Assembly (NCBI GenBank): GCA_027014155.1
Contig: JALWEG010000002.1
Location: forward strand, 1 to 58,575
DNA from: Aquificaceae bacterium
GTDB lineage: Bacteria > Aquificota > Aquificia > Aquificales > Aquificaceae
Direction: 5' to 3'
Length of the DNA: 58,575 nucleotides
Shown: in pieces, positions 1 through 58,575 of the stretch
How positions within the stretch are numbered: the first letter of the stretch is position 1
How the letters are laid out: each line of letters begins with the position of its first letter
Notes under the pieces: generated by a model
What the model was told of the DNA's origin: nothing
Databases searched by the model: none
The model's input: only the letters and a program-made list of their open reading frames with translations
Made by a program: the position numbers and the translations under genes

Positions 1-243
1 GGATAGGGGGTCAAAGTAGAAGCCTACTTGTAGTGTGTAGTTGTCTATTGGTAGGAAGTTCCAGAGTTTTATTTGGACGGGGTGCTGGAGTGCTTTTGTG
101 GTCATGTAGAGGGAGAAGATGAAGGAGAAAGCGCTGCCTAAGACCGCTATTATGCTGGCAGGCATGTCTCCTGTCTTTCTGCCGAATAGGCCTATTATGA
201 GAAAGGCTATGAGTGGTGAGAGCAATACCCAGATTCCTTCCAT
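1..243 (-). CDS. nuoL: NADH-quinone oxidoreductase subunit L, N-terminal part (partial)
   Basis: Only the first 81 codons are in the window; the gene runs off the left edge. The translation begins MEGIWVLLSPL, with a hydrophobic first helix, a short GRKTG loop and a second helix, then reaches GFYFDPLS, which resembles the conserved region of NuoL/ND5 antiporter-like proton-pumping subunits. ATG is at 243-241, three bases after the nuoK stop, in the same direction as the other nuo genes. NuoL sits at the distal end of the complex I membrane arm. The family call rests on the N-terminus and its position after nuoK. Confidence 0.85.
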   Translation of the reverse strand, partial: MEGIWVLLSPLIAFLIIGLFGRKTGDMPASIIAVLGSAFSFIFSLYMTTKALQHPVQIKLWNFLPIDNYTLQVGFYFDPLS

Positions 244-246
244 CAC

Positions 247-549
247 CTAATCCCTCAAGTGCGTAAGCTCGGAAGAGCCTTCGTAGCCCTTCAGCCTGAA
301 TATGGCCACCACAAGTCCCAAGCCCACCGCAACCTCGGCCGCAGCTACAGTTATAACGAACAGGGAAAAGACCTGCCCGTCCACCTTTCCCAGCCAAGAG
401 TCAACCGCCACGAGGCTGAGGTTGACCCCGTTGAGCATAATCTCGGTGCTAACCAAAACCGTAATAAGATTTTTCCGGATTATAACACCTAAGAGTCCTA
501 TCAAGAATAAAGCTATGCTTAAGATGATATAAGCCTTTTCTATGGGCAT
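247..549 (-). CDS. nuoK: NADH-quinone oxidoreductase subunit K
   Basis: A 100-residue protein with three predicted membrane helices, the family's normal size. The stretch STEIMLNGVNL in helix 2 contains the conserved membrane glutamate used in proton translocation, and a second acidic residue follows in AAAEVAVGL. It lies between nuoJ and nuoL with spacings of 2-3 bases, so it is certainly cotranscribed and probably translationally coupled. It forms part of the membrane arm of complex I. Confidence 0.96.
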   Translation of the reverse strand: MPIEKAYIILSIALFLIGLLGVIIRKNLITVLVSTEIMLNGVNLSLVAVDSWLGKVDGQVFSLFVITVAAAEVAVGLGLVVAIFRLKGYEGSSELTHLRD

Positions 550-551
550 TC

Positions 552-1040
552 TTACTCCTCCTTCCTTCCCAGAAGTATCGCTCCTATCATCGCGACCAAG
601 AGTATCACGGAAGCCACCTCAAAGGGAAATAGGTAAGAGGTAAAAAGTGTCTTTCCCAAGTCTCTAACGTTATCTTTTACCAGGTTGACCGGCTCGGCTA
701 ACCCTCCTTTGTAAACCATATATCCCATCGCCAGTAAAGACACCAAGAGAACCGGTAGAGAAAGGGCAAGCTCCCTTTTGTATATCCCTTCAAAGCGCTT
801 TACCTTCTCCCAAGGTATGGTGGTGATTACGAGAACGTAAAAGACCACTATGGCGACCGCGTATATGATTAGCTGAAGTCCAGCGAGCAGTTCCGCTCCC
901 AAGCTCAGAAACAGAGCGGATATGGCTATAACGCTTGAGAGGAAGAAGAGTATGGAATGAACGGGGTTTCTAACGAACACCGCTCCCAAGGCGGAAGCTA
1001 CAAGCCAAAAGCCCAAAACTCCTAAGATTATCCACTCCAC
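552..1040 (-). CDS. nuoJ: NADH-quinone oxidoreductase subunit J
   Basis: A 162-residue protein with about five predicted membrane helices. The helix LQLIIYAVAIVVFYVLVI matches the conserved third helix of NuoJ/ND6. It probably starts with GTG at 1040-1038 and overlaps the end of nuoI by 13 bases, which suggests translational coupling. NuoJ is a core membrane-arm subunit of complex I at the junction with the peripheral arm. Confidence 0.94.
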   Translation of the reverse strand: MEWIILGVLGFWLVASALGAVFVRNPVHSILFFLSSVIAISALFLSLGAELLAGLQLIIYAVAIVVFYVLVITTIPWEKVKRFEGIYKRELALSLPVLLVSLLAMGYMVYKGGLAEPVNLVKDNVRDLGKTLFTSYLFPFEVASVILLVAMIGAILLGRKEE

Positions 1041-1633
1041 TCTATCTTCCCCCAGAGTTTTTCGCGCTCCTCGTCCTTTGGCCAGATTCTATCCGGTTCG
1101 TCGCCTCTGCGATTCTTGAAGTCTATCGCAAACTTCTCCAGCCTGTCCATCTTGAGAACCTCGTTCCTCCTTGAGTAGCCCGCAAGCTCGTAGATGTCCG
1201 TCATAGTCAGACAACCGACCGGACACGCGTCAACGCACAGTCCACAGAAAAGGCAATTGAGCAGGTTCATATCAAATCTGACCACCTTTTTACTCCCATC
1301 GGGGAGCTGAACGGCCTCTATTCTAAAGAGGGTAGGCATGGGACATGCGGTTTGGCACATATAGCAGGCAACGCACCTGCTTTTGCCCTTCTCATAGCTC
1401 ATGAACTTCTCTATGGCCTTAAGGGAGTCGGGTTCTGTGCCGTCCCAGACGAAGTGTCCGTGCGCTCCTCTGAACCTTTTGGGTGGAGTAAGCTTCTCCT
1501 TGGGATATTGGGTAGTTATGGGTCTTCTGAATAGATTTCTGAGCGTAACCGATAGCCCCTTCATAAAGTCTATAAAGAAAACCGTCTCCGCCAAGTTCAA
1601 AAAGTCCTTCCTGCTCAGCCTTTTAACCTTCAC
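1028..1633 (-). CDS. nuoI: NADH-quinone oxidoreductase subunit I (2x[4Fe-4S])
   Basis: A 201-residue ferredoxin-like subunit with two complete CxxCxxCxxxCP cluster motifs at residues 87-98 and 127-138. These hold clusters N6a and N6b, which pass electrons toward NuoB. The open frame continues upstream through nuoH, but the GTG at 1633-1631, two bases beyond the nuoH stop (1636-1638), gives a normal-length protein starting VKVKRLSRKDF. The upstream extension is an out-of-frame reading of nuoH and was discarded. The protein is in the peripheral arm at the membrane interface. Confidence 0.95.
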   Translation of the reverse strand: MKVKRLSRKDFLNLAETVFFIDFMKGLSVTLRNLFRRPITTQYPKEKLTPPKRFRGAHGHFVWDGTEPDSLKAIEKFMSYEKGKSRCVACYMCQTACPMPTLFRIEAVQLPDGSKKVVRFDMNLLNCLFCGLCVDACPVGCLTMTDIYELAGYSRRNEVLKMDRLEKFAIDFKNRRGDEPDRIWPKDEEREKLWGKIEWSG

Positions 1634-1635
1634 GC

Positions 1636-2652
1636 TTAACCTCCGAGGAAGTAAACCGCTACGGCGGTTATTATCAAGTTGGCCAAAGCCAAGGGCAGCA
1701 TAATCTTCCAGGCTATCTCGGTTATGTCTTTGGCCTGGAACCTGGGCAAAGTCCAGTGGAGCCATATAACAAAGAACACCAGAGAGAAGGTCTTAACCAG
1801 AAACCATACATATGGGGACAAGGCTCCGAATATACCGGGGCCAGACCAGCCCCCGAAGAAGAGTATAACCGCTATCGCGGAGAGAGCTATAACGTTCAGA
1901 TACCACTCCGCCAAGGGGAAGGCTCCGAACTTCATTCCCCCGTATTCAACGTTGTATCCCGTGACAAGCTCGGCTTCAGCCTCCTGTATATCAAAGGGAA
2001 CCCTTCCGGACTCCGCAAGCATACAGAACAGGAAGAGAACAAAGGCAACGGGCTGGTAGAGTATATACCAGATGCCGCTCTTGGCTTGAGCCTCAACTAT
2101 ACCCACCGTGCTCATCGTTCCGGCAAGGAGTATCACACCCAAAACGGCAAAACCCAAAACCACCTCGTAGGCGATTATTACGGAAGCCTTACGCAGTGAG
2201 CCTATGAAGGCGTACTTGGAGTTGGAAGCCCAGCCGGAGAAGATGGTTCCGTACACCGCAAGGGAACCCATGGCGAACACTATGAGTATGCCTATGTTCA
2301 CGTCCGATATGAGGGGCTTTACCTCCTTTCCGAAGAGGGTAAACTCGGGACCAAAGGGTATAACCGAAAACAGGAGCAAAGAGGGAACCAAAGCCATAGC
2401 TATCGCAAGGTAGAAGACCGGAACGTCGGCTCCCTTAGGGACTATAGATTCCTTGGTAGCCAACTTTATGGCGTCGGCGAGGGGTTGTAGAAGTCCGAAG
2501 GGACCTACCACGTTGGGGCCCAGCCTCGCCTGAATGTGTCCTGCAAGCTTCCTCTCAAACCACGTAAGGTAAGCACTAACGCCTAAAACCACTCCTACGA
2601 GGACACCCACCTTTACCAGAGTCGCAATCAGCGCTATCCCAAACTCAGCCAT
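1636..2652 (-). CDS. nuoH: NADH-quinone oxidoreductase subunit H
   Basis: A 338-residue integral membrane protein with about eight helices. It includes ERKLAGHIQARLGPNVVGPFG and the acidic loop FDIQEAEAELVTGYNVEYGG, the two hallmark segments of NuoH/ND1, which shape the quinone chamber. Its start overlaps the end of the Uma2-like gene by 8 bases, so the two are translationally linked. Nothing in the sequence suggests loss of function. Confidence 0.97.
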   Translation of the reverse strand: MAEFGIALIATLVKVGVLVGVVLGVSAYLTWFERKLAGHIQARLGPNVVGPFGLLQPLADAIKLATKESIVPKGADVPVFYLAIAMALVPSLLLFSVIPFGPEFTLFGKEVKPLISDVNIGILIVFAMGSLAVYGTIFSGWASNSKYAFIGSLRKASVIIAYEVVLGFAVLGVILLAGTMSTVGIVEAQAKSGIWYILYQPVAFVLFLFCMLAESGRVPFDIQEAEAELVTGYNVEYGGMKFGAFPLAEWYLNVIALSAIAVILFFGGWSGPGIFGALSPYVWFLVKTFSLVFFVIWLHWTLPRFQAKDITEIAWKIMLPLALANLIITAVAVYFLGG

Positions 2653-3172
2653 CTTTCCCTCCGAGTAGCTCAGAGAGCCTAAGCCTCACCTTAGGCAGTA
2701 TCTCAAACTCCTGGTTAAAGTCCAAAATGGATATCTTCCTCTCCTCGTCTATGAGGGTTAGCTTCCTCAAACCCGGGTCTATCAAGACTATCCTCCCCAC
2801 GCCGAACCTCATATAGTCGGCAACCTTCTCTTCAATCTCTTCAAAGGTGTTAGAGGGAGAGATTATCTCAACCACCAGGTCCGGCGGAACCTCTACAACA
2901 CCCTTGGGAACTTCGGGCAGTCTGTCTTTTGATATATATACGATGTCTGCACCCCTGATGGTTAGCGGCTCCTTTGATATGAGGAGTCCTACCTCTCCGA
3001 CTAAGACGTAGCCTTCTTTATACTCCTTTAACTTAAACGCTACCTCAGCCTCTAAAAATCCATGCTCTCCACCGGTAGGTGCCAACTCTCTTAACCTCCC
3101 TTCCACGACCTCGCAGTTCTCGGGCAACGTTTCTATATCCTCGTAAGTAAGTAGTCTCTCTTCCACCTTCAT
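2645..3172 (-). CDS. Uma2/DUF820-family putative nuclease embedded in the nuo operon
   Basis: A 175-residue protein with the layout of the Uma2 (DUF820) family, which has a PD-(D/E)xK restriction-endonuclease-like fold. The N-terminus starts LLTYEDIETLPE and continues CEVVEGRLREL; the core has RGADIVYIS (catalytic-type Asp), PPDLVVEIISPS (Glu) and a later Lys followed by GVGRIVLIDP. Its ATG overlaps the nuoCD stop as ATGA (3169-3172), and its own end overlaps nuoH by 8 bases, so it is translated as part of the complex I operon. No established role in complex I is known to me; the function is open. Other nuo operons do not normally carry a gene here. Confidence 0.8.
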   Translation of the reverse strand: MKVEERLLTYEDIETLPENCEVVEGRLRELAPTGGEHGFLEAEVAFKLKEYKEGYVLVGEVGLLISKEPLTIRGADIVYISKDRLPEVPKGVVEVPPDLVVEIISPSNTFEEIEEKVADYMRFGVGRIVLIDPGLRKLTLIDEERKISILDFNQEFEILPKVRLRLSELLGGKDG

Positions 3173-4926
3173 CTGTCTGTCTCTCCTACAACCGGGTCTA
3201 AGCTACCCAATAGGGCTATCGCATCGGCTATGGTTCTACCTTCCATCAATTTTGGGAAGATGGACAGGTTATACAGAGCTCCCGACCTTATCCTGAGCCT
3301 GTAAGGTTTGCCTTCACCCTTTGAGTATATGTAAAATCCCAGCTCTCCCCTGGGATTTTCGGCGCTTACGAACACCTCATCTTGGGGTGCGGACTCTCCG
3401 TGCACCACGACCCTGAAGGACTGAACCATATCTTCCAGGCTCGTGAATACGTCCTCCTTGGGGGGAATAACGCAAGGGTGGGACTTGTTTACGTAAGGTG
3501 CGTCTTTGGGAAGCTTTTCAAGCTTCTCTACGCACTGCTCCACTATCCTGAGACTTTGAGCCATCTCCTCCATACGCACCAAGTATCTGTCATACACGTC
3601 CCCCACCTCTCCTACGGGGACATCAAACTCCACTTCGTCGTAGGCAGCGTAAGGCTCTAACTTTCTCAGGTCGTAAGGAACGCCCGATGCCCTCGCCACA
3701 GGTCCCGAAAGCCCGTAGCTGTGTACGTCCTCTCTTGTGATTATGCCCACCTCTTTGGTTCTCCTGAGCCATATACGGTTCCTCGTAAGAAGGGTGTGAT
3801 ACTCTTTGAGCTTATTTCTAAAATCCTTAACAAAGGCCTTGACCACGTCCAAGGTTCCCTGAGCCAGGTCGTAGTGAACTCCCCCTATCCTCAAAAACGC
3901 AGAGGTCAGCCTAAAGCCCGCGTTTCCCTCAATTATGTCCATAATCTTTTCTCTCTCCCTGAAGCAGTAAAGGAACACGGTTAAAGCTCCGAGGTCTAAC
4001 GCTCCTGTTCCCAGCCATAGAAGATGAGAGTTTATCCTTTGAAGCTCCGCAAACAGAGTCCTTATATACCTCGCCTTCTCCGGAACCTCCACCTTGAGCA
4101 GCTTTTCAACGGCACTTACGTAAGACAGCTCGTTGCATATGGCGGAGATGTAGTCCATTCTGTCGGTGTAAGGCAAAAACTGAAAGTAGTGCAGGTTCTC
4201 CGCTATCTTCTCCATTCCCCTGTGGAGCTGTCCCAGGATTACGTCGCTCTGAAGGACGTTTTCCCCTTCAAGGTCAAAGAGAAACCATATGGTCCCGTGG
4301 GTTCCCGGGTGCAGAGGTCCCCAGTTGAGAACCAGTTGAGCCTTCTTCTTCAATCTTGCTCTCTCCGTCCTCTCTATGTCTTCCAGGGTGGGGACCTTTG
4401 TATGGAGAAACTCAAAGTCGTGCGAGGGTGGGTCGGTTCTGCCACCGAGTATCTCCGTCATGGAAGGTAGCTCTTCCTCGGGAACACCTCCGAGGGGAAA
4501 GTCCTTTCTGAGAGGAAAGTGCTCGTAGCCTTCCCACATAAACATGCGGCGTAGGTTTTCATGCCCTTCGTAATCCACGCCGAACATGTCGTAGGCTTCC
4601 CTTTCCGCCCATTTGGCGCCCGCCCAAAGGTCTTGAACGGTAGGCAGGGAATCCTTTTCAGCCCAGCTCTTTACCACCACCCTCTCATTTTGATCGGGAT
4701 TGTAGAGGATATACACCGCTTGAAACCTATGTTTGCCTTCCGGAAAGTCTATTAGGGTGTGGTCTATAAAGTGAACGAACCTCTCCTTATCCCGCAAGTG
4801 TTTAAGGAAGCTTTTTAGTCTGCTCTTTGGAACCTCAAAACCCGATACGCTCTTTCCCTCTATGGGCTTGGCATCCTTGAACTCGTGGAGAATCCTATCT
4901 ATGGCACCTCTGTTTATCCAAGGCAT
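3169..4926 (-). CDS. nuoCD: NADH-quinone oxidoreductase, fused subunits C and D
   Basis: A 585-residue fusion. Residues 1-165 are NuoC (30-kDa subunit), with the conserved WAEREAYDMFGVDYEGHENLR-type region ending in FPLRKDFPLGG. From about residue 185 it is NuoD (49-kDa subunit), with NWGPLHPGTHGT, LHRGMEK, YTDRMDYIS and SAPQDEVFVSAENPRGELG, which build the quinone-binding cavity. ATG at 4926-4924 follows an AAGGAG at a good distance. The fusion resembles that of several other bacteria. It acts in the peripheral arm next to NuoB. Confidence 0.96.
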   Translation of the reverse strand: MPWINRGAIDRILHEFKDAKPIEGKSVSGFEVPKSRLKSFLKHLRDKERFVHFIDHTLIDFPEGKHRFQAVYILYNPDQNERVVVKSWAEKDSLPTVQDLWAGAKWAEREAYDMFGVDYEGHENLRRMFMWEGYEHFPLRKDFPLGGVPEEELPSMTEILGGRTDPPSHDFEFLHTKVPTLEDIERTERARLKKKAQLVLNWGPLHPGTHGTIWFLFDLEGENVLQSDVILGQLHRGMEKIAENLHYFQFLPYTDRMDYISAICNELSYVSAVEKLLKVEVPEKARYIRTLFAELQRINSHLLWLGTGALDLGALTVFLYCFREREKIMDIIEGNAGFRLTSAFLRIGGVHYDLAQGTLDVVKAFVKDFRNKLKEYHTLLTRNRIWLRRTKEVGIITREDVHSYGLSGPVARASGVPYDLRKLEPYAAYDEVEFDVPVGEVGDVYDRYLVRMEEMAQSLRIVEQCVEKLEKLPKDAPYVNKSHPCVIPPKEDVFTSLEDMVQSFRVVVHGESAPQDEVFVSAENPRGELGFYIYSKGEGKPYRLRIRSGALYNLSIFPKLMEGRTIADAIALLGSLDPVVGETDR

Positions 4927-4937
4927 AAGAAGCTCCT

Positions 4938-5477
4938 TCAGACCTTAACCTCTTGGGGAACGAACACACCTTCCCTTTCTATGTCCCTTCTGAACCTCTC
5001 AAACTCTCTATCGTACTTGGTGATGCCCTGTTCCTTTATCTTCTTCTGAAGCTGAAGAATGCCGTATATCAACCCCTGCGGGGTGGGCGGACAGCCGGGA
5101 ACGTAAACGTCAACTGGTATTATTCTGTCCATACCCTGAAGCGTTGAGTAGGTGGGAAATGGTCCTCCCGCACTGGCACAACCACCCATAGTTATGCACC
5201 ATTTGGGGTCGGGCATCTGGTCCCAGATAAGCTTGAGCATGGGAGCAACCTTGTTTACCACCGTTCCGGCCACTATCAGAACGTCCGACTGCCGGGGAGA
5301 CGCCCTGAATATTATCCCCAATCTATCTAAATCAAACCTTGAGGCCGCCGTGTGCATCATCTCTATGGCGCAACAGGCCAGCCCGACCGTAACGGGCCAG
5401 AGAGCGTTCCTCCTTCCCCACTTCAAAAGCTCGTCCACCGTCGTCGTAATAAAGCCGTTAGAATTTATCGCAGCCAT
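4938..5477 (-). CDS. nuoB: NADH-quinone oxidoreductase subunit B
   Basis: A 179-residue subunit with the cluster N2 ligands visible as [21 protein letters not shown] and VPGCPPTPQ. The open frame extends 12 codons further upstream, but the ATG at 5477-5475 (MAAINSNGF) is preceded by a strong GGAGG and gives the usual N-terminus, so it was chosen. NuoB hands electrons to quinone at the interface with NuoCD and NuoH. It lies between nuoA and nuoCD in the same operon. Confidence 0.96.
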
Positions 5478-5490
5478 GATAAATACCTCC

Positions 5491-5850
5491 TTAAGTCTGC
5501 CACCTAAGAGCACCCTTTTTCCAGGCGTAAACGAAACCCAAACTTAATATAAAGATAAATAGAACCGCCTCTATGAGTCCGTAAAGGCCTATCTCCCTAA
5601 AAACCACGGCCCACGGAAAGAGGTAAGCCGCCTCTATGTCAAAGAGTATTAGAAGCAAACCCAGAAGGTAGTAGCCCTGCTTAAAAGTTCCGCGGGCTTC
5701 CGGGTCGTAAAGGGGAACGCCGCACTCGTAGGGATAGTCCTGATAGGGGTCTCTGCGCTTTACGCCTATTATGTCGTTTAGGAAGGTCTGAGCTAAGGCA
5801 ATGACCACCGCCACTATGAAGAAAACAAAAAGCGCCCCATACCCTTCCAT
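5491..5850 (-). CDS. nuoA: NADH-quinone oxidoreductase subunit A
   Basis: A 119-residue protein with three membrane helices and the NuoA/ND3 loop segment [16 protein letters not shown] (the conserved loop cysteine is C43), followed by [19 protein letters not shown]. It is the first gene of the operon, with AGGAGG in front of its ATG (5850-5848). The cluster lacks the NADH-module genes nuoE, nuoF and nuoG, so these are elsewhere or electrons enter through another partner. Confidence 0.96.
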
Positions 5851-5879
5851 AAATAGCCCTCCTGAAAATGCCTTGCAAA

Positions 5880-5908
5880 AATATAACAGCGTTTAATCTA
5901 CAAGTCAA
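5880..5908 (-). promoter_or_regulatory. Sigma-70-type promoter of the nuo operon
   Basis: On the minus strand TTGACT (5908-5903) and TATATT (5885-5880) are separated by exactly 17 bases, close to the sigma-70 consensus. The element lies 30 bases before the nuoA ATG, and its -35 hexamer overlaps the stop codon of the upstream mat gene. The nuo genes therefore have their own promoter as well as possible read-through from mat. Confidence 0.65.
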
Positions 5909-7107
5909 GCAACGGCAAACTCTCTGTTGAGGAACCTCTTCCAAGTGGTGGGCATCTTGTCCAGCTCTTCCTGCGCTATCCTCACAACCGAGGACTCAAT
6001 GCCCTTTATGTCTCTGGAGGTTCTAACTTTAACGTCGCACACCTGGGGCTCGTTTATGGGTTTACCTATCTGGGAAACTATGTAGCAGTAAGCCTCTTCA
6101 ATCTCCTCAATCTCCTTTACAACCCTCTCGGCTATTATGTTGGCCACCACGTTGTATATCTTACCTATGTGGGATACGGGGTTTTTGCCCGCCGCCGCCT
6201 CAAGACTCATGGGCCTGTAGGGCGTTATCAGACCGTTAACCCTGTTACCCCTTCCAACCTGTCCGTCGTCACCTTGCTCGGCAGAGGTCCCCGTGACGGT
6301 TATGTAAACAGAACCCTTCTGGGGGTCGTCAGCCGTGTTGAAGAACACCTCAAACTTTCCCTTCACAAAGGAGGCCGCAAGCTTTTCAACCTCTTTCTTT
6401 ACCTCTTCCTTCTTGCTCAGGTAATCCTCAAGGTTGCTCACGAATTTATCCACAAAGGCGCAGGCCACGGTTATCCTTATCCTGTCTTTGATTCTTACGC
6501 CCATAACCTTCACGTCCTCACCCACCTCGGGGTGCTTTTCTTTGAACTCGGGAGAGTTCAGTAGCCTTTCCGTCTCAAAGACCACCTTCTCCAGCTCGTC
6601 TAAGGGAGCGTAGCCTACGCCGAAAGAGGTATCGTTTGCCAAAGGAACCTCTCCTTTGGTCTGGAAGCGTAAAAAGAGGTCCACCAAATCCGAGCTCCCG
6701 GGTTTTATACGGGGCTTTATTATTAGGTGTCTGTCCGGGTCTAAGTTTCTCAGATTCTTGCTTACCCAATTCCTCGTTACCTCTATGGCTATCTCCTCCA
6801 CGGGCAGCGGCCTGTCGTTTTTGGTACTCAACGCTCTACCTACCAGATAAAGCTCTATGGGAGATATAACCTCTCCCCCGCCGAACTTTGGACTGGCAAC
6901 ACCGCCCACCAAGAGGGCCTTATCAACGTTGTGGTGCATTATCGCGCCAAACTCCTCTATGTAAAGCTTGGACAGCTCAACCGACAGCTCCTCTGCGAGG
7001 GAATCGCACACCGTGTCCGGATGACCGATACCCTTACGCTCCACTATCTCGGCCTGAGCCTCATATACGGGTTCAAAGGTCATAGGACTTACGACTATGT
7101 TTGCCAA
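5905..7107 (-). CDS. mat: S-adenosylmethionine synthetase, archaeal type
   Basis: A 400-residue enzyme making S-adenosylmethionine from methionine and ATP. It belongs to the archaeal MAT family, not the usual bacterial Met[19 protein letters not shown] near the N-terminus, [19 protein letters not shown] around residue 275, and [18 protein letters not shown] after it. It starts with TTG at 7107-7105, placed by GGAGGTG just upstream. It is the last gene after ino1 and ffh, 24 bases beyond ffh. Presence of the archaeal form is known in Aquifex and supports the taxonomic reading. Confidence 0.95.
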
Positions 7108-7131
7108 TTTGACACCTCCAAATAGGGATTG

Positions 7132-8442
7132 TTAGAACTTGAAGGGGAATTTAGGCATAGGTAGGCCCGCGGCACCTTTGAGCTTTCTCATCATCTTCTT
7201 CATCTCCTGATACTGTTTGAGCAGCTTGTTCACATCGGAGACCTTGGTGCCGCTTCCCGCCGCTATCCTCTTTTTCCTGCTCAGGTTTATGATTCTGGGA
7301 TTGCTCCTTTCCTCCGGAGTCATGGAATTTATTATCGCCTCTATCTTTTTAAACTGCCTATCGTCCACCTTCACGTTCTTGAGTTTGGGACCTATACCAG
7401 GTATCATAGCCAAGAGCTTATCTAAGGGTCCCATGCTCTGTATCATCTTGAGCATCTCTCTGAGGTCGTTCAGGTCAAAGTCCCCCGCCATGACCTTGGA
7501 AGATAGAACCTGAGCATCTTCTTCAGATATAGCCTCCTGCGCCCTTTCCACGAGAGATTGGATGTCTCCCAGCCCCAGTATCCTCTGAGCTATCCTGTCC
7601 GGATAGAAGGGTTCTATGTCCTCCAGCTTCTCACCTACGCCTATAAACTTTACCGGAACGCCTATGGATTCCCTCACGGACAGAGCCACACCTCCCCTCG
7701 CATCGCCGTCCATCTTGGTCAGGACAACCCCGGTGAGACCCAGAATCTCGTGGAAGGTCTTGGCAACGTTAAGGGCTTCCTGTCCCTGCATGGCGTCGGC
7801 CACGTAGACTATCTCGGAGGGGGAGACCCCCTCCTTTATGGTCCTTAGCTCCTGCATAAGTTCCTCGTCAACGTGGAGCCTACCGGCGGTATCCAGCAGG
7901 AGGTAATCAACACCTTCGGATTTCGCTCTGGCGTGCGCTTTTTGAGCTATTTCCACAGCGCTCAGACCTTCCTCAAAGCCGTAGTAAGGAACACCTACAT
8001 TCTCCGAGAGCCTCTGGAGCTGGAGCATGGCCGCGGGACGCCTGACGTCCGTAGAAGATACGGCCACTTTGAAGTTCTTCTTCTTTAAGAGGTTAGCTAT
8101 CTTGCCTATGGTGGTGGTCTTTCCCGTTCCCTGAAGGCCTACAAATAGAACCGCGCCCCTCTTAAGGTCTTCCTTCTCTCCCCCGAGTATGTTTACCAAC
8201 TCCTCATAGACTATAGTTATTACCGTTTCCGCAGCGTTCAAGCCTCTCTTGACTTCCGAGCCGAGTGCCCTCTCTCTGACCCTCTTGAGGAATCTCTTGG
8301 TAACGTCGTAATCTACGTCCGCCTCAAGCAGGGCCAGCCTTATGTCTCTCAGGGCGTTATTTATTACTTTGTCTGTTAGCTTTCTTGCCCCTTTGAGTTT
8401 AGCTAAGGTGTTTCCGAACCTCTCGGTTAGCAGGTCAAGCAT
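7132..8442 (-). CDS. ffh: Signal recognition particle protein Ffh (SRP54)
   Basis: A 436-residue GTPase with the N-terminal helical bundle (1-85), the NG domain with GLQGTGKTTTIGKIA as P-loop and LLDTAGRLHVD and LTKMDGDARGG as later G motifs, and a C-terminal M domain from about 295 that binds 4.5S RNA and signal sequences. The start ATG is 8442-8440. It targets membrane proteins co-translationally. It sits 9 bases after ino1 in the same direction. No SRP RNA gene was seen in the window. Confidence 0.97.
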   Translation of the reverse strand: MLDLLTERFGNTLAKLKGARKLTDKVINNALRDIRLALLEADVDYDVTKRFLKRVRERALGSEVKRGLNAAETVITIVYEELVNILGGEKEDLKRGAVLFVGLQGTGKTTTIGKIANLLKKKNFKVAVSSTDVRRPAAMLQLQRLSENVGVPYYGFEEGLSAVEIAQKAHARAKSEGVDYLLLDTAGRLHVDEELMQELRTIKEGVSPSEIVYVADAMQGQEALNVAKTFHEILGLTGVVLTKMDGDARGGVALSVRESIGVPVKFIGVGEKLEDIEPFYPDRIAQRILGLGDIQSLVERAQEAISEEDAQVLSSKVMAGDFDLNDLREMLKMIQSMGPLDKLLAMIPGIGPKLKNVKVDDRQFKKIEAIINSMTPEERSNPRIINLSRKKRIAAGSGTKVSDVNKLLKQYQEMKKMMRKLKGAAGLPMPKFPFKF

Positions 8443-8451
8443 GCTTATATT

Positions 8452-9558
8452 TTACCTTTCCCTTTCCCCTTTTATGAACTCTTCTACCATTCTCTTGGCC
8501 TGCCAATCGGGGTACTGCACCGGCGGGTGTTTCATTGTGTAGGCGCTGATGGAATACAGAACTCCTCCTATACCCCTGTCCCTTGCCAACTTGACGCACC
8601 TTACGGCCTCAATCATAGAGCCTGCGCTGTTGGGAGAGTCTTCCACATCAAGCTTAAGCTCCGCATACATGGGAACGTCCCCAAAGAGCTTGCCTTCCAT
8701 TCTTATGTAGGCAAGTTTCCTATCCTTGAGCCACGGCACCCAGTCCGAGGGACCTATGTGCACGTTCTCCCAACCTATGTCGTAAGGTAGTATTGATGTA
8801 ACGGCCTCGGTCTTGGACACCTTCTTAGTAGCAAGCCTTGACCTCTCAAGCATGTTAAGGAAATCGGTGTTGCCTCCGAAGTTGAGCTGGTAGGTTCTTT
8901 CAACCTTCACCCCTCTATCCACGAAGAGCTGAACGAGGGTTCTATGGACTATCGTAGCTCCCACTTGAGACTTTATATCGTCTCCAACTACGGGTATTCC
9001 CGCCTCCTCAAACTTTCTCGCCCACTGAGAGTCGGAAACTATAAAGGTGGGCATAGCGTTTATGAAGGACACACCGGCTTCCAGGCAGGCCTGAGCGTAG
9101 AACCTCGCCGCCTCTTCAGCACCTACGGGAACGTAGTTTATCAAAACCTCGGCTCCCGTATCCTTCAATACCCTCACGACATCTTCCAGCTCGTCCTCCT
9201 TCTCTCGGGCTAAGACGAAGGACCTCTCGGGCGGGTAATCTTTCATGTGAGACGCGAGGCCGTCAAGCACTTTACCCATTCTCACTTTAACCCCCAAGTT
9301 AGGAACGTTGGGTTCAAAAACCGCAGTACAGTTGGGCTCCTGGTATATGGCTTCGGATACGTCTTTACCCACCTTCCGTTCGTCTATGTCCCAAGCGGCC
9401 ACCACCTCTATGTCCCAAGGTTTGTAGCCACCTATCTCCTCATGCATCAGGCCGCTGACGTCCACCGTTCCCTTCTTAGCGTAATAGAAGATACCCTGAA
9501 TCAGAGAGCTGGCACAGTTGCCCACACCCGCTATAGCCACCTTTATCTTTTCAGACAC
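8452..9558 (-). CDS. ino1: myo-Inositol-1-phosphate synthase
   Basis: A 368-residue NAD-dependent enzyme converting glucose-6-phosphate to inositol-1-phosphate. The Rossmann start KVAIAGVGNCASSLIQGI is clear, and NFGGNTDFLNM and KSQVGATIVHR match the inositol-phosphate-synthase family of actinobacteria and archaea. The longer frame begins at 9591, but the GTG at 9558-9556 follows GGAGGT and puts the Rossmann motif at the N-terminus, so it was chosen. In hyperthermophiles the product can feed di-myo-inositol-phosphate, a heat-protective solute, or inositol phospholipid; which applies here is not shown. Confidence 0.93.
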   Translation of the reverse strand: MSEKIKVAIAGVGNCASSLIQGIFYYAKKGTVDVSGLMHEEIGGYKPWDIEVVAAWDIDERKVGKDVSEAIYQEPNCTAVFEPNVPNLGVKVRMGKVLDGLASHMKDYPPERSFVLAREKEDELEDVVRVLKDTGAEVLINYVPVGAEEAARFYAQACLEAGVSFINAMPTFIVSDSQWARKFEEAGIPVVGDDIKSQVGATIVHRTLVQLFVDRGVKVERTYQLNFGGNTDFLNMLERSRLATKKVSKTEAVTSILPYDIGWENVHIGPSDWVPWLKDRKLAYIRMEGKLFGDVPMYAELKLDVEDSPNSAGSMIEAVRCVKLARDRGIGGVLYSISAYTMKHPPVQYPDWQAKRMVEEFIKGERER

Positions 9559-9634
9559 CTTATAACCTCCAACCCATCCCGCAGACGGCAAACTTTAGCA
9601 CCTCAAGCAACGCGGGATAGATAAGCGTATTCCT

Positions 9635-9640
9635 ATTATA
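9635..9640 (-). promoter_or_regulatory. Putative -10 hexamer for ino1-ffh-mat
   Basis: A perfect TATAAT on the minus strand within GGGTATAATAGG, 77 bases before the ino1 GTG. No convincing -35 hexamer is visible at 16-18 bases; TTATTA is the nearest. The 187-base gap between ino1 and the disulfide oxidoreductase gene is the only place for divergent promoters. Confidence 0.4.
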
Positions 9641-9684
9641 CCCTTTTGGATTATATTAATAAGGTGATTTTTGGGCAGCCGAAC

Positions 9685-9712
9685 TTGTAATATTAGGATA
9701 TTCTAATATATT
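9685..9712 (+). promoter_or_regulatory. Promoter with embedded palindrome upstream of the disulfide oxidoreductase
   Basis: TTGTAA (9685-9690) and TATATT (9707-9712) are spaced by 16 bases. The spacer carries TATTAGGATATTCTAATA (9691-9708), which matches its own reverse complement at 16 of 18 positions. A palindrome sitting between -35 and -10 is the usual place for a repressor or MerR-type activator. The AT-rich context weakens it. Confidence 0.45.
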
Positions 9713-9745
9713 AATATTGTTAACTCTGCATGGAGGTATGAGAAA

Positions 9746-10417
9746 ATGCTATTGGGATTAGATGTCAGGACTCAGATAAAGGAGCTTTTTGATAAGGAGT
9801 TCAAAGAGCCGGTGAAACTCACCCTGTTCTCACAGGCGATAGCCTGCGAATCCTGCGAGACTGCGGAGGCATTGCTCAAGGAGCTGGTGGACGCGGCAGG
9901 CGAAGGTAGGCTTTCCTTAGAGATATACAGTCCCTTGGTAGATAAGGAGGAAGCCGAAAAGAGGAAGGTAGAGAGGGTTCCCACGATAATAATAGAGGGA
10001 GATAAGGATTACGGGATAAGATACGTGGGTCTGCCCGCCGGGTTGGAGTTCAGCACGCTGGTTCAAGGGATACTGGACGTATCTCGCAGAGAACCCAAGC
10101 TTTCCGAGAGAACCCTGGAATTTCTCTCCCAGGTGGACATACCCATAGAGCTTATGGTTTTCGTCACCCAATCTTGCGGATACTGTCCCGCGGCTGCGAC
10201 GATGGCATGGAAGTTCGCCATGGCAAACGACAACATAACCGCGACCGTGATAGATGCCGGCGAGAATCAGGACCTGGCACAGCTCTATCAGGTAGTAGGA
10301 GTTCCCAAGATAGTTATAAACAGGGGCGTTGCCGAGTTCGTGGGTGCACAGCCCGAAGAGGCCTTCTTAGGGTACGTGTCCGCCGTGTATGATAAACTCA
10401 AGAAGGAGAATGGATAG
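9746..10417 (+). CDS. Protein disulfide oxidoreductase (double thioredoxin fold)
   Basis: A 223-residue protein made of two thioredoxin folds. The N-terminal fold has CESC (residues 34-37) and the C-terminal fold CGYC followed by Pro (144-148); each has a cis-Pro segment (RVPTIII, GVPKIVI). This is the PDO family of thermophilic archaea and Aquifex, which makes and shuffles cytoplasmic disulfides and can work as a peroxiredoxin partner. Lack of a signal peptide supports a cytoplasmic location. The TPR gene downstream overlaps it by 8 bases. Confidence 0.93.
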   Translation: MLLGLDVRTQIKELFDKEFKEPVKLTLFSQAIACESCETAEALLKELVDAAGEGRLSLEIYSPLVDKEEAEKRKVERVPTIIIEGDKDYGIRYVGLPAGLEFSTLVQGILDVSRREPKLSERTLEFLSQVDIPIELMVFVTQSCGYCPAAATMAWKFAMANDNITATVIDAGENQDLAQLYQVVGVPKIVINRGVAEFVGAQPEEAFLGYVSAVYDKLKKENG

Positions 10418-10730
10418 GTTAGAGTATTTTAAGGCTCTCCTAAAAGACGCTCCCGATAACCCGATGGTGCATTACTCCCTCGCACAGGAGTACTACAAAC
10501 TGGGGGATTACGAGAGGGCCATAGAACACATGGAGAGGTATCTTAACCTGAACGAGGACGAAGGGGCAGCCTACAGAATACTGGCGAAGTGCTACGAGGA
10601 GTTGGGAGACTTTCAAAGGGCCGTAAAGGTTCTGCAAGAGGGGATTGAGAGAGCCATGAGGAATAACCACCCCTCAATGGCCCAAGAGTACAGAAATTGG
10701 ATACAAGAGTTGCAAAATACGTCCTTTTAG
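10410..10730 (+). CDS. Small TPR-repeat protein
   Basis: A 106-residue protein consisting almost entirely of tetratricopeptide repeats: MVHYSLAQEYYKLGDYERAIEHMERYLNL, then AYRILAKCYEELGDFQRAVKVLQEGI. The open frame starts at 10389, but the ATG at 10410 (MDRLEYF) lies just behind AAGGAG and overlaps the preceding stop, so it is the better start. TPRs mediate protein contacts; no partner can be named. Coupled to the disulfide oxidoreductase gene. Confidence 0.8.
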   Translation: MDRLEYFKALLKDAPDNPMVHYSLAQEYYKLGDYERAIEHMERYLNLNEDEGAAYRILAKCYEELGDFQRAVKVLQEGIERAMRNNHPSMAQEYRNWIQELQNTSF

Positions 10731-11464
10731 CTCTACTTCTGCTCTCGCAGGCCTCCTTTTCCCAACAACTCAAGGTGTGCTACAGAATCTATTACCTTTT
10801 CTTCCCCGTGGCGGACAACTGCACCGAATACAAGGTAGATGGGAACGAGTTAATCATTGAAGCCTTTGCAAAAACGGTAGTGCTGGGGAAACTGGTAAAG
10901 CCCATACACAACTGGGGTGTTGCCATCTCTGAGCTGGACACCTTAAAACCTAAGAAGTTCCTCTTTTACCAAAGGGAAGGCTCATTTAAAAGAGACCACA
11001 CCTACGATTTTTACGACGGCCTCGTAAAGGTGAGAATAACCAAGTATAAAAAGAACTCGGATAAGGTGGAAAAGGTCGTTGAGCGCCTGCTAAAAGTGGG
11101 AGAGTCTGTAGACCCCTTCACGGCTTCGGTGGCAATATACAGGAGCATTCCTACAAAAAAGGAAGGCAAGGTGGAAATCTTTTACGACGGGAGGAAACAG
11201 AGCGTTGACTACAGGCTTGCGGGAGAGGAGAAGATAGACACAGACCTGGGAAGTTTCAACACCTGGAAGGTGGAATTGTCTCCCAAGATAGCTACTAAGG
11301 GCCTTTTGCGTCCCAGAGGCAAGTGGATTCTGTGGATAGACAGGGAGAGGAAGGTGCCCGTAAAGCTAAAGGTGTCCTTCGTTATAGGCACAGCCGTAGG
11401 AGAGATTTACAAGCTGGAGGGTAATGAGCACCTGTTTAGCAACAGTTTGGTAAACTTGAAATAA
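10697..11464 (+). CDS. Exported DUF3108-like protein
   Basis: A 255-residue protein with a signal peptide (residues 7-22, YVLLALLLLSQASFSQ) and then a beta-rich body. Segments such as VDYRLAGEEKIDTDLGSFNTWKVEL and GKWILWIDRERKVPVKLKV are like DUF3108 domains of periplasmic or outer-membrane-associated proteins. It probably begins at a TTG inside the end of the TPR gene (overlap 34 bases); no clear ribosome site was found, so the start is uncertain. Function unknown. Confidence 0.7.
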   Translation: MDTRVAKYVLLALLLLSQASFSQQLKVCYRIYYLFFPVADNCTEYKVDGNELIIEAFAKTVVLGKLVKPIHNWGVAISELDTLKPKKFLFYQREGSFKRDHTYDFYDGLVKVRITKYKKNSDKVEKVVERLLKVGESVDPFTASVAIYRSIPTKKEGKVEIFYDGRKQSVDYRLAGEEKIDTDLGSFNTWKVELSPKIATKGLLRPRGKWILWIDRERKVPVKLKVSFVIGTAVGEIYKLEGNEHLFSNSLVNLK

Positions 11465-11493
11465 GAGCCTGAAAATATAAGGAGGGACTCGGT

Positions 11494-11748
11494 ATGTTCG
11501 TTCTTGCCATTTTGCTCTTGGTTTCTATGTCCTGGGCATCTTCGTGGCAGAGCTGTGTGGAAGGAGCCGTGGACTTAGAGAAAGCAGTTAAAAACGCTGT
11601 GCCCCACACGGGGAAGGTGTACGCCGTTAAGCTTTACCTCAAAAAGAAAACGGGAGAGTGCCTTTACAGCGTTAGAGGAATCAAGGGCTACGCTACCGTA
11701 GATGCGAGCACAGGTGAGGTTATAAGGTTTACCAAGCGCAAAAAGTAA
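11494..11748 (+). CDS. Small secreted PepSY-like protein
   Basis: An 84-residue protein with a signal peptide (FVLAILLLVSMSWA) and a single mature domain. The pattern GKVYAVKLYLKKKTGECLY...GYATVDASTGEVIRF resembles a PepSY unit, in which the DASTGEV turn is typical. AAGGAGG precedes the ATG at a good distance. Two cysteines in the mature part could form a disulfide. Function unknown; PepSY proteins are often protease inhibitors or parts of envelope proteins. Confidence 0.7.
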   Translation: MFVLAILLLVSMSWASSWQSCVEGAVDLEKAVKNAVPHTGKVYAVKLYLKKKTGECLYSVRGIKGYATVDASTGEVIRFTKRKK

Positions 11749-11766
11749 ATATAATAATTTCCGTAA

Positions 11767-11853
11767 GCCGGAGTGGCGGAACTGGCAGACGCGGTGGATT
11801 CAAAATCCTCTGCCCGCAAGGGCGTGCGGGTTCGACTCCCGCCTCCGGCACCA
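11767..11853 (+). tRNA. tRNA-Leu(CAA)
   Basis: GCCGGAG (11767-11773) pairs with CTCCGGC (11843-11849); A discriminator and encoded CCA follow. The anticodon loop TTCAAAA gives anticodon CAA. A long variable arm GCCC-GCAA-GGGC with a stable GCAA tetraloop marks it as class II leucine tRNA. The T arm GCGGGTTCGACTCCCGC is perfect. The anticodon stem GTGGA/TCCTC has a U-U mismatch at 28-42. It lies just before coaBC. Confidence 0.95.
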
Positions 11854-11858
11854 AAAAT

Positions 11859-13019
11859 ATGAAGCGCAACGTTCTCTTAGGAATAACGGGGGGCATAGCC
11901 GCCTACAAGTCCGCCTACCTTGTAAGGGAGCTGAGAAAGAAGAACTTCAACGTGAAGGTAATCATGAGTCCGTACGCCAAAGAGTTTGTATCCCCCATGA
12001 CCTTTGAAACCCTTTCCGGAAACAGAGTCTATATCGGTTGGGAAGAGGAACCGTTAGCTCACATAAAGCTCGCACGCTGGGCGGACATCTTCTTGATAGC
12101 GCCCTGCACCGTTAACACCCTCTCAAAGCTCGCCTGCGGGATAGCGGACAACCTCCTGCTGACAACGGCACTTGCACACGATAGACCGATTCTCATAGCA
12201 CCTGCGGCCAACACGGTTATGTATAAGAATCCCGCGGTGCAGGAAAACATAAAAAGATTAAAGGGTATGGGACACATAATCGTAGAGCCTGAAAGGGGAG
12301 TTCTCGCCTGCGAGGAGGTAGGAGAGGGGAAGTTGGCCGACACCGAAAGGTTGATAGACTGGATTTTTTATTCCTTAGAAGATAAACCGCTTCGCGGTAA
12401 GAGAGTTTTGATAACCTGCGGTGCGACGAGAGAATACATAGACCCGGTCAGGTTCATATCCAACGACGCCAGCGGCGAGATGGGCTTTTCTCTCGCAAGG
12501 ATAGCCAGGTGGTGGGGCGCAGACGTCAAGGTGATAGCCGGCTTCACCACGGCAAAGGAGCCACCGGAGGTAGAGCTGATAAAGACCCTCTCCGTGGAAG
12601 AGATGCACAGAGCGGTTATGGATAACTTAGGGTGGGCGCAACTGATAATCATGAACGCCGCCGTCTCCGACTTTGTTCCCAAAGAGACCGCCACAAGAAA
12701 GATAAAAAAGAGAGAGAGCCTAACCTTAGAGCTAATAAAGGGCAAAGACATACTAAAAGACCTGGGCAAAAGGAAGGGAAACAGATTTCTGGTAGGCTTC
12801 GCTCTGGAAACGGACAACCTGATTGAGAACGCCAAAAGGAAGCTGCTGGACAAGAACTTAGACATGATAGTGGCAAACCCTACAGGTGCCATAGGAAGAG
12901 GAGGAGAGTACGAGGGCGTAGTAATCACCAAAACCGCAGAGGAGAGGATAAGCGCACGCACCAAGATGGAAGGCGCCAGGAAGATTCTGAAACTCGTTTG
13001 TGATAACATATCCTTATGA
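11859..13019 (+). CDS. coaBC: Phosphopantothenoylcysteine decarboxylase / phosphopantothenate-cysteine ligase
   Basis: A 386-residue bifunctional coenzyme A biosynthesis enzyme. The N-terminal flavoprotein domain (CoaC) starts [14 protein letters not shown] and has [14 protein letters not shown] and [10 protein letters not shown]. The C-terminal ligase (CoaB) begins near 180 with [19 protein letters not shown] and [12 protein letters not shown]. The ATG lies only 5 bases after the encoded CCA of tRNA-Leu and has no ribosome site, so processing of a joint transcript would leave a nearly leaderless mRNA. Its end overlaps glyA as ATGA. Confidence 0.96.
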
Positions 13020-14302
13020 GACATATACTTGAAGCAGACCCCGAGATATTTCAAGTAATAGTCAAGGAGTACGAGAGGCAGTTTTACCATCTGGAAATGA
13101 TAGCCTCCGAAAACTTTACCTCTCTGGCGGTTATGGAAGCTCAGGGCTCCGTTTTAACTAACAAGTACGCGGAGGGACTTCCCTTCAAGAGGTATTACGG
13201 CGGGTGCGAGTTCGTAGATGTGGCCGAAGACTTAGCTATAAAAAGGGCTAAAGAACTCTTCGGTGCCGAACATGCCAACGTTCAACCCCACTCGGGTTCT
13301 CAAGCCAACATGGCCGTTTACATGGCGGTGCTTGAGCCGGGAGACACGATAATGGGTATGAACCTCGCCCACGGAGGACACCTTACCCACGGTGCACCGG
13401 TCAACTTTTCGGGTAAGGTATTCAACGTAGTCCAATACGGAGTCAATCAAGAGACCGAACTGATAGATTACGACCAGATGTACAAGCTGGCAAAGGAGCA
13501 CAAACCCAAACTCATAGTGGGTGGAGCTTCCGCCTACCCTCGGGTAATAGACTGGGCGAAGATGAGGGAGATTGCCGACGATGTGGGCGCTCTGCTGATG
13601 GTGGATATGGCCCACTACGCGGGATTGATAGCGGGAGGCGAGTATCCCAATCCGGTGCCTTACGCCCACTTCACCACCTCAACCACCCACAAGACCCTGA
13701 GGGGGCCAAGAAGCGGATTTATCCTATGCAAGGAAGAGTTCGCCAAGCAGATAGATAAGACGGTATTTCCGGGCATACAAGGGGGACCCCTCATGCACGT
13801 GATAGCGGCCAAGGCCATAGCCTTCAAGGAGGCCATGAGTCAAGAGTTCAAAGAGTACGCCCGCCAGACCGTAAAGAACGCAAAAGCTTTGGCCGAGGAG
13901 CTTATGAGGGAGGGCTTTAAGGTAGTCTCGGGAGGGACGGACAGCCACATAGTCCTCGTTGACCTAAGAAACTTCAACATCACAGGAAAGCAGGCGGAAG
14001 AGGCTTTGGGAAGAGCCAACATAACCGTGAACAAGAACGCCGTTCCCTTTGACCCGCTCAAGCCCTGGATAACGAGCGGTATAAGGATTGGAACTCCCGC
14101 CTTGACGACGAGAGGCATGAAGGAAGACGAAATGAGAACTATAGCCAAGTTTATAAGCAGCATCATTAAGGATATAGACAACGACGAGCTTATAAGCCGC
14201 GTAAGGGAAGAGGTAAGGGAACTCTGCGATAGATTCCCTCTCTATCCTGAACTCAAGGGGGTGATAGATGGGCTTTATAATAGCAAGACAGCCGATATTT
14301 AA
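13016..14302 (+). CDS. glyA: Serine hydroxymethyltransferase
   Basis: A 428-residue PLP enzyme interconverting serine and glycine with tetrahydrofolate as one-carbon carrier. Typical segments: [18 protein letters not shown] and [20 protein letters not shown], and [14 protein letters not shown] with the PLP-binding lysine; length is standard. ATG overlaps the coaBC stop by four bases. Its end overlaps the EAL/HDOD gene by 35 bases. Cytoplasmic. Confidence 0.97.
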
Positions 14303-15500
14303 CAAAGACGGGGAGATTTTTGCTTACGAGGTGTATCTTAGAAAGTCCTCTAACCTGAATAAGTATCCGCCGGATATTCCTTTCAACAAGGCTACCTATA
14401 TACTGGCAGAGATACTATCGGAGTTCGGTATAGACAGAGCGGGGAACGGTAAAAAGGTCATAATGAACGTCTCCCTTGATTCGCTTTTGAACAAAACCCT
14501 TGATATACTTGACATAACGAGGCTCGGCTTTGAACTCATACCATCTCAGATAGATATAGGCAAGGCGGTTTACCAAAACATAATTAGGAAGATAGAAGAA
14601 CTTAGGTCCAAAAGGGTTTTAATAGTATTGAATGAAGAGCTCTACTCCTCAAAGTACCTGGAACTGTTCAAGCTAAGCGACGTTGTTGAAATCTTCGCTA
14701 AGAACTTTACGGAGGAAAGGGCCGAGGGTATAAAAAGAAACGGCAAAAAACTCCTTGTCAGTATGATAGAGACCGAAGAACAGAGGAAGGCGGTAGAACC
14801 CTTCGCCGACTACTTTGAGGGCAACCTGCTGGGCAAACCGCAAATAGTTAAAGAGTTTGAAATAGCTCCCTTCTTGAAGAGCACGCTGATGAGACTCATA
14901 GCGGCTCTCAACAGTGCAGAGAGCCTTAAGGAGTTTGCTCAGATAATAGAGAGCGACGTGGGAATGGCGGCAAAGCTCCTGCGTTTTGTGAACTCGGCCT
15001 ACTTCGTCCGCAGGAAGGAGATTACCGATATATATCAGGCTTGCTCCTACATAGGCATGGAAAACTTAAAGAAGTTCGTCCTGCTGCTTGCCACCAACGA
15101 TTACGTGGTAGTGGAGAATCCCGACCTCTGGAAGAGGTCCTTAATCAGAGCCATAATCGCCGAAGAGCTTGCCAAGAAGATAAATCCATCTATAAAGAAC
15201 GAGGCATACATAGCCGGGCTCTTTTCTATGATAGAAGAGATACTTAACGTGGACAAGATACAGTTCTTTAAAGAGACTGGCGTTGACGAAAAAATCATAA
15301 AGGCCTTTACGGGTGAAGAGAAGCTCTTAGGCCAAATACTGACCATGTCAATAGCCCTTGAAGATGCTTACCAGCGGGGAACCGAGGCCTTAACCTCTCT
15401 GACAGAGGAGATATCAGAGCAGGTAAATATACCCGCCATAGAGCTTGAGATAATAGTAAACGATGCTGTAAAGCAGGCTGAGGATATAATCAGGATTTAG
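14268..15500 (+). CDS. EAL-HDOD signalling protein (YuxH type)
   Basis: A 410-residue protein. Residues 1-200 are a reduced EAL-like domain opening [22 protein letters not shown], and from about 205 to 400 is an HDOD domain ([29 protein letters not shown]). The EAL motif itself is altered to EVY, so phosphodiesterase activity on c-di-GMP is unlikely; such proteins are generally regulatory or scaffold proteins. It starts inside the end of glyA. It converges on and overlaps the rhodanese gene by 11 bases. Confidence 0.88.
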
Positions 15501-15813
15501 GCATACCCGACTCTCTGTCGTAGGGCCAAGATATAATTCCACCTGCCAGGTTGTAGGCTTCGTATCCCAGCTGTCTCAAAAAGTAAGTTGCAAAAGCGCT
15601 GCGTTCCCCGCTCCTGCAATAGACTATGTACTTCTTGTCCTTAGGAAGGTTTTGGGCTTCAAACCTCAGGTTGTCCAAAGGTATAAGCTCCGAGTTGGGA
15701 ATCCTGACCTGTATATGCTCGGGCGGCGTCCTAACGTCCAACAGAACAACGTTCTCTTCTTTATCAAGGATTTCTTTTGCCTCTTCTGGATTGACCTCTG
15801 GAACGTTAAACAT
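15490..15813 (-). CDS. Rhodanese-domain protein
   Basis: A 107-residue single-domain rhodanese. The active loop is YCRSGERS with the persulfide-carrying Cys66, and VVLLDVRTPPEH and AYNLAGGIISW are the flanking family motifs. It transfers sulfane sulfur; a sulfur-oxidising lifestyle would fit, but the acceptor is not shown. It lies 15 bases after panD on the same strand. Confidence 0.92.
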   Translation of the reverse strand: MFNVPEVNPEEAKEILDKEENVVLLDVRTPPEHIQVRIPNSELIPLDNLRFEAQNLPKDKKYIVYCRSGERSAFATYFLRQLGYEAYNLAGGIISWPYDRESGMPKS

Positions 15814-15828
15814 CTATATGACCTCCGG

Positions 15829-16218
15829 TTAAAGGATTTTCTCCATGAAGGCTTCCACGTCTCTACACACGGACTTTACGCGGTTGCTCTCATCAACGTA
15901 AACCAGCACTGGCTGGTAGCTCTCAAGCTCCTCTTCCGAGTACTCTGCGTAAGAGGCTATGATTATCAGGTCTCCCTTCTCTCCCAACCTCGCTGCCGCA
16001 CCGTTGAGCCTAACCTCTCCGGAACCCGCAGGTGCAGGTATAACGTAAGTTGAGAATCTCGCTCCGTTGTTTATGTTGTAAACCTCTATCCTCTCAAAGG
16101 GAAGCAGATTGGCCAAGCTCATCAGTTCCTCGTCCAGCGATAGGCTACCCTCGTAGTGAAGTTCCGCACCGGTTACCGTTAACCTGTGCACCTTAGACTT
16201 GAGCATGCTCCTTCTCAT
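15829..16218 (-). CDS. panD: Aspartate 1-decarboxylase precursor
   Basis: A 129-residue proenzyme. It self-cleaves at Gly24-Ser25 within [10 protein letters not shown] to make the pyruvoyl group, then converts aspartate to beta-alanine for pantothenate. The opening [18 protein letters not shown] and NNGARFSTY and [21 protein letters not shown] are standard. The start could be the Met at residue 1 or 5 (MLKSKV); the difference is four residues. Beta-alanine feeds the pathway completed by coaBC nearby. Confidence 0.96.
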
Positions 16219-16398
16219 GAACGCCCTCCAGAAACTCCAAAAGGAAATAAATAATAATATACTAAAGTGCTTATATGCAACTATGATTTACCATCATGTA
16301 AGCGCTACTTAGGCAACCTTCCACCTCTTCGTGTTTGCACTTCGGAAAGGCAGACATTAGAATAATACTTGTGAACGTTTCTTAAGGAGGGGCGTGAT

Positions 16399-17133
16399 AT
16401 GCAGGTTATAGAAAAAGATATGATAGACCCTTTCTGGTATAGGAATTACACCCACACTCAACTGCTGACCGATATGTTCTTCTCCTCCCTAAAGGAAAGG
16501 TTCCCCAACAAGTTTGAGGAGCTGATGTCCTTGGTTGAAAAGGGGGATGGGGAGATATACAAAAGCACGGACAGGTACTTCATCGGCATAAAAGACCCTG
16601 AAGTGGCACAGGAGTTTAGCACTCTCTTCAAGCAGCTAAGAGACAGATACGGAGCTGAGGCTGTATATACAAACGCCAAGAAGTATGACATACCCCTATC
16701 CGACGAGTTTGAGCTTCCGCCGCTGCCCGAGGGAGCGGTTGAGATAGATTTGGACAAAGAGAGCGCCTTCTACTTCCTGAGAAAGTACACGGCCATACAT
16801 AGGGATAGTGAGGAATACAACGTTTCCCTTGAGGACGTGTTCGCCGGAGTGGTGGGCGTAGAGGAACCCTCTTCTCCGCCAGACACGTCAACAACACCTC
16901 CGTCTGAAAACGGGAACGTAGGAGGAAGGGACCTCCCCCCTGAAGGTTCAACCGGTGGAAGAGATGCAAGTCCTCCCTCTCAAGATGGCGTCGCCGGTGG
17001 TAGGGACGTTCCCTCCACAGGTGGCAACGATGTATCCTTAGCCGAGCTTGAAAAGAGGATTAAGGAGGTAATAGCCAAGTACCAGTTGCCGGTGGATAAG
17101 ATAGTTAAAGAGATAATAGACGTAATAACCTGA
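16399..17133 (+). CDS. Orphan protein with a GGRD-repeat linker
   Basis: A 244-residue protein that I do not recognise. Residues 1-150 look globular and acidic. Residues 155-215 form a Pro/Ser/Gly-rich linker containing VGGRDLPP, TGGRDASPP, AGGRDVPS and TGGNDVS, a short degenerate repeat. The last 30 residues (LAELEKRIKEVIAKYQL...) form an amphipathic helix. AAGGAGG precedes the ATG. No signal peptide or membrane segment. The 180-base gap upstream must hold its promoter and that of panD. Confidence 0.7.
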   Translation: MQVIEKDMIDPFWYRNYTHTQLLTDMFFSSLKERFPNKFEELMSLVEKGDGEIYKSTDRYFIGIKDPEVAQEFSTLFKQLRDRYGAEAVYTNAKKYDIPLSDEFELPPLPEGAVEIDLDKESAFYFLRKYTAIHRDSEEYNVSLEDVFAGVVGVEEPSSPPDTSTTPPSENGNVGGRDLPPEGSTGGRDASPPSQDGVAGGRDVPSTGGNDVSLAELEKRIKEVIAKYQLPVDKIVKEIIDVIT

Positions 17134-17135
17134 GA

Positions 17136-18038
17136 TTACCAGATTAGGTCGTAAATGTTTCCGTAAACGTCTATTACCAACATCGCCGTGTAGTCTTTAC
17201 TCCCACCTTCGTATATGTAAACCCTGAAGGTATTGGGCATTGGGTGCAGGACGAACCTAAAGGCGTATATCTCCCTGTGATAGGGCGTCAGCGAGCCGTA
17301 CAGCTCGTCTTTAGATAAACCTCTGAGACCTTTAGCCTTCTGGAAACCTATTATAAGGTTGGCCTCCGCCTCAGAGAGTCCCGCAAGCAGGAGAATATCC
17401 TTGGTGGTATAGTTTACGTTTATGGGAACGTTCAATATTGTCAGGTACTCAACCAACCTTCGGTATATGTCTTCAGAAACTCCCCTCACCCACATAAGCT
17501 CCGACAGAGAGGTCAGAAAGCCGTTCTTGGGTTCGTATCCCGATTTTATGTAGTAATCCCTTTCCGCACCTTGAGGTCTTACGTCGTTGTCTTTATCCCT
17601 AAAGTCCATCAGCGAATCAACCAGCAGGTTTACCTCTTCCTTCTTAAAGGAGTAATCGGCCTCGTTCAAGACCTTTTTGAAAAGTCTCTCTAAGGTAGCT
17701 CTGTCTGCGAGGTTTACGCTTATTCTTCCCACCTCCGGCTCAACTACCACCCTGTAGGTTCTACCACCGGCCTCCAGCTTATACTCCATTCTCATCTTGT
17801 TGAACTTTGAGTATCTCCTGAGCTGAGCTACGGTCATCTCGCTCATGTATCTCTCCACTCCCATAAAGGCAAGGGGCTTAAGGGCCAAGGCTGTACGGAA
17901 CCTCTCGGCCATAAACCTGCTTTCCAGGTAAGAGGACTTGGCGCTCCTGAGGGATACGAACACCACCACGGATATGATGGCTACCATAAGGAGTACATAG
18001 ACTATAACGGAACCCTGTGTTCTATTGGTCTTTACCAT
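17136..18038 (-). CDS. GspK-like minor pseudopilin (type II secretion)
   Basis: About 300 residues. A prepilin-like N-terminus, basic NRTQG followed by the hydrophobic helix SVIVYVLLMVAIISVVVFVSL, then a soluble part with LTSLSELMWVRGVSEDIYRRLVEYLTIL and INVNYTTKDILLLAGLSEAEA, the helix-hairpin-helix-like parts of GspK. The glutamate at mature position 5 is absent, as is usual in GspK. Start ATG at 18038 preferred over a TTG at 18053. No other type II secretion gene is adjacent. Confidence 0.82.
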   Translation of the reverse strand: MVKTNRTQGSVIVYVLLMVAIISVVVFVSLRSAKSSYLESRFMAERFRTALALKPLAFMGVERYMSEMTVAQLRRYSKFNKMRMEYKLEAGGRTYRVVVEPEVGRISVNLADRATLERLFKKVLNEADYSFKKEEVNLLVDSLMDFRDKDNDVRPQGAERDYYIKSGYEPKNGFLTSLSELMWVRGVSEDIYRRLVEYLTILNVPINVNYTTKDILLLAGLSEAEANLIIGFQKAKGLRGLSKDELYGSLTPYHREIYAFRFVLHPMPNTFRVYIYEGGSKDYTAMLVIDVYGNIYDLIW

Positions 18039-18114
18039 CGCTATAGACTGCAAACATACTAACCCTTACGCGTCTTCAAGGAAGAGAGGCATAATCAAAT
18101 CCTATCGGCAGATT

Positions 18115-18912
18115 CTAAAAACTCGTATCTCCTTCTGAAATTGATGTAATATACCTCGGCTTTTCTATTCCTTTTTCCTTATCCGTCAATTCCCTTTCCC
18201 TATAGTACTCAAGCCTATCCTCTGCAACATAATAGGTTCTGTAAAAAAGTTTTCCCGTTTTATGATGCTTAACAAGTATCTTAACCGGAACCACAGATTT
18301 CTTGGTCTCTGAATCCGCAACTTCTTCTATATCTTCTACATACCCATAATATCCATAATCATATTCGTCATATGTTGGCACTTCTATAATCTCATTGCTT
18401 GGATTATCATCATCCATACTATGTATAATTGCCTCTATATCTTCAATTTCTCTCTCAATTTCCTCTTTGATGTACGATTCATCTAATTTATCAAGATGTT
18501 CTTCCACATATCTTGTAAATCTTGCGTTCTCCCAGCTTCTTATCTGTTCATTTTCTTTATAGAAATCGTAAGCTTCAAATGGAGAAATATCATCTAAAAC
18601 CATTATATAAAATTTATTAGACAGTTTTTCTAAGAATTCATCAAAGGATTTAGCCTCTTCCGCTAATGCAATTATATCCGATTTGATGCCTTTAAACGGT
18701 CCTCTTTTATTAAGTTTGTTTTCTATAGACGATTCAAATCTTGATTTAACAACTAATACATCTTCTACGCGGAATATTAAATATAACAAGATTCTCTCTA
18801 CATCTTTACTATTAACATCACCGAATACATAAACTACGTTATCTACTCTTTGCAGAGCAAAGAAACTAAAGATATATTCATAGTCATAGTTATCCAATAC
18901 AACTACCTTCAT
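18115..18912 (-). CDS. AT-rich orphan protein, probably acquired
   Basis: A 265-residue protein with no family I recognise. It is acidic, rich in Tyr, Asp, Glu and Ile, with the run YDEYDYGYYGYVEDIEEV near residue 195; no membrane segment or signal peptide. Its DNA is plainly much richer in A+T than all neighbours, with AT-ending codons (e.g. ATA, TAT, GAA), pointing to recent transfer. A 202-base flank on either side carries no other gene. It is open from end to end, so probably expressed or recently so. Confidence 0.65.
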   Translation of the reverse strand: MKVVVLDNYDYEYIFSFFALQRVDNVVYVFGDVNSKDVERILLYLIFRVEDVLVVKSRFESSIENKLNKRGPFKGIKSDIIALAEEAKSFDEFLEKLSNKFYIMVLDDISPFEAYDFYKENEQIRSWENARFTRYVEEHLDKLDESYIKEEIEREIEDIEAIIHSMDDDNPSNEIIEVPTYDEYDYGYYGYVEDIEEVADSETKKSVVPVKILVKHHKTGKLFYRTYYVAEDRLEYYRERELTDKEKGIEKPRYITSISEGDTSF

Positions 18913-19040
18913 TTTAACTTAATATATTATACCGTAATCTTGGAAAACTGAACACACCTTATTAAGGGTCGCACAAGGCTTTAGTTGTTCATTCTTAAGC
19001 TTGAAATAGTTTTTAGTGTAAATTTTAATGTAAAGTCATT

Positions 19041-20018
19041 ATGCCCCAAAAAATAGCCATAACCATCGGAGACCCGGCGGGCGTTGGACCGGAGCTTATA
19101 GTACGTTTGAGCGGCTCTTTTAAGAGGGAAAACGCCTATATACTTTACGGAGACGCCAAGAGCATAGATTACGCTTCCGAGCTGTTCGGAATAGATATCC
19201 GGTATGAAAGGGTAGAAACTGTAGATGAGATAAAAGAGCCGGGGGTGTACCTGGTAGATTTGAATATAGGAAGCAAGCCAAAACCCGAACCTTCCGTAAA
19301 CTCCGGCAAAGTGGCGGTAGCTTACTTGGCAAGAGCGGTGGTTGACGCCGTATGCGGGAACGTTCACGGAGTACTCACCATGCCGATAAGCAAGTTCTGG
19401 GCGAAGAGGGCAGGGTTTTCCTACGAAGGTCAGACTGAGTTCTTGGCTAAGGCTTCGGGAGTTAGAGAGTTTGCTATGATGATGTATTCTGACAGACTCA
19501 AGGTGGTCTTGATGACCACCCACGTGCCCCTAAGAGACGTAAGCGCTCTCATAACACCGGAGAGTTTATCCGCCAAGATAGAACTCATAGACAGAGAGTT
19601 CAAAAGGCTTTTCGGGAAAAAGCCTACCATAGGCGTTTTAGGACTGAACCCCCATGCGGGTGAAGGTGGAGACATAGGTAGCGAAGAGGCAGAGGTGATC
19701 GCTCCTACTATAGAACAAAAGAGGAGGGAAGGGTTCCACGTTGAAGGTCCCTTGGTGCCGGATACCGCCTTTATAAATTGTGAAGCTTACGATGTGTTCT
19801 TGTGTATGTATCATGACCAGGGACTGATACCCTTCAAGATGCTTTCTTTTAACGAGGGCGTTAACCTAACCTTGGGACTGCCCTTCGTTAGAACCTCCCC
19901 GGACCACGGAACCGCCTACGATATAGCGTGGAAAGGAATAGCTGACTTAGGAGCAAGTAAAAAGGCTTTAGAGCTTTGTGAGGAGCTTATAAAGAATGGC
20001 GGAGCCGACGGGATTTGA
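19041..20018 (+). CDS. pdxA: 4-Hydroxythreonine-4-phosphate dehydrogenase
   Basis: A 325-residue enzyme of pyridoxal-phosphate synthesis. Features: IAITIGDPAGVGPEL at the N-terminus, the metal-binding LNPHAGEGGDIGSEE and MYHDQGLIPFK, and VRTSPDHGTAYDIAWKG near the end. The last residues and the stop codon lie inside the oppositely oriented tRNA-Asp gene (overlap 19997-20018). It has no clear ribosome site in front of ATG 19041. Confidence 0.95.
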   Translation: MPQKIAITIGDPAGVGPELIVRLSGSFKRENAYILYGDAKSIDYASELFGIDIRYERVETVDEIKEPGVYLVDLNIGSKPKPEPSVNSGKVAVAYLARAVVDAVCGNVHGVLTMPISKFWAKRAGFSYEGQTEFLAKASGVREFAMMMYSDRLKVVLMTTHVPLRDVSALITPESLSAKIELIDREFKRLFGKKPTIGVLGLNPHAGEGGDIGSEEAEVIAPTIEQKRREGFHVEGPLVPDTAFINCEAYDVFLCMYHDQGLIPFKMLSFNEGVNLTLGLPFVRTSPDHGTAYDIAWKGIADLGASKKALELCEELIKNGGADGI

Positions 20019-20074
20019 ACCCGCGCCCTCCGGCTTGACAGGCCGGCGTTCTGACCGGGCTGAACTACGGCTCC
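19997..20074 (-). tRNA. tRNA-Asp(GTC)
   Basis: Read on the minus strand, GGAGCCG (20074-20068) pairs with CGGCTCC (20007-20001), followed by discriminator G and an encoded CCA (19999-19997). The anticodon stem-loop CCGGC-CTGTCAA-GCCGG gives anticodon GTC. The T arm GCGGGTTCAAATCCCGT-type is normal. Its 3' end overlaps the end of pdxA on the other strand by 22 bases. Confidence 0.95.
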
Positions 20075-20142
20075 TTAGCCAAGGTAGTGTATCTAATTAT
20101 ATTAAAATCTCTGTCTGTATGCTTTTGGAAAGGAGGGAAAAG

Positions 20143-21390
20143 ATGAAGAGAGGCATTTTACTGTCAGCGGGAGCGCTCTTTGCCTTGAGCGGAGCCGTAC
20201 ATGCCGGGGGATACAAGATACCCGAGCAATCAATCAGAGCCATGGGGACCGCCGGAGCCTACATGTCCTCTGCAGATTCCGCAGATGCCAATTACTACAA
20301 CCCTGCAAACATGTCTTGGATGGGGCAAAACGCAAGCCTTGAAGCGGGCTTTAAGTATATAAACCTGCCCAAGGTAAAGTTCAGGGGAAGCGCTTTAGAC
20401 CCTGCCCTAAAGAGATTTGTCATATCCGACGCTTACTCTAAGAGTGAAAACTTCTTAATACCCTACTTTCACTACGTAAGTCCCTCCATAGGAGATTTCA
20501 GGTTTGGATTGTCCATAACCACGCCCGCCGGGCTGTCCAAGAGGTGGACCGCAAAGATTCCTAAGGCCACGGCGGAGGAGTTCACCCTTAGGGTTGTAGA
20601 GCTCAGCATGGGCATGTCTTACAGGGTAAACGACAAGCTTTCTTTGGGCGGGGGCTTGAGGGGTGTTTATGCGGACGGAAAGGTCAAGTATCAGTACGAA
20701 AACGTGTACAGGGTGGATATGGAGGGAGACAGCGGTGTAGCCGCAGGATACTACCTGTCCGCTTCCGTTAGGCCTACGAGGGGGGTAAATATATCAGCTC
20801 TATACCGCTCCAAGGTGGACATAAACATCAAGGGTGATGCGAAGGGATACCTCTACCTGCCGGCACCTTACAATACCCTGCACACCATAAACCCCTCAGG
20901 TGGAAGGGTCAGCGTGCCTCTACCCGCAGAGTTCAGACTGGGCGTAGCCTTTAACATGAGTGCCACCACCTTTGAGTTTACCTACGAGAGAATCTTCTGG
21001 TCTGATTACAACAAGCTTGACTTCAACTTTGCGGACATAGTGGTGGAGATGTCCCCCCTCGGACAGGCAAAAGAGAAGGATTGGAAAGATACGAATACCT
21101 TCCGCGTCGGAATAATCCACAGATTTAACGAAAGACTTACCGGGCTGCTGGGTATAGCCTACGATAATTCTCCCATACCCCAGAAGAGTCTCGGTTTTGA
21201 GCTTCCCGACTCCAACGCGTGGATACTGTCTTTGGGCGGTATATACAAACCCAAACCCAACTGGGAGTTGGGACTTGCTTACCTCTTCGTGACCAAAGAC
21301 AGCAGGAAGGCTACCAATACCATCTTAAGCGGCGAGTTCAGCGAGCTTAAGGCTCACCTCGTAAACCTATCCTTGGGATACAGGTTTTAG
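20143..21390 (+). CDS. FadL/OmpP1-type outer-membrane transporter
   Basis: A 415-residue outer-membrane beta-barrel of the FadL family, which takes up hydrophobic compounds such as fatty acids or hydrocarbons. It has a signal peptide (MKRGILLSAGALFALSGAVHA), the family's GGYKIPEQSIRAMGTAGAY plug and NYYNPANMSWM, and ends with NLSLGYRF, the C-terminal aromatic barrel signature. The ATG at 20143 follows AAAGGAGGG; the longer upstream reading begins inside the tRNA-Asp and is not real. An acyl-CoA ligase follows 11 bases later. Confidence 0.92.
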   Translation: MKRGILLSAGALFALSGAVHAGGYKIPEQSIRAMGTAGAYMSSADSADANYYNPANMSWMGQNASLEAGFKYINLPKVKFRGSALDPALKRFVISDAYSKSENFLIPYFHYVSPSIGDFRFGLSITTPAGLSKRWTAKIPKATAEEFTLRVVELSMGMSYRVNDKLSLGGGLRGVYADGKVKYQYENVYRVDMEGDSGVAAGYYLSASVRPTRGVNISALYRSKVDINIKGDAKGYLYLPAPYNTLHTINPSGGRVSVPLPAEFRLGVAFNMSATTFEFTYERIFWSDYNKLDFNFADIVVEMSPLGQAKEKDWKDTNTFRVGIIHRFNERLTGLLGIAYDNSPIPQKSLGFELPDSNAWILSLGGIYKPKPNWELGLAYLFVTKDSRKATNTILSGEFSELKAHLVNLSLGYRF

Positions 21391-21401
21391 ACAGGCCTGA
21401 G

Positions 21402-22967
21402 ATGAAGGTAGCCAAGTATAGGTTCAAAAACTTCTACGAAGTGCTGGAGGCCAACGCCGAGCGCTTCCCCAAGAGGCCTATAATCTTTGAGGGAAGTTCA
21501 AAGCTCTCCAACCTGGAACTCAAAGAGCTGGTGGACTCCTTCGCGAGATACCTGAATCTGATAGGTGTAGGTAAAGGGGACAAGGTGGCCATTCTTTTGG
21601 GCAACTGCAAGGAGTACCTTATCTCCTTCCTTGCCGCCGGTAAGCTGGGAGCCGTGCCGGTGCCGGTAAACACCTTCTTAAAGAGTTCTGAACTTGCCTA
21701 CATACTGGAGCACAGCGAGGCCAAGGTTCTCATAACGGAGCCCAAGTTCCGCTACGCTATAGAGGGTGTGCCCACGGCCAGCAGGCCCGCCAAGACGGTA
21801 TGGGTGGGCGGTATGCCCGTGTCGGGGGACTCAAACCTACCCTTTGAGGAGGGCTTGAGCATAAAAGACGGCAAAGGGCTGGAAGACCGGGCGGAACTTG
21901 AGGATACCGCCGTAATCCTGTACACCTCCGGCACAACGGGCAAACCCAAAGGTGTAATGCTCTCTTACAAAAACCTCTTTTCCAACATTGAGAATATAGT
22001 GGCGGTGGGCAACCTATCCCACAGGGACAGATTTATAGTCTATCTTCCCATGTTCCACACCTTCACCTTGACCGCCACCGTTCTTCTTCCGCTCTATTTG
22101 GCCAGCCCTATGGTAATAGTCAAGTCAATAAGACCCTTCTCCAACATATTCAAGCAGGTGCTCCTAAAAAGGGTATCCGTATTTATGGGAGTTCCAGAGG
22201 TTTACAACGCCCTGGCAAAGGCCAAGCTTCCCTGGTATTTTATGTGGTTCAACAGGATTAGGTACTTTATCTCGGGCGGTGCTCCCTTGCCCAAGGCCAC
22301 CTTTGAGAAAATGCAGGCCAAGTTCAAGAGGGCCAAACTCCTTGAAGGATACGGCCTGAGCGAATGCTCGCCGGTAGTATGCGTGAACAGGCCACAGAAG
22401 ATAAAGGCCCTATCCGTAGGTCCACCGCTGCCCGATTACGAAGTGAAAGTGGTGGACGAAGAGCTGGTAGAGTTGCCCACCAAAAGCGTGGGAGAGATTA
22501 TAGTTAGGGGAGACTGCGTGATGCAGGGATACTATAAGAATCCTTACGAGACCGAGAACACTATAATCAACGGCTGGCTCAAAACGGGAGATATGGGATA
22601 TCTGGACGAAGAGGGCTACCTTTACATAGTTGATAGGAAGAAGGACCTCATAATATACAAGGGTATAAACGTGTACCCCCGTGAGATTGAGGAACACCTG
22701 AACGCCCACCCTAAGGTAGAGATATCGGCCGTTGTGGGTAAGAAGGACGAACAGCACGGAGAGGTGCCGGTCGCCTTCATAAAAGAGGCTCAAGAGGAGG
22801 AGCATCTGGATATCGCCGAGCTGAGAGCCTACCTCAGGGAAAGGTTAGCGGACTACAAGATACCCAAGCAGTTCGTAATACTGAAAGAGATGCCCCTGAA
22901 CGCCACCGGAAAGGTTCTCAAGAGGGTGCTCAGGGACAGGCTCAATGCGGGTGAGTGGAAAACTTAG
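21402..22967 (+). CDS. Long-chain fatty acid-CoA ligase-like AMP-binding enzyme
   Basis: A 521-residue adenylate-forming enzyme. Motifs: VILYTSGTTGKPKGVMLSYKN around residue 170 (P-loop), EGYGLSECSPVV, and GWLKTGDMGYLDEEGYLYIVDRKKDLI, with the C-terminal lysine region NATGKVLKR. This matches class I acyl-CoA synthetases (FadD-like). With the FadL-type porin just upstream it probably activates imported fatty acids. Its end overlaps the next, convergent gene by four bases. Confidence 0.92.
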   Translation: MKVAKYRFKNFYEVLEANAERFPKRPIIFEGSSKLSNLELKELVDSFARYLNLIGVGKGDKVAILLGNCKEYLISFLAAGKLGAVPVPVNTFLKSSELAYILEHSEAKVLITEPKFRYAIEGVPTASRPAKTVWVGGMPVSGDSNLPFEEGLSIKDGKGLEDRAELEDTAVILYTSGTTGKPKGVMLSYKNLFSNIENIVAVGNLSHRDRFIVYLPMFHTFTLTATVLLPLYLASPMVIVKSIRPFSNIFKQVLLKRVSVFMGVPEVYNALAKAKLPWYFMWFNRIRYFISGGAPLPKATFEKMQAKFKRAKLLEGYGLSECSPVVCVNRPQKIKALSVGPPLPDYEVKVVDEELVELPTKSVGEIIVRGDCVMQGYYKNPYETENTIINGWLKTGDMGYLDEEGYLYIVDRKKDLIIYKGINVYPREIEEHLNAHPKVEISAVVGKKDEQHGEVPVAFIKEAQEEEHLDIAELRAYLRERLADYKIPKQFVILKEMPLNATGKVLKRVLRDRLNAGEWKT

Positions 22968-24160
22968 CGTCCTATAAGCTCCTCTATGTACCTGCTCTTG
23001 TCCTTGTCGTCTTCCGAATCCAAGATGCCAAGAATTAACCTCTTTCCTTCCGAAAGGGTGAAGTAGGCCCTTCCACCTTGAAACTTTATCTTAAACACGT
23101 CTCTCTTGTTGGCCAAAGGCTCGTAATTTAGCTCTTTGAGTCCGTAATCAATGCGTATCAGTTCCCTCAAAAGTGCCTTTTTCCTATCTATGTCCAGCCT
23201 TATGAACTCCTCTAAGGCCCTGTCCGTAAAGGTAAAGCTTCTGAATACGCCCGCCAATACCTCCCCGTATATGTCCATCATCTTCCTTTTGGCGCTCTGC
23301 AATTTTTCTATTCGCAGCTCTTTTTCACATAGCTCTTTACTCAATTCCTCAATCTGTTCCTTTAGTTCTTCTCTTTCCCGTGAAAGTTTCTCGTTCTCTT
23401 CTGCATAAAAGTCCAAAAGGTCCTGAAGCTCAAATATTTCTTTAAGAAGCTTCTTTCTCTCGCGCCTTAGGTTGATAAGCTCCCTGCCCTTGCCACTTTT
23501 GGTTTCATCGTCTCTTAGAGCTTCCAGCAGAGAAAAGAGCCTTCTGTTTGCTTCTACAAGCTTCATTTCCTTGCTCTTAAGAGCTTTGAGTTCCTTGTTG
23601 TACTCCTCAATCCGGCTCTCTAAGTTTCTCTTTTCCTCCTCCAGCTTCTCCTTCTGAACCTTGGTCAGCCCCGCGTCCTTGAGCTTGATTTCTAAGCTTC
23701 TCTTTTCTTTAAGCAGCTCTTCCATCTTGCTGTTGTTCTCTCCTATCGCAACCCTCAATGCCTGAAGCTCCCGCCGGTTTCTCTCCAACTCTTCCAAGAG
23801 AGCCTCGTTCTCTTCTATTAAGGCTCTCAGTCTCTTCTCCGTAGGGGATTCAAATAGAACCACGAAGGAGTAGGTCAGCGTCAGGGGTGTGAGTATCTCG
23901 GTTATTATGGAATACTCCCCCAAAATTATCGCGAGTCCTACGGTCTGCATGAGAAAGAGTGCGGTTATCCAGAGCACGGCCCTTTTCCTCTCCCCGAATA
24001 CCCAGCTCAGGAAGAGGGAGGTGTTAAAGGAAAAGAGGAGAACGCCCGTGAGAAGGTCGTTGGGAAACAGGGGCACGGGGATTAGGCCGTTCTCGGTTAT
24101 AACCCATAGGATAAAGTTGTAGGATAGGGTGAGAAATACAAGCGTTAGTATCTCTTTCAT
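22964..24160 (-). CDS. Membrane-anchored coiled-coil protein
   Basis: A 398-residue protein not assigned to a family. Residues 1-105 contain four hydrophobic helices; residues 110-300 form a long heptad-rich coiled coil (e.g. NEALLEELERNRRELQALR, REELKEQIEELSKEL); the last 90 residues form a separate globular part ending FKIKFQGGRAYFTLSEGKR...LGILDSEDDKDKSRYIEEL, which reminds me of RelE/ParE-like or other small alpha/beta domains but cannot be assigned. Divergent from the metal transporter operon with only 27 bases between them. Confidence 0.75.
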   Translation of the reverse strand: MKEILTLVFLTLSYNFILWVITENGLIPVPLFPNDLLTGVLLFSFNTSLFLSWVFGERKRAVLWITALFLMQTVGLAIILGEYSIITEILTPLTLTYSFVVLFESPTEKRLRALIEENEALLEELERNRRELQALRVAIGENNSKMEELLKEKRSLEIKLKDAGLTKVQKEKLEEEKRNLESRIEEYNKELKALKSKEMKLVEANRRLFSLLEALRDDETKSGKGRELINLRRERKKLLKEIFELQDLLDFYAEENEKLSREREELKEQIEELSKELCEKELRIEKLQSAKRKMMDIYGEVLAGVFRSFTFTDRALEEFIRLDIDRKKALLRELIRIDYGLKELNYEPLANKRDVFKIKFQGGRAYFTLSEGKRLILGILDSEDDKDKSRYIEELIGR

Positions 24161-24170
24161 GGGTTATAGT

Positions 24171-24183
24171 TATAAAATTTATA
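24171..24183. promoter_or_regulatory. Palindrome between the coiled-coil gene and the metal transporter operon
   Basis: TATAAAATTTATA is a perfect 13-base palindrome in the 27-base gap between the two divergent start codons. It is AT-rich and could be no more than overlapping -10 boxes, but the position would also suit a Zur/Fur-like operator for the transporter. Confidence 0.3.
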
Positions 24184-24187
24184 CACG

Positions 24188-24997
24188 ATGATTAAAGCGT
24201 GGCTTGCCCTTCTCCTGCTTCCCATAGTAGCCCACCTTAAGCCCCTCTTGGTTGTGGGAACCTATCCCACATACCTTATTGTAAAAGAGTTAGCCGGTTC
24301 AGAGGTGCAGATTCAAACCTTACTACCTCAAGGTGCCGATTACCACTTCTACGAGATATCTCCCAAAGATGTATTAAGGCTCTCAAGGGCGGACCTGGTA
24401 ATTTTAGCTTCCGACTCCGAGGCCTGGGAGAGAAAGGTGATAGAGGTTATTGGGGACAAGGTGCTGGTACTTTTGGATGAGGAAAAGGGCTTAGGTGGCG
24501 ATACCCACTTCTGGCTGTCCCCCAAAAGGGTGATGGAAGTTCTTCCAAAGATTTACTCTTCCTTAAAAAGGATAAACCCCGAAGGGGTCACCACTTATGA
24601 GAGAAATTACGAGAACCTGATGAACGCTCTTAAGGTCCTTGACGAAAGATTTAGAAAGACTCTAAAGGCTTGCAAGTTTAAGAGCTTGATAGCTACGCAT
24701 CCGGCCTTTACCTACGTTGCGGTGGACTATGGATTCAGGCAGATAGCACCGAAGGAAGGAGAGGCTCACGGAGACCTATCTTTGGCCTTTCTTAAGGAGG
24801 CCTTCAGAGTTATCAGGGAAGAGGGCATCACCTCCGTCGTATCTCTAAAATGGGAGGACTCCAAGCTCTCCTCGCTCTTTGAGAAGAGGGGATTGAGGGT
24901 TTTAGTTTTTGATGCAAAGCTATCCTCTTACAGCAGTTATGTATCCGCTCTTGAGGGTGTCCTTGAGGTATTGAAGAGGGCTTTAGGGTGCAGATGA
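24188..24997 (+). CDS. znuA: Metal ABC transporter substrate-binding protein (ZnuA type)
   Basis: A 269-residue periplasmic protein with a signal sequence (AWLALLLLPIVAHL) and the helix-linked two-lobe layout of the cluster A-I metal-binding proteins. Candidate metal ligands are the histidines in GADYHFYEIS, GDTHFWLSP and ATHPAFTYVA, the positions used for Zn/Mn in ZnuA/PsaA proteins. No His-rich loop is present. Overlaps the ATPase gene as ATGA. Zinc versus manganese cannot be decided from sequence. Confidence 0.88.
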   Translation: MIKAWLALLLLPIVAHLKPLLVVGTYPTYLIVKELAGSEVQIQTLLPQGADYHFYEISPKDVLRLSRADLVILASDSEAWERKVIEVIGDKVLVLLDEEKGLGGDTHFWLSPKRVMEVLPKIYSSLKRINPEGVTTYERNYENLMNALKVLDERFRKTLKACKFKSLIATHPAFTYVAVDYGFRQIAPKEGEAHGDLSLAFLKEAFRVIREEGITSVVSLKWEDSKLSSLFEKRGLRVLVFDAKLSSYSSYVSALEGVLEVLKRALGCR

Positions 24998-25680
24998 GGG
25001 AGGTGGTAAGGGTTGAGAACCTTAGCTTCTCCTACGCCGGGGGGGTCAAAGTACTTGATAGCGTCAGCTTCAGCATTTACGAGGGTGAGTTTCTGGGTAT
25101 TATAGGCCCCAACGGAGCAGGGAAAACCACCCTCATCAAGCTCATGCTGGGTCTGCTGGAAGGCTTTGAGGGGAAGATATATCTATTCGGCAAAGAGCTC
25201 AAAAAGTTTAAAGAGTGGAGCAGAGTGGGCTATGTCCCTCAGCGCGTTGCTATAGACAGATTTCACCCTGTTAGCGTCGGAGAGCTTCTGACGAGCGTTG
25301 TCGGACACGAGCGCAGACTTAAGGATCTGGTGGATTTCCTTCACATGGAAGAGATGCTGAGCAGACGTTTTACTGAGCTCTCCGGTGGACAGCAGCAGCT
25401 CGTTCTCTTAGGTATGGCGCTCAGCTCAGAGCCGCAACTCCTGATTCTTGACGAGCCTACGGCGGGGCTGGACATACACTCTCAGGAGCACATAATGGAG
25501 CTACTGAGGGAGCTATCCCAAAATACCGGCAAGAGTGTGGTCATGGTATCCCACAACTTGGGAGCGCTATTTTCCAACGCCGATAGAATCCTTGCCATAG
25601 ACAGGACGCTCAGATACGAAGGCTCCGTGCAGGAGGCGGAGAGCATTCTGGCACACCTGTTCGGCCTTCACAGGGAGTAA
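24994..25680 (+). CDS. znuC: Metal ABC transporter ATP-binding protein (ZnuC type)
   Basis: A 228-residue ABC ATPase: Walker A GPNGAGKTTL, signature LSGGQQQLV, Walker B LLILDEPTAGLD and the switch histidine in VMVSHNL. The ATG at 24994 overlaps the stop of the binding protein; a GTG six bases earlier is possible. It is followed four bases later by the permease. It supplies energy for metal import with the flanking genes. Confidence 0.92.
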   Translation: MREVVRVENLSFSYAGGVKVLDSVSFSIYEGEFLGIIGPNGAGKTTLIKLMLGLLEGFEGKIYLFGKELKKFKEWSRVGYVPQRVAIDRFHPVSVGELLTSVVGHERRLKDLVDFLHMEEMLSRRFTELSGGQQQLVLLGMALSSEPQLLILDEPTAGLDIHSQEHIMELLRELSQNTGKSVVMVSHNLGALFSNADRILAIDRTLRYEGSVQEAESILAHLFGLHRE

Positions 25681-25684
25681 AGGT

Positions 25685-26482
25685 ATGGAGCTTCTTCAAT
25701 ACGACTTCGTTCAAAGGGGATTGCTGGCCGGGGTGTTGATAGCGCTATCCTCCTCTTTGGTAGGCGTTTTTCTTATCTTGCGAAGGCTCGCCTTCTTAGG
25801 TGCAGGCCTGTCTCACTTCGCCTTCGGAGGCGTGGCTTTGGCCGTCCTGCTGGGTGTGGAACCCTTCCTCTTTTCCGGAATACTCACCCTCGGTGTTGCC
25901 AACCTGATAGAACTCCTGAGGAGGAAAAGGCGCATAGGTGGAGATGTATCCTTAGCCATTGTTTTCTCCGGGGGTGTGGCGCTTGCGGTAGTGCTCTTGA
26001 GCCTGTCGGAGGGTTTTAGAGAGGACGTGTTTTCTTACCTCTTTGGCAACGTGCTGATAGTTTCCCCATACGAACTCTATTTGAGCACAGGGGTATTTTT
26101 AATAACCTGCGCCTTCCTCCTGCTCAACTTTAAAAGTCTGTTGCTGATGAGCTTTAACGAGGAGATGGCAAAGGTCAGGGGCATCAAGGTCATGGTGCTT
26201 AACCACCTCTTCGTCTCCTTGGCCTCTCTGGTGATAATCGTCTCCATAAAGGCGGTGGGAATTATTCTCGCCTCTTCCTTCGCCGTCATTCCGGCCGCGG
26301 CTGGCATAGCGGTGGCCAAGTCCCTGAGGGGCAGTCTGATACTGTCCGCACTCATCTCCGTGCTCTCCACCGTGTCCGGGATACTCATATCCTTGCACTT
26401 TGACCTCGCTCCCGGGGGCAGCATCGTCATGGTGATGATAGCCGCGTTTACCTTGGTGGTGGTTTTCAAGAGGTTGATTTAA
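25685..26482 (+). CDS. znuB: Metal ABC transporter permease (ZnuB type)
   Basis: A 265-residue membrane protein of the ABC-3 family with about eight helices. The segment LGAGLSHFAFGGVALAVLLG and MSFNEEMAKVRGIKV are family hallmarks, and the later ASSFAVIPAAAGIAVAKS is the conserved helix pair. It completes the three-gene transporter. The queA gene starts 11 bases later and may be read from the same transcript. Confidence 0.92.
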   Translation: MELLQYDFVQRGLLAGVLIALSSSLVGVFLILRRLAFLGAGLSHFAFGGVALAVLLGVEPFLFSGILTLGVANLIELLRRKRRIGGDVSLAIVFSGGVALAVVLLSLSEGFREDVFSYLFGNVLIVSPYELYLSTGVFLITCAFLLLNFKSLLLMSFNEEMAKVRGIKVMVLNHLFVSLASLVIIVSIKAVGIILASSFAVIPAAAGIAVAKSLRGSLILSALISVLSTVSGILISLHFDLAPGGSIVMVMIAAFTLVVVFKRLI

Positions 26483-26493
26483 AATCTCCATCT

Positions 26494-27498
26494 ATGCGCA
26501 TAGAGGACTTTGATTATCACCTTCCCAAGGAGTTGATAGCCAAATATCCCACCTTGCCGAGGCACAACGCCCGAATGATGGTTCTGAGAAGAGATTCTCT
26601 CAGCATAGAGCACAACACCTTTATAAATCTACCCGATTACCTTGAGGAGGGTGATTTGCTGGTGTTTAACGACACCAAGGTCATACCCGCCCGTTTGTAC
26701 GGCAAGAAGGCTACGGGTGGTAAGGTAGAGGTAGTCCTGACAGATTTCATAACACCCCGCAGATGGAAGGCCCTCGTGGGTGGCAAAAAAATTAGGGAAG
26801 GATTGGAAATTGAGGTGGCAAAAGGCTTTAGGATAAAAATCCTGAGACATATAAGGGAGAGCAGCTTTGAGGTTGAGCTTCTGACGGACAACCCTTTGGC
26901 CGATATAGACAGATACGGCCACATTCCCATACCCCCTTACCTTGAGAGGGAAGAGGAGGAGATAGACAGGAAGTACTATCAGACCATATTCGCCAAGGAG
27001 GAGGGTGCTGTGGCCTCTCCAACCGCCTCTTTGCACTTTTCAGAGGAGCTGATGGCAAAGCTTGAGGAAAAGGGAGTAAAGACGGCATTTATAACCCTGC
27101 ACGTCTCTTACGGTACCTTTAAACCGGTAAAGGAGAAACTGATACACAAGCATAGGGTTGACGCCGAGTTCGTTAGGGTTCCTCCGGATACGGCGGAGGC
27201 TATAAAGAGGACTAAAGGGGAAGGCAAGAAGGTTATTGCAGTAGGCACGACGGTAGTTCGGGCCTTAGAGACCTCCAAAGGAGAGCCTTACGAAGGCTGG
27301 ACGGAGTTATACATATATCCTCCTTACAGATTCAAGGTGGTCTCCGCTATGATAACCAACTTCCACCTGCCCAAGTCCTCTTTACTCATACTCGTGTCCG
27401 CCTTTGCGGGCAGAGAATTTTTACTGAAAGCTTATCGGGAGGCGGTTGGGAAGAAGTACAGGTTTTACAGCTACGGAGATGGCATGCTCATACTGTAG
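26494..27498 (+). CDS. queA: S-adenosylmethionine:tRNA ribosyltransferase-isomerase
   Basis: A 334-residue enzyme transferring the ribosyl part of S-adenosylmethionine to preQ1-modified tRNA to give epoxyqueuosine. The sequence has DFDYHLPKELIAKYP at the start, NDTKVIPARLYGKK, the GRYGHIPIPPYL-like region and SPTASLHFSEEL, and TNFHLPKSSLLILVSAFAG at the end, all typical. Length is standard. Its substrate SAM is made by mat in this window. Confidence 0.96.
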   Translation: MRIEDFDYHLPKELIAKYPTLPRHNARMMVLRRDSLSIEHNTFINLPDYLEEGDLLVFNDTKVIPARLYGKKATGGKVEVVLTDFITPRRWKALVGGKKIREGLEIEVAKGFRIKILRHIRESSFEVELLTDNPLADIDRYGHIPIPPYLEREEEEIDRKYYQTIFAKEEGAVASPTASLHFSEELMAKLEEKGVKTAFITLHVSYGTFKPVKEKLIHKHRVDAEFVRVPPDTAEAIKRTKGEGKKVIAVGTTVVRALETSKGEPYEGWTELYIYPPYRFKVVSAMITNFHLPKSSLLILVSAFAGREFLLKAYREAVGKKYRFYSYGDGMLIL

Positions 27499-27549
27499 CA
27501 ATTTGGTTTATAATATCAGGCTTGTGCCTAAACCCGGAGGTGTATGAGT

Positions 27550-27759
27550 ATGGCGGCTTGTCAGATATGCGGAAAGAGGAAGGTTCACGGAAGAAGGGTC
27601 ACCTTCTCTGCCGAAAGAAACCCGCGACTCTTCAAACCAAACGTTCACAAGATGAGGGTAAGGCTTCCCGACGGAAGCGTTAAAAGGATTTACGTCTGTA
27701 CCAAGTGTCTCAAAGCGGGCAAGGTTGTCAAAGCGGCAAGGGTTCCGAAAGAGCAATAA
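27550..27759 (+). CDS. rpmB: 50S ribosomal protein L28
   Basis: A 69-residue protein, MAACQICGKRKVHGRRVTFS... with CQIC and CTKC pairs that form the zinc-binding version of L28. GGAGGTG at 27536-27542 is too close to the ATG at 27544 and well placed for the ATG at 27550, which also matches the family's usual start. The stop codon is followed directly by the aroC ATG. Confidence 0.94.
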   Translation: MAACQICGKRKVHGRRVTFSAERNPRLFKPNVHKMRVRLPDGSVKRIYVCTKCLKAGKVVKAARVPKEQ

Positions 27760-28932
27760 ATGTCCCTCGTGGCATTAAGGTTCTTAACCTCTGGTGAGTC
27801 TCACGGCAGGGGACTGACCGCTATTCTGGAGGGTCTGCCGGCCAATCTCAGTATATCCTCGGAGTATATAAATCGGGAGCTTTCAAGGAGACAGAGAGGC
27901 TACGGCAGGGGAGGCAGAATGAAGATAGAGAAGGACAGGGTCCAGTTTCTGTCCGGTGTCAGGTTCGGCAAAACCCTCGGTTCTCCCATAACCTTATGGA
28001 TAGAGAACAGGGACTGGAAGAACTGGGAAGATAAGATGGCCTACGAGGGTCAGCCCGGAAGCTCCGTAGTTCCCTTCAAGAGACCCCGTCCCGGGCATGC
28101 AGACCTATCCGGAGGACTTAAATACAACCAGAGAGACCTGAGGAATATCCTTGAGAGAGCATCTGCCAGAGAAACGGCGGCAAGGGTGGCCGTTGGAGCT
28201 ATATGCAAGAGGTTCCTTGAGGAGTTCGGTATAAGGGTGGGAAGCTACGTTCTGGGGATAGGCGGAGTGTATCCCGAGATAAGGGAGGGAGAGCTTCTCA
28301 AGAGGCACATTCTTGCCGAAGCATCGGAGCTTAGATTTCCCAATCCGTCGGAAGACGAAAGGCTCAAAGAGGTCATAGACGAGGCTATAGAGAAGGGCGA
28401 GAGCCTGGGAGGTGTCTTTGAGGTGTTCGCCGTAGGCGTCCCCCCCGGACTGGGAAGCCACGCTCAATGGGACAGGAGGATAGATGGAAGGATAGCTCAA
28501 GCCATGATGAGCATACAGGCCATGAAGGGGGTGGAGATAGGAATGGGGTTTGAGGCCGCAGACAGACCAGGCTCGCAGGTTCACGACGAGATAGGTTGGT
28601 CTAAAGGGAAGGGATTCTACAGGTTCTCCAACAATCTGGGCGGGACAGAGGGAGGAATAACCAACGGAATGCCTATTCTGGTCAGGGTCGCCATGAAGCC
28701 GATTCCCACTCTGCGCAATCCCTTGAGAAGCGTTGATATAGATACAAAGGAGGAGATAAAGGCCGGTAAAGAAAGAACGGACATAACCGCGGTACCGGCG
28801 GCTTCCGTAGTGGGAGAGGCGATGTTGGCCATAGTTCTCGCAGACGCTCTACTGGAGAAGCTGGGTGGAGACTTTATGGAAGAGCTAAAGGACAGATACG
28901 GGCTCTACCTTAAACACCTCAAGGATTTCTGA
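27760..28932 (+). CDS. aroC: Chorismate synthase
   Basis: A 390-residue FMN-dependent enzyme, last step of the shikimate pathway. Features: FLTSGESHGRGLTAILEGLP, RRQRGYGRGGRMKIEKD, the RPGHADLSGGLKY segment and RASARETAARVAVGA; all are chorismate synthase signatures. The ATG follows the rpmB stop with no gap, so translation is probably coupled. It converges on rpoN with a 14-base overlap. Confidence 0.97.
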   Translation: MSLVALRFLTSGESHGRGLTAILEGLPANLSISSEYINRELSRRQRGYGRGGRMKIEKDRVQFLSGVRFGKTLGSPITLWIENRDWKNWEDKMAYEGQPGSSVVPFKRPRPGHADLSGGLKYNQRDLRNILERASARETAARVAVGAICKRFLEEFGIRVGSYVLGIGGVYPEIREGELLKRHILAEASELRFPNPSEDERLKEVIDEAIEKGESLGGVFEVFAVGVPPGLGSHAQWDRRIDGRIAQAMMSIQAMKGVEIGMGFEAADRPGSQVHDEIGWSKGKGFYRFSNNLGGTEGGITNGMPILVRVAMKPIPTLRNPLRSVDIDTKEEIKAGKERTDITAVPAASVVGEAMLAIVLADALLEKLGGDFMEELKDRYGLYLKHLKDF

Positions 28933-30124
28933 GCTTCCTCTTCCTTGAAGAGGGTATCCCGAGCAAATCCCTGTATTTGGCAACCGTCCTTCTGGCTACG
29001 TCGTAGCCTTTGTTCTTGAGCACCTTAGCTATCTCGTCATCGCTGAGGGGTTTCCTCTTGTCCTCGTTCTCTATGAGGCTCTTTATCTCCTTCATTAGCT
29101 CCTCTTGAGATATTCCGCCCGCCGTCTCCCTGACGAAGAAGAACCTGAGGGGATAGGTTCCTTGAGGTGTCTTTACGTACTTAGAGTTTATTAGGCGGCT
29201 CACGGTGGACTCGCTCACTCCCAGCTCTTGAGCCACGTCCTTCACCAAGAGTGTTTTTAGAGAACCCTCGCCTAAGAGAAAGTCCCTCTGAACCTCTATT
29301 ACCTTGAGGATTATGCGCCTGAGGTTGTCCCTGCGAAGCTTGATAATCTGCCTGTAGGTGTAAACCCTCTCCAGCATGTCCCTCAGGAAGCTCTTGGTTT
29401 CCCCCTTAGACCTTCTGTAAAGCTCAAGGTAGTGTTCGTTCAATTGAAGCTCTATAAACTCATCGTTTATGTAGGGAATCAGCTCACCGTTGTCCACCTC
29501 TATGACGGCGTCCACTTTGCCCACGGCGTAATCGGCCGACTGAGGCAATATGGGAGACAGCCTTATGTGAGATAGCTCCCTCTTTATCTCCTCACTCAGG
29601 CTTCCCGACCTTATGGCTTCCAGAATCTCCCTGCGCTTATCTTTGTCGTCCGGATACAGCTCCTCCAGCTGTATGCATATAAACTCCTCTAAATCCCTTG
29701 AGGCTACTCCCAAAGGCTCAAGCCTCGCTACGAACTCTCTAAGGTCCTCAACGTAGTCTGGGGAGACACCGAACTTCTGCGCTATGGAAGCGGTATCGCC
29801 AACGAAAAAGCCCCTCTCATCGGTAGAAGAGATAATCTCCGTGGCGATTTCCAAATCCAAGCCCTCCAGCTCTGTCCTGACGCTCTCCTTTATCTCCTCG
29901 TAAGGGGACTTGGTGTAGGCGACCTGGTAGCTCGGCCTATCGTCCCCGAAGCTGACACCCTGCGGATACCTGAACTCAACCCCGCTTAGGAAGGGGTTAG
30001 CCAAGGACTCTTCCCGCAATAGGTTCTCAAACTCCAGAGAGGAGTAGAGCAACACCTCAACCTGATTTTTCAGAAGCAGATTCAGGTTAAGCTTTAGACG
30101 AAGCTCAAGATTCTGGTTCAGCAT
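28919..30124 (-). CDS. rpoN: RNA polymerase sigma-54 factor
   Basis: A 401-residue sigma-54. The N-terminal Gln/Leu-rich region I (LNQNLELRLKLNLNLLLKNQ) is followed by the core-binding region, a helix-turn-helix around 300 (VAQELGVSESTVSRLINSKYV) and the RpoN box ARRTVAKYRDLLG near the C-terminus. It needs AAA+ activators for promoter opening; none is encoded in this window. It is the last gene after ccsA and proA, overlapping proA by seven bases. Confidence 0.95.
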   Translation of the reverse strand: MLNQNLELRLKLNLNLLLKNQVEVLLYSSLEFENLLREESLANPFLSGVEFRYPQGVSFGDDRPSYQVAYTKSPYEEIKESVRTELEGLDLEIATEIISSTDERGFFVGDTASIAQKFGVSPDYVEDLREFVARLEPLGVASRDLEEFICIQLEELYPDDKDKRREILEAIRSGSLSEEIKRELSHIRLSPILPQSADYAVGKVDAVIEVDNGELIPYINDEFIELQLNEHYLELYRRSKGETKSFLRDMLERVYTYRQIIKLRRDNLRRIILKVIEVQRDFLLGEGSLKTLLVKDVAQELGVSESTVSRLINSKYVKTPQGTYPLRFFFVRETAGGISQEELMKEIKSLIENEDKRKPLSDDEIAKVLKNKGYDVARRTVAKYRDLLGIPSSRKRKLRNP

Positions 30125-31458
30125 AAACCGAGCTCTTTCTTAAACTCTTCTGGAACTCCGAAGTTGTCTCTGAACTGCCCTTCCCCAAGTATTATGAACT
30201 TCTGAACGGTAAGCTCCTCTAAGGCCATAGGTCCCCTTGCGTGTATCTTATCGGTGGATATTCCCATCTCGGCACCGAGCCCGAACTCGTTGCCGTCCGT
30301 ATATCTGGTTGATGCGTTAACGTAAACCGCGGCCGAGTCCACCTCCCTCAAGAACCTCATAGCCTTGGAGTAGTTCTCGGTCAGTATAGAGTCCGAGTGC
30401 TTTGAGCCGTATCTATCTATAAAGTCCATGGCCTCCTCTAAGCTGCCTACGACCTTCACGGCCAAAATCAGGTCTAAGAACTCTTCGTAGTAGTCCTCCT
30501 CCGTGGCGAGCTTCGCATTAACGAAGGAGAGCTTCTCGTCCTCCCTTATCACTCTTAGGCTCTCCTCATCGCATCTGAGTTCTACACCCGCCCTTCCCAG
30601 GAAGTAGGCCATCTTGGGAAAGAACTCCTGGAGAACCTTCCTGTGGATTATCAAGTTCTCTATGGCGTTGCACACGGAGGGTCTCTGAACCTTGGCGTTG
30701 TACACGATGTCATAGGCCTTATCTAAATCCGCCTCTTCATCAACGTATACGCTGCAGACACCCTTGTAGTGCTTGATTACCGGAACCCTTGAGTTTTCTG
30801 CCACGGCCCTTATGAGGCTCTCTCCTCCCCTTGGTATGGCCACATCTATCTTGCCTTCCATCTTGAGAAGCTCCCACACTATCTCCCGCTCGGTTCTGTC
30901 TATGAACTGGATAGCCTCCTGGGGAAATCCTACCTGCTCCGAGGCCTCTCTGAGGAGAGAGACCAAAACTCTGTTGGAGTTCACCGCCTCCTTGCCACCC
31001 CTGAGGACTATCGCGTTGGAGGACTTCATGCACAGAGCCGCCGCCTCAACGGTTACGTTGGGTCTGGACTCGTATATTATCAGGATAGTCCCGAGGGGAA
31101 CCCTCATTCTACCTACTTTAAGTCCGTTGGGAAGGTTCCACACCTTGACGATTTCCCCCACAGGGTCGGGTAGGGAAGCCACGTCCTTTAAAACCTTTAT
31201 CATCCCGTCTATGCGCTTGTCGTTGAGCAGGAGCCTGTCTATCAAGGCCGGTCTTAGCTTGTTCTCCTTTGCGAACTCTATATCCTTCTGATTTTCTTCC
31301 TTTATAAAGGAGCGGCGTGCGTCAAGAAGCTCGGCGGCTCTGAGCAGGGCGGCGTTTTTTACCTCCGTCCTCAGGGAGCTAAGCTCCCTCAAAACGCTCC
31401 TTGCGGAGCCTACCTTACCTTCTATGTAATCCTTTAGCTCCTGCACCCGCTCACCCAT
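30118..31458 (-). CDS. proA: Gamma-glutamyl phosphate reductase
   Basis: A 446-residue NADPH-dependent enzyme reducing gamma-glutamyl phosphate for proline synthesis. Typical segments are ALCMKSSNAIVLRGGKEA, VIKHYKGVCSVYVD, the catalytic cysteine in QRPSVCNAIENL and GLGAEMGISTDKIHARGPM. It starts directly after the ccsA stop. Slightly longer than the family average by about 20-25 residues at the N-terminus. Confidence 0.95.
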   Translation of the reverse strand: MGERVQELKDYIEGKVGSARSVLRELSSLRTEVKNAALLRAAELLDARRSFIKEENQKDIEFAKENKLRPALIDRLLLNDKRIDGMIKVLKDVASLPDPVGEIVKVWNLPNGLKVGRMRVPLGTILIIYESRPNVTVEAAALCMKSSNAIVLRGGKEAVNSNRVLVSLLREASEQVGFPQEAIQFIDRTEREIVWELLKMEGKIDVAIPRGGESLIRAVAENSRVPVIKHYKGVCSVYVDEEADLDKAYDIVYNAKVQRPSVCNAIENLIIHRKVLQEFFPKMAYFLGRAGVELRCDEESLRVIREDEKLSFVNAKLATEEDYYEEFLDLILAVKVVGSLEEAMDFIDRYGSKHSDSILTENYSKAMRFLREVDSAAVYVNASTRYTDGNEFGLGAEMGISTDKIHARGPMALEELTVQKFIILGEGQFRDNFGVPEEFKKELGLC

Positions 31459-32757
31459 TTATATCCCCATGTCTTTAGCCTGTTCGTCGGTCAAGACCCT
31501 GTCCTCTTTGCTCTCCTCGGTCAAAGAACCGCACTTGTCCATAAGCTCCTTCAGCCTTACGGGTGCCTCCGTCAGGGGAAGGCTTGAGTCGTAGATTTCC
31601 CCTTTAACGCCGCACTCTTTAAAGGCCTCGTAGAGCATCTTAAGTCCCTTTTCCGCCTCGGGGCCGTTTCTCCTGACCACCCATATCCAATCGGGGTCAA
31701 GCTTGCCCTCCTTCTTCAGGTCCCTTATGGCGTTGGCAACGCCCTCTCCGAGGGTGACGTCTATCCTCGTGTTGTTGGCCGTCCCGCCGCAGACCAAAAC
31801 GCCCTTTATCCCGGGCTTGGAGAGTATTATCCTCGTAATCCTGTACATCTTCTCGGCCGGCGGGTTTCCGCCTATATCGGTGAAGTTGGCCGGCTTCATT
31901 CCTATGGCGTAGGTGGTTTCTATGGTGACCGTGGAGCCACCACCACCGAAGGTCATCATGGCGATGTTGCCGTCCATTTCTACGTAAGAGCCGGCCTTTC
32001 CCCTGTGGTCGTCCTTGTCTATCTCCGCGGCGGCTATCTCCCTCTCGGTAGGCGGTCTCTTGAGCGCGGTCCTGACGCCGTAAACCTTAGCCGGAGGAAC
32101 GGAGGCGTCGTCGTCTATCTTTACCACCGCATCTAAGGCGAGAACCCTGAGCTTGCCCCCCTTATCCACTATGGCAAGGGGATTGACCTCAAGGAGCCTC
32201 GCCTCGGACTCCCAGAACGCCCTGTACATGTTGGCTATGACCTCGGACAGCTGCCTTAGAGCACCCATATACTCGTGGGGATAGCCCAGCTCTATGAGGT
32301 AATTTCTTACCATGTGGGGATAGAGTCCCTTCATGGGATTTATGGGATATATGCCTATCTTCTCGGGGGGAACCTCCTCTATGTCAACCCCTCCCTCAAG
32401 GCTAAGGGTTAGAACGGGAGAACGGGTTTCGGTGGAGTAGGTTATGGAAGCGTAAATCTCTTTGAGTATGTTTGCCTTTTCAACAACCAGAACGCCTACG
32501 GGCATCTCACCGTAGACGGGATACTCAAGGAGCGTATTTATCTCCTCTATGGCCTCTTCCGGACTGGAACAGAGCTTTACGGCTCCGGCCTTACCTCTCT
32601 TTCCTACCAAAACCTGCGACTTTACAACGCACTCTCCCAGCTGGTTTACGAAGTTTTCCACTTCCTCGTTCACGTGGTCAACGAACATGAATCTCGTGGT
32701 GGGAACCCCGTACTTCTTAAATATCTTTTCGTAAACCTCGTATTCGTATAAATCCAT
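31459..32757 (-). CDS. ccsA: Citryl-CoA synthetase large subunit / ATP-citrate lyase N-terminal homologue
   Basis: A 432-residue ATP-grasp protein. It resembles the ATP-citrate lyase N-terminal half (VLVGKRGKAGAVKLC, LEVNPLAIVDKGG, GGGGSTVTIETTYAIG, FTDIGGNPPAEKMYRI) more than ordinary succinyl-CoA synthetase beta. In Hydrogenobacter and Aquifex this is CcsA, which with CcsB makes citryl-CoA for citrate cleavage in the reductive TCA cycle. CcsB is not in this window. A GGAGGAAGGAG ribosome site precedes the ATG. SucC is the alternative; I favour CcsA. Confidence 0.85.
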   Translation of the reverse strand: MDLYEYEVYEKIFKKYGVPTTRFMFVDHVNEEVENFVNQLGECVVKSQVLVGKRGKAGAVKLCSSPEEAIEEINTLLEYPVYGEMPVGVLVVEKANILKEIYASITYSTETRSPVLTLSLEGGVDIEEVPPEKIGIYPINPMKGLYPHMVRNYLIELGYPHEYMGALRQLSEVIANMYRAFWESEARLLEVNPLAIVDKGGKLRVLALDAVVKIDDDASVPPAKVYGVRTALKRPPTEREIAAAEIDKDDHRGKAGSYVEMDGNIAMMTFGGGGSTVTIETTYAIGMKPANFTDIGGNPPAEKMYRITRIILSKPGIKGVLVCGGTANNTRIDVTLGEGVANAIRDLKKEGKLDPDWIWVVRRNGPEAEKGLKMLYEAFKECGVKGEIYDSSLPLTEAPVRLKELMDKCGSLTEESKEDRVLTDEQAKDMGI

Positions 32758-32789
32758 TCTCCTTCCTCCAACGCTGATTTGAGAGAACT

Positions 32790-32795
32790 ATTATA
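32790..32795 (-). promoter_or_regulatory. Putative -10 hexamer for ccsA-proA-rpoN
   Basis: TATAAT on the minus strand, 32 bases before the ccsA ATG and abutting the gap stop codon. The region at the -35 distance reads TTATGG, a weak match, so the promoter is tentative. Read-through from gap is also possible. Confidence 0.35.
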
Positions 32796-33863
<1,068 letters not shown>

Positions 33864-33907
33864 TTAATCGGGATAGGTTATAATTTTCTCAAATACAGGA
33901 GGATAAA

Positions 33908-34252
33908 ATGAAAAAATCTAACACCTTTGATATCCGCGTCCTTGAGGAGCTGGCAAACCTTGAGAGCTTCATAGTCAAAAAGCCCATCAACACCCCGGAG
34001 TTCTGGTCTGAGTGGCAAGAGAAGTTCGGTAGAGCTTACATGTCAAGGGTGGCTCTCAGGAAGGTCATAAAGATTAGCAAGGTGGACTACGAGGACTACA
34101 GGAAGGCCAAGATTCTCTTGGAGACCTACGACGAGATTGTAAAGTACCTTGAGTACATAAAGGTGGTCGCTTTAAACGCCAAGGGGATACACCCCGGAGG
34201 CATGTCAAACATGGAGTTCCTTGATGAAGACGACCTTGATATGGACTTCTAA
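33908..34252 (+). CDS. Conserved-looking small orphan protein
   Basis: A 114-residue cytoplasmic protein, mostly helical, with an acidic tail (NMEFLDEDDLDMDF). I do not recognise it. An AGGAGG lies upstream of the ATG. It is the first of four genes on the plus strand (thioredoxin-like, HIT and ABC ATPase follow), 13 bases from the next. Confidence 0.65.
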   Translation: MKKSNTFDIRVLEELANLESFIVKKPINTPEFWSEWQEKFGRAYMSRVALRKVIKISKVDYEDYRKAKILLETYDEIVKYLEYIKVVALNAKGIHPGGMSNMEFLDEDDLDMDF

Positions 34253-34265
34253 GGGAGGTGCCTAA

Positions 34266-34598
34266 ATGCTGGAAGGTTTTGAAGAGATTAACGATAAAGA
34301 CTTTTACCAGAAGGTCATGGCCTCTGAAGCACCTACGGTCGTCCTATTCGTTGACCCCAACTCTTCTGAGAATGAGAAGTTCGTGCAGCTGCTCAAACCT
34401 TACATGGAGCAGTACTCGGACAAGATTCGCTTCTTCTTCATGGACGTGACCAAGAACACCTCCTTTGAGGACTTCGGTATATTCAACTTCCCGTCCGCCA
34501 TGTACTTCAGAGATACCATGGAGCTGGATAGGCACGACTTCGTTCCCACACCGGAGATGGTGGAGCAGGCCATAAAGAGGCTTCTGAGGATGTTATAA
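34266..34598 (+). CDS. Thioredoxin-fold protein without the CxxC motif
   Basis: A 110-residue protein that follows the thioredoxin pattern: PTVVLFVDPNSSENEKFVQLLKPYMEQY, IRFFFMDVTKN and the cis-Pro segment FNFPSAMYF. At the position of the CxxC site it has SSEN, and the protein has no cysteine at all, so it cannot be a redox enzyme. It may be a binding or chaperone-like thioredoxin fold. GGGAGGTG precedes its ATG; the next gene starts one base later. Confidence 0.75.
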   Translation: MLEGFEEINDKDFYQKVMASEAPTVVLFVDPNSSENEKFVQLLKPYMEQYSDKIRFFFMDVTKNTSFEDFGIFNFPSAMYFRDTMELDRHDFVPTPEMVEQAIKRLLRML

Positions 34599-34599
34599 G

Positions 34600-35094
34600 A
34601 TGCATATACTCTGGGCTCCCTGGAGAAGCCACTACGTTGAGAACGTTGACAACATAGAGGGCTGTTTCCTCTGTCATGCTATAAACCAGCCTCCGGACAG
34701 ATGGAAGGAGGTGCTGGTTCTCTACAAGGGCGAAGGGAGCTTCATAATCCTGAATAAGTACCCATACAACTCGGGACACCTGATGGTGGTTCCCCTTGAG
34801 CACACCGGGGATTTCCTCAGTCTTGGGGACGATGTGTTGGCGGACATGAACCGTCTCCTGAAGCTGTCCCTGCGCGCCTTGACTAAGGCCTTCAAGCCTC
34901 ACGGTTTTAACGTGGGTTATAACTTCGGAAGACCCGCGGGAGCCGGGCTTGAGACCCATCTGCACATGCACGTGGTTCCCCGCTGGAACGGGGATACCAA
35001 CTTCATGCCGGTTATAGGAAAGACCAAAGTGGTATCCCAGAGCTTAGGAGAGACCTACGACAGGCTAAAGAAAGCCATAGATGAGCTTACTTGA
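34600..35094 (+). CDS. HIT-family nucleotide hydrolase/phosphorylase
   Basis: A 164-residue HIT protein with the histidine triad HLHMHVVPRW (His120, 122, 124) and an N-terminal LWAPWRSHYV..., typical of the Ap4A-phosphorylase-like branch. CFLC and the two cysteines could bind zinc with nearby residues, as in some relatives. It acts on dinucleoside polyphosphates or adenylated compounds; the exact substrate is not shown. It overlaps the ABC ATPase gene by 14 bases. Confidence 0.9.
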   Translation: MHILWAPWRSHYVENVDNIEGCFLCHAINQPPDRWKEVLVLYKGEGSFIILNKYPYNSGHLMVVPLEHTGDFLSLGDDVLADMNRLLKLSLRALTKAFKPHGFNVGYNFGRPAGAGLETHLHMHVVPRWNGDTNFMPVIGKTKVVSQSLGETYDRLKKAIDELT

Positions 35095-35833
35095 GATAAA
35101 CGACCTCAGCCTTTGGTATGGAGATAAACGCGTTCTGTACGATGTTTCCTTCACCCTTGAGGAGGGTGAGGTTCTATGCATAGTGGGGGAGTCGGGCTCG
35201 GGTAAGTCCTCTATACTTTACGCCACAATCGGACTGCTACCCTCCAACGCAAGGTTAAGGGGAAGCATAAGGTTCAAGGGGGTAGAGCTTTTAGAGCTAC
35301 CGGAATCCCGCAAGAGGAAAATCAGAGGCAGGGATATGGGTATGGTGTTTCAAGAACCCTCCACCTACCTTGACCCCCTCTTTACTGCAGGAGCTCAGAT
35401 AGAGGAGGCTTACAGAGCACACTTTCCCAAAGCCCAAGATGCGAGACAGAGAGCGTTGGAAGCGGCGAGACTTGTGGGCATTCCCAAGGCTGAGGAGAAG
35501 CTGAAGATGTATCCCCATCAGCTTTCGGGCGGACTAAAGCAGAGGGTATGTATAGCCGCGGCCCTCGTTTGCGAACCCGCTCTGCTCCTTGCGGACGAGC
35601 CTACCACTGCCCTTGATGTCTCCGTACAAAAGAGAATCCTATCCCTGTTCAGGCGGATAAGGGATATGGGCAAGAGTATCCTGCTGGTGACCCACGACTT
35701 TGGCGTGGTGGCGGAAGTGGCGGACAGGGTCGTGGTCCTGAAAGAGGGTAAAGTGGTAGAGAGCGGCGACGTTTATGAGATTTTTGACAGTCCCAAGGAG
35801 GATTACACCAAGCTTCTGCTTTCGGCTATATGA
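35081..35833 (+). CDS. Peptide/nickel-type ABC transporter ATP-binding protein
   Basis: A 250-residue ATPase of the DppD/OppD type: Walker A GESGSGKSSIL, the Q-loop MVFQEPSTYLDPLF, signature LSGGLKQRV, Walker B LLLADEPTTALD and the switch His in VTHDFG. The usual C-terminal oligopeptide extension with a cysteine cluster is missing, so it is shorter than typical DppD (about 320). No permease or binding protein lies nearby. Confidence 0.85.
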   Translation: MSLLEINDLSLWYGDKRVLYDVSFTLEEGEVLCIVGESGSGKSSILYATIGLLPSNARLRGSIRFKGVELLELPESRKRKIRGRDMGMVFQEPSTYLDPLFTAGAQIEEAYRAHFPKAQDARQRALEAARLVGIPKAEEKLKMYPHQLSGGLKQRVCIAAALVCEPALLLADEPTTALDVSVQKRILSLFRRIRDMGKSILLVTHDFGVVAEVADRVVVLKEGKVVESGDVYEIFDSPKEDYTKLLLSAI

Positions 35834-36086
35834 ACTTCTTCAGACCTTCTATTATCTTTTCTGCGTCCACCCTGTAGGTGCCCTGGGCTATCTCCCTCTT
35901 TATCCTCTCCAGCTTCTGAGCCGTCTCTTCGGAATCTATCCTCCGAACCTCCTGAGCGGCAGAGGAGAGGTTAACCATAGCCTCTTCCCTCGGTGTCTCT
36001 CCTCCCCGTTGGGACTTCTTCTCCTTCTTATCCAGCTCAAGAGCCTGACCTATAAGCCGATTCAAGTTCACCCCATCTATCATCAC
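35826..36086 (-). CDS. flgM: Anti-sigma-28 factor FlgM
   Basis: An 86-residue protein of FlgM type. The C-terminal half, VNLSSAAQEVRRID...KLERIKREIAQGTYRVDAEKIIEGLKKFI, is the sigma-28-binding region. The N-terminus is disordered and charged (KKEKKSQRGGETPREEA). It implies a flagellum and FliA, neither encoded here. It overlaps the ABC ATPase gene by eight bases in convergent orientation. Confidence 0.9.
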   Translation of the reverse strand: MMIDGVNLNRLIGQALELDKKEKKSQRGGETPREEAMVNLSSAAQEVRRIDSEETAQKLERIKREIAQGTYRVDAEKIIEGLKKFI

Positions 36087-36149
36087 ATAATAGTATCGGC
36101 ACTTTTGTTCAATCTTTCAAGAGATTTTGCATTTATCATTGTAATTACC

Positions 36150-37181
36150 ATGAAGGCGGTCATTCTTGAGAGGTTCGGGGATTCAAAGGTCTTAAAGTCC
36201 GTGGAAGACTTTCCTAAGCCCGAGCTCAAAGGGGACGAGGTTCTCGTAAGGGTAAAGGCGGTGGCCCTCAACCATCTGGATATATGGGTCAGAAAGGGAG
36301 CCTTAGCCGTAAAGCCGGCACTTCCCCACATACTGGGTTCAGATATAAGCGGCGTGGTGGAGAGGGTGGGTTCCCTGGTTAAAAACGTCAAAGAGGGAGA
36401 CGAGGTAGTGATAGCTCCGGGACTTTCCTGCGGGGTGTGCTACGACTGCCAAAGGGGTGAAGATAACCACTGCAGGCATTACGACATAATAGGTTTAAGG
36501 TCCAAAGGTGGATACGCCCAGTACATAAGCGTTCCGGCCAGAAACGTAATTCCAAAGCCCGAAAACCTCTCCTTTGAGGAGGCCGCAAGCTACCCTCTGA
36601 CCTTTTTGACAGCCTGGAACGCTCTGGTCAGGAAGGCAAACCTTAAGCCCTTCCACAGGGTTCTAATATGGGGAGGCTCTTCCGGTGTAGGCGTGGCCGC
36701 GATACAGATAGCCAAGTTGATGGGTGCTTACGTGATAGCCACAGCCGGAAACGAGGATAAACTGGCAAAGTGTAAGCAGATAGGTGCCGACCACGTCATA
36801 AACCACTACTCCCAAGACGTGGTGAGCGAGGTCAGGAGTTTGGTAAAGGAAGGAGTTGATATAGCGGTTGACCACGTAGGCAGTGCCACCTTCACTAAAA
36901 GCGTGGAGAGCTTGAAAAAGGGTGGAAGCTTGGTATTCTTCGGAACCACCACCGGAGACATTACCGAACTCAATATAAGGTACGTCTTCGTAAGGGAAAT
37001 AAAGCTGCAAGGCGTGTACATGGGAAGCAGGGCAGACCTCTTTAAGATAACGGAGCTTTTCAAGAGAGGGCTATTTAAGCCCGTGGTGGACAAGGTGTTT
37101 CCCTTAGAGGAGGCTCCTTTGGCTCACGAGCATCTTGAGGCCTCCAGACACTTCGGTAAGGTGGTCTTAAGGGTAAATTGA
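36150..37181 (+). CDS. Zinc-binding alcohol dehydrogenase family (MDR) protein
   Basis: A 343-residue medium-chain dehydrogenase. The structural zinc motif CGVCYDCQRGEDNHC is complete, and IWGGSSGVGVAAIQIAK binds the dinucleotide. The catalytic zinc ligand region reads LNHLDIWVRKG, with no cysteine, so the active-site zinc may be absent, as in quinone-oxidoreductase-like members. The ATG at 36150 (MKAVILERFGDSKVL) is preferred; the frame runs far upstream through other genes. Substrate unknown. Confidence 0.88.
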   Translation: MKAVILERFGDSKVLKSVEDFPKPELKGDEVLVRVKAVALNHLDIWVRKGALAVKPALPHILGSDISGVVERVGSLVKNVKEGDEVVIAPGLSCGVCYDCQRGEDNHCRHYDIIGLRSKGGYAQYISVPARNVIPKPENLSFEEAASYPLTFLTAWNALVRKANLKPFHRVLIWGGSSGVGVAAIQIAKLMGAYVIATAGNEDKLAKCKQIGADHVINHYSQDVVSEVRSLVKEGVDIAVDHVGSATFTKSVESLKKGGSLVFFGTTTGDITELNIRYVFVREIKLQGVYMGSRADLFKITELFKRGLFKPVVDKVFPLEEAPLAHEHLEASRHFGKVVLRVN

Positions 37182-37221
37182 GGACTCCGCAACTTTCCAT
37201 TTGAAGTTATATTAATTTTTT

Positions 37222-37506
37222 ATGGTAGATAAAGATTGGGTGGAGAAGGTCGCACACTTAGCAAGGCTTGAGCTGAAAGAGGAAGAGGTAGAAGTCTTTA
37301 GCCGTCAGATGAGGGACATACTGGATTTTGTGAAGCAGTTGGAAGAGGTGGACACCTCGCAGGTGGAACCTTACATAGAAGAGGTTAAGGAAACCCCCAT
37401 GAGGGAAGACTCACCCCACGCCTGTCTGCCGCAGGAGAAGGCCCTCATGAACGCCCCTCAGAGGGAAGATGGCTTTTTTGTAGTTCCAAGAATAGTGGAG
37501 GTTTAA
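37222..37506 (+). CDS. gatC: Asp-tRNA(Asn)/Glu-tRNA(Gln) amidotransferase subunit C
   Basis: A 94-residue subunit of the GatCAB amidotransferase, which converts misacylated Glu-tRNAGln or Asp-tRNAAsn. The pattern [30 protein letters not shown] and [18 protein letters not shown] is standard. GatA and GatB are elsewhere. It is four bases before recA. Confidence 0.95.
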
Positions 37507-37510
37507 TTTT

Positions 37511-38545
37511 ATGGCTGAGGTTTCCCAGAAAGACGTATCCCAAAAGCGCAAAGCTCTTGAGGCATCTATAACCAACATAGAGCGTAAGTTCGGAAAAGGG
37601 GCCATAATGCCCCTGAACGCTGCGGAAAAAGTAAAGGTTGACGTAATTCCCACGGGCTCTATAGCTTTGGACATAGCCACAGGTATAGGCGGAATACCCC
37701 GCGGCAGGATTGTAGAACTCTTCGGCGTTGAGTCCTCGGGTAAGACAACCTTGGCGCTCCACATAATAGCCGAAGCCCAGAAGAGCGGAGGTATAGCCGT
37801 CTTCATAGATGCGGAGCACGCTCTTGACCCCAAATACGCCAAAAAGCTGGGTGTTGATATAGAGAACCTCTACGTATCTCAGCCCGATTTCGGGGAGCAG
37901 GCTTTGGAAATAGCCGAGAGCTTAATAAACAGCGGTGCGGTTGACGTCATAGTGGTTGACTCGGTAGCCGCTCTCGTGCCCAGAGATGAGCTTGAGGGGG
38001 ACATGGGTGAAGCTCAGGTAGGCAAGCAGGCGAGGCTCATGTCCCAGGCTCTCAGAAAGCTTAAAGGGGCGGTCCACAGGAGCAATACCTCTTTGATATT
38101 CATAAATCAGATACGCGAGAAGATAGGTGTGATGTTCGGTAGTCCGGAGACCACACCGGGAGGCCGGGCGCTCAAGTTCTTCTCGGACATGAGAATAGAG
38201 GTCAGAAGAGCCGGAGACGTGAAAGAGGGGGACAACAGGGTGGGCTACAAGGTAAAGACGAAGGTGGTCAAGAACAAACTGGCTCCCCCATTTCAGGAGG
38301 CCGAGTTTGAAATCTATTACGGCCAGGGGATATGTAAGCTCTGCGACCTGATAGATGTAGCTACCAAGCTGGGTGTGCTCACCAAGAGTGGCTCTTGGTA
38401 CAGCTACGGGGACAGACGTATAGGCCAGGGTAAAGCTCAGGTCAGGAGCTACCTGCAGGAGCACCCAGAGGTGGCTCAGGAGATAGAACAAAAGGTCAGG
38501 GAGGTGGCCGGACTTGTTCCAGCTGATTCTGAAGAAGGCGATTGA
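37511..38545 (+). CDS. recA: Recombinase RecA
   Basis: A 344-residue RecA with Walker [10 protein letters not shown] (residues 72-80), Walker B-type [14 protein letters not shown], the MAW-like region [26 protein letters not shown] and a normal C-terminal domain. It drives strand exchange and LexA cleavage in other species. It overlaps pilT by 32 bases. Confidence 0.98.
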
Positions 38546-39617
38546 GGAAGGCGCTTCGGACATACACCTGAAGGTGGGCAGCAAGCCCATAATACGTGTG
38601 GACAAAGACCTTCAGGTGCTTGACGAGTATCCACCTATAGACCAGCACCTCTTTGAGCTTTTTCTTGAGGAAGTTCTCAGCAAGAACAAGAGACGTCAGA
38701 GAGAGTTTGAGGAGCAAGGTGAGGCAGACCTCTCCTACGCCATGCCCAAGGTGGCCAGGTTCAGGGTGAACGTCTATAAGCAGAGGGGGACACCTGGCAT
38801 GGCCTTGAGGGTAATACCCTTTGATATTCCACCCTTTGAGAGTCTTAGGCTTCCCAAGGTGATGCTCCGGGAATCCCTGAAACACTCCAAAGGCCTCATA
38901 CTGGTAACGGGTCCGACGGGTTCGGGTAAGTCCACAACCCTCGCCTCCATAATAGAGGAGATAAACAAAAGATTCAGCAAGGTTATAGTCACCATAGAGG
39001 ACCCCATAGAGTATCTGTTTAGGGATAGAAACTGCTTCATCATTCAGAGGGAGGTTGGAAGCGACACCTACTCCTTCCCACGGGGACTGAGAGCGGCTCT
39101 GAGGGAGGACCCGGACATCATACTGGTGGGTGAGATGAGGGATTCGGAAACGGCAGAGATAGCGCTGCAGGCTGCTGAAACGGGACACCTGGTTTTCTCT
39201 ACACTGCACACCATAGATGCCAAAGAGACCTTGAACAGAATCATAAGTATGTTCAGCCTTGAGGTCAGAGACCAGATAAGGCAGATGCTCGCCGGTGCGC
39301 TCGTGGCCATATACTCCCAGCGTTTGGTTCCGAGGGCCGACGGCAAGGGGGTAGTCCCGGCCGTTGAGGTACTCATCAATACCGGTGCCATAACGGAGGC
39401 GCTCCTTGACCCCGACAGGCTGGAAGAAATCCCCGACCTGCTTGAGAGAGGCTCCTCCGCTTACGGAACCCAAACCTTTGACCAGCACCTTGAACAGCTC
39501 TACAGAGAGGGACTTATAAGCATGAAGACCGCACTTTTACACGCCTCTAAACCCGCAGACCTTGAACTCAAGCTGAAGGGAATATCCAGCGGCGGAGCCG
39601 ACATAATAACGAGCTAA
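38514..39617 (+). CDS. pilT: Twitching motility ATPase PilT
   Basis: A 367-residue type IV pilus retraction ATPase. It opens with [19 protein letters not shown], has Walker [11 protein letters not shown], the Asp box [10 protein letters not shown], Walker B-like [35 protein letters not shown] and the AIRNLI-type region replaced by [14 protein letters not shown]. The TTG at 38514 follows GGAGGTGG at a good distance. The PilT/PilU distinction cannot be settled. It overlaps the end of recA. Confidence 0.93.
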
Positions 39618-39627
39618 AATATAAGAG

Positions 39628-40284
39628 GTGATAATAACCATAGACGGACCTGCCGCGAGCGGCAAGAGCACGGTAGCCAAGAGACTGGCGCAGGAGCTAA
39701 AAGTTCCCTATTTAGAGACGGGTTTAATCTACAGGGCGGTAGGTTATCTTTTATCCGCAAAGGGCGTTCAAAATCCTGATGATGAGCGGGCGCTAAGGCT
39801 TTTGAGCGAACTTGAGATTGAACCGTCTCCCGAGGGTACCAAGGTTTTGTGGAAAGGAAAAAAGCTCGGTTCGGAGCTCTACACCGAAGAAGTGGGCAGG
39901 CTCGCTTCCCGCGTAGCAACCCTTCCACGCTTCAGAGAAAAGGTCAACGAGACCTTCAGGGAGCTGCTCAAGGGCAAGAGTGCGGTGGTGGAGGGAAGGG
40001 ACGCCGGAACCTACATATTTCCGGACGCTCCGCTCAAGTTCTTCATAACCGCCAGCCCCCAGGAGAGAGCCAAAAGAAGGTATAGACAGCTCGTAAATCA
40101 GGGAAAAGATGCGGACTACGAAGAGATACTAAAGGCCATAATGGAACGGGACGAAAGGGACAGAAATAGACCTAAATACCCCTTCAGACCTGCCCCCGAC
40201 GCGGTGGTCATAGACACGACCCACAAAGAGGCCGAGGAGGTCTTAGAAGAGGTTCTTGAAAGACTCAATGAGGCATCTTCCTAA
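39628..40284 (+). CDS. cmk: Cytidylate kinase
   Basis: A 218-residue nucleoside monophosphate kinase phosphorylating CMP/dCMP. P-loop IDGPAASGKSTVAKRLA, then YLETGLIYRAVGY (CMP-binding) and VVEGRDAGTYIFPDAPLKFFITAS are typical. It probably starts at GTG 39628 after a short AAGAG. It overlaps the next gene by 17 bases. Confidence 0.95.
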   Translation: MIITIDGPAASGKSTVAKRLAQELKVPYLETGLIYRAVGYLLSAKGVQNPDDERALRLLSELEIEPSPEGTKVLWKGKKLGSELYTEEVGRLASRVATLPRFREKVNETFRELLKGKSAVVEGRDAGTYIFPDAPLKFFITASPQERAKRRYRQLVNQGKDADYEEILKAIMERDERDRNRPKYPFRPAPDAVVIDTTHKEAEEVLEEVLERLNEASS

Positions 40285-40810
40285 CCTTCTGTCCCTGATA
40301 AGGCTACTTACGTCGCCCCTGCTACCCATTTTGACTTCGGAAAGTCCTACGGCTGGCTTCCTCCTGTTGCTTGCTCTCGCGCTGACAGACGCCCTTGATG
40401 GTCTGCTGGCGAGGAGGTTCGGTTGGGAGAGCAAAGCTGGGAAGTTTTTAGACCCCCTTGCGGACAAGCTCTTCCTATTCTTCGGACTCTTATCGGTATT
40501 CTTCGTCCTTGATGTGGAAATCTCTCCGCACCTCTTTTACCTTCTCGTGGTCAGGGACGCAAGCCTGATAGTGGGTTCCTACCTGCTCAAAGCCAAGGGA
40601 TTTGTGCCCGAGCCCACATTTACAGGGAAGTTGGCCACCTTCTCCACTATAATGGTGGTACTTTTGGCCTATATACGAGCGGCTTGGAACGTAGAACTCC
40701 TGCCCGTGTTTTTGAATGCCTTTTACCTTTTGGCAGTCGTATCGGTGATAATATCTTGGATTCAATACGCCACCGGAGCGGTCAGATTCTTGAGAAGAGA
40801 TGAAGGGTAG
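40268..40810 (+). CDS. CDP-alcohol phosphatidyltransferase
   Basis: About 180 residues, with several membrane helices. The family motif D-x2-D-G-x2-A-R-x8-G-x3-D-x3-D is complete, starting at DALDGLLARR near residue 45. The N-terminal LPNLLSLIRLLTSP is the usual opening of PgsA-like phosphatidylglycerophosphate synthases. Substrate specificity (glycerol-phosphate or another alcohol) is not settled. The ATG at 40268 is used; a TTG at 40256 is possible. It overlaps cmk. Confidence 0.88.
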   Translation: MRHLPNLLSLIRLLTSPLLPILTSESPTAGFLLLLALALTDALDGLLARRFGWESKAGKFLDPLADKLFLFFGLLSVFFVLDVEISPHLFYLLVVRDASLIVGSYLLKAKGFVPEPTFTGKLATFSTIMVVLLAYIRAAWNVELLPVFLNAFYLLAVVSVIISWIQYATGAVRFLRRDEG

Positions 40811-42431
40811 GCTCTACGACAAGTGGGTTCTGCTGGATAGGGAGATAAAGCCCTCTGAAGGCACGGTTAAAGCTTACGGAAGGTTTTTAGCTCAGCTTTT
40901 GGCCAACAGGGGATTTGAAAGTGTGCACCACGCGATATTTGACGTGAAGCTAAAGAACATACTCCATTACAGCACGATACCCAACGTGGAGGAGGCGGTC
41001 TCCAGAATAGTTGACGCCGTGAAAAGGGGGGAAAGGATTATACTCTTTGGAGATTACGATGCCGACGGCATAACGGGAACCGCCATACTCTACGACGTGC
41101 TCAGCAGGGCTAAAGCTAAGGTGGTGGCTCTGCTACCCACGAGGGCGACGGGATACGGATTGAACCTCTTCCTCGTAGAGAAGTTCTCCAAATACGGCGA
41201 GCTGTTAATTACGGTGGACAACGGAACCTCCGCTATAGAGGAGATAGAAGGGGCGGACATAGACGTGGTGGTGATAGACCATCACAACGCCCCCGACGAG
41301 CTACCCAGAAAGGCGGTGCTGGTAAACCCGAAGGTCAGGGAGGACTCCCACAGGTACGTTTTGGAGCTATCCTCCTCCGCGATATGCTTTTACATAGCGT
41401 CGCTACTGATTAAGGAGCTGAACCTGAGCTTAGACGTCAGGGAATACCTTGATTACGTAGCCATAGGCACCGTGGCGGACGTGGTCCCCCTTAACCCTTT
41501 AAACAGGATATTCGTAGTCAAAGGATTGGAGCTTATAAACCACATAGCCAAAGGATACACAGATAAAGCGGGGGTCAGGAGTCTGCTTAGGACTTCAGGC
41601 AGACTGGAAAACATAACCGCTAAAGACATATCCTACTCCATAGCTCCCAGAATAAACGCCGCCGGAAGGATTCATGATCCCAAGATAGCTCTGGAGCTTC
41701 TACTGGAGCGCGACGAGCGCAGAGCGCAGGCTCTCGCCGATAAGCTGGAGAGCTTGAACCATAAACGCAGGCGCATAACGGAGAAGGTGCTCAAAGAAGC
41801 CTACACTAAGGCAAAGGAGCTCAAAGACAAACCCTTCATAACCCTCTGGCAGGAAAGTTGGCATCCGGGAATTCTGGGGATAGTTGCCGGAAGGCTTGCC
41901 AGAACCTTGGGCAAGCCCACCGCCGTGTTTCAGGTTTCGGGGCGGAAAGCCACCGGTTCTGTAAGGTCTGCCGACGGAATAGAGATATACGCAAAGCTCA
42001 AGGAACTCTCTCACATGTTCCACAAATGGGGCGGACACGCCTTCGCGGCGGGGATAACTATGGAGTCCCATCTGCTTCCGGAGTTCGCCTGCAAAGCGGC
42101 AGAGCTGTTTGAAGAAGTCAGCAAGGAGAGCAGTCCCCTGCAACTTGATATGGAACTTCCCCTGAAAGAGCTAAACGGCTCAGTGATTAAGGAGATAGAG
42201 CTTCTTGAGCCTTACGGAGAAGGTAATCCATACCCCACCTTCGTGTCAGAGCCTATAAGCGTAGGTTCGGTAAGCTTTAGCAGAGGCAAGGCAAGCTTCA
42301 CCTACGCAGGCAGGCGTGTGGTCTGTTGGGAACCGGGTCTATTTCCCCACCTGAAGGGAGGAATACACGAGCGCAGGATAGCCTACAGCGTGGTCAAGGG
42401 TGATATAAACCTGATAGACGTAGAGGATTAG
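40800..42431 (+). CDS. recJ: Single-stranded-DNA exonuclease RecJ
   Basis: A 543-residue DHH-family exonuclease (5'-3' on single strands). Motifs in order: FGDYDADGITGTA, ITVDNGTSAIEE, VVIDHHNAP, LSSSAICFYIA, then the DHHA1 region with GHAFAAGITM and a C-terminal OB-like segment. It works in recombination and mismatch repair. It overlaps the preceding gene by 11 bases. Confidence 0.93.
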   Translation: MKGRLYDKWVLLDREIKPSEGTVKAYGRFLAQLLANRGFESVHHAIFDVKLKNILHYSTIPNVEEAVSRIVDAVKRGERIILFGDYDADGITGTAILYDVLSRAKAKVVALLPTRATGYGLNLFLVEKFSKYGELLITVDNGTSAIEEIEGADIDVVVIDHHNAPDELPRKAVLVNPKVREDSHRYVLELSSSAICFYIASLLIKELNLSLDVREYLDYVAIGTVADVVPLNPLNRIFVVKGLELINHIAKGYTDKAGVRSLLRTSGRLENITAKDISYSIAPRINAAGRIHDPKIALELLLERDERRAQALADKLESLNHKRRRITEKVLKEAYTKAKELKDKPFITLWQESWHPGILGIVAGRLARTLGKPTAVFQVSGRKATGSVRSADGIEIYAKLKELSHMFHKWGGHAFAAGITMESHLLPEFACKAAELFEEVSKESSPLQLDMELPLKELNGSVIKEIELLEPYGEGNPYPTFVSEPISVGSVSFSRGKASFTYAGRRVVCWEPGLFPHLKGGIHERRIAYSVVKGDINLIDVED

Positions 42432-42434
42432 GTG

Positions 42435-42920
42435 ATGGCTTCAGGAAGAACCCACGAGCTTATGAACCTTGTATTCCTACCGCCGGCTCTGTATTTCGTA
42501 CCAAAAGAGGTCTATGTGCCCTTCACCGCAGGCTACCTTCTGGGAACCTTTCTCCTGTCTCCCGATATGGACATGGGGCACTCCAAGCCCGCCAAGAGAT
42601 GGAAGCTCCTGAGGCACCTTTGGTCTCCTTACAGAGCCTTCTCTAAGCACAGGGGAATGTCCCACCTGCCGGTAATAGGCTCACTGATAAGGCTGCTCTA
42701 CCTTATCCTCGCCTTTATTTTCATATACTTCGTTCTTTTGGGAGCCCTGTCTCTGATAAAGCCGGAGCTTACCCCACAGCTTCTTAAACTCAACCCTTTA
42801 GACCTGATAAACCGGTTCGCCCTATCCCAAGAGAGCGCCTACCTGATATTCGGGATAGCTTTAGCCGACATAGCTCACGTGTTTATAGACGTAGTCTCAT
42901 CTAAGCTTAAGCATAGATAG
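42435..42920 (+). CDS. DUF2227-like membrane metal-binding protein
   Basis: A 161-residue protein with three to four membrane helices and histidine/aspartate clusters: [26 protein letters not shown] and ADIAHVFID. This is the pattern of DUF2227 (putative metal-binding membrane proteins). The ATG at 42435 is preferred to an adjacent GTG. It ends overlapping mraY by 24 bases in convergent orientation. Function unknown. Confidence 0.8.
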
Positions 42921-43967
42921 AGCTATTATCGCCAGCAGTATGGAGACTATCCACATACGAACCACTATCTTGGGTTCAGGAAGGCCTTCCTTCTCAAGGT
43001 GATGGTGGAAGGGTGCCAGCTTGAACACCCTCCTGTTGAAAAACCTTACCGCCACAATTTGCATTATCACGCTCACGGTCTCAAAAACGAGAACACCGCC
43101 CGCTACGGCCAGAAGCAGCTCCGACTTGGACAGCAAGGCCACGGTTCCCAAGGCCGCGCCCAGCCCCATAGAGCCCACGTCTCCCATGAACATCTGAGCC
43201 GGAAAGGAGTTAAACCATAGAAAGCCCAATCCCGCTCCCACTATAGCAAAGCACACCACGCTCAGCTCTCCGGCCAAGGGGACATAAGGTATCCCCAGAT
43301 ACTCAGCCATCTTGGAGTGGCCGGTGACGTAGGCTATTATCCCCAGCGCTGCGGCGGTGGTCATAGTAGAACCTATTGCGAGCCCGTCCAGTCCATCGGA
43401 TATATTGACGGCGTTGGCACTCCCCACTATCACAAACACAGCAAAGGGAACGTAGAAAACTCCCAAGTCCAAACTCAGTCCCTTAAAGAGGGGAAAGTAC
43501 AGAACCGTATCAACCTGAGGAAGCAGGTATATGTAGATAGCTATAGCGGAGGCAAAGATAACCTGCCACAAGAGCTTGCTCTTTATGGATATACCCTCTC
43601 CGTACATTATCTTGTTGTAGTCGTCTATGAAGCCTATGAGTGAAAAGGAGAGTATGGACAGCACTATCACCCAGGTGAAGGAGGTATCCCACCTCATAAG
43701 GAGCAAGGTGGCCATAACTAAAGTAATGTTTATGAGAATACCCCCCATGGTCGGAGTGTACCTCTTATCGTGGTGGCTCTCAGGCGTGTATTTTCGGGTG
43801 TATCCCCTCTTTTGGAAGCTCTTGAGCTTCTTTATCACCTTGGGAGAGAGCAGGAGCGTTAAGGAAAACGCGACCAAAACTGCCGTCAGGGAGCGAAAGG
43901 TTATGTACTTAAAGACGTTGAAGCCGAAGAAGAAGTCCCTGAGAATAAGCCCTAAGTGGTAAAGCAT
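42897..43967 (-). CDS. mraY: Phospho-N-acetylmuramoyl-pentapeptide transferase
   Basis: A 356-residue membrane enzyme making lipid I. Ten-helix layout; signatures [37 protein letters not shown] and the HHH-type motif [11 protein letters not shown]. It is not next to other mur genes here. Directly follows the methyltransferase gene on the minus strand. Confidence 0.97.
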
Positions 43968-44540
43968 CTACCTATTCCTACTGAAGAGTCTATCCAGTAT
44001 TATCGCTGCGGCGTTCCTTACCGATAAATGGTTCCAGTCTCCTGCGCCGTATACAGGTTCAAGTATGTAATCAAAGGTTCTCATCATATCGGGAGGTATG
44101 CCGTAGCCGGTGCCGAACAGAATGAGATAATCCCTCTCCCTGTGGGTCCGTATCTCCTCACTTAGCTCTCTGTATCCTACCGTATTCGGATACGTTCTCG
44201 CGTCGGTTCCTACCAGCAGAGGCCTTCTGCCCCTTTCCTGGTGCAGCTCCTCAATAACCTCGTCAAGGGTGTATTTGAGCCTTACCATCTTCACCACGTC
44301 GTATCTGGTTGGGTTCGCTCTTTTGCCCTCATCGGAGAGCCAGTAATCAAGCTGCCGTTTTATAACGAGCCTCTGGCCGTCTATGGGCTGGACTATGTAA
44401 AACCTACTGACCTCGTAAGTTCTCGCCGGCCGAGCTATGTCGTGCAGGTCCATGGTGGTAAATGATGTAACTATCAGTCTGCCGTCCCTATCCATAGCGG
44501 GATAGTGGAGCAGTGCTATGAACACGTTGTCGTTGAGCAT
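43968..44540 (-). CDS. SPOUT-class RNA methyltransferase-like protein
   Basis: A 190-residue protein with the SPOUT-like end FGTGYGIPPDMMRTFDYILEPVYGAGDWNHLSVRNAAAIILDRLF, containing the AdoMet-binding knot. The N-terminus IALLHYPAMDRDGRLIVTS with TMDLHDIARPARTYEV also fits the TM1570-like RNA methyltransferase family of thermophiles. Target RNA is unknown. It precedes mraY directly. Confidence 0.82.
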   Translation of the reverse strand: MLNDNVFIALLHYPAMDRDGRLIVTSFTTMDLHDIARPARTYEVSRFYIVQPIDGQRLVIKRQLDYWLSDEGKRANPTRYDVVKMVRLKYTLDEVIEELHQERGRRPLLVGTDARTYPNTVGYRELSEEIRTHRERDYLILFGTGYGIPPDMMRTFDYILEPVYGAGDWNHLSVRNAAAIILDRLFSRNR

Positions 44541-44777
44541 TGGGGATAATATTCTAACCCGATAGGTGTCCTAAAAATAATATAGAACGAGGTAAAGGCT
44601 CCTTTATTCCAAAAGATTTATGTTCCGGGATAAGATTAGCGCTTTTTGGCCTTTCATAGTTGGAAGGAAGCTAAGCCATTTTGAGCTATATTTATCTGTA
44701 GGGTTCGGTTGAGTTAGATAGCTATGGAGGTTTACCCAGTAGCTTAGGCCTTGGTAAACTAATACCACGGAGGTGCT
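44541..44777. other. Leader region of the hsd locus, with a possible H-type pseudoknot
   Basis: No gene in this 237-base gap. GTTTACC (44730-44736) pairs with GGTAAAC (44753-44759) and AGCTA (44720-44724) with TAGCT (44740-44744), interleaved as an H-type pseudoknot. The second stem is only 5 bp and AT-rich. CGGAGGTG just before the hsdM ATG is the ribosome site. Confidence 0.35.
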
Positions 44778-47240
44778 ATGGGAAGGGAGAAGAAAATCAC
44801 TCTCTCGGAGCTTGAAAATCATCTCTTCAAGGCTGCCGATATACTCAGGGGTAAAATGGACCCCAGCGAATACAAAGAGTATATATTCGGCATGCTCTTT
44901 CTAAAGAGAGCTTCCGACGAGTTTGAGGCAAAGAGGGAGGAGTTGAGGGAACAGTATAAAGGGCAAGGACTCAGCGATAAAGAGATTGAGGAACTTTTAG
45001 AAGACCCAGAAAGCTATGGAGATACCTTTTTCGTTCCGGAGAGAGCACGCTGGGAGAACATACTCAAGCTAAAGGAAGATGTTGGAAACGAGCTTAATAA
45101 GGCTCTTGCTTCCCTTGAAGAGGCAAACCCAGAGCTTGAGGGTGTCCTCAAACATATAGACTTTAATGCCACAAAGGGAAGGACAAAATTAAAGGATCAG
45201 CAACTCATTGACTTGATTCACCACTTCAACAAATACAGGTTAAGAAACGAGGATTTTGAGTTCCCCGACCTGCTCGGTGTTGCTTACGAGTATCTCCTTA
45301 AAGAGTTCGCGGACTCAGCAGGTAAGAAAGGAGGGGAGTTCTACACCCCTCCCAGCGTAAAGAAGCTGATGGTTAGGCTGATAAAACCTCAGGAAGGTAT
45401 GACCATCTACGACCCGACGGTAGGCTCCGGTGGTTTCCTCATAGAGGCTCACCATTTAGTTGAGGAACTCGGACAGAACCCCTACAACCTCGGTCTGTAC
45501 GGTCAAGAGCTTAACGGCGTTACCTGGTCAATATGCAAGATGAACATGATACTCCACGGAATCAAGGACGCCCAGATAGAGAACGAGGACACTCTTACAA
45601 CCCCCATGTTCAGGGAGAACGGCTACATAAAACGCTTTGATAGAGTCATAGCGAATCCGCCCTTTTCTCAGAACTACTCACGGGCGAACATGGAGTTCCC
45701 TGAAAGGTTCAAGTATGGCTTCACCCCCGAGAACGGAAAGAAGGCGGATTTTATGTTCCTACAACACATGATAGCGAGCCTTAAAGACGACGGCGTAATG
45801 GCAACGGTAATGCCCCACGGTATCCTCTTCAGAGGTGGACAGGAGAAGGTAATAAGAGAGGGCATCGTTAGGGACGACCTCATAGAAGCGATTATAGGGC
45901 TACCGCCAAAGCTCTTTTACAATACGGGAATACCAGCCTGCATAATTGTCATAAACAAAAGCAAGCCTGAGGAAATGAAAGGTAAGATACTTTTTATAAA
46001 CGCAGAGCGAGAATACGGGGAAGGGAGAAACCAGAACTATTTGAGACCTGAGGACATAGAGAAGATAGCAACCGTATATGAGCAGAAGCTTGAGATTCCA
46101 AAATACTCAAGGATAGTTGACTTTAAAGAAATAAAAGGGAATGCTTTTAATCTTAACATAAGGAGGTATGTGGACAGCTCCCCAGACCCAGAGATTGAAG
46201 ATATCAGAGCACATCTGCGAGGCGGAGTTCCCGAAAGGGAAATTGGGCTATATAAGGAACACTTTGATAAGCTCAGGATAAACCTTCCCGATTTCTTTGA
46301 AGAGCTTGATGAGGAATACCTTTCCTTTAAAGAAGAGATTGAGAACAAGGATAAGATAAGGGAGCTTGTTGATACTCAGGAAGGGTTGAGAAATATTTAC
46401 GAAGCTTACTTTAACAGACTTAAAGAATGGTGGAGTGAAATAAGAGAGGATTTAGAACACCTCCCTAAGAACAACAATCTCTGGGCTTTCAGGCTCAAGG
46501 CTCTTGAAACGCTAAAGGAAAAGCTCATGCCTCTGGGAGTTCTCAACGAGTTCAAGGTCGCGGGAGTCTTCGCCAACTGGTGGGAGAATCTCAAATACGA
46601 CTTTAAATCTGTCATATCCTCGGGATGGAGTGAGAGATTAATAGAAGACGAGAGGATAAAAAAGAAGTTCTTTCCAGAAGAACTTGAGGAGATTGAAGAC
46701 CTTGAGACAGCGGTGGCACAGCTGGATGGAGAGCTTGAGGAGATACTTGAAGAAGTAGAAGACTGGGACGAGGAAGAAAACGGAAAAAAGACCGCAAGCA
46801 AGGTTAAGAAACACCTTAAGGAGCTTGCAAAAGATTTGCGATCAACACTTAAAGAATCCGCTATGAAGGAAGCTCAAAAACTGGAGGAGCTGATAGGAAG
46901 GATAGACAAAAAAGAGAGGGAGTTAAAGAAAATCAAGAAGGAACTGAAACAGAAGAATGAAGAGCTTAACCAGAAGGTAGAGCAGAAAAGGGAAACGATG
47001 ACTCAGGAAGAAGCCAAGGAGCTGATACTTGAGAAGTTTTACGAAGTGATAGAAAAGGAGCTTGAGAGATACCTCAACTCAGAGAAGAGAGAGGTGGTCA
47101 GGATATTAGAGAAGCTATGGGATAAATACAGGGTTTCTCTGGATGAGCTTGTTAGAGAAAGGGATAGGGAAATTGATAAACTGCATAAATTTTTAGAAAA
47201 ATTGGGGTATTTGGAGTTTGGGAGAAATGTTGGACTATAA
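44778..47240 (+). CDS. hsdM: Type I restriction-modification DNA methyltransferase HsdM
   Basis: An 820-residue N6-adenine methyltransferase. HsdM_N-like helical part ([19 protein letters not shown]) first, then AdoMet motif [14 protein letters not shown] and the catalytic NPPF ([12 protein letters not shown]) near residue 293. From about 500 to the end is a long charged coiled-coil extension not seen in the 529-residue E. coli HsdM. A GGAGG ribosome site precedes the ATG. It overlaps the next gene by 14 bases. Works with HsdS as the modification enzyme and with HsdR for cleavage. Confidence 0.94.
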
Positions 47241-48088
47241 AACTTTAGAGGCTATAGCTGAACTTATATGTGGAGAGGGCGATTATTATAGAAAAGGGTG
47301 GGAATTACCAATCTTCTTTAGAAATGCGGGCTTAGAATGTCCAGATCGCGACGGAACAACACGGAAGTGGTGGACATTAGAAAGGCTTGAAGAGTATAAC
47401 AAAAATCCAGATGAAATTAAAAAAGTTATTTTAAGACTTGCTAACCCTAAAGAATATAGTGGTAATTTTCAAACAACTAAAGAAGTTATAGAGAGACTCA
47501 ATCAAATTCTTAAACCTGAAGGGCTCAAGGTTGAGCTTAAAGGTTACACTCCGGAATTAAAAGAAATAAGGGAAGTAGAACAAACCTTAGATGTAATGGA
47601 TGAAGAGTTTACCTTTCCCAATTTGCACGATATTTCCTTAATAATAGAGGATGAAAATTTCTTGAGGATATTAGAACACAGAATTGAGGAAATAAATAAG
47701 TGTATAAATTCAGGCGCCTACCTCATGGCAATAGTAGGCATGGGAAGTTTAATTGAAGGTATTCTGCTTGCCCTGGTTGAAAAGTATCCTAAGGAAGCCA
47801 ATAAAGCATACAATGAAAAAGGCAAACCCAAAAGCTTTGAAAACTGGAGACTACCAGAGTTCTTGGATCTTGGATGTAGCTCATAAATTAGATTGGATAA
47901 AAACATCAAGGAAAGATTTTGCAAAAACCCTTATAGAATATAGAAATCTAGTGCATCCAAAAAAGCAGAGAAATATTAAAGAATTCCCAGATAAAGATAC
48001 CTGCAAGATATGCTGGCAAGTTGTTATAGCAACAATTAACGATCTAATTGCTAACTGCGGGGATGAATATGAAAAGCGAGGAATTTAA
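47227..48088 (+). pseudogene. Abi-C/AbiJ-like gene broken by a 7-bp tandem duplication
   Basis: The frame from ATG 47227 reads to a stop at 47884-47886; its natural end is in the +1 frame to 48088. At 47862-47875 the sequence CTTGGAT is duplicated exactly. Deleting one copy gives ...LPEFLDVAHKLDWIKTSRKDF...LVHPKKQ, the end typical of abortive-infection C-terminal (Abi_C) domains. The N-terminal 110 residues (GTTRKWWTLERLEEYNK...) resemble AbiJ-type N-terminal domains. As read it gives a truncated protein. Either inactivated, phase-variable, or an assembly error. It lies between hsdM and hsdS. Confidence 0.75.
47862..47875 (+). repeat. Exact 7-bp tandem duplication in the Abi-like gene
   Basis: CTTGGAT at 47862-47868 and again at 47869-47875. 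Because 7 is not a multiple of 3 it shifts the frame. Removing one copy restores a protein domain that reads through without a stop to 48088, which is strong support that the shift is secondary. Confidence 0.9.
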
Positions 48089-49298
48089 ACTCCCAGAAGG
48101 CTGGAAGTGGGTAAAGTTGGGGGAGGTCGGGAATATAGTAACAGGCAGCACACCACCAACAGAAAACACAAATTATTATGGTGATAAGTATCCCTTTATT
48201 TCTCCAGATGATATTGAAAACAGTAAATATATATATCAAACTAAAAAGAAGCTCTCTGAAGAGGGATTTAAAATTCAAAGAAAAATACTACCCAGATCTA
48301 TATGTGTAGTATGTATCGGCTCAACAATAGGGAAGGTAGCGATGACTACTACTGTATGCTCAACAAACCAGCAGATAAACACAATAATCCCAGATTATAA
48401 AATATGCATTCCCGAAGCACTATATTATCTAGTGTGTTTCTATATTCGGAATCCTTTACAAATTGAAGCTGGATTACAGGTTGTGCCAATAGTAAATAAA
48501 AGTAAATTTTCTCAAATAAAAATCCCCCTTCCTCCCCTCCCCGAACAGCAAAAAATCGCCGAGATTCTTGAAACGGTTGACAACACCATAGAAAAAACGG
48601 AGAAGATAATAGAGAAATACAAACGCATAAAGCAGGGTTTGATGCAGGAACTCCTAACCAAAGGCATAGACGAAAACTGGCAGATAAGGAGCGAAGAAAC
48701 GCACAAATTTAAAGAAGATTCTCCTCTTGGCAGGATCCCAGAGGAGTGGGAGATAATGAGGTTGGGGGAGGTAATAGAAATTTATGATAAATTGAGAATT
48801 CCATTAGACTCTGAATATAGAACTACTATAAAAGGTGATATTCCTTATTGTGGTGCTACAGGAGTCATTGATTATATCAATGATTACATATTTAATGGAG
48901 AATATGTGCTAATTGCAGAAGATGGCGGAAGGTTTAACCGCTTTGAAGAATCTGTTTACATCATGAGAGGAAAGTTCTGGGCTAATAACCATGTGCACGT
49001 TGTTAAGGGAAGAGAAAAAGTTTTAGAAAACTTGTTTTTGAAGTATTACATAGACTATGAAGATATTAGCTATTATATATCTGGGAGTACCAGAGAAAAG
49101 CTAAATCAACAATTACTCAAAAATATTTTAATCCCCCTCCTTCCTCTCCCCGAACAACAACGCATCGCAGAAGTCCTCTCTCAGATTGACGAGGTCATAG
49201 AAAAAGAGGAAAATTACAAAAGGAAGCTTGAAAGCCTCAAGAGGGGGCTGATGGAGAGCTTGTTGACTGGGAAGGTGAGGGTTAATAAATTGCTCTAA
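48063..49298 (+). CDS. hsdS: Type I restriction-modification specificity subunit HsdS
   Basis: About 411 residues with two target-recognition domains. Each is followed by a conserved region: PLPPLPEQQKIAEILETVDNTIE... near 165 and PLLPLPEQQRIAEVLSQIDEVIE... near 370, whose coiled coils set the spacer of the bipartite recognition site. The TRDs (WKWVKLGEVGNIVTGSTP and WEIMRLGEVIEIYD) are AT-rich. A start at 48063 (MNMKSEEFK) is likely; the frame starts at 48048 with TTG. Overlaps the Abi-like reading frame end. Confidence 0.92.
   Translation: MNMKSEEFKLPEGWKWVKLGEVGNIVTGSTPPTENTNYYGDKYPFISPDDIENSKYIYQTKKKLSEEGFKIQRKILPRSICVVCIGSTIGKVAMTTTVCSTNQQINTIIPDYKICIPEALYYLVCFYIRNPLQIEAGLQVVPIVNKSKFSQIKIPLPPLPEQQKIAEILETVDNTIEKTEKIIEKYKRIKQGLMQELLTKGIDENWQIRSEETHKFKEDSPLGRIPEEWEIMRLGEVIEIYDKLRIPLDSEYRTTIKGDIPYCGATGVIDYINDYIFNGEYVLIAEDGGRFNRFEESVYIMRGKFWANNHVHVVKGREKVLENLFLKYYIDYEDISYYISGSTREKLNQQLLKNILIPLLPLPEQQRIAEVLSQIDEVIEKEENYKRKLESLKRGLMESLLTGKVRVNKLL
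48522..49168 (+). repeat. Direct repeat at the two conserved regions of hsdS
   Basis: ATCCCCCTTCCTCCCCTCCCCGAAC-type sequence at 48522-48559 recurs with small changes at 49131-49168 (the shared parts include TCCCCGAACA and ATCGC). The copies code for PLPEQQ segments. Such repeats can allow recombination between target domains, but exact identity is only in short runs. Confidence 0.5.
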
Positions 49299-49301
49299 CT
49301 A

Positions 49302-49571
49302 TCACTTATAAGCATCTCCGCGAGGAACTATGTTTACAACCGCTATGATCTTTTTATCAACAAGTATAGAGAATATAACTCTAAAGTCTCCTACTCTTAA
49401 TCTGTAAAAACCCTTCAACTGTCCAGTTAGAGGTTTCACGTGCCTGTAGAATTTCGGATTTTCGCTCTGAACAAGTTCCTCAAGAGCTTCCTTAACCCTC
49501 TTTTTCATGTTTTTGTCAAGCTTCTTGTATTTCTTTTCAGCAGTGGAAGATAACTTAATCGTCCAGTTCAT
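49302..49571 (-). CDS. RelE/ParE-family toxin
   Basis: An 89-residue toxin of the RelE superfamily: KKYKKLDKNMKKRVKEALEEL, LTGQLKGFYRLRVGDFRVIFSILVD and the C-terminal IVPRGDAYK. RelE toxins cut mRNA in the ribosome. It overlaps the end of the antitoxin gene by 17 bases, the normal order (antitoxin first). It sits three bases from hsdS, in the opposite orientation. Confidence 0.88.
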   Translation of the reverse strand: MNWTIKLSSTAEKKYKKLDKNMKKRVKEALEELVQSENPKFYRHVKPLTGQLKGFYRLRVGDFRVIFSILVDKKIIAVVNIVPRGDAYK

Positions 49572-49797
49572 TCAAACTTTTCCCGCCTCCTTTTTTTATC
49601 TCTTCAAGTCCTTCCTTACATTCCTTTAGAAAGTTTGGAATAGATAATAGCTCAAGGGTTTCTTTATGCCTCTCTATATACTCATCAACAAGTTCGTTTA
49701 AGATGTCGTTAAGCCTTCTCCCCTCATAACCAGCCAAAGCTCTAAGCAATCTCGCTTTTTCCTCATCAAGCCTTAACGTAGTTGCTACCTTCTTCAT
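49555..49797 (-). CDS. Antitoxin with a ribbon-helix-helix-like N-terminus
   Basis: An 80-residue protein, starting MKKVATTLRLDEEKARLLRALAGYEG, the pattern of ribbon-helix-helix DNA-binding antitoxins, followed by a helical toxin-binding tail with KGGGKSLNELDD. The ATG at 49797 is preferred; the frame begins at 49818 without a ribosome site. Pairs with the overlapping RelE-type toxin. Confidence 0.82.
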   Translation of the reverse strand: MKKVATTLRLDEEKARLLRALAGYEGRRLNDILNELVDEYIERHKETLELLSIPNFLKECKEGLEEIKKGGGKSLNELDD

Positions 49798-49814
49798 AAT
49801 GTTATGAATATACA

Positions 49815-49828
49815 CCATGACGTCATGG
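49815..49828. promoter_or_regulatory. Perfect 14-bp palindrome in the toxin-antitoxin divergent region
   Basis: CCATGACGTCATGG is a perfect palindrome 18 bases before the minus-strand antitoxin ATG. Antitoxins of this kind bind such operators to repress their own genes. A TATATT just after it (minus strand) can serve as -10, so a bound protein would block that promoter. Confidence 0.6.
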
Positions 49829-49870
49829 CGTCAAACTGGCACGTGAAAGGCATTGCCCATACATAATCTT

Positions 49871-49888
49871 TGTGTATATTAATACACA
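49871..49888. promoter_or_regulatory. Inverted repeat overlapping the plus-strand antitoxin start
   Basis: TGTGTAT-ATTA-ATACACA has 7-bp arms and ends on the A of the ATG at 49888. TATATT inside it could be the -10, leaving seven bases or fewer of leader. It resembles an autoregulatory operator of the downstream antitoxin. Confidence 0.5.
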
Positions 49889-50112
49889 TGGTTAAGAGAC
49901 TCAACATCACGCTTGATAAAGAAGTTGCCCAGGAGCTTGAACACATAAGTAAAGAACTCGGGGAGAAAAAGAGCAAGCTGATAGAGAAGGCGCTTACCTT
50001 TTACTTTGATTATCTTGATATAAAGATTGCGGAAGAGAGGCTTAAAAGACTTGAAGAAGGCAAAACCCAAACCATTCCTGCAAAGGAAGTTTACAGGGAA
50101 CTCGGCTTATGA
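49888..50112 (+). CDS. Antitoxin (ribbon-helix-helix type)
   Basis: A 74-residue protein: MVKRLNITLDKEVAQELEHISKELGEKKSKLIEKALTFYFDYLD is a clear ribbon-helix-helix pattern, followed by a short tail (EEGKTQTIPAKEVYRELGL) that would bind the toxin. The ATG at 49888 is preferred over one six codons upstream. The toxin gene starts directly after the stop. Confidence 0.85.
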   Translation: MVKRLNITLDKEVAQELEHISKELGEKKSKLIEKALTFYFDYLDIKIAEERLKRLEEGKTQTIPAKEVYRELGL

Positions 50113-50373
50113 ATGTATGAAATAGAGTTCTTAAAGGAAGCCTATGAAGAGTTTAAACGGCTTGACCGACCCGTTCAGGAGTTAATAAAAAAGAAGCTTG
50201 AAATACTTGCGCAAAACCCAGAAGCTTTGAAGAATAACATTAAACCTCTAAAAGGTAAGTATTCAAGACTTTACAGGCTAAGAGTAGGTAACTACAGAGT
50301 GATATACAGGATATACCAGGAAAAGCTCCTTATACTTATAGTTAGGATTGGACACAGGAAGGAGATTTACTGA
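50113..50373 (+). CDS. RelE-family toxin
   Basis: An 86-residue RelE-type toxin: EEFKRLDRPVQELIKKKLEIL, IKPLKGKYSRLYRLRVGNYRVIYRIYQEKLLILIVRIGHRKEIY. The YRLRVGxxRVI core is shared with the other toxin in this locus, but the two are clearly different sequences. Its stop overlaps the hsdR ATG by one base, so it and hsdR may be translated together. Confidence 0.9.
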   Translation: MYEIEFLKEAYEEFKRLDRPVQELIKKKLEILAQNPEALKNNIKPLKGKYSRLYRLRVGNYRVIYRIYQEKLLILIVRIGHRKEIY

Positions 50374-53315
50374 TGTACCAGCGCCTTGACGAAGAGTTTT
50401 ACGTTGAGAACCCTTTCCTCGCTCACCTCAAAAGGCTCGGCTGGAAGGTTTACAGACAAAACAAAGATAACCCTGAAGATACAAAAGAGATAATAAGCTT
50501 TAATCCAAAATTTGAACCTGTTTACGGAGAGAGCGTTACTTTCAGAGAAACTTTTAGAGAAGTTATACTTGAAGGACAGTTGAGGGAAGCCATAAAGAGG
50601 ATAAACCCATGGATAGAAGAAGACCAGATTAACGAAGTCGTCAGGAGGATAACCACACCCCAAGCTAATTCCTTACTTGAGACAAACAGGGAAATCCACG
50701 AATTGCTACTTGGGAATATGTCAGTAGCGGAGAATAGAAAAACAGGGGACAGGAGTCCGACCGTATGGCTTATAGACTTCAAGAATCCAGAAAACAACTC
50801 CTTCGTAGCCATATCCCAGTTCAAGGTAAACATTCCGGGGACAGAAAAGCACATTATTCCGGATATTGTTCTGTTCGTTAACGGCATACCCCTCGTTGTA
50901 GCTGAATGCAAGTCCTCAGCCATAACCGACCCTATGGGTGAAGCCATTGAACAGCTCAAAAGGTATTCAAACAGAAGAGGAGAAAAGGAGGGGAATGAAA
51001 AACTATTCTGGTACAACCTGTTTATGGTTGCTACCTTCAGACAGAAAGCAAAATACGGAACAATTACTGCAAACGAGGAACACTTTGTTGAGTGGAAAGA
51101 CCCATACCCTTACTCTTTATCAGATATAGACCCATTGGGGAATATAACCTCTCAGGAGATTCTAATTCAGGGGATGCTGTCCAAGGATAACCTCCTTGAA
51201 ATCCTCCACACCTTTACTCTCTTTAAGGAAGAAACCGGAAAGGGTTTTATAAAGGTAGTTCCAAGATACCAGCAGTTCAGAGCCGTGAAGAAGATAGTAA
51301 AGAGGATAAAGGAGGGGAAGACCCCGGAGGAAAGAGGAGGTATAGTCTGGCATACACAGGGATCAGGAAAGTCCTTAACGATGATGTATGTGGTAAGAGC
51401 CTGTTACCACAACCCGGAGCTCAGGGACTTTAAGATAGTTTTCATAACAGACAGAAAAGACCTACAGAAACAACTGGGGGAGACCTCAAAGTCTGTGGGT
51501 TTCACGGTAAAAGTCGCCAAGAATATAGAGAATTTTAAGGAATTGCTCAGTAATAACACACCAGACCTCGTTATGGGTATAGTTCACAAGTTTCAGGAGA
51601 AGGAACTAAGAAGAGAGTTCCCCGTTCTTAACACCTCTGAGAAGATCTTAGTAATGATAGATGAAGCTCACAGGACGCAGTATAAACTCCTTGGAGCAAA
51701 TCTCAGAAAAGCTCTTCCCAATTCAGTAAAAATAGCCTTTACAGGGACACCCATAGAGAAAACCGAACTCACCTTTGGGGAATACATAGACAAGTACTCA
51801 ATCAGACAGGCGGTAGAGGATGGGGTTACCGTAAAGATCGTTTACGAGGGACGTGCCCACGATGCGGAAATAGTCAACGAGGAAGAGCTTGATAAAAAAT
51901 TCCTTGACGTCTTCTCCTTTGCCGACAGCGAGGACAAGAAGATCCTGAATAAATACACCTGGAAGGCTTACCTTGAACATGAAGGTGTAATAAAGCACAA
52001 AGCCAAGCACATGATAGACCATTACGTAAAACATGTATTCCCTAACAGATTTAAGGCTCAGGTGGTTGCGGTTTCAAGACTTGCAGCTATAAGATACAAG
52101 CATGCCCTTGAGGAGGCTCTGAAAGAGAAGATAAAAGAGCTTGAAAGCCAGAACCATTCGCAGGAAGACCTTGAGCTTTTAAAGAGATTAAAAGTTGAGG
52201 TTGTCATCTCAGGCTCCCTCAATGACCCACCTGAATGGAGGGAATACACAGACCCTGAGAAGCACGAGAGATTTATCACAAGCTTTAAGCTTCCCTTTGA
52301 CAAAACCGACGAAAACGGAATCAGCGGAGAGGTTGGTATTCTCGTTGTTCAGAGTATGCTCATTACTGGCTTTGATGCACCTATTGAGCAGGTTATGTAT
52401 CTTGATAATGTCATTAAAGAGCACAACCTTCTTCAGGCGATAGCAAGGGTTAACAGGGTATATAAAAATAAGTCCTGCGGTTATGTAGTTGATTACGTAG
52501 GTGTGTTGAAGCATCTGAAGGAAGCCCTTTCAATTTATTCGGACGAGGATATAAAAGAGATAGGGAAGGTAGTAGAAAACAAAGCTAAAAGCTTTGATGA
52601 GCTTGAGTTTGTTAGGAATCAGATAGAAGAGTTCTTTGATAAGTATGAGGTTGAAAACTGGCGGGAGAGTATTGATGAATGTGTTGACCTGCTTGCAGAT
52701 GAAGAGGTCAGGGACAAGTTTGTTTCCCTTGTAAGGAAATTCAACAGAGCGATAGATGCCGTCCTGCCCGACCCGAAGGCTCTCAAGTACGTGACAGACC
52801 TGAAAATACTTAACTTCATAAAACAGACCGCAAGGAACAGATACAGGGACGAAAAGCTCAGCTTAAAGGACGCAAGTAGGAAGATAAGGGAAATGGTTGA
52901 GGAGTTTTTAGTCTCCAAAGGAGTAAATCCAAAGATACCTCCAACTCCGCTTTTAGATGATAAATTTTTGGAGGAACTTGAACATAAACCTGCCAAACCA
53001 AAGGCAAAGGAGCTTGAGCACGCGATTATTGAATACATATCCAAACACTACGAGGAAGACCCCGAGCTGTATGAAAGATTTTCAGAAAAGCTTAGGGGAA
53101 TCCTTGAGGAATATAAGGAGAACTGGGAAATTTTAGCTAAAGAACTGGAGAAACTCAGAGAAGAACTTAAAAAGGGAAGAGAGAGTGAAGAAACCTTTGG
53201 ACTGGACCCTAAAAAGGAAATGCCCTTCTTAGGACTACTTAAAAGGGAAATCTTTGGGAAGAAGCAAGTTATAGAGCTCGGAGAGGGAGATATAAACACA
53301 CTCCTGGAGTTTTAA
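50373..53315 (+). CDS. hsdR: Type I restriction enzyme subunit HsdR
   Basis: A 980-residue restriction/translocase subunit. N-terminal nuclease domain with IPDIVLFVNGIPLVVAECKS (PD-(D/E)xK type) near residue 165-178; motor domains with Walker A WHTQGSGKS at about 325 and DEAH (VMIDEAHRTQ) at about 429; motif VI-like ARVNRVYKNK near 690; C-terminal coiled coil. Together with HsdM and HsdS it cuts unmodified DNA away from the recognition site. The ATG overlaps the toxin stop. Confidence 0.95.
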   Translation: MYQRLDEEFYVENPFLAHLKRLGWKVYRQNKDNPEDTKEIISFNPKFEPVYGESVTFRETFREVILEGQLREAIKRINPWIEEDQINEVVRRITTPQANSLLETNREIHELLLGNMSVAENRKTGDRSPTVWLIDFKNPENNSFVAISQFKVNIPGTEKHIIPDIVLFVNGIPLVVAECKSSAITDPMGEAIEQLKRYSNRRGEKEGNEKLFWYNLFMVATFRQKAKYGTITANEEHFVEWKDPYPYSLSDIDPLGNITSQEILIQGMLSKDNLLEILHTFTLFKEETGKGFIKVVPRYQQFRAVKKIVKRIKEGKTPEERGGIVWHTQGSGKSLTMMYVVRACYHNPELRDFKIVFITDRKDLQKQLGETSKSVGFTVKVAKNIENFKELLSNNTPDLVMGIVHKFQEKELRREFPVLNTSEKILVMIDEAHRTQYKLLGANLRKALPNSVKIAFTGTPIEKTELTFGEYIDKYSIRQAVEDGVTVKIVYEGRAHDAEIVNEEELDKKFLDVFSFADSEDKKILNKYTWKAYLEHEGVIKHKAKHMIDHYVKHVFPNRFKAQVVAVSRLAAIRYKHALEEALKEKIKELESQNHSQEDLELLKRLKVEVVISGSLNDPPEWREYTDPEKHERFITSFKLPFDKTDENGISGEVGILVVQSMLITGFDAPIEQVMYLDNVIKEHNLLQAIARVNRVYKNKSCGYVVDYVGVLKHLKEALSIYSDEDIKEIGKVVENKAKSFDELEFVRNQIEEFFDKYEVENWRESIDECVDLLADEEVRDKFVSLVRKFNRAIDAVLPDPKALKYVTDLKILNFIKQTARNRYRDEKLSLKDASRKIREMVEEFLVSKGVNPKIPPTPLLDDKFLEELEHKPAKPKAKELEHAIIEYISKHYEEDPELYERFSEKLRGILEEYKENWEILAKELEKLREELKKGRESEETFGLDPKKEMPFLGLLKREIFGKKQVIELGEGDINTLLEF

Positions 53316-53377
53316 TTTTCATACACATATATAGACACTTGACAATTAAGCATTGAGAAATAACTTCCAAAATCAGG

Positions 53378-54013
53378 GTGAGAGGAGAACTACTAAGTCC
53401 CAAAGAGGCAGGAAAACTTCTGGGAGTATCTACAAGAACTATTCAAAGATGGGACAAGCAAGGACTTATCAAGGTAATCAGAACACCAAAGGGAAGAAGA
53501 AGAGTGCCTATGTCCGAAGTTAAAAGATTGCTCAATCAAATGACCAACGACAGAAGAGCCGTAATCTACGCAAGAGTAAGCTCCCAAAAACAAGATAAAG
53601 ACGGCAACCTTGAAAGACAAATAGATAGATTGCTCAAATGGTCTAAGGAAAATAACTACGAGGTTGTAAAGGTTTTCAAAGATACGGCAAGCGGTATAAA
53701 TGACAAACGCAAAGGCTTTTGGAAGATGATGGAATTTATCAAAGAGAACAACATACCCTACTTGATAGTGGAGTTCCACGACAGACTAACAAGGTTCGGA
53801 CTTGAATACGTAAAAGCACTACTCAAAGAATATGACACTCAGCTGATAACCGTTGAAAGTAAAATCAGCAAAGACAAAATGCATGAACTTGTAGAGGATT
53901 TGATTACGATAATAACTTCCTTCACCGCAAGAACTTACGGAGTGAGGTCTCAGAAGTTCAAGAAGGTAAAGGAGATACTTCAAGATGAAGCTACACAAAA
54001 CGCTACTGCTTAA
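53378..54013 (+). CDS. tnpA: IS607-family serine recombinase (transposase TnpA)
   Basis: A 211-residue protein with a MerR-like helix-turn-helix (LSPKEAGKLLGVSTRTIQRWDKQGLI) and a resolvase-type catalytic domain with YARVSSQKQ (Ser 68/69), DTASGINDKRKGF and EFHDRLTRFG. It cuts and joins by the serine mechanism. Starts at GTG 53378; a better ribosome site was not found. Open from end to end, so probably active. Confidence 0.93.
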   Translation: MRGELLSPKEAGKLLGVSTRTIQRWDKQGLIKVIRTPKGRRRVPMSEVKRLLNQMTNDRRAVIYARVSSQKQDKDGNLERQIDRLLKWSKENNYEVVKVFKDTASGINDKRKGFWKMMEFIKENNIPYLIVEFHDRLTRFGLEYVKALLKEYDTQLITVESKISKDKMHELVEDLITIITSFTARTYGVRSQKFKKVKEILQDEATQNATA

Positions 54014-55376
54014 GGTTCAAAGTCCTAACGTAGGAAAGAAGGAAAGGCTTGAAAAAACTATCAAGCTCTACTCTGAAGTGCTAAAGTTCTACCTTGAAGT
54101 AATACCTAAGCTGGGTATGTATCACATAGCAAGTATGAGTAATAAGTCAGCTCTCTCTTTCCTTGAGCTTAACACGGTTCCGACCAAAGCTCACCCTAAT
54201 CCGAAATATCCAATCTTCTCAGGTGTTCAAACAAATATAAGAAGAAGTGCTATAAACAAGGCTGTAGGAATGGTAAAGAGTTATCTGTCCAATTTACTCA
54301 GGTGGCACAGGGAAGGAAAAGAGCTTGAACACTCCAAACCCTCTTATCCGAATCCTAAAAATTTCTCCCTTACTTATTACTCCACCGATGTGGAACTTAA
54401 GGACTTACTCCTAAGAAGAGAGAACGAATCTTTAGCCTTTGTAAGGCTGAAGGTAATAAACGACCGAGGAAATTATGAGTTTGTTAACTATCCCGTAAAG
54501 CCTTACAAGAGGTTCTACGAAAAGCTCTCCGGATTGCAAGCGGAAGGTTGGAAATTGAAAAACACCGCTACTCTGATAAAGAAGGATAAAGAGTTCTACA
54601 TGGCCGTTGTCCTTGAGAAGGTAGTAAAGAGAAAAAGGTTCAGGAATCCCGGATACGTGATAAACGTTGACCTTAACGTCCAAAGGAATTTGGCGTGTGT
54701 AGGGATATATGAGTTAGATTGGGAAGATAAGGTAAGCAAGTTTTACGGGATAAAGTTCATAAGTGGAAAGATTATAAAGCTTGTTCGCAAGAGAGATTAC
54801 TTGCTCGGAGAAATAAGGAGGAAACAGGCTCTAACGGGGAGGAGTCCCCAGGAAGGGGATAACGGTAAATTGTGGAGGAAGGTTAAGAACCTAAATAAGG
54901 ATATAGCTCTCAAGGTAGCGAAGGAGATAGACAAAGTGGCTCTTGACATGGCAAAGAAGGGAGATGTTGTAGTAGTCTTTGAAAAGCTCAAGGGATTAAG
55001 GGGGAAAAGAGGCAAGAGCAGGAAATTAAACAGAAATATAAACTATTGGATGAGGAAGAGCATTCAGGACAGGGTAGAGTATCTTTCTTTTGAGCACGGA
55101 TACGAGGTAAACTTCGTGTATCCGCACTACACCTCAAGAAGATGCTCTATGTGTGGGTCAAAAGGAGAGAGGTTCTCTCCTAAAGGCTCTAAGGCACTTT
55201 TTGGGTGTAAGGCATGCGGATATGTGGTAAATGCAGACGTTAATGCAGTCTTCAATCAACATTTTGCTTACCTGTCCTATCTCCTACATGGAGGTAGGAA
55301 AGCCCGACCTGTGGTTCGGGTGGGGATTTCGCCAAAAAGGCGGAGTCTCCAAAGGTCAACAGTTGTCCGTGTTTAG
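53985..55376 (+). CDS. tnpB: RNA-guided nuclease-like TnpB
   Basis: A 463-residue TnpB. The RuvC triad is present: D229 (INVDLNV), E333 (VVFEKLKG) and D418 (NADVNA), with a four-cysteine zinc finger (CSMCGSKG...CKACGY) between the last two. The 35-residue C-terminal tail beyond D418 is Arg/Val-rich and overlaps the candidate omegaRNA. GGAGATAC before the ATG is its ribosome site. In studied members TnpB cuts DNA matching the guide at the element's right flank. All catalytic residues look intact. Confidence 0.93.
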   Translation: MKLHKTLLLKVQSPNVGKKERLEKTIKLYSEVLKFYLEVIPKLGMYHIASMSNKSALSFLELNTVPTKAHPNPKYPIFSGVQTNIRRSAINKAVGMVKSYLSNLLRWHREGKELEHSKPSYPNPKNFSLTYYSTDVELKDLLLRRENESLAFVRLKVINDRGNYEFVNYPVKPYKRFYEKLSGLQAEGWKLKNTATLIKKDKEFYMAVVLEKVVKRKRFRNPGYVINVDLNVQRNLACVGIYELDWEDKVSKFYGIKFISGKIIKLVRKRDYLLGEIRRKQALTGRSPQEGDNGKLWRKVKNLNKDIALKVAKEIDKVALDMAKKGDVVVVFEKLKGLRGKRGKSRKLNRNINYWMRKSIQDRVEYLSFEHGYEVNFVYPHYTSRRCSMCGSKGERFSPKGSKALFGCKACGYVVNADVNAVFNQHFAYLSYLLHGGRKARPVVRVGISPKRRSLQRSTVVRV

Positions 55377-55417
55377 TGATGTTTTATGGCAACTGCTGAC
55401 ACCACACGGGGGGTCAA
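55280..55417 (+). ncRNA. Candidate omegaRNA scaffold at the tnpB 3' end
   Basis: Consecutive hairpins cover the end of tnpB: TCCTAC/GTAGGA (55282-55299), CCCGA/TCGGG (55303-55320), CGCC-AAAAA-GGCG (55330-55342). Then GTCAACAGTTGTC (55355-55367) pairs with GGCAACTGCTGAC (55388-55400) with one mismatch, and its loop CGTGT (55368-55372) pairs with ACACG (55404-55408), an H-type pseudoknot. Position and shape match omegaRNAs of TnpB. The guide would start just past 55417. Confidence 0.6.
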
Positions 55418-55436
55418 ACCGGATTAATATATTATC

Positions 55437-55529
55437 GGCTGGGAAAATAGCGCCTGCCGGACTCATTCCCAGCCTAAGTAAGGCGCTATACAAGTAGCCC
55501 GGCACCTCGGACTTTGCAAGGGTCTGAGG
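55437..55529 (+). promoter_or_regulatory. Multi-pseudoknot RNA-like leader of lysA
   Basis: Four complementary pairs: GGCTGGGAA/TTCCCAGCC (55437-55445 with 55466-55474), ATAGCGCC/GGCGCTAT (55447-55454 with 55482-55489), TGCCGG/CCGGCA (55455-55460 with 55499-55504) and CCTCGGAC/GTCTGAGG (55505-55512 with 55522-55529, one G-U). The first three cross each other (order a b c a' b' c'). AAGG before the lysA ATG is 16 bases after the last stem. This is either a folded RNA or a set of alternative pairings. No known riboswitch class was recognised. Confidence 0.6.
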
Positions 55530-55545
55530 TAATCAAGGTCGGTAA

Positions 55546-56805
55546 ATGCTCAAGGAATTTGAGTTAAAGGAGTTCAACTCTTACATAGACATCAGGAACG
55601 GTATCCTTCACCTTGAGGACGTGTCTTTGAAAGAGCTGGCTCGGGAGTTGGGAACGCCCCTATACGTATATAGCGCGAGCTTTATAAGGGACAAAGTTAG
55701 AGCCTACAGGGAAGCCTTTGAGGACGCCCTGATATGCTATGCGGTCAAGGCCAACTTCAATCCCGAGGTTATAAAGGTAGCTCTCTCGGAAGGCGCGGGA
55801 GCGGACATAGTATCCGGCGGGGAGCTTTACGCTGCACTGAAGGCGGGGGTTCCGGCGGACAGGATAGTTTATGCCGGCGTGGGGAAGACCGTTAAAGAGT
55901 TGGAATACGCGATAGATAAAGAAATCCTTATGTTCAACGTAGAGTCTAAGATGGAGCTGGAGGTCTTGGACCAGATAGCGGGCAGTCTGGGTAAGAAGGC
56001 GAGGGTTGCCGTGCGGGTAAACCCCGACGTGAACCCGAAGACTCACCCTTACATATCCACGGGAATGAAAAAGAGCAAGTTCGGCGTGGACATAGATACC
56101 GCCTTTGAGGAGTATATCTACGCCTCCCGTTTGCCCAACCTTGAAGTGGTGGGTATCCACTGCCATATAGGCTCTCAACTGCTGGACATATCCCCTTATA
56201 GGGAAGCCGTAGAGAAGGTCGTGAACCTGTATCACAGGCTAAGGAAGGAAGGGATAGAGATAAGGTATCTGGACATAGGTGGCGGTTTGGGTATAAAGTA
56301 CAGACCCGAAGACAGGGAGCCGACGCCTCACCAGTTGGCCGAGCTTTTGCTACCCGTATTGGAGGGCGTAGAGGCCAAGTTGATACTTGAACCGGGTAGG
56401 TCTATAACGGGAAACGCGGGCATACTGATAACGCAGGTTCAGTTCTTGAAAGACAAGGGTATAAAGCATTTCATAATCGTTGATGCGGGCATGAACGACC
56501 TGGTCAGGCCTGCCATATACGACGCCTTCCATTACGTCCTACCGGTGGAAAGCAAGGGCAGAGAGCACATAATAGCGGACGTGGTGGGACCCATCTGTGA
56601 GACGGGAGACTTCCTCGCCAAGGACAGGCGGATAGAGAATCTTGATAGAGGGGATTTTCTGGCGGTTCTCTCGGCCGGAGCTTACGGCTTTGCCATGTCC
56701 TCCCACTACAACGTGCGCCCGAGGGCCGCAGAGGTTCTCGTGGATAGGGGAAGCTACCGCGTGATAAGGGAGAGGGAAGACTACGACTACATTCTCGGGC
56801 CGTGA
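55546..56805 (+). CDS. lysA: Diaminopimelate decarboxylase
   Basis: A 419-residue PLP enzyme for the last step of lysine synthesis. Features: TPLYVYSASFIRDKVRAY, CYAVKANFNPEVIK (Lys binding PLP), GIHCHIGSQLLD, YLDIGGGLGIKY, EPGRSITGNAGI and ICETGDFLAKDR. Length is standard. The ATG at 55546 follows AAGGTCGGTAA. It overlaps folK by four bases (GTGA). The leader upstream is strongly structured. Confidence 0.97.
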   Translation: MLKEFELKEFNSYIDIRNGILHLEDVSLKELARELGTPLYVYSASFIRDKVRAYREAFEDALICYAVKANFNPEVIKVALSEGAGADIVSGGELYAALKAGVPADRIVYAGVGKTVKELEYAIDKEILMFNVESKMELEVLDQIAGSLGKKARVAVRVNPDVNPKTHPYISTGMKKSKFGVDIDTAFEEYIYASRLPNLEVVGIHCHIGSQLLDISPYREAVEKVVNLYHRLRKEGIEIRYLDIGGGLGIKYRPEDREPTPHQLAELLLPVLEGVEAKLILEPGRSITGNAGILITQVQFLKDKGIKHFIIVDAGMNDLVRPAIYDAFHYVLPVESKGREHIIADVVGPICETGDFLAKDRRIENLDRGDFLAVLSAGAYGFAMSSHYNVRPRAAEVLVDRGSYRVIREREDYDYILGP

Positions 56806-57293
56806 AGCGGGTATTCCTCTCCTTAGGCAGCAACGTCGGAGACAGGCTAGACTACATACTGGAAGCCATCGGATACCTCAAGGGTTTAGGAGAGGTGAGG
56901 GGTATCTCCACCCTGTATGAGAGTCCCGCTTGGGGTGTTGAGGAGCAGGGGGACTTCCTCAACGGAGCGCTGGAGATATACACCAACCTGCGACCCCGAG
57001 AGCTACTTTCCGAGCTAAAAAGGATAGAGAAGGCCGTAGGCAGGAAAGAGCGCTTTCGCTGGGGTCCGAGGGAGATAGACTTAGACATACTCCTTTACGA
57101 GGACTTGGTTATAGAGTCGGACTCCCTGAGCGTACCCCACCCTTATATGCACCTTAGGGACTTCGTTCTCGTGCCCCTTATAGAGTTAGACGGCGGTCTC
57201 ATTCACCCAAAACTCGGGCTGAGCTTGGGAAGGCTACTCGCTTGGACGGAGATAAGACTCAAGCCTTTTGCGTCCCTTTACAGAGTTCTATGA
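56802..57293 (+). CDS. folK: 6-Hydroxymethyl-7,8-dihydropterin pyrophosphokinase
   Basis: A 163-residue folate synthesis enzyme. LSLGSNVGDRLDYILEAIG, FLNGALEIYTNLRPRELL, RWGPREIDLDILLY and VPHPYMHLRDFVLVPLIEL are the HPPK motifs with the DxD metal site. Starts at GTG 56802 overlapping the lysA stop. It converges on and overlaps the phosphoribosyltransferase gene by 35 bases. Confidence 0.95.
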   Translation: MKRVFLSLGSNVGDRLDYILEAIGYLKGLGEVRGISTLYESPAWGVEEQGDFLNGALEIYTNLRPRELLSELKRIEKAVGRKERFRWGPREIDLDILLYEDLVIESDSLSVPHPYMHLRDFVLVPLIELDGGLIHPKLGLSLGRLLAWTEIRLKPFASLYRVL

Positions 57294-57903
57294 CCTCTTC
57301 GTCCGAGAGCTGGTGAAAGTCCCTGTAAAACATGCCTACGGCAAAGCCGGGACTGTCTGAGCGATGCAGGCACACGAGCTTATCAAAGGTTCTCTTGACC
57401 TCCTTCCCAACTTCCGAGGGACATACCGGAACGGCAAGCCATACCTCCTTCGCACCCCTGCTCCTTGCGAAGTTGCCGGCCGCAACGGCCGTGTAGCCCG
57501 TGGCTATCCCGTCGTCAATCACTATCACCCTCTTGTCCTTCATGTCCGGATATCCGTCCGGTAAAAAGAGGCTCTCTCTACGCTTTAGCTCTTCGTACTC
57601 CTTAGAGGCCGTATCCTCTATTACCTCTTTGGAAAGTCCTAAGTACTCAACGGTAGCCCTGTCCAGATAGAGGTTTCCCTCCGAGTCTATTGAACCGAAG
57701 GCCGCCTCGGGATTCCAGGGAATACCCAGCTTTCTTACCACCACCACGCTCATGGGGATACTCAGAGCCTTAGCTACCTCTTTGGCTACCGGAACGCCAC
57801 CCCTGGGTATAGCGAGAATTAGGAACTCCTTTGGGGATTCTATGTAGTCCCTTAGAAGCTCCGCGAGCCTTCTGCCCGCCTCCTCTCTATCGGAAAATAT
57901 CAT
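57259..57903 (-). CDS. Phosphoribosyltransferase-family protein
   Basis: A 214-residue type I PRTase. The PRPP-binding loop is VIVIDDGIATGYTAVAA, with AIPRGGVPVAKEVAKALS and VVVVRKLGIPWNPEAAFGSI before it. This is the stand-alone form annotated in many bacteria as a predicted PRTase; substrate unknown. The ATG at 57903 overlaps the stop of the next gene (ATGA). The frame continues upstream but that is out of context. Confidence 0.9.
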   Translation of the reverse strand: MIFSDREEAGRRLAELLRDYIESPKEFLILAIPRGGVPVAKEVAKALSIPMSVVVVRKLGIPWNPEAAFGSIDSEGNLYLDRATVEYLGLSKEVIEDTASKEYEELKRRESLFLPDGYPDMKDKRVIVIDDGIATGYTAVAAGNFARSRGAKEVWLAVPVCPSEVGKEVKRTFDKLVCLHRSDSPGFAVGMFYRDFHQLSDEEVIELCKGTQKA

Positions 57904-58256
57904 ATCCTTAGCTTGGTGAAAAGGGTGTGCAGGTTGTCCAGCTTCCTGTAGGTTTGGACAAGAACGTAGTTCACCTGTTCCGGTTCGGCAATACAAAAGT
58001 CGTAAAGTATGCCGCTTATATCCTTTAAAGCCTGGTAAAGGGTGGTGTAAAGCGCCTCGTCCAGCTTCTTCTCCGGATTGGGTATCTCTTCGTAAATCTT
58101 CTTTACCTGGTGGGTTATCTTAATCAGGTGATTGGCTATGTTGAGCATTTCTTGATTGTCCTCTCTGGTCTCCAGAACGTCCCTGTATCTCTCCTCTATC
58201 TCCTTGAACATGCTGTTAAAGAGCAAACCTTCCAGGAAGCTTATATCGCTGCCCAT
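57900..58256 (-). CDS. Small helical orphan protein
   Basis: A 118-residue, wholly helical and charged protein that I do not recognise. No signal or membrane segment. It starts at ATG 58256 and overlaps the PRTase gene as ATGA, so the two are coupled. A GC-rich imperfect hairpin lies just upstream (about 58268-58290). Confidence 0.65.
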   Translation of the reverse strand: MGSDISFLEGLLFNSMFKEIEERYRDVLETREDNQEMLNIANHLIKITHQVKKIYEEIPNPEKKLDEALYTTLYQALKDISGILYDFCIAEPEQVNYVLVQTYRKLDNLHTLFTKLRI

Positions 58257-58299
58257 CGTATCTGTGAACCTTTCCGCCTTTACGGAAGGAGCTTCCGAT

Positions 58300-58575
58300 A
58301 GAGATTACTCCCACCCGGAAGACCCGCATGGGGATTCCTGCTTCAACGAGAGATGGCTAACACCCTCCTCTGAGAGTATCCCGCCAGAGCTCTCTCCACA
58401 GGCGTTAGTCCGGGTTGCTCCAACCCTACCACCCGTCAGGTGGGTGAACCCTAAATCCTTTCGCTTCTAACCAACTACCAAACCTTTTACCACCAAGGTG
58501 GAGGCTGGCATCACACCCCTTTAGCTCTCCACCTGCATAAATTATTTTAGTTCTTCACCCCACTACGTGCAACAC
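58300..58575 (-). mobile_element. Right end of an IS200/IS605-type tnpB element (partial)
   Basis: On the minus strand the block GTTGAAGCAGGAATCCCC (58347-58330) is followed by a hairpin, CCCATGCGG/CCGGGTGGG (58332-58324 with 58318-58310, one mismatch), as at the right end and omegaRNA of many IS200/IS605 tnpB elements. Ahead of it a 30-codon frame ends LTPVERALAGYSQRRVLAISR-stop (58435-58343), like a TnpB C-terminal tail, but it is closed upstream by a stop. The rest lies beyond the window or is degenerate. No other gene in this stretch. Confidence 0.5.

Follow-up and report, generated by a model that had tools for sequence, protein, structure and literature searches.

The DNA upstream of lysA in this Aquificaceae genome encodes one copy of a knotted RNA that is apparently a strongly conserved, Aquificota-specific and undescribed family, copies of which are found both at the 3′ end of tnpB genes and alone in front of host genes. 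It is very probable that the latter are real, selected structured leaders related to a TnpB element. That they have been co-opted for translation initiation is a reading to which we would assign a probability of about 0.5; promotion of translation and contact with the ribosome are suggested here by sequence comparison. Somewhat more tentatively, a piece of TnpB scaffold may have become a bacterial leader resembling an internal ribosome entry site (IRES), which would recruit or position the ribosome, replace a strong Shine–Dalgarno sequence in dozens of housekeeping genes, and have been seeded by an IS607 element that targets Shine–Dalgarno sequences.

The copy lies within the window, the 58,575-base stretch analyzed here, which is contig 2 of the 1.86 Mb source genome, and it leads a reading frame that we take to be lysA on the strength of the preliminary description and general knowledge (Table 1). 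That description had drawn stems of 9, 8, and 6 bp, interleaved as a b c a′ b′ c′, at 55437-55529, and these are present exactly as drawn, with the 5′ strands of both b and c lying in the 20-nt loop of helix a. The fourth stem that it listed does exist as a hairpin, with 11 pairs (counting G-U) in place of the 8 originally given. The impression that so much complementarity exceeds chance was also borne out: none of 3000 dinucleotide-preserving shuffles reproduced a crossing triple of 9/8/6 Watson–Crick pairs, with looser triples arising in 5 of 3000 shuffles at 6/6/6 and in 217 of 3000 at 5/5/5. The nested fold of the same segment has a z of −2.65, settles in a different minimum, and cannot draw the crossing triple. 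The lysA copy is intact, with six pairs in helix c and one extra base in the linker; the outer three pairs of its helix b are not conserved as pairs across the RNA family. For the crossing helices, the comparative data given below are far stronger than any argument from shuffling or chance.

Table 1. Features of the lysA leader copy and its surroundings (positions in the window)
Feature	Positions	Strand	Remarks
IS607-type element upstream of the lysA leader	53378 to ~55405	+	Pfam, NCBIfam; given from the recombinase start; right end by comparison with L008
Serine recombinase with MerR-type HTH	53378-54013	+	Pfam, NCBIfam
Zinc-finger TnpB	53985-55376	+	Pfam, NCBIfam
Stretch between IS right end and core	55406-55436	+	TATATT box just before core base 1
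Helix a, lysA leader	55437-55445/55466-55474	+	GGCTGGGAA/TTCCCAGCC, 9 bp
Helix b, lysA leader	55447-55454/55482-55489	+	ATAGCGCC/GGCGCTAT, 8 bp
Helix c, lysA leader	55455-55460/55499-55504	+	TGCCGG/CCGGCA, 6 bp; crosses a and b
3′ hairpin, lysA leader	55505-55515/55519-55529	+	11 pairs counting G-U
Tail from hairpin to start codon, lysA leader	55530-55545	+	~16 nt, weak AAGGT
Presumed lysA (diaminopimelate decarboxylase) reading frame	55546-56805	+	gene led by the copy at 55437-55529

A DNA search of the source genome gave six further close copies, whose matches all begin exactly at the position corresponding to 55437. With a covariance model built on 20 copies, 14-15 copies were counted in the source genome, 35 in G051, and 19 in G018, and at least one copy was found in 45 of the 64 genomes of the bacterial family and in 77 of 136 Aquificota genomes. 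Searched over 84,980 species, a strict pattern matched 53 contigs, all labeled Aquificota, Aquificales, Aquificaceae, or Aquifex; it found no match in other phyla, and its absence from viral contigs led us to reject a viral origin of the RNA. Rfam 15 returned no family over 55437-55529 at gathering threshold, and scans at lax and gathering thresholds of the window and of related copies recovered only tRNA, SRP RNA, and chance-level matches, the RAGATH-18 type giving no match in the scans of related copies. The accessible part of a published survey of Aquificales noncoding RNAs likewise describes no such family (PMC4227106).

All three crossing helices are retained in 92 copies, in which the paired strands take 67 sequence variants for helix a, 2 for helix b, and 34 for helix c; helix b was located in these copies through its complementarity, and no copy failed. 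Its family core is 5 bp, GCGCC/GGCGC or CCGCC/GGCGG, one pair being flipped between C-G and G-C in about half of the copies. Among 84 distinct copies, 96.4% of paired cells can pair, compared with 75.8% in shuffled alignments and 32-49% in slid ones; two-sided changes number 459 against 122 after shuffling, covariation is 0.532 against 0.152, and 0 of 500 shuffles reached any pairing or covariation measure of the real alignment. By helix, the paired cells amount to 99.2% for a, 100% for b, 96.8% for c, and 91.1% for the hairpin. The alignment had been guided by helix a and the hairpin only, and b and c reach these values nonetheless. Two-sided changes occur at 9 of 9 family pairs in helix a, at 5 of 8 in helix c, and at all 9 pairs of the 3′ hairpin, which is variable in sequence and conserved in pairing. 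The linkers are conserved as well: AAT[A/G] between a and b and, between b′ and c′, a stretch of about 9-10 nt following the pattern RNTANAAATA. The compact pseudoknotted cis-leader that had been proposed is thus upheld by strong compensatory change (the 459 two-sided changes), and a switch between mutually exclusive folds, raised alongside it, is not needed, as the three crossing stems coexist in every copy.

The suggestion that lysine or diaminopimelate might be the ligand did not survive the comparison. A riboswitch of lysA responsive to either compound has only the position ahead of lysA in its favor and can practically be dismissed: homologous copies precede very different genes (hfq, ilvC, rpoA, infC, acpP, and others), and no other lysA leader inspected, that of the congener G063 among them, has the element, lysA homologs being present in 62 of the 64 genomes of the bacterial family. 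The initial judgment that the segment does not match the lysine riboswitch agrees with the Rfam result, in which that riboswitch gave no match at gathering threshold.

A subset of copies, referred to here as long copies, ties the RNA to TnpB. In these the loop of an upstream hairpin, CCTGG or CTTGG, can pair with a CCAGG strand directly after the 3′ hairpin. Many are preceded by more than 1 kb of conserved sequence, which is a tnpB gene (matching TIGR01765 and TIGR01766, with guided_TnpB below its cut-off), and the tnpB frame continues through the core and terminates in GGTAA; in one locus (L269) an IS607-type recombinase, recognized from its sequence, is also present. Because IS607 guide RNAs carry a pseudoknot between the loop of stem-loop 1 and nucleotides next to the guide (PMC10711439), the long copies fit a TnpB guide-RNA scaffold, and they combine a tnpB gene with RuvC motifs, a guide-flanking pseudoknot, and insertion at AGGAG. 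In their tnpB 3′ end, pseudoknot, and AGGAG(G) insertion they resemble the described IS607 TnpB guide RNA (PMC10711439, PMC11061315), with the triple-pseudoknot core as an extra relative to core-less relatives; copies standing alone differ in having neither stem-loop 1 nor the CCAGG strand and in acting as gene leaders. The described RAGATH-18 type is unlike the long copies, whose scaffold overlaps coding sequence. Core-less related TnpBs have a 6-bp hairpin at the place of the core (e.g., GGCAAGTAGCTTGCC in L318), so that the core can be seen as an elaborated stem-loop, gained or lost in the lineage, and we infer that descent ran from TnpB scaffold to leader. Of 92 cores, 72 are open in the tnpB frame, against 27-29 in the other frames, which looks like kinship with tnpB and not like coding; a translated leader peptide was rejected, as that frame is closed by stops shortly before the core in many solo copies.

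The long copies also suggest how such RNAs could have come to lie before start codons. The target-adjacent motif of IS607 TnpB is AGGAG or GAGGG (PMC11061315). AGGAGG, or a close variant of it, adjoins the left end of seven elements (L263, L264, L265, L267, L269, L274, and L281); the CCAGG right end of such elements mostly falls shortly ahead of a start codon, at a GG a few bases before it. Judged from these flanks, TIGR01765-type TnpB elements insert into Shine–Dalgarno sites, as do some core-less relatives, and the view that insertion ahead of start codons is confined to core-bearing TnpBs is weakened by core-less copies at such positions. After the AGGAGG flank, TIGR01765-type elements start with a conserved (T)TAACAACAGTTGA-like sequence.

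Solo copies, counted as those that lack the CCTGG hairpin or the CCAGG strand, make up 77 of the 108 copies with a scored downstream gene, a few of them borderline. The lysA copy is one of these: it is neither preceded by a CCTGG hairpin nor followed, past its 3′ hairpin, by a CCAGG strand, and no matching tnpB ends in it, all of which sets it apart from a functional IS607 guide RNA. The possibility, entertained at the outset, that the segment belongs to a mobile element and occurs elsewhere was therefore half right, in that the core is shared with the 3′ end of a TnpB element, but the lysA copy itself is a solo leader. Across copies, the distance from hairpin to start codon has a median of 15 nt (quartiles 13-16, n = 89). 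Of the 77 solo copies, 19 have a TATAAT-like box 3-10 nt ahead of core base 1, where 4.7 would be expected, and 37 begin no more than 45 nt after the end of the upstream frame; boxes at the right distance could be a simpler reason than self-cleavage for the constant 5′ boundary. The genes led by copies (among them lysA, ilvC, hfq, infC, rpsK, rpoA, acpP, and tsf) have roles in translation, cell division, amino acids, or energy, or unknown roles, and share no pathway. Highly expressed genes are included (rpsK, rpoA, infC, and tsf), and in G051 solo copies sit even between rpsM and rpsK and ahead of rpoA.

Two further observations concern individual groups of copies. About eleven solo copies of G051 (L089-L105) have near-identical cores, even in the unpaired loops, and 3′ hairpins whose sequences are unrelated and yet each paired; this would need homogenization of the cores or fast turnover of the hairpins. 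In L004, one solo and one long copy (777-875 and 1501-1605) precede neighboring, sequence-related small genes about 700 bases apart.

The surroundings of the lysA copy include a mobile element of their own. About 30 nt before the lysA core stands the right end of an IS607-type element that looks complete and has a recombinase and a zinc-finger TnpB; this TnpB is of a different type, and the element is not the source of the core. A copy of its right end was found in L008, and the source genome has more than 20 TnpB matches. As for the promoter, from which the insertion had been suggested to separate the leader, the TATATT box stands about 4-5 nt ahead of core base 1, and the corresponding −35 region would be expected at the right boundary of the IS; no full sigma-70 promoter match was found ahead of the core. 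At the right edge of the window (58290-58575, minus strand), a repeat-like sequence, GTTGAAGCAGGAATCCCC..., appears to resemble the 3′ end of another TnpB-type element.

A comparison of sister species places filled sites beside empty ones. G053, the sister of G051, has 0 copies against 35, and its orthologous sites are empty, in the order stop codon, AGGAGG, start codon. With ortholog-guided starts (first-ATG calls gave wrong starts), a strong Shine–Dalgarno sequence precedes 15 of 17 empty-site genes and 1 of 17 filled-site genes among the 17 ortholog pairs, and the median duplex energies are −11.4 and −7.2 kcal/mol, respectively (Wilcoxon p = 3e-4). Within G051, 3 of 35 element genes have a strong Shine–Dalgarno, compared with 40% of 92 others (Fisher p = 5e-4), although the duplex energies of element and other genes do not differ significantly (p = 0.17). 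The lysA tail has no strong Shine–Dalgarno either, with a duplex energy of −7.0 kcal/mol. These genes thus present the arrangement expected of an IRES-like leader, a conserved tertiary-type fold beside the start codon with no strong Shine–Dalgarno. A weak AGG or AAGG survives in many element tails, so that initiation need not be Shine–Dalgarno-free, and both the fixed spacing and the missing Shine–Dalgarno also follow from the insertion habit and so are not independent proof of function.

Because spacing and the missing Shine–Dalgarno follow from insertion, only structural selection and gene recurrence argue independently for a function. G051 has no TnpB of the core-bearing type; the idea that this 35-copy genome is free of TnpB was abandoned, as five TnpBs of another type are present. 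G018, with 19 copies, has only two TnpB fragments, and the solo copies of both genomes keep every helix. There are 8 cases in which one gene family bears solo copies in at least two genera, against 1.4 expected (2000 simulations drawing from 1500 families, maximum 6), and 0 such cases for long copies. The eight recurrent families, whose names we assume from sequence recognition, are hfq with its paralog, infC, acpP, ftsH, ppa, rpmF, ilvC, and a GYD-like gene. The recurrence speaks against debris and in favor of a role for the host at certain genes; if some copies were inherited in common by several genera, the count would likewise go up, and the copies would still have been maintained. It is accordingly improbable that the solo copies are selfish debris, the leftover right ends of TnpB elements, or trans-acting TnpB guide RNAs with no host function. 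Such readings would draw on the core and hairpin common to tnpB 3′ ends, on the five other-type TnpBs in G051, and on an insertion habit that accounts for position. However, neither strand of the pseudoknot that is reportedly required in an IS607 guide RNA is present in solo copies, the helices are all intact in a 19-copy genome with TnpB fragments only, the same genes are involved repeatedly, and some core types, such as AATG before a GCGCC helix b, are solo-specific and unseen in long copies.

Structural selection and recurrence alone would be compatible with initiation, regulation, or mRNA protection alike. The recurrence of genes fits a regulator too: the knot might bind a trans-acting protein or a common metabolite and adjust a broad growth regulon, with the weak Shine–Dalgarno as part of the switch. 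The recurrent targets (hfq and its paralog, infC, acpP, ftsH, ppa, rpmF, and ilvC), the location at the start codon, and strongly conserved unpaired bases (AAAU and RNUANAAAUA), which could form a binding site, are all in keeping with this. We nonetheless regard it as unlikely, if far from negligible, given genes that span unrelated pathways, sets that differ sharply between sister species (35 and 0), copies within ribosomal-protein operons in one genome only, and a lysA copy with no evident expression platform, whether terminator or sequestered Shine–Dalgarno. A hyperstable knot at the 5′ end of an mRNA, or of a processed operon segment, might instead block 5′-to-3′ decay in a thermophile. 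Its compactness and ring-like topology would suit that role, as would a core base 1 that is the likely transcript start or follows closely after a stop codon; the constant distance to the start codon and the missing strong Shine–Dalgarno would then be unexplained except through the insertion habit, and we consider protection quite improbable.

For co-option in translation initiation, the following course can be envisaged. The solo RNA, a triple pseudoknot of about 68 nt plus hairpin, is kin to the region from stem-loop 2 to 3 of an IS607-type TnpB scaffold, and the TnpB element would have seeded sites by inserting in Shine–Dalgarno sequences. In the solo copies, stem-loop 1 and the CCAGG strand are absent, and core and hairpin are kept under selection as a 5′ leader, placed at the likely transcript start or just past the upstream stop codon. 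The rigid knot and hairpin may then cover the mRNA up to about −15 and assist the 30S subunit in engaging the start codon, together substituting for the missing strong Shine–Dalgarno.

Known systems offer partial parallels. The intergenic-region IRES of Dicistroviridae also places a triple pseudoknot directly upstream of the start site (PMC9458429), but it is viral, differs in topology, sequence, and host, and uses no initiator tRNA; the analogy is one of possible working, and no relationship is implied. Riboswitches and ribosomal-protein leaders are likewise conserved pseudoknotted 5′ leaders beside a start codon, whereas the knotted RNA has no common pathway, is patchy between sister species, and is shared with a mobile element. 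TldR-like exapted TnpB derivatives similarly represent a TnpB-system component reused by host or phage (PMC13418256); there, however, protein and guide act on DNA, and here the RNA scaffold alone would be reused in cis on mRNA. On TnpB in connection with Shine–Dalgarno sequences or leader exaptation, we found nothing relevant in the open literature.

The family described above is apparently a new structured RNA, whose fully crossing topology is unusual and whose covariation is very strong. It shows a mobile element that enters ribosome-binding sites, and a knotted RNA common to a guide scaffold and to host leaders. The filled and empty sites of sister species make an initiation role directly testable, and if the knot does initiate translation, bacterial cells would have a counterpart of their own to the structured ribosome entry sites of viruses.
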